Part shown: positions 1-12,518 of the stretch, one piece after another
Position numbering within the stretch: position 1 is the stretch's first letter
Layout: every line of letters begins with the position of its first letter
NCBI GenBank assembly: GCA_013330765.1
Contig: DUHU01000119.1
Span: 1-12,518 of the forward strand
Direction: 5' to 3'
Source: Candidatus Poseidoniaceae archaeon
GTDB lineage: Archaea; Thermoplasmatota; Poseidoniia; Poseidoniales; Poseidoniaceae
Length of the DNA: 12,518 nucleotides
Made by a program: the position numbers and the translations under genes
Notes under the pieces: generated by a model
Told to the model about the DNA's origin: nothing
What the model saw: the letters and a program-made list of their open reading frames with translations, nothing else
Database searches by the model: none

Positions 1-1
1 C

Positions 2-1030
2 GTTGCTTTGGCCAGAGGACTCCTGCCGAGCTCGTTGAACTTCGGCGAAAACGAACGGCGACTTCAGATCGCGACCGCCGTTTCAGCCGGACTTTTGTTT
101 GCATCCGCCCTGCTGGTGGTCATTCCCGAAGGCTTCCACACGGCGACCGGCGGGCACGGCCACGAGGGTGGCGACGAACTCGTTGGCCCGGTGGCCTTGG
201 TCATGCTCAAGCACAACGATGGGGCCATTACGGCGGGCACGGCGATGAGCGAAATCCGCTCCATTGTGCACGGCGACGGGCACGGCGATCATGGCGACCA
301 TGAACACGGAGAGGATGCCACCTTCGAAGATCATCTCAAACACGTCATTGCTCAGTACGACGGGGGCAGGATCAACGCCTCAAACGCCGTGTCCGAAGTG
401 CGCACCCTCTTGGACGAAGTGGACCCCCATGTCGACGACGATCACGACCAAGAAATGAGCCCCATGCTCATGGGGGGCGCCCTTGCCCTCGGCTTTCTCT
501 GCCTGTTCTTGCTCAAAGCCTTCGGCATCGGCCACGACCATCACGACGGGCATGGCCACGGCGACGATTCCCATCGTTCAGCCGTGTTCGGTTTGACGCT
601 TCATGCGGCCACGGACGGTTTGGCCATCGGTGCTGCAGCAGCGAGCGGCGATTTGGCAGTGGGCCTTCTCATCGTCTTCGCCGTGCTGATCCACAAACTC
701 CCCGAGGCTTTCACGCTCGGGGTGTTCAGCCTCAACGACCATGACGACGAATGGGGCGTGTACAGGGACGTGGGCATTTTTGCCGCTTCCACCCCCCTGA
801 TGATCATCTTGGCCTATTTCCTGCTCTCGGCCTTCCCCCCCGCGTGGATTGGCCTGGCGATGCTCTTTGCCGGTGGAACATTGCTCTATGTTGCTACGAT
901 TGAAACCCTCCCAGACGCACACCGGCCAGAGGCCGGGAAGACAGACCTTGCTTTCGCCCTGCTCGGCGTGGGGGCCATGGTGGTCCTTCTCGTGCTCGCC
1001 CAAATCCTCGGACTTGGCCATGCCCACTGA
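2..1030 (+). CDS. ZIP-family (ZIP9-like) divalent metal transporter, 5' end cut by window edge
   Basis: Probable zinc/divalent-cation permease of the ZIP (SLC39) family in the cytoplasmic membrane. The frame is open to the left edge, so the first membrane helix is missing; a TTG at 8 is only an in-frame codon and the residue numbers here count from it. Helix 2 is about residues 20-40, helix 3 about 151-173. Helix 4 carries HAATDG (H199, D203) and helix 5 carries HKLPE (H229, P232, E233), the paired metal-binding motifs of ZIP proteins. Helices 6-8 follow at about 255-276, 278-302 and 313-337, and the protein ends in GHAH. Loops are rich in His and Asp (44-52, 88-101, 141-147, 175-189), as expected for metal-sensing or metal-gathering loops. 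The spacing and wording of motifs resemble human ZIP9 more than bacterial ZupT or GufA. The helix 2-3 loop is enlarged by about 100 residues holding a duplicated segment. Transport direction and metal are inferred from the family. Confidence 0.9.
   Translation, partial: VALARGLLPSSLNFGENERRLQIATAVSAGLLFASALLVVIPEGFHTATGGHGHEGGDELVGPVALVMLKHNDGAITAGTAMSEIRSIVHGDGHGDHGDHEHGEDATFEDHLKHVIAQYDGGRINASNAVSEVRTLLDEVDPHVDDDHDQEMSPMLMGGALALGFLCLFLLKAFGIGHDHHDGHGHGDDSHRSAVFGLTLHAATDGLAIGAAAASGDLAVGLLIVFAVLIHKLPEAFTLGVFSLNDHDDEWGVYRDVGIFAASTPLMIILAYFLLSAFPPAWIGLAMLFAGGTLLYVATIETLPDAHRPEAGKTDLAFALLGVGAMVVLLVLAQILGLGHAH
194..418 (+). repeat. Internal protein repeat in the ZIP transporter loop (two copies of about 23 residues)
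   Basis: Two related segments lie in the loop between helices 2 and 3. The first is about residues 64-86 (around VMLKHNDGAITAG) and the second about 112-134 (around VIAQYDGGRINAS). They align without gaps. They share V, G, I, A, A, S, E and R at matching positions, eight identities in 23, with mostly conservative changes elsewhere (SEIRSIV against SEVRTLL). A His/Asp-rich stretch separates them. Each copy looks like a small helical hairpin. The function is unknown; a soluble metal-sensing or dimerising element is possible. Confidence 0.6.
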
Positions 1031-1107
1031 CGGATGCCATCGACCCCCATCGGTCAAAGTGTTCAAGGAGCGTGCTCAGCGCCTGCAAGACGGACCGAGG
1101 GAGCATC

Positions 1108-4100
1108 ATGCACGACGTCCGCGTAGAGGTGACCCCGAGGCTCGGCGGCCAAGCCGTGGACGTGCGTGGCAACGTCGTCAAGGCACGGCTTTTGCAAGAT
1201 TTGGGCATCGACGTCACCAAGGTGCGCTCCATCTCCGGGTTCGTGGTTCGCAGCCCCGTCGTCGCCAGCATGTTGGGCGAACGTGTTGACGACCTTTTCG
1301 TGGATCCAATCATCGAGGTTGGACGCCTCGGCTCAGCATGGCTCGACGACGACACCCTGTTCCCCGATGCGCCAGATCTGGTCATCACGATCGGCTTCAA
1401 GCCCGGCGTGACCGACAACGCAGGAAGCGCAGCACTCGACGGATTGCGGACCCTCTTTCCAGAGGCGCGCGTCGAGGGGGCGGCGGTCGCGACCGACCTG
1501 ACCTTTGCCTTCTACGGGTTACCCGAGGGCGCCGACGGGCCGTCCATTGCCGCCGGTTTGCACAACCCGCTCATTGAGCGTGCCCTGATTCAATCGGCAC
1601 CTGGCGCCGAAGGCTGGCAACAGCTTGGGTACCCCGAGCGCCCTGTCGTGGAAGCACAACCTCCTGCGGCCGTGGACCTCGAACTCGACGACGAGGCCTT
1701 GATTCGTCTTTCAGAGGAAGGTTTGCTGGCCTTGAACCTCGAGGAGATGCAAACCATCCGTGACCATTACCGCCACCCCGAGGTTCAGGCGGCGCGCACG
1801 GCGCTCGGCCTACCTCCCCACGCCCCCACGGACGTGGAATTGGAGTGTTTGGCGCAAACCTGGAGCGAGCATTGCAAGCACAAGATCTTCGCTGCACACA
1901 TCCATCACCGCGACGAGGAGACCGGCGAGGACGTGGAGATCGATTCGCTGTTCAAGACGCACATCATGCGACCCACCCTCGACATGCAGGAGGAGATGCC
2001 GTGGCTGCTGTCGGTGTTCCACGACAACTCGGGCGTCATCGCCTGGGACGACGAATGGAGCGTCTGCATGAAGGCGGAAACCCACAATTCACCGTCGGCC
2101 CTCGACCCCTACGGCGGAGCCATGACCGGCATCGTGGGCGTCAACCGCGACATTCTCGGAACCGGGCTGGGCGCCCGCCCCATCGCCAACACCGACGTGT
2201 TCTGCTTCGGTCCACCCAAGTGGGAAGGCGACCTCCCCTCCAACCTCTTCCATCCCAGCCGAGTGCTTCGCGGCGTGCATGCAGGCGTTCGCGTCGGCGG
2301 CAACGAATCTGGTATTCCAACGGTGAACGGGGCCATCGTCTTCGACGACCGTTACATCGGCAAGCCACTGGTCTACTGCGGCACGGTCGGATTGATGCCG
2401 GCCACCTTGCCCGACGGCCGCCCGGGCCATGCCAAGACCGCAGAACCGGGCGATCTGGTGTACATGGTCGGCGGGCGCATCGGTGCTGACGGCATCCACG
2501 GCGCCACCTTCTCCTCGCTTGAGTTGACCGAAGATTCCCCCTCGAGCGCCGTACAAATCGGCGACCCCATCACCCAGAAGAAAATGCTCGACATGATCCT
2601 CGAAGCACGCGATGCGGGGCTGATCGCCAGCATCACCGACAACGGCGCAGGCGGCATTTCTTCGTCCATCGGCGAGATGGCCGAGCAAACCGGTGGCGTG
2701 GAAATCGACCTCGCCGCAGCTCCGCTGAAACAAGTGGGCCTCTCGGCGTGGGAGATCCTCGTGTCTGAATCCCAAGAGCGGATGACCGTCGCCGTCCACC
2801 CGCATCACGCCGAGGCCTTCGAGGCGATGGCCGCGATTCACGAAGTGGAAGCCACAGTGGTCGCCACCTTCACCGACGACGGGCGCTTTTTGGTGAGGCA
2901 CGGTGACGATGTCGTCGCTTTGTTGCCCCTTGACTTCCTCCACGACGGCGTCCCCCAACTTCGCTTGGAGAGCGTATGGTCTCCGCCCGAGCACGCCGCA
3001 TTTGTTGCGCCGGAAACACCGGATCACAACGACCTCTTGCTTCGCTTGCTCGCCCGACCAAACGTGGCCAGCAAGGAAGATTGGGTCCGGCAGTACGACC
3101 ACGAAGTCATCGCTCAAACCGCCGTCAAGCCCTTTGTTGGCGTCGAGCGCGACGGTCCGGCCGATGCGGCGGTGATCGCACCGCTGCACGGCTCCAGCCG
3201 CGGCTTGGTGATCAGCAACGGCATCGTGCCCCGCTATGCGGATCTCGATGCAGGAGCCATGGTCGTGGCCGCCGTTGACGAGGCGGTGCGAAACGCCGTG
3301 TGTGTGGGCATCGACGTCGACCGCATGGCAGGACTCGACAATTTTTGTTGGCCCGACCCCATCGTCTCAGAGAAGACCCCAGACGGCCGGTTCAAACTCG
3401 CCCAACTCGTTCGTGCCAACCGAGAGTTGGAACGGATGTGCCGTGCGTATCGCGTTCCCTGCGTGTCTGGCAAGGACTCGATGAAGAACGATTACGGAAC
3501 GGGCGCAGACAAAATTTCCATTCCTCCCACCATGCTCTTCTCGCTCTTCGGCGATCATCCCGACGTGCGCATGACCGCCACGTCCGACCTGAAGCGCGAA
3601 GGCGAACGCCTCTACCTCTTCGGTCGTTGCAGGCAGGAACTTGGAGCCTCTGAAGTGGCGAGCATGCTCAGCGAGTCCGGCGAAGCCGCTGGCATCGGCG
3701 GCGCCGTGCCGGCCATGGAACATCCCGAAGCACAACGCGAGGCTTACGCTGCCCTCTCCGCCGAAATTGGTGCAGGCCGCATTCGCACCGCCCACGATTG
3801 TTCAGAGGGCGGACTCGGCGTCGCCTTGGCCGAGATGTGCATCGGCGGTCGACGAGGTGCCATGATCGACCTTGACGGTTTGGGACTTGACGGCGCGGAC
3901 ACCTTCGGGCAACTGTGGGGCGAGTCCCTTGGGCGCATCGTCATCGGCGTCGAGGCCCTTCACGAGGCCGAGGTCTGCGATGCGCTGGAACAGCACGGAC
4001 TGACCCTGATCGGCCTCGTGGTTGAGGGAGGCCGTTTGGTGGTCGAGGACGGCTACGACGCGTTGATCGACGTGTCCGTCGACGACATGGTGGCGGCATG

Positions 4101-4140
4101 GAAGGCCCCACTCGCGCTTCCCGTGGGAGGTGAGCGTTGA
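1108..4140 (+). CDS. purL: Phosphoribosylformylglycinamidine synthase, fused PurS-PurL subunit (PurSL)
   Basis: Synthetase part of FGAM synthase, which converts FGAR, ATP and glutamine-derived ammonia to FGAM in cytoplasmic purine synthesis. The ATG at 1108 is chosen, giving 1010 aa: a purine-rich GAGGGAG lies just before it and the protein then opens directly on the PurS-like strand HDVRVEV. An in-frame upstream codon at 1072 would add 12 residues. The first 160 or so residues hold two PurS-like units in tandem. The linker ends in WSEHCKHK (W252). The two synthetase halves show ETHNSPSALDPYGG (from E324), NGAGGISSS (from N512), SESQERM (553-559), SGKDSMKND (from S787) and HDCSEGG (H896-G902), all typical of PurL. 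Length is well above the usual 700-750 aa of a small archaeal or Gram-positive PurL and below the roughly 1300 aa of the one-chain enzyme, because the glutaminase is the separate next gene. It overlaps purQ by one base. Confidence 0.95.
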   Translation: MHDVRVEVTPRLGGQAVDVRGNVVKARLLQDLGIDVTKVRSISGFVVRSPVVASMLGERVDDLFVDPIIEVGRLGSAWLDDDTLFPDAPDLVITIGFKPGVTDNAGSAALDGLRTLFPEARVEGAAVATDLTFAFYGLPEGADGPSIAAGLHNPLIERALIQSAPGAEGWQQLGYPERPVVEAQPPAAVDLELDDEALIRLSEEGLLALNLEEMQTIRDHYRHPEVQAARTALGLPPHAPTDVELECLAQTWSEHCKHKIFAAHIHHRDEETGEDVEIDSLFKTHIMRPTLDMQEEMPWLLSVFHDNSGVIAWDDEWSVCMKAETHNSPSALDPYGGAMTGIVGVNRDILGTGLGARPIANTDVFCFGPPKWEGDLPSNLFHPSRVLRGVHAGVRVGGNESGIPTVNGAIVFDDRYIGKPLVYCGTVGLMPATLPDGRPGHAKTAEPGDLVYMVGGRIGADGIHGATFSSLELTEDSPSSAVQIGDPITQKKMLDMILEARDAGLIASITDNGAGGISSSIGEMAEQTGGVEIDLAAAPLKQVGLSAWEILVSESQERMTVAVHPHHAEAFEAMAAIHEVEATVVATFTDDGRFLVRHGDDVVALLPLDFLHDGVPQLRLESVWSPPEHAAFVAPETPDHNDLLLRLLARPNVASKEDWVRQYDHEVIAQTAVKPFVGVERDGPADAAVIAPLHGSSRGLVISNGIVPRYADLDAGAMVVAAVDEAVRNAVCVGIDVDRMAGLDNFCWPDPIVSEKTPDGRFKLAQLVRANRELERMCRAYRVPCVSGKDSMKNDYGTGADKISIPPTMLFSLFGDHPDVRMTATSDLKREGERLYLFGRCRQELGASEVASMLSESGEAAGIGGAVPAMEHPEAQREAYAALSAEIGAGRIRTAHDCSEGGLGVALAEMCIGGRRGAMIDLDGLGLDGADTFGQLWGESLGRIVIGVEALHEAEVCDALEQHGLTLIGLVVEGGRLVVEDGYDALIDVSVDDMVAAWKAPLALPVGGER
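4126..4133 (+). promoter_or_regulatory. Strong Shine-Dalgarno site for purQ inside the end of purL
   Basis: GGAGGTGA is a full-length match to the usual anti-Shine-Dalgarno sequence. It sits six bases before the ATG at 4140 and only three before the in-frame TTG at 4137, so it favours the ATG. The site lies within the last codons of purSL, whose TGA (4138-4140) shares its final A with the purQ start. This points to coupled translation of the two subunits. Confidence 0.8.
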
Positions 4141-5015
4141 TGACGACCGTCCGCGTTGCGGTGTTGTTTGGCTTCGGCATCAACTGCGACCATGAAACGG
4201 CGGCGGTGTTCCGGCTCGTGGGGGCAGAGGCAGAACGCCTTCACGTCAATCGCCTCATCGAATCACCGGGGCTACTGTCCTCCTACGACATCCTCGCCAT
4301 TCCAGGCGGCTTTTCCTTCGGCGACCACCTTGGCAGCGGGCGCCTCCTTGGCAACCGCTTGCGCTTCGCGCTTCGCGAACCGTTGCGTGACTTTGTCGCG
4401 AACGGCGGCCCCGTCATCGGCATTTGCAATGGATTCCAGGTCCTGGTCAAGACCGGCCTGTTGCCAGGGCCCCCCGCCAACGGCGACCTCACGCCAGACT
4501 TCGAGCAACGCGCGTCCCTGGCGCTGAACGAAAGCGGGCGTTACGAAGACCGTTGGGTGACCCTCGAATTTGACCCGGAGAGTCCCTGCGTGTGGACGCA
4601 GGGCCTCACCCGCATCGACTGCCCGGTGCGGCACGGTGAGGGGCGTTTTGTCGTCGATGACGAAGCGGTGCTCGATGCAATGGACGAAGCCCACCAACTC
4701 GTGGTGCGGTACGTCGACCCGAACACGCCCAAGGGCGAGGGCCGAACCGACGTCCGCCTGCCTTACCCCACGTCACCGAATGGATCCGCACGAAACATCG
4801 CGGGCGTGTGCGATGCCACAGGCCTCGTGTTTGGCCTGATGCCTCACCCCGAAGCCGTCTATGCCAAGTGGTTGCACCCAGACCACACACGCTACACCGC
4901 ACCAGAAGCAGAAGCGAGCATCCCCATCGAGGAGCGCAGCCTCGGGGAATGGGAAGGGGAAGGCTTGCAGATTTTCCGCAACGCCGTGGATTTTGTTCGC
5001 AACCGATCGTCCTGA
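4140..5015 (+). CDS. purQ: Phosphoribosylformylglycinamidine synthase, glutaminase subunit PurQ
   Basis: Class I glutamine amidotransferase subunit of FGAM synthase: it hydrolyses glutamine and passes ammonia to the PurSL subunit encoded just upstream. It is 291 aa from the ATG at 4140, chosen because of the strong ribosome site at 4126-4133. The N-terminus (VLFGFGINCDHETA) and IPGGFSFGDHLGSGR are PurQ signatures. The nucleophile is C96 in GICNGFQVL, and H236 and E238 in MPHPEA complete the triad. The length is greater than the roughly 220-230 aa of PurQ partners of small PurL. It matches the longer form that goes with fused PurSL, with the extra sequence around residues 180-220 and at the C-terminus. 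It forms an operon with purSL (one-base overlap) and probably with the downstream membrane acyltransferase, which starts within about ten bases of this stop in the same reading frame. Confidence 0.95.
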   Translation: MTTVRVAVLFGFGINCDHETAAVFRLVGAEAERLHVNRLIESPGLLSSYDILAIPGGFSFGDHLGSGRLLGNRLRFALREPLRDFVANGGPVIGICNGFQVLVKTGLLPGPPANGDLTPDFEQRASLALNESGRYEDRWVTLEFDPESPCVWTQGLTRIDCPVRHGEGRFVVDDEAVLDAMDEAHQLVVRYVDPNTPKGEGRTDVRLPYPTSPNGSARNIAGVCDATGLVFGLMPHPEAVYAKWLHPDHTRYTAPEAEASIPIEERSLGEWEGEGLQIFRNAVDFVRNRSS

Positions 5016-5019
5016 GGTG
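5014..5019 (+). promoter_or_regulatory. Shine-Dalgarno-like site overlapping the purQ stop
   Basis: GAGGTG begins inside the purQ stop codon (TGA, 5013-5015) and ends five bases before an in-frame CTG at 5025. It shares the AGGTG core of the strong site before purQ. It matters because no ATG, GTG or TTG lies in frame between the purQ stop and position 5091, so this site is the best evidence for initiation at the CTG. It could instead serve the GTG codons at 5017/5020 in another frame, but that frame stops at about 5092. Confidence 0.5.
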
Positions 5020-5024
5020 GTGCA

Positions 5025-6038
5025 CTGCCCGCGGCTTCAGCCACCGTACGCCGCGACGACATCGATGCGCTTCGCGGGCTCGCCGTCCTTCTGATGGTCA
5101 TGGTTCACGTTGCGGCAACGGTCCCACCACCCTCCATCGGACAAACCACGGCCGCCGGATACCTTGTGGCCGGTCTTGGAGGATTGGCCGCCCCGCTGTT
5201 TGTGGTGTTGGCTGGATGGGGTGCGGCAGGAAAGCCGCGTCCTTGGGCCTCAAGATTCCGCAGGGCCGGCCTGTTGCTGTGCGCGCAAGTGGCGGTCAAC
5301 CTCTGCGCCCCCCATCTCTACGACCCGTTTACGCCCGGGGTGCTGTCCTTGTTCGCCCTGCTGGCCCTCGTGCCGTGGACCCACCCTTCGCCCGTCATCG
5401 AACGGACCGTGCGCCTTGCCGCCATCCTTGCACCGGTGCTGATCTTGATCACGCCCGACCTCCAAGGTCCGTCCGCGTGGGGCGCCCGGGTGGTCGTTGA
5501 CGGGCCAGGCTCGGTCCTCAGCCATCTTCTGCTGACTGGCCTTTACCCACTCGTGCCTTGGTGCGCGCTTGCTTGGCTGGGCGTGATGTTACGCCTCCAT
5601 GGCGCCTCCGTGAAGCAGCCAGCCATGGTCTGGGCCGCCACAGGCATCGCGACGTGTGCCGTCCTGCTGGTCCATGCAATCCAGGCCAACGTACCGTGGG
5701 CCGCGCCGACCAGCCCCAACGGACAAGCCCTTCTCACCTTCTTCCCGGCCAATCTTCCGTTTTTGCTGGCGGCCAGCACCGGCGTCCTGCTGCTATGGGC
5801 AAGCGGGCCCCGGCTCGCCCGCGCGCCTTCCTTGCACCGGCTTGGGCGCGTCAGCCTCACGGTCTACGTCGCCCACACACCGCTCCTTTGGGCGTTGAAT
5901 CAATGGGTCGTGGAGCCGAATGTTTCAGTCTCCACTGCGTTGGTGCTCGTGCTTACCCTGATCTGGTGGCCTTTGGCCGCTGCATGGCCTGGGGCGTGGC
6001 GAAAATGGACGTTGGAATCCGCCCTGAAAAAGGCCTGA
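5025..6038 (+). CDS. Multi-pass membrane acyltransferase, HGSNAT/DUF1624/YeiB-like, with apparent CTG start
   Basis: Likely integral membrane acyltransferase of the heparan-alpha-glucosaminide N-acetyltransferase-like (DUF1624/DUF418, YeiB) group; the substrate is unknown. The N-terminal hallmark RRDDIDALRGLAV followed by a helix ending in MVMVH (putative active His, residue 28 if CTG 5025 is residue 1) is clear. GGLAAPLFVVLAGWG matches the next conserved helix, GLYPLVPWCALAWLG the PWxG-type helix, and LHRLGRVSLTVYVAHTPLLW the C-terminal GR-LT-Y-H motif. About nine hydrophobic helices are visible and the protein ends in a basic tail (RKWTLESALKKA). The first standard start, ATG 5094, would cut off the conserved DALRG motif, so it is very unlikely. 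The only plausible codon before the motif is CTG 5025, with a ribosome-like site at 5014-5019. The gene follows purQ in the same frame and probably belongs to that operon, although its link with purine synthesis is not obvious. It converges on the ABC transporter gene with a four-base gap. Confidence 0.75.
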   Translation: MPAASATVRRDDIDALRGLAVLLMVMVHVAATVPPPSIGQTTAAGYLVAGLGGLAAPLFVVLAGWGAAGKPRPWASRFRRAGLLLCAQVAVNLCAPHLYDPFTPGVLSLFALLALVPWTHPSPVIERTVRLAAILAPVLILITPDLQGPSAWGARVVVDGPGSVLSHLLLTGLYPLVPWCALAWLGVMLRLHGASVKQPAMVWAATGIATCAVLLVHAIQANVPWAAPTSPNGQALLTFFPANLPFLLAASTGVLLLWASGPRLARAPSLHRLGRVSLTVYVAHTPLLWALNQWVVEPNVSVSTALVLVLTLIWWPLAAAWPGAWRKWTLESALKKA

Positions 6039-6045
6039 CGCGTCA
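6036..6045. other. Perfect palindrome made of two opposing stop codons
   Basis: TGACGCGTCA is a perfect ten-base palindrome. Its left arm is the TGA stop of the + strand acyltransferase (6036-6038) and its right arm is the reverse complement of the TGA stop of the - strand ABC transporter (6043-6045). The two genes end head-on with four bases between them, so any bidirectional termination must happen here or inside the coding ends. The arms are too short for a strong hairpin terminator. Confidence 0.6.
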
Positions 6046-7830
6046 CCTTGACCCGGTCTGGACGGACCAGAGGCGGTGGTAAAGCCCCTCTTTTGCCAAC
6101 AGGTCTTCATGAGAGCCAGACTCGACGACCGCGCCGCCCTCGAGGACCAAGATACGATCCGCATGGCGAACCGTCGACAAGCGATGGGCAATGATGACCG
6201 TCGTGCGCCCTTCGGCCACTTTGTGGAGTGAACGTTGGATGGCCGCTTCCGTTTCGTTGTCCACCGCCGACGTGGCTTCGTCAAGAATGAGGACTGGCGC
6301 ATCTTTCAACACCGCGCGAGCCAAGGCCAGCCGCTGGCGCTGCCCGCCGGACAAGCGGTGACCTCCCTCGCCGACCAGGGTGCTGTACCCGTCCGGGAAG
6401 GAGCGGATGAACGCGTCTGCTTCTGCCGCCTTGGCCGCTGCCTCCACGGCCTCGTCGTCGGCTTCAGGTCGGCCGTACCGAATGTTCTCCAAAACGCTGG
6501 TCGGAAAGAGCGTGACGTGCTGATCGACCAGCGCCATCTTGGAGCGCAAGGATTGCGTCGACCATGAACGGAGGTCGTGACCGCACCACGTGACCGCACC
6601 TTCGTTTGGGTCGATGAAGCGCATGAGCAGACGAATCAGGGTCGTTTTTCCTGACCCGGTTGAACCGACAATGCCCACGGTGGTTTGCGCGTCGATGTCA
6701 ACGCTGACACCGTCGAGGACCGTTTCGCGCCCGGGGTGCGCGAAGGTGACGTTCTCCAACCTGAGGGTGGACGTGGCCGCTTCCTCCCGCGTGGGATCGA
6801 CGTCACCGTCCACCAAGCTGTCCGGCGCTTCGACAAGGTCGAGGATGCGGGCCGTCGATGCCATGGCGCGTTGGTAGAGGTCGAAGGTTTCCCCAAGGCG
6901 TGTCAACGGCCACAAGAGGCGTTGCGTCATGAAGACGAGGACCGAATAAGCTCCGACCTCAAGCGTTCCTTCCAGCGTGAACCAACCTCCAAGAAGCAAG
7001 GTTCCAGTAAACCCGACGAGGATGGCCATGCGGATCAGCGGAACGAAGCCGGCCGACAAGCGAATGGCTTCGCGGTTTCGGGCCCTGTAAGCTTCGCTGA
7101 GTGCGGTCAACCGTTCTGCCTCAAGGGCCTCTGCGGTGAAGGATTGGATGGTGGTCATGCCGCCAATGTCGTTTTCGAGCAAGGCGTTGAGGTCTCCAGC
7201 CGCATCGCGCACGCTCAGGTATTTTGGCTCCAACGCCCGTTGGTAGCGGAACGAGCCCCACAGAATGAGGGGCACGGGCATGAACGCCAGCAACGCCACT
7301 TCCCATGCGATGGCGAAGAAGATCACGCCGACGACGATCACCGTGGTGCCGACCTGCAACAGGTCGTTGGCCCCCTTGTCGAGGAAGCGTTCGAGTTGGT
7401 TCACGTCGTCGTTGAGCACCGCCAAAAGGTCGCCCTTCCGCCGTTCGTCAAACCACGAAGGGGCGTGCCCCAGCACGCGTTCAAACGTCGCCATGCGCAC
7501 GTCGTGCTGGACGCTTTGGGCGAGGTTTCGCCACAGGACGCCGTACCAGTATTCGAACAAGGATTCGAGGGCCCAAATGGCCACGGTGACCACGGAAAGC
7601 AGCAGCAATTGGTGCCAAGGATCGACCACGCCAAAGGAGGCAAGCAACGAGTCCTCTTGCGTCACCACCACGTCGACAGCAACGCCGATGAGCAGGGGGG
7701 GCGCCAAATCCCAGATTTTGTTGAGGATGGAACACAGCACCGCCAAACGGATGGTTGCAGCCCGATGGGCGACGTGGCCCATGAGGCGTCGCAACGGCCC
7801 CCGTTCTTCCATGATGGGCGCTCGCGCCAT
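6043..7830 (-). CDS. ABC transporter half-molecule with fused membrane and ATPase domains (MsbA/BmrA-like exporter)
   Basis: Type IV ABC exporter half-transporter of 595 aa, expected to work as a dimer in the cytoplasmic membrane. It probably exports lipids, drugs or other hydrophobic compounds; the actual cargo cannot be told. The membrane domain spans about residues 20-320 with six helices (around 28-52, 73-95, 150-166, 167-187, 256-272 and 282-305). The ATPase domain covers about 355-590: Walker A GSTGSGKTT (389-397), Q-loop Gln437, signature LSGGQ (483-487), Walker B VLILDE (D507, E508) followed by the D-loop SAVD, and switch His529 in IIAHR. All catalytic residues are present, so both sites of a homodimer should be active. 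The ATG at 7830 is used; Met7 (7812) is an alternative. No clear ribosome site precedes either. It is single, with no partner gene beside it, and is divergent from the GGGP synthase and convergent with the acyltransferase. Confidence 0.93.
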   Translation of the reverse strand: MARAPIMEERGPLRRLMGHVAHRAATIRLAVLCSILNKIWDLAPPLLIGVAVDVVVTQEDSLLASFGVVDPWHQLLLLSVVTVAIWALESLFEYWYGVLWRNLAQSVQHDVRMATFERVLGHAPSWFDERRKGDLLAVLNDDVNQLERFLDKGANDLLQVGTTVIVVGVIFFAIAWEVALLAFMPVPLILWGSFRYQRALEPKYLSVRDAAGDLNALLENDIGGMTTIQSFTAEALEAERLTALSEAYRARNREAIRLSAGFVPLIRMAILVGFTGTLLLGGWFTLEGTLEVGAYSVLVFMTQRLLWPLTRLGETFDLYQRAMASTARILDLVEAPDSLVDGDVDPTREEAATSTLRLENVTFAHPGRETVLDGVSVDIDAQTTVGIVGSTGSGKTTLIRLLMRFIDPNEGAVTWCGHDLRSWSTQSLRSKMALVDQHVTLFPTSVLENIRYGRPEADDEAVEAAAKAAEADAFIRSFPDGYSTLVGEGGHRLSGGQRQRLALARAVLKDAPVLILDEATSAVDNETEAAIQRSLHKVAEGRTTVIIAHRLSTVRHADRILVLEGGAVVESGSHEDLLAKEGLYHRLWSVQTGSR

Positions 7831-7898
7831 TGGGTTTCATGATGGTGGTTGGCTCGGCAACGGCTATCGTCCTCTGCTCCGTGGTCGAATCGGTCGAG
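7831..7898. promoter_or_regulatory. Divergent intergenic region between ABC transporter and GGGP synthase
   Basis: These 68 bases must hold both promoters if the GGGP synthase starts at ATG 7899. No convincing AT-rich TATA box or Shine-Dalgarno site is visible on either strand. The + strand frame is open through the whole region (TTG 7830, ATG 7839, ATG 7842), so a longer GGGP synthase N-terminus is possible, in which case the gap disappears. Confidence 0.4.
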
Positions 7899-8720
7899 AT
7901 GCGTTCAGAGCACGGCGATGTGTTGGCTCACGTGACGGCGGAGGCTGGACCACGGCATGCCTTGCTCATCGATCCAGGGAAGCAGGACGTCGAATTGGCC
8001 GCTCGCCGCGCCCTGGTGGCGGTGGAACGAGGGACACGCCTCCTCCTCGTGGGCGGTTCTACGGACACGCCCGACGACGTCGTGCACGCCACATGCACAG
8101 CGATTCAAGACGCGCTTGACCTCGCGGCCATGGCAGCATCACAGAATCCCGAAGGGAATGAAGACAAGTGGCGCGTTCCTGTGGTGCTTTTCCCCGGGGG
8201 CGCTCATGCCCTTTCGCCCGCCGCCGACGGCATCCTGTTCATGATGCTCATGAACAGCACCGACCCTCGCTTTCTCATCTCTGAACAAGTACGCGGCGCC
8301 CCCTACATCGCACAATTTGGTCTCGACACCGTGCCGACCGGTTACCTTGTGACGGCTCCCGGCGGAGAGGTTGGAAGGGTTGGGAACGCCGATTTGGTGG
8401 ATCCAGATGACGTAGGGAGGGTCAAGGCGAACGCCCTGACGGCTTCCATGTACGGTTTCCGCCTGCTCTACTTGGAGGCGGGCTCAGGGGCTGACGTGCC
8501 GGTAAATCCGGATTTGATCCGAGCGGCCCGCGACGTGGACGGGTTGACCGTGATGGTCGGGGGCGGTTTGCGCAACGGAGCGGCGGTTCGCCGAGCCGTA
8601 CAGGCCGGAGCACACTGGGTGGTCACCGGGACCCTGATTGAGGAAACAGCAGACACAGCAGCCTTGACTCAAGCATTGGACGACGTGCTGAGCGGCCTTG
8701 CCGCTCAATCTTCGTCATAG
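7899..8720 (+). CDS. Geranylgeranylglyceryl phosphate synthase
   Basis: Prenyltransferase that joins sn-glycerol-1-phosphate to geranylgeranyl diphosphate, forming the first ether bond of archaeal membrane lipids. The protein is a single TIM-barrel of 273 aa from ATG 7899. This start is preferred because the next residues run straight into the first strand, HALLIDPGK (D25-K28), as in family members; starts at 7830, 7839 or 7842 would add 19-23 residues with no family counterpart. Further signatures are LLLVGGSTD, VVLFPGG, an AADGILFMMLMNS helix, GYLVTAPGGEVGRVG, LYLEAGSGA (from Y191, E193) with the glycerol phosphate-binding glycines, VMVGGGLRN and GAHWVVTGT. The insert around residues 75-95 (SQNPEGNEDKW) is longer than in small members, as seen in the larger archaeal group. 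It is the strongest pointer to an archaeal host, though some bacteria also carry homologues. Its last 16 bases overlap the end of the coiled-coil gene on the other strand. Confidence 0.93.
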   Translation: MRSEHGDVLAHVTAEAGPRHALLIDPGKQDVELAARRALVAVERGTRLLLVGGSTDTPDDVVHATCTAIQDALDLAAMAASQNPEGNEDKWRVPVVLFPGGAHALSPAADGILFMMLMNSTDPRFLISEQVRGAPYIAQFGLDTVPTGYLVTAPGGEVGRVGNADLVDPDDVGRVKANALTASMYGFRLLYLEAGSGADVPVNPDLIRAARDVDGLTVMVGGGLRNGAAVRRAVQAGAHWVVTGTLIEETADTAALTQALDDVLSGLAAQSSS

Positions 8721-9985
8721 ACCACAGGGTCGCCTTTTCCGCCGGGTGCTGGTGGACGGTCTTCGTCGAGTGCGTTCCCAACAGGGACCTCTTCCACGGC
8801 AACGCCGAGGTCGATTTGACCACCTTCGGCGAGTTCTTCCATGTCCTTGACCGTCGGGGAATTGATTCGGCGCTCAACGTCTGGGGCATCGGCGTAAGCC
8901 GCCCGAGCCGCCTCGCGCTGGTCATGTCCCCGGACCAAACCGAGCGAGTCGGAGAATGCTTTGCCGACGACTTCGCGCGTGCGTTCGCCACGGCGCTGGC
9001 GCGCGACTTCGTCCTCGGCGTCCGAAGCGCGTGCTTCGAGATCGCGCAATTCAGCGGTGCGGTCTTGCAAGGCCGCCTCGATGTCGGTCATGGTGAGCGT
9101 CATCTGTTGGAGCCGCTCATCGCGCTCAAACACATCGTTGTGGAGGCGACGCTCACGGCGACGGAGCGACTCATACTCTCGGTTTCGTTCGAGCAAGCGT
9201 CGCTTCAGGTCCTCGATCTGTTCCACGAGGTAATCGTGTTCAGCGGAAATGGATTTTGGACCGCTCATCACGCGCTCGACTTGATCTTCAAGTTCCGCCA
9301 AGCGTTGATCGCGTACGTCGATGAGGCCGCGAAGGCGGTCAGCGATGTCTCTGAGACGTTGCCGTTCCTCCTCGAGGTTCCGAACGCTGGCCTGTTCGCT
9401 GGCGAGCGCGCTCTGCGATTCGTCGTTGAGTTGCTTCAACCTGCGGACTTCGTCCGCGGTCACAGAGGTCAAGCCTGCATCGGCCGCCCGTTCTAACGCG
9501 ACCACCATTCGCTCCACCCGCTCTTCCATTTCTCCAATGACCTGGTCCTGTTCTTCGCAAAGGGCGCCAAGGCGCTCCATTTCTCCGGTCAGGCGGGTGC
9601 GTTCTTCAGCAGAGGAGGAAGCCGCATGCATCGCCGCTTCTTCTCTCGCGTCTTCGAGCAGTCGCTCGAGGTGAACGATACGTGCTTGTGCGTCGCTCGC
9701 CACTTGTTCGACTTCCTTGAGGCGTTTGACCTCAGGAGCCACTTCGTCGGCACGTTCGGCCAAATCAAGCTCCATCACGCGGAGACGTTGCTTCGCTTCG
9801 ACGACCTCGTCGTTGCGCTCGGCCAACTCCTCCCAAGCGGTCATGACTTCCTCGACCAACTGCTCTACGGGGTAGCCGCGGAGCATTCCTTCGAGGGCCG
9901 CTCGTTCCTCACGAGCACCGGAGGTCCCACGTGTCGAGGCTGCTTCGCTGGACGACATGTGAGCGTGAAGCCCGTCGAACCGCAC
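8705..9985 (-). CDS. Long coiled-coil protein next to an actin homologue
   Basis: I do not recognise a named family. The 426 aa product is almost entirely helical and charged, with heptad-like spacing from about residue 25 to 345. Likely breaks lie near 168-178 (DAGLTSVTAD) and 251-260 (SGPKSISAEH), giving three coiled-coil segments. The end (about 360-426) has no heptads and is Pro/Gly/Asp/Glu-rich, finishing in DPVVYDED. There is no signal peptide or membrane helix, so it should be cytoplasmic. The GTG at 9985 is used because AAGGAAGG lies just before it; ATG 9958 (MSSSEAAS) is the alternative. The gene follows the MamK-like actin by 62 bases on the same strand, so the two are probably co-transcribed. 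By analogy with other actin-partner coiled coils, such as crescentin working with MreB, it may bind, bundle or position the filament; that is inference. An SMC-like role is unlikely because no ATPase head is present. Confidence 0.8.
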   Translation of the reverse strand: MRFDGLHAHMSSSEAASTRGTSGAREERAALEGMLRGYPVEQLVEEVMTAWEELAERNDEVVEAKQRLRVMELDLAERADEVAPEVKRLKEVEQVASDAQARIVHLERLLEDAREEAAMHAASSSAEERTRLTGEMERLGALCEEQDQVIGEMEERVERMVVALERAADAGLTSVTADEVRRLKQLNDESQSALASEQASVRNLEEERQRLRDIADRLRGLIDVRDQRLAELEDQVERVMSGPKSISAEHDYLVEQIEDLKRRLLERNREYESLRRRERRLHNDVFERDERLQQMTLTMTDIEAALQDRTAELRDLEARASDAEDEVARQRRGERTREVVGKAFSDSLGLVRGHDQREAARAAYADAPDVERRINSPTVKDMEELAEGGQIDLGVAVEEVPVGNALDEDRPPAPGGKGDPVVYDED

Positions 9986-10047
9986 TTGAACCTTCCTTCA
10001 ATCGAGCCCTTGAGGGCCTGCGTTGTCGAAGCGGAACGGCAGCGCCG

Positions 10048-11052
10048 TCACTCGATGGAGGTGAACATGTCTTCAGGCATGTCCTGTGCGAGCGCGACAG
10101 CGCCCACAGCCACCTTGTCGATGGGATCTTCGACGCAGCGCACGGCCACATTGCCGATGTCTGCAATCTCCGCAGCAAGCCGGTCAGCGATGCCTTCGAT
10201 GAGGGAGCCGCCACCGGACAAGATGATGTTCTGGCGGAAGGTTTCCTGGTACTCCGGATCTGCGCCTGCAACCGTCTTCTTGATGCCGTTTCCAAGCAGG
10301 GGGACGAGAGCGTCGCAGGCTTCACCGATGAGGTCGCCAATGTCGACACGCTGCTGCTTGCCTTCGACGGAAAGGTCGACGAGCACTTCGCGGACGTCGC
10401 CGCCCACGTAGGAGGACGCTTCCTTCCAGCGGCGGACCATGTCCTTGGTGACTTGGGCGCCGGTGTACTTCTTGCGGATGAGGTCCATGAGGTGGAGGTC
10501 GAGCCAATCGCCGGCCTCGGCGATGCTGATTTGGTCTTCGTCGTTGGGGAAGGTCCCGTACAAGCGGGCAATGTCCGTGGTGCCTGCGCCGATGTCGACC
10601 ATGATGGTCCCGTGGAATTCACCGATACCGTAGGCGGTGGCGAAGGGTTCGCTCACCACCATGATGGCGTTGACTTGACCACGCAGGGTCGCGACGAGGT
10701 TGGATTTGTCCGTAAAGGAAACGTGCGACGGAGAGCAGACCACGCCCACCACTTCGTCGTACTCTTCGGGATCCATGGTTTCGATGAGGTGACCCATGAA
10801 GGCCTTCGCCGCTGCGAGGTTGGCTTCGTCGTCTTGCGTGACGCCCTTGGCCATCGGGCGGTAAAGGTCACAGGACATCTTGTGCTTCAGGGCTTCCGCG
10901 CCAAACAACACGTCGCGCTTGAGCATGTTCCGGGCCACGGGGTCCTTGGGACGACCGACGACGGTTTCCACGGTGTGGATGGTGCCGGAGCTCGATGCGA
11001 TGGTCGATTGGTACGTGCCAAGGTCAATGCCGATGTACAGTCGTTCGCTCAT
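10048..11052 (-). CDS. MamK-like actin homologue (MreB/actin superfamily ATPase)
   Basis: Cytoplasmic filament-forming ATPase of the actin fold. The 334 aa product starts at ATG 11052 (MSERLYIGIDLG); an in-frame TTG at 11061 would add three residues. The actin motifs are in order: phosphate 1 GIDLGT (D10-T13), catalytic Glu135 in VVSEPF, phosphate 2 DIGAGTTD (D153-D160), adenosine loop LSGGGSLIEG (258-267) and connect 2 KVAVGAVALA near the end. Several stretches read like the magnetosome actin MamK rather than MreB: VVGRPKD, the DLYRPMAKGV region, VDIGAGTTDI followed by LYGTFPNDEDQ, and PEYQETFRQNIILSGGGS. The spacing E135 to D153 equals that between the ATPase-critical E143 and D161 of Magnetospirillum MamK, as I recall it. 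No membrane-binding N-terminal helix is seen. No magnetosome gene is nearby. It sits 62 bases before the coiled-coil gene and 69 bases after the TSP3-repeat gene, all on one strand. Hsp70-like or ParM-like identity is less likely, given the length and motif text. Confidence 0.88.
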   Translation of the reverse strand: MSERLYIGIDLGTYQSTIASSSGTIHTVETVVGRPKDPVARNMLKRDVLFGAEALKHKMSCDLYRPMAKGVTQDDEANLAAAKAFMGHLIETMDPEEYDEVVGVVCSPSHVSFTDKSNLVATLRGQVNAIMVVSEPFATAYGIGEFHGTIMVDIGAGTTDIARLYGTFPNDEDQISIAEAGDWLDLHLMDLIRKKYTGAQVTKDMVRRWKEASSYVGGDVREVLVDLSVEGKQQRVDIGDLIGEACDALVPLLGNGIKKTVAGADPEYQETFRQNIILSGGGSLIEGIADRLAAEIADIGNVAVRCVEDPIDKVAVGAVALAQDMPEDMFTSIE

Positions 11053-11090
11053 TTGGTCCAACGTCCTATGATGCCTCGACTGCGCGTCCG

Positions 11091-11113
11091 ACCTTCAAGG
11101 TTCACCCTGAACC
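11091..11113. repeat. Overlapping palindromes upstream of the actin gene
   Basis: Two perfect inverted repeats abut in the 69-base gap before the actin gene. One is ACCTT-C-AAGGT (11091-11101) and the other GGTTCA-CCC-TGAACC (11099-11113). They lie about 40-60 bases before the actin start, a place suited to an operator, or to a short terminator of the TSP3-repeat gene that ends at 11122. No U-rich tract follows on the - strand, so a protein-binding site is somewhat more likely than a terminator. Confidence 0.4.
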
Positions 11114-11121
11114 GTTCCGGC

Positions 11122-12468
11122 TCATTCGTCCTCTTCATTTGGCCTTGATGAAGCGATAAACGGGTCACGCAAACCCCTATCGCCCCCTTCATCCGGCTTC
11201 CGCCACAGGAAAACCGTCACAACCAGCACCAAGAGGAGTCCTGCCAACGCGACAGGCCGGAACACGGGAGGTGCTTGTTCGCCCACGCTCGCTGAGGGGA
11301 GGACCTTCATGGTCGCTCGAACATCATCTGGGGGCATGGCCACCTCAAGGGTGGCTTCGGGCGAACCGTTGTCTGTTTCAAAGGTCAGGATGACCTCGAT
11401 CACCGACCCGTTGCCAGCCCAAGGCACGGCCCAAACGGAGGCATTCCACCGAAGCACGTGCTCGCCAGCTCCGCTTTCTTGTTGCAGACTTGCAGGCAAC
11501 GGCACACCGTCGACCACCAGCGATGCGGCCAAAACCCCCCCGTCCCCGTCTTCGTCTTGGACCGTCACGCGAACGATCATCACGTCTCCCGGAGCGGGCT
11601 CTGGAGTGATCAGCACCGCTTCCACCGTGGGCACCACATCAATGGGACGACATCCGTCAAGGTTGGTCGGCCATGCCGAATCGTTGACCGTGTTGGGGCA
11701 CGCATCGAGGTGATCAGGCACGCCGTCAGCGTCCAGGTCGTCCAAACAACCGTCACCGTCCACGTCAGCGGGCCGGGCGTCCTCGTCGGGACAAAGGTCG
11801 TCCACGTCGTCCACGCCGTCCATGTCCCGGTCGTCAGGACATCCGTCCCCATCGGCGTCTGCTGCACCCCCAGCTTCGCTCACGCACCCGTCGGCGGAAT
11901 CAACCACGCCGTCTCCGTCCGAGTCCTTCGGACCCGGAGCGCCCCGCTCGACGCCCATGACGGCCAAAGCAAATCCGATGCGATCGCCGTCCGTACCAAG
12001 GTATCCGGGGAGGTTCCCGGGCACGACGTGGCGGGCCACCACCTCCACCGTCACCGATGAGACGTTGGCCAGGTCGGCAGCAAGAACGCGCACCCCGCGC
12101 AACGTTTCGTTTGAGCGCGCAGGAGCGACAACCCCGTCGTTCAGGACCGAACTTCCTGCGAAATCAAGGCCGGAGGTCGCCGTTCGTCCGTCGTCGAGGT
12201 GAACGTGCAGCACAAGATCGTCCACGGCCTGATTCCCCAGCGACGGATAGGCCAAACGGACGTCGAGGTCCTCACCCGCGCGCACGTCAAATGTACGCAC
12301 GTAGCGTTCACCTTCCGCAAGGAAGGGGCCAACAGCGCCGGCCCCGTCCCAAGGAATTTCACTCAGCCTGCCGCTGTCGCCGGAGGCGGCGGAAGCACAG
12401 CGCCGCAGCATGCCGCCAAAGCAGAATGCCGTCGCGTTGCGCGAAAAGGTCAACTGGCTGATCCACAT
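11122..12468 (-). CDS. Thrombospondin type 3 repeat protein with C-terminal membrane anchor
   Basis: Probable cell-surface or exported calcium-binding protein, 448 aa from ATG 12468. An N-terminal beta-rich domain (about 40-175) precedes a run of thrombospondin type 3-like repeats (about 182-273). These have DSDGDGVVDSADGC, DADGDGCPDD, DMDGVDDVDDLCP, DVDGDGCLDD and DADGVPDHLDACP units, whose Asp spacing is typical of Ca2+ ligands, with regularly placed Cys. A second beta-rich domain (about 278-385) with several N-x-S/T sequons follows. A single membrane helix (about 395-412, ALAGLLLVLVVTVFLW) and a short charged inner tail ending in NEEDE complete it. No clear signal peptide is seen at the N-terminus, which is odd for this layout. 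The frame stays open to the right edge, so the true start may be GTG 12477 or lie outside, or a frameshift may hide the signal. ATG 12468 is preferred because an AT-rich box lies about 29 bases upstream. The function is unknown; adhesion or envelope organisation is possible. Confidence 0.75.
   Translation of the reverse strand: MWISQLTFSRNATAFCFGGMLRRCASAASGDSGRLSEIPWDGAGAVGPFLAEGERYVRTFDVRAGEDLDVRLAYPSLGNQAVDDLVLHVHLDDGRTATSGLDFAGSSVLNDGVVAPARSNETLRGVRVLAADLANVSSVTVEVVARHVVPGNLPGYLGTDGDRIGFALAVMGVERGAPGPKDSDGDGVVDSADGCVSEAGGAADADGDGCPDDRDMDGVDDVDDLCPDEDARPADVDGDGCLDDLDADGVPDHLDACPNTVNDSAWPTNLDGCRPIDVVPTVEAVLITPEPAPGDVMIVRVTVQDEDGDGGVLAASLVVDGVPLPASLQQESGAGEHVLRWNASVWAVPWAGNGSVIEVILTFETDNGSPEATLEVAMPPDDVRATMKVLPSASVGEQAPPVFRPVALAGLLLVLVVTVFLWRKPDEGGDRGLRDPFIASSRPNEEDE
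11650..11925 (-). repeat. Block of thrombospondin type 3 (Ca2+-binding) protein repeats
   Basis: This encodes about 92 residues in which DxDGDG or DxDGV units recur every 12-25 residues, with Cys at DGC, CP and ACP positions. The repeat is at protein level; the DNA units are too diverged to look like a recent tandem expansion. Calcium binding is inferred from the Asp pattern of the family. Confidence 0.8.
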
Positions 12469-12492
12469 GCAGTACACACGGCAGGAGTGCGC

Positions 12493-12507
12493 ATTATTTT
12501 TCTTTTC
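12493..12507 (-). promoter_or_regulatory. TATA/BRE-like promoter for the TSP3-repeat gene
   Basis: Read on the - strand this is GAAAAGAAAAATAAT, the most AT-rich stretch of a GC-rich window. A purine-rich BRE-like part precedes an AAAAATAA box. The box centre is about 29 bases before ATG 12468, which would place transcription start at or just before that codon, giving a leaderless message as is common in archaea. Confidence 0.5.
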
Positions 12508-12518
12508 GCAGCATCGCA

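Follow-up and report, generated by a model that had tools for sequence, protein, structure and literature searches.

A MamK-like actin, a coiled-coil protein and a putative membrane-anchored subtilase in a conserved gene run of Candidatus Poseidoniales archaea

Gene run and host

The window, that is, the whole 12,518-nucleotide stretch of DNA analyzed here, carries a run of three co-directional genes encoding a putative subtilase, an actin (actin A), and a coiled-coil protein (CC). In families f1 and f2, this run is flanked by F2, a divergent gene, on one side and by the convergent GGGP synthase gene on the other. The features are as follows.

7830–8720, plus strand: GGGP synthase (profile matches), the convergent neighbour at the boundary of the three-gene run and outside it
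8705–9985, minus strand: CC, the coiled-coil partner, 426 aa if translated from GTG 9985, though ATG 9958 (417 aa) is the more likely start
8924–8986, minus strand: CC residues 334–354, a further conserved block (64%), followed by a variable tail
9050–9262, minus strand: CC residues 242–312, the longest conserved block (80% identity, f1 versus f2), absent from short CC
9491–9904, minus strand: CC N-terminal part, residues 28–165, common to the short CC of actin-less relatives
10048–11052, minus strand: MamK-like actin A, 334 aa from ATG 11052 (motifs, Pfam, NCBIfam, structure match, tree)
11122–12516, minus strand: C-terminal 464 residues of the putative subtilase, whose gene runs off the contig end and whose catalytic domain lies outside the window
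11125–11208, minus strand: predicted cytoplasmic tail of the subtilase, 28 residues with DPF and an acidic end (sequence)
11209–11265, minus strand: predicted single C-terminal transmembrane helix of the subtilase, fragment residues 418–436 (hydropathy 2.43 over 19 residues)

The host is archaeal and belongs to Ca. Poseidoniales, since the window encodes a GGGP synthase at 7830–8720 and the relatives of actin A carry the names Candidatus Poseidoniales, Poseidoniaceae, or Thalassarchaeaceae archaeon; the archaeal host proposed in the earlier note is thereby confirmed. Poseidoniales are abundant, uncultured marine archaea that degrade proteins.

The gene upstream of actin A, which went unnoticed in the first reading, shares its strand and belongs to the same run. 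The window holds only its C-terminal part, a fragment that itself gave a weak Pfam match to TSP_3, so the identification draws on relatives: all 14 full-length relatives tested matched PF00082, and the D/H/S motifs occurred in order in 31 of the 34 upstream ORFs longer than 600 aa. Full-length genes at this position in seven genus-mates encode 985–1104 aa. Judged by these relatives, the fragment is probably part of a membrane-anchored extracellular subtilase. A P-x(0,1)-F motif falls within the final 45 residues in 21 of the 27 family-f1 proteins and was not seen in the f2 tails displayed for comparison; the tail is not conserved between families, and four f1 tails comprise just 9–13 residues.

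Actin A and its nearest relatives

The actin A ORF is intact and spans 10048–11061 on the minus strand, with ATG 11052 as the likely start and TTG at 11061 as a possible one. Alignment with MamK revealed the phosphate 1, phosphate 2, connecting, and adenosine motifs of the actin superfamily, and every ATPase motif quoted in the earlier note was found in the 334-aa ORF. Residues G8, D10, G12, T13, E135, P136, D153, G155, G157, T158, G280, and G281 were invariant across 30 aligned actins. Pfam assigned MreB_Mbl (1.7e-21) and Actin (2.1e-13).

MamK is a bacterial actin that aligns magnetosomes. Among the NCBIfam models, actin A scored 331 bits with MamK, 209 with BeeR, 76 with MreB, and 27 with salactin, and its best-matching solved structure was MamK 5ljw (1.3e-60). 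The description of this protein as MamK-like therefore stands on best score and structure, at 34% identity, but the score misses the curated NF040964 cut-off of 400. Actin B and the f2 actins A and B scored 355, 340, and 377 bits with the same model, all below the cut-off, which was passed by G258, a Thermoplasmata relative (435 bits), and by five tested bacterial MamK-likes (415–440 bits). No magnetosome gene is present among the main ORFs of the window around actin A (ORF list, Pfam, NCBIfam), again as first reported. Actin A also fell below the MreB cut-offs (NF010539, 76/293 bits; TIGR00904, 61/366 bits); the view that it is neither an ordinary MreB nor Hsp70-like holds by score, which sets it far from both, although the tree cannot place MreB safely.

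According to the available part of PMC11929497, BeeR (NF053558) is a three-stranded actin of Verrucomicrobiota, a MamK-side actin in non-magnetotactic cells, and bears an N-terminal extension of 30–50 residues. Actin A shares the MamK-side character without magnetotaxis, at 31% identity, but it reached 209 of the 530 bits required, lacks such an extension when read from ATG 11052, and belongs to another domain of life. Salactin (NF053533, PF25229) and Volactin (PF25216) are haloarchaeal, and so archaeal actins like actin A, and precomputed PF25229 and PF25216 labels appear on many of its relatives. Nevertheless, actin A scored below the Salactin cut-offs (NF053533, 27/400 bits; PF25229, 22/27 bits), had no Volactin match in the Pfam search, and scored far higher with MamK. 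MamK is itself reported as the nearest relative of Salactin in the accessible portion of PMC10746226. The excerpt available of PMC12748827 describes MamK and Mad28 of deep-branching magnetotactic bacteria as two actins with coiled-coil Mad partners, an arrangement that resembles the present one by description, not by sequence, and that differs in being magnetosome-bound.

A second actin, B, also overlooked at first, is encoded elsewhere in most genomes; a fragment of an actin B scored 45 bits with PF25229, over the cut-off of 27. The final actin tree, from which L009_A and 11 other rows were left out, placed actins A and B outside the group of bacterial MamK-likes, G258, and MamK (98/100). BeeR joined between actin A and the rest. 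MreB, whose branch is very long, joined inside A, and the root is thus uncertain.

The coiled-coil protein and conservation of the run

The CC ORF starts 62 bp past the actin A stop on the same strand, and its coiled-coil character was borne out: 67% of its residues passed the heptad score, whereas 200 shuffled versions of its own sequence averaged 9% and never exceeded 31%. AlphaFold predicted an almost wholly helical protein without a globular ATPase part, comprising three long helices (40–169, 177–240, and 246–365; mean pLDDT 80.7). The length of 426 residues given earlier applies from GTG 9985, but the alignment suggests ATG 9958 as the true start. Weak SMC-like matches were far under the cut-off (29/567 bits), and one source, JGI, names the protein chromosome segregation ATPase. 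The N-terminus looks DivIVA-like by eye; no DivIVA match was listed in Pfam or PDB for the whole CC or its N-terminal part, and this assignment was rejected.

Comparison of f1 and f2 showed that CC identity is only 36–39% in residues 81–165 and 182–241. Besides the two blocks listed above, residues 28–80 (59%) and 166–181 (84%) are conserved, the former within the part that occurs independently of actin. Block 242–312 is the best candidate for actin contact, judging from its conservation and its absence from short CC.

CC lies 65–198 bp downstream of actin A on the same strand in 94 of the 101 family genomes having both genes, so that the adjacency anticipated in the earlier note is widespread but not universal. 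It is not within 300 bp in the other seven: it is unlinked in G004, G022, and G030 (genus g4) and 1.6–3.9 kb downstream in G008, G024, G033, and G100. A further four of 105 actin-A genomes (G014, G043, G064, and G086) gave no CC match, two of these actin matches being cut. Within family f2, the identical 12 of 73 genomes hold actin A and the long CC. The proposed two-gene module stands as a conserved pairing but was incomplete, for 37 of 39 loci have a co-directional subtilase-type ORF immediately before the actin (34 of the 37 exceed 600 aa), the remaining two loci lying at contig ends. Actin still adjoins the subtilase in the six displaced-CC genomes that were fetched of the seven (G004, G022, G008, G024, G033, and G100).

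A subtilase orthologue was found in 6/6 actin-bearing genomes, one being the query source, versus 0/11 actin-less ones. One clade lacks the subtilase and both actins and keeps, at the same place, a short CC of approximately the first 165 residues. CC is paired with actin as proposed, but its first part also exists without any actin; comparing the short and long forms amounts to a natural experiment that can separate the actin-related part of CC from the rest. The absence of subtilase and actins maps to one event on the tree, so it counts as a single case, and it might reflect genome reduction in general. Genus g15 (G118, G148) was considered as a second, independent loss and rejected: in G118 only 84 bases separate the GGGP synthase from a contig end, and G148 has no GGGP either, so these absences look like assembly gaps.

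Once GGGP is accounted for, actin distances still correlate with CC distances (partial r 0.68); the partial r for subtilase and actin beyond the species signal is 0.11. The neighbours F2, F7, F11, GGGP, F3, and F4 are likewise conserved around the locus, so adjacency alone is weaker evidence than it appears.

Proposed module and alternative readings

Building on the observed gene order, conservation, domains, and joint absence, we tentatively propose, at a little short of an even chance, that the three genes are transcribed as a unit and that their products, subtilase, actin A, and CC, work together as a module, which places the surface protease or ties the surface to the cytoskeleton. Actin A would polymerise with ATP, as expected from its family. 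The long helical CC would use its conserved second half to bind the filament and either bundle it or set its place, while its first part, found also without actin, may do another job. The transmembrane subtilase, with the protease outside and a short tail inside, would be cargo or anchor, so the filament would place a surface protease or tie the surface to the cytoskeleton. Favouring this proposal are the same-strand run, the upstream ORF in 37/39 loci, the CC linkage (94/101), the matching f2 distribution (12/73), the joint absence, block 242–312, the partial r of 0.68, and the bacterial amidase parallel described below. Counted against it are the single loss event, the conserved neighbours, the partial r of 0.11, the variable tails, G258 without a hydrolase, CC unlinked in g4, the absence of the amidase motif from CC, and the conservation of CC 28–80 and 166–181.

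Possible, though on the unlikely side, is a skeleton for shape or scaffolding of the sort built by other prokaryotic actins, in which actin A supplies the filament and CC the bundler, with the subtilase a passenger on the transcript, for example a surface-turnover enzyme. Such a skeleton would fit the strong actin–CC correlation beside a nil subtilase–actin one beyond species signal, the distant G258 having actin and coiled-coil protein only, and the role of Volactin in Haloferax disk shape stated in the available text of PMC10869688. However, actin stays beside the subtilase in the six displaced-CC genomes fetched, and the subtilase is missing from all 11 actin-less genomes tested.

A role for the filament in positioning some cargo, such as an intracellular compartment, in the way MamK handles magnetosomes and with CC serving as the adaptor, is improbable: the closest relative with a solved structure is MamK, and Mad coiled-coil proteins interact with MamK of Desulfovibrio magneticus in two-hybrid assays (PMC12748827, in part), but no compartment gene occurs in the run or among the window's main ORFs. 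Chance neighbourhood within a generally stable gene order, to which the six other conserved neighbours point, seems quite improbable given the same-strand run with short gaps, the joint absence of exactly these genes, and the shortened CC. DNA segregation with CC as adaptor would agree with the JGI name and the SMC-like matches but is very improbable, as those matches reach 29/567 bits, CC is nearly all helix with no globular ATPase part, and the locus lies in a conserved gene neighbourhood. Positioning of an archaellum or chemotaxis pole is largely refuted and was rejected, for although archaellins occur in 69/72 f1 genomes of the order sample, the two distributions disagree in f2, where G123 and G137 have actin without an archaellin match and genera g14 and g21 the reverse.

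The surface-protease module, taken together, points to a filament system inside the cells of uncultured ocean archaea that would connect with their surface; our literature searches found no published account of a Poseidoniales cytoskeleton or of an actin/coiled-coil/protease module. If true, a two-actin, coiled-coil, surface-protease module would be a concrete, testable cytoskeleton for Poseidoniales, would link an archaeal actin to an envelope enzyme, and would help explain the role of MamK-like actins in cells without magnetosomes.

Bacterial MamK-like loci provide a parallel, as an amidase-like gene lies directly upstream of the actin in 45 of 77, and amidase-linked cases occur in Nitrospirota and Thermodesulfobacteriota. 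There too, the gene immediately before the actin encodes an extracytoplasmic hydrolase bearing a membrane helix. In contrast to Poseidoniales, the hydrolase is amidase-like (the one tested by profile was Amidase_3), its hydrophobic helix is near the N-terminus, and its ORF usually overlaps that of the actin. Nor is a downstream coiled-coil gene the rule: with L127, L139, and L196 excluded, the same-strand downstream gene passed a lower coiled-coil threshold in 2/34 loci, one being G258, versus 1.3% of 457 other genes, and such a general rule was rejected. G258 has an actin and a coiled-coil protein with no hydrolase adjoining. We regard it as speculative and rather doubtful that MamK-type actins are at root envelope-linked filaments placing a membrane-anchored extracytoplasmic hydrolase in bacteria and archaea. 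On this view the hydrolase would be a subtilase in Poseidoniales and a wall amidase in Nitrospirota and Thermodesulfobacteriota, the coiled-coil partners would be additions, and the alignment of magnetosomes would be one use that arose later.

The motif of ILxGVYEENLxI type at amidase N-termini was tried as a feature common to CC and rejected, the amidase-trained matrix scoring the CC site at -16.5, below background; the G258 partner and B1 were unremarkable as well. Good scores were confined to some planctomycete upstream proteins (e.g., L189, background fraction 0.006), so the amidase motif stays a bacterial lead.

The three-gene run and its neighbours

The window corresponds to contig C209 of an archaeal genome of 1.55 Mb that is 60% complete. 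Open reading frames and profile matches placed three genes on its minus strand, and these converge on a GGGP synthase recognized by profile matches:

to 11122, minus strand: surface protein, C-terminal part
10048-11052, minus strand: actin homologue (A)
8705-9985, minus strand: coiled-coil protein (CC)
7830-8720, plus strand: GGGP synthase

A scored 331 bits with the MamK profile (cut-off 400), 209 with BeeR, 76 with MreB and 27 with salactin, and its pairwise identities were 34% to MamK, 31% to BeeR and 27% to MreB. Its ATPase motifs line up in the MamK alignment, and the nucleotide-site residues were invariant across 30 aligned actins. Database relatives of A are named as Candidatus Poseidoniales, Poseidoniaceae or Thalassarchaeaceae archaeon, frequently with the label "rod shape-determining protein", so these genes have already been deposited. 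No published account of them was found in the open literature, which omits most subscription papers, and the available portions of PMC9258230, PMC10746226 and PMC12507015 do not treat a Poseidoniales actin.

Judged by its relatives, the protein upstream of A is a subtilase; PF00082 was matched in 14/14 full-length relatives tested (four and ten in two rounds). A co-directional open reading frame lies directly before A in 37 of the 39 loci examined, the other two ending there. Thirty-four of these 37 exceed 600 residues, with shorter pieces in the window, L072 and L074, and ordered D/H/S motifs are present in 31 of the 34 (not in L071, L113 and L123). Most of the upstream subtilases carry a C-terminal membrane helix followed by a tail of 7-42 residues; no such helix was detected in L116 and L215. 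Since the copies in seven genus-mates span 985-1104 residues, the window probably holds less than half of its own subtilase.

Elsewhere in the window, positions 1072-5015 (plus strand) encode PurL (1022 aa) and PurQ with a 4-base overlap; about 250 residues of PurL precede the part covered by PurL models.

Linkage of the actin to the coiled-coil protein

In the window's family (f1; 115 genomes), the actin query matched 112 genomes and the CC query 105; hand-sorting of the listed matches assigned A to 105 genomes, CC to 105 and both to 101. CC lies downstream of A on the same strand in 94 of these 101, with 65-198 bp between the matched stretches. In the remaining genomes it is found 1.6 kb (G008 and G024), 2.3 kb (G100) or 3.9 kb (G033) from A, on a different contig (G004 and G030), or 62 kb away on the opposite strand (G022). 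Among the listed matches, A appears with no CC in four genomes (G014, G043, G064, G086), and the reverse holds for four others (G006, G084, G092, G113). In an order sample of 145 genomes counted from tables, 72 from f1 and 73 from the second Poseidoniales family (f2), A occurs in 12 f2 genomes and a long CC in the same 12 (E 6e-84 or better); besides these, G192 has only a second actin (B).

B is encoded on another contig of the window's genome (L002, G000:C273) and is 46% identical to A. At least two actin matches occur in 100 of the 112 f1 genomes with any match, a table count that includes some split or doubled genes. B directly follows a conserved zinc-ribbon-like gene of ~340 residues in 8/8 loci examined (L002, L104-L111 set). 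An actin tree of 58 rows, 12 of 70 having been dropped, separated A from all others (99/99) and recovered B as a single group (100/99), each containing f1 and f2 rows, while a third group (98/100) joined the bacterial MamK-like proteins, MamK and the distant Thermoplasmata relative G258. BeeR attaches between A and the rest; MreB joins inside A on a branch of >8 changes per column, and the tree is therefore read as unrooted.

Comparison of CC between 27 f1 and 8 f2 rows, leaving out two rows of genus g4, revealed identities of 59% (residues 28-80), 36% (81-165), 84% (166-181), 39% (182-241), 80% (242-312), 30% (313-333), 64% (334-354) and 15% beyond. AlphaFold with 37 sequences (mean pLDDT 80.7, pTM 0.25) predicted helices at 40-169, 177-240 and 246-365. 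Searches of Pfam and PDB for CC relatives gave weak coiled-coil matches and nothing beyond.

The actin-less site and the weighing of two readings

At the corresponding position, the actin-less f2 genomes, in which the order sample search matched neither A nor B, have just a short CC, 140-183 residues long, that matches CC 28-165; block 242-312 is missing from it. In 21 such loci selected for a weak CC match, neither actin nor this subtilase was found, and a convergent GGGP synthase lies within 1.6 kb in 19; the contigs of L087 and L098 stop after a further 0.5-1.8 kb without it. F2, the divergent gene bounding the other side, directly precedes the short CC in 13 of the actin-less loci and precedes the subtilase in 17 actin-bearing ones. 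In L083-L103 the short CC beside the GGGP synthase bears an LVxEVxxxW-like signature.

Within the phylum sample, a short-CC profile matched 19 of 31 f2 genomes without actin, 15 at E <1e-30 and four weakly (genus g12), the latter possibly by chance. Four of the 12 misses were checked: G121, G127 and G148 have no GGGP match either, and that of G118 sits beside a contig end. Six weak matches outside the order (E 4e-4 to 0.009) were read as chance, and the six genomes of the sister family f3 gave none. The subtilase orthologue was present in 6/6 actin-bearing genomes, one being the query's own, and in 0/11 actin-less genomes, which yielded matches to longer subtilases (E 1e-7 or weaker) or none. 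In a quick-method tree of 32 loci, built on GGGP synthase together with two neighbouring genes, the actin-less loci formed one group inside f2 (99), which requires a single change. With f1 taken as the other side, the absence reads as one loss, its direction depending on that rooting.

Pairwise distances over 20 loci, given as bare coefficients, correlated at 0.91 for actin and CC (0.68 with the GGGP signal removed), 0.51 for actin and subtilase (0.11) and 0.46 for CC and subtilase (0.0).

Gene order, domains, conservation and the joint absence of the genes were all observed directly. Our leading reading, tentative and put at somewhat less than even odds, is a surface-linked filament module: subtilase, A and CC would be co-transcribed, A would polymerise into a filament, CC 242-312 would bind it, and the transmembrane subtilase would be coupled to it. 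Against this reading stand the lack of co-variation of the subtilase with the actin, the variable subtilase tail, a joint absence that amounts to a single event, and the conservation of the entire neighbourhood. A shape skeleton in which the protease is a passenger is the less likely alternative, and we place the surface-linked filament module ahead of it.

Relatives outside the order

In the 292-genome phylum sample, one genome outside the order had an actin match: G258, Thermoplasmata archaeon SG225.bin14. Its MamK-like actin (L081/L124, JAEHCK010000014.1) scored 435 bits, over the curated cut-off. With G258 and MamK as queries, a scan of genomes from named species gave at least 539 relatives, the best 80 of which comprise G258 plus 79 entries titled as bacteria, for the most part from Nitrospirota, Planctomycetota and Thermodesulfobacteriota. 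Among these best 80 of at least 539, 77 loci include at least 600 bp upstream, and in 45 of those the actin is directly preceded by a co-directional amidase-like gene; counted over all loci of each phylum, this was 23/25 in Nitrospirota, 16/17 in Thermodesulfobacteriota and 0/24 in Planctomycetota. One such protein tested was Amidase_3, and the printed N-termini show, by eye, a hydrophobic helix after ~35-60 residues. In contrast to the amidase-linked bacterial loci, the G258 actin is followed after 201 bp by a protein of 618 residues, coiled-coil in part, which matched no Pfam family; upstream of the actin lies a gene that reads as Kae1-like.

In several Planctomycetota (L166, L167, L189, L193, L195, L199), a protein of 223-570 residues, mostly with coiled-coil, precedes the MamK-like actin; by eye it ends in an ExNLxL-type stretch similar to the amidase-like motif described next, and a matrix test backs this in only some. 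The amidase-like and actin reading frames of Nitrospirota and Thermodesulfobacteriota (L125-L203; e.g. L152:5004-7053) usually overlap, often by 28 bp as called, and an ILxGVYEENLxI-type motif occurs near the amidase-like N-terminus in 39/45 by a wider pattern and 15/45 by a narrower one.
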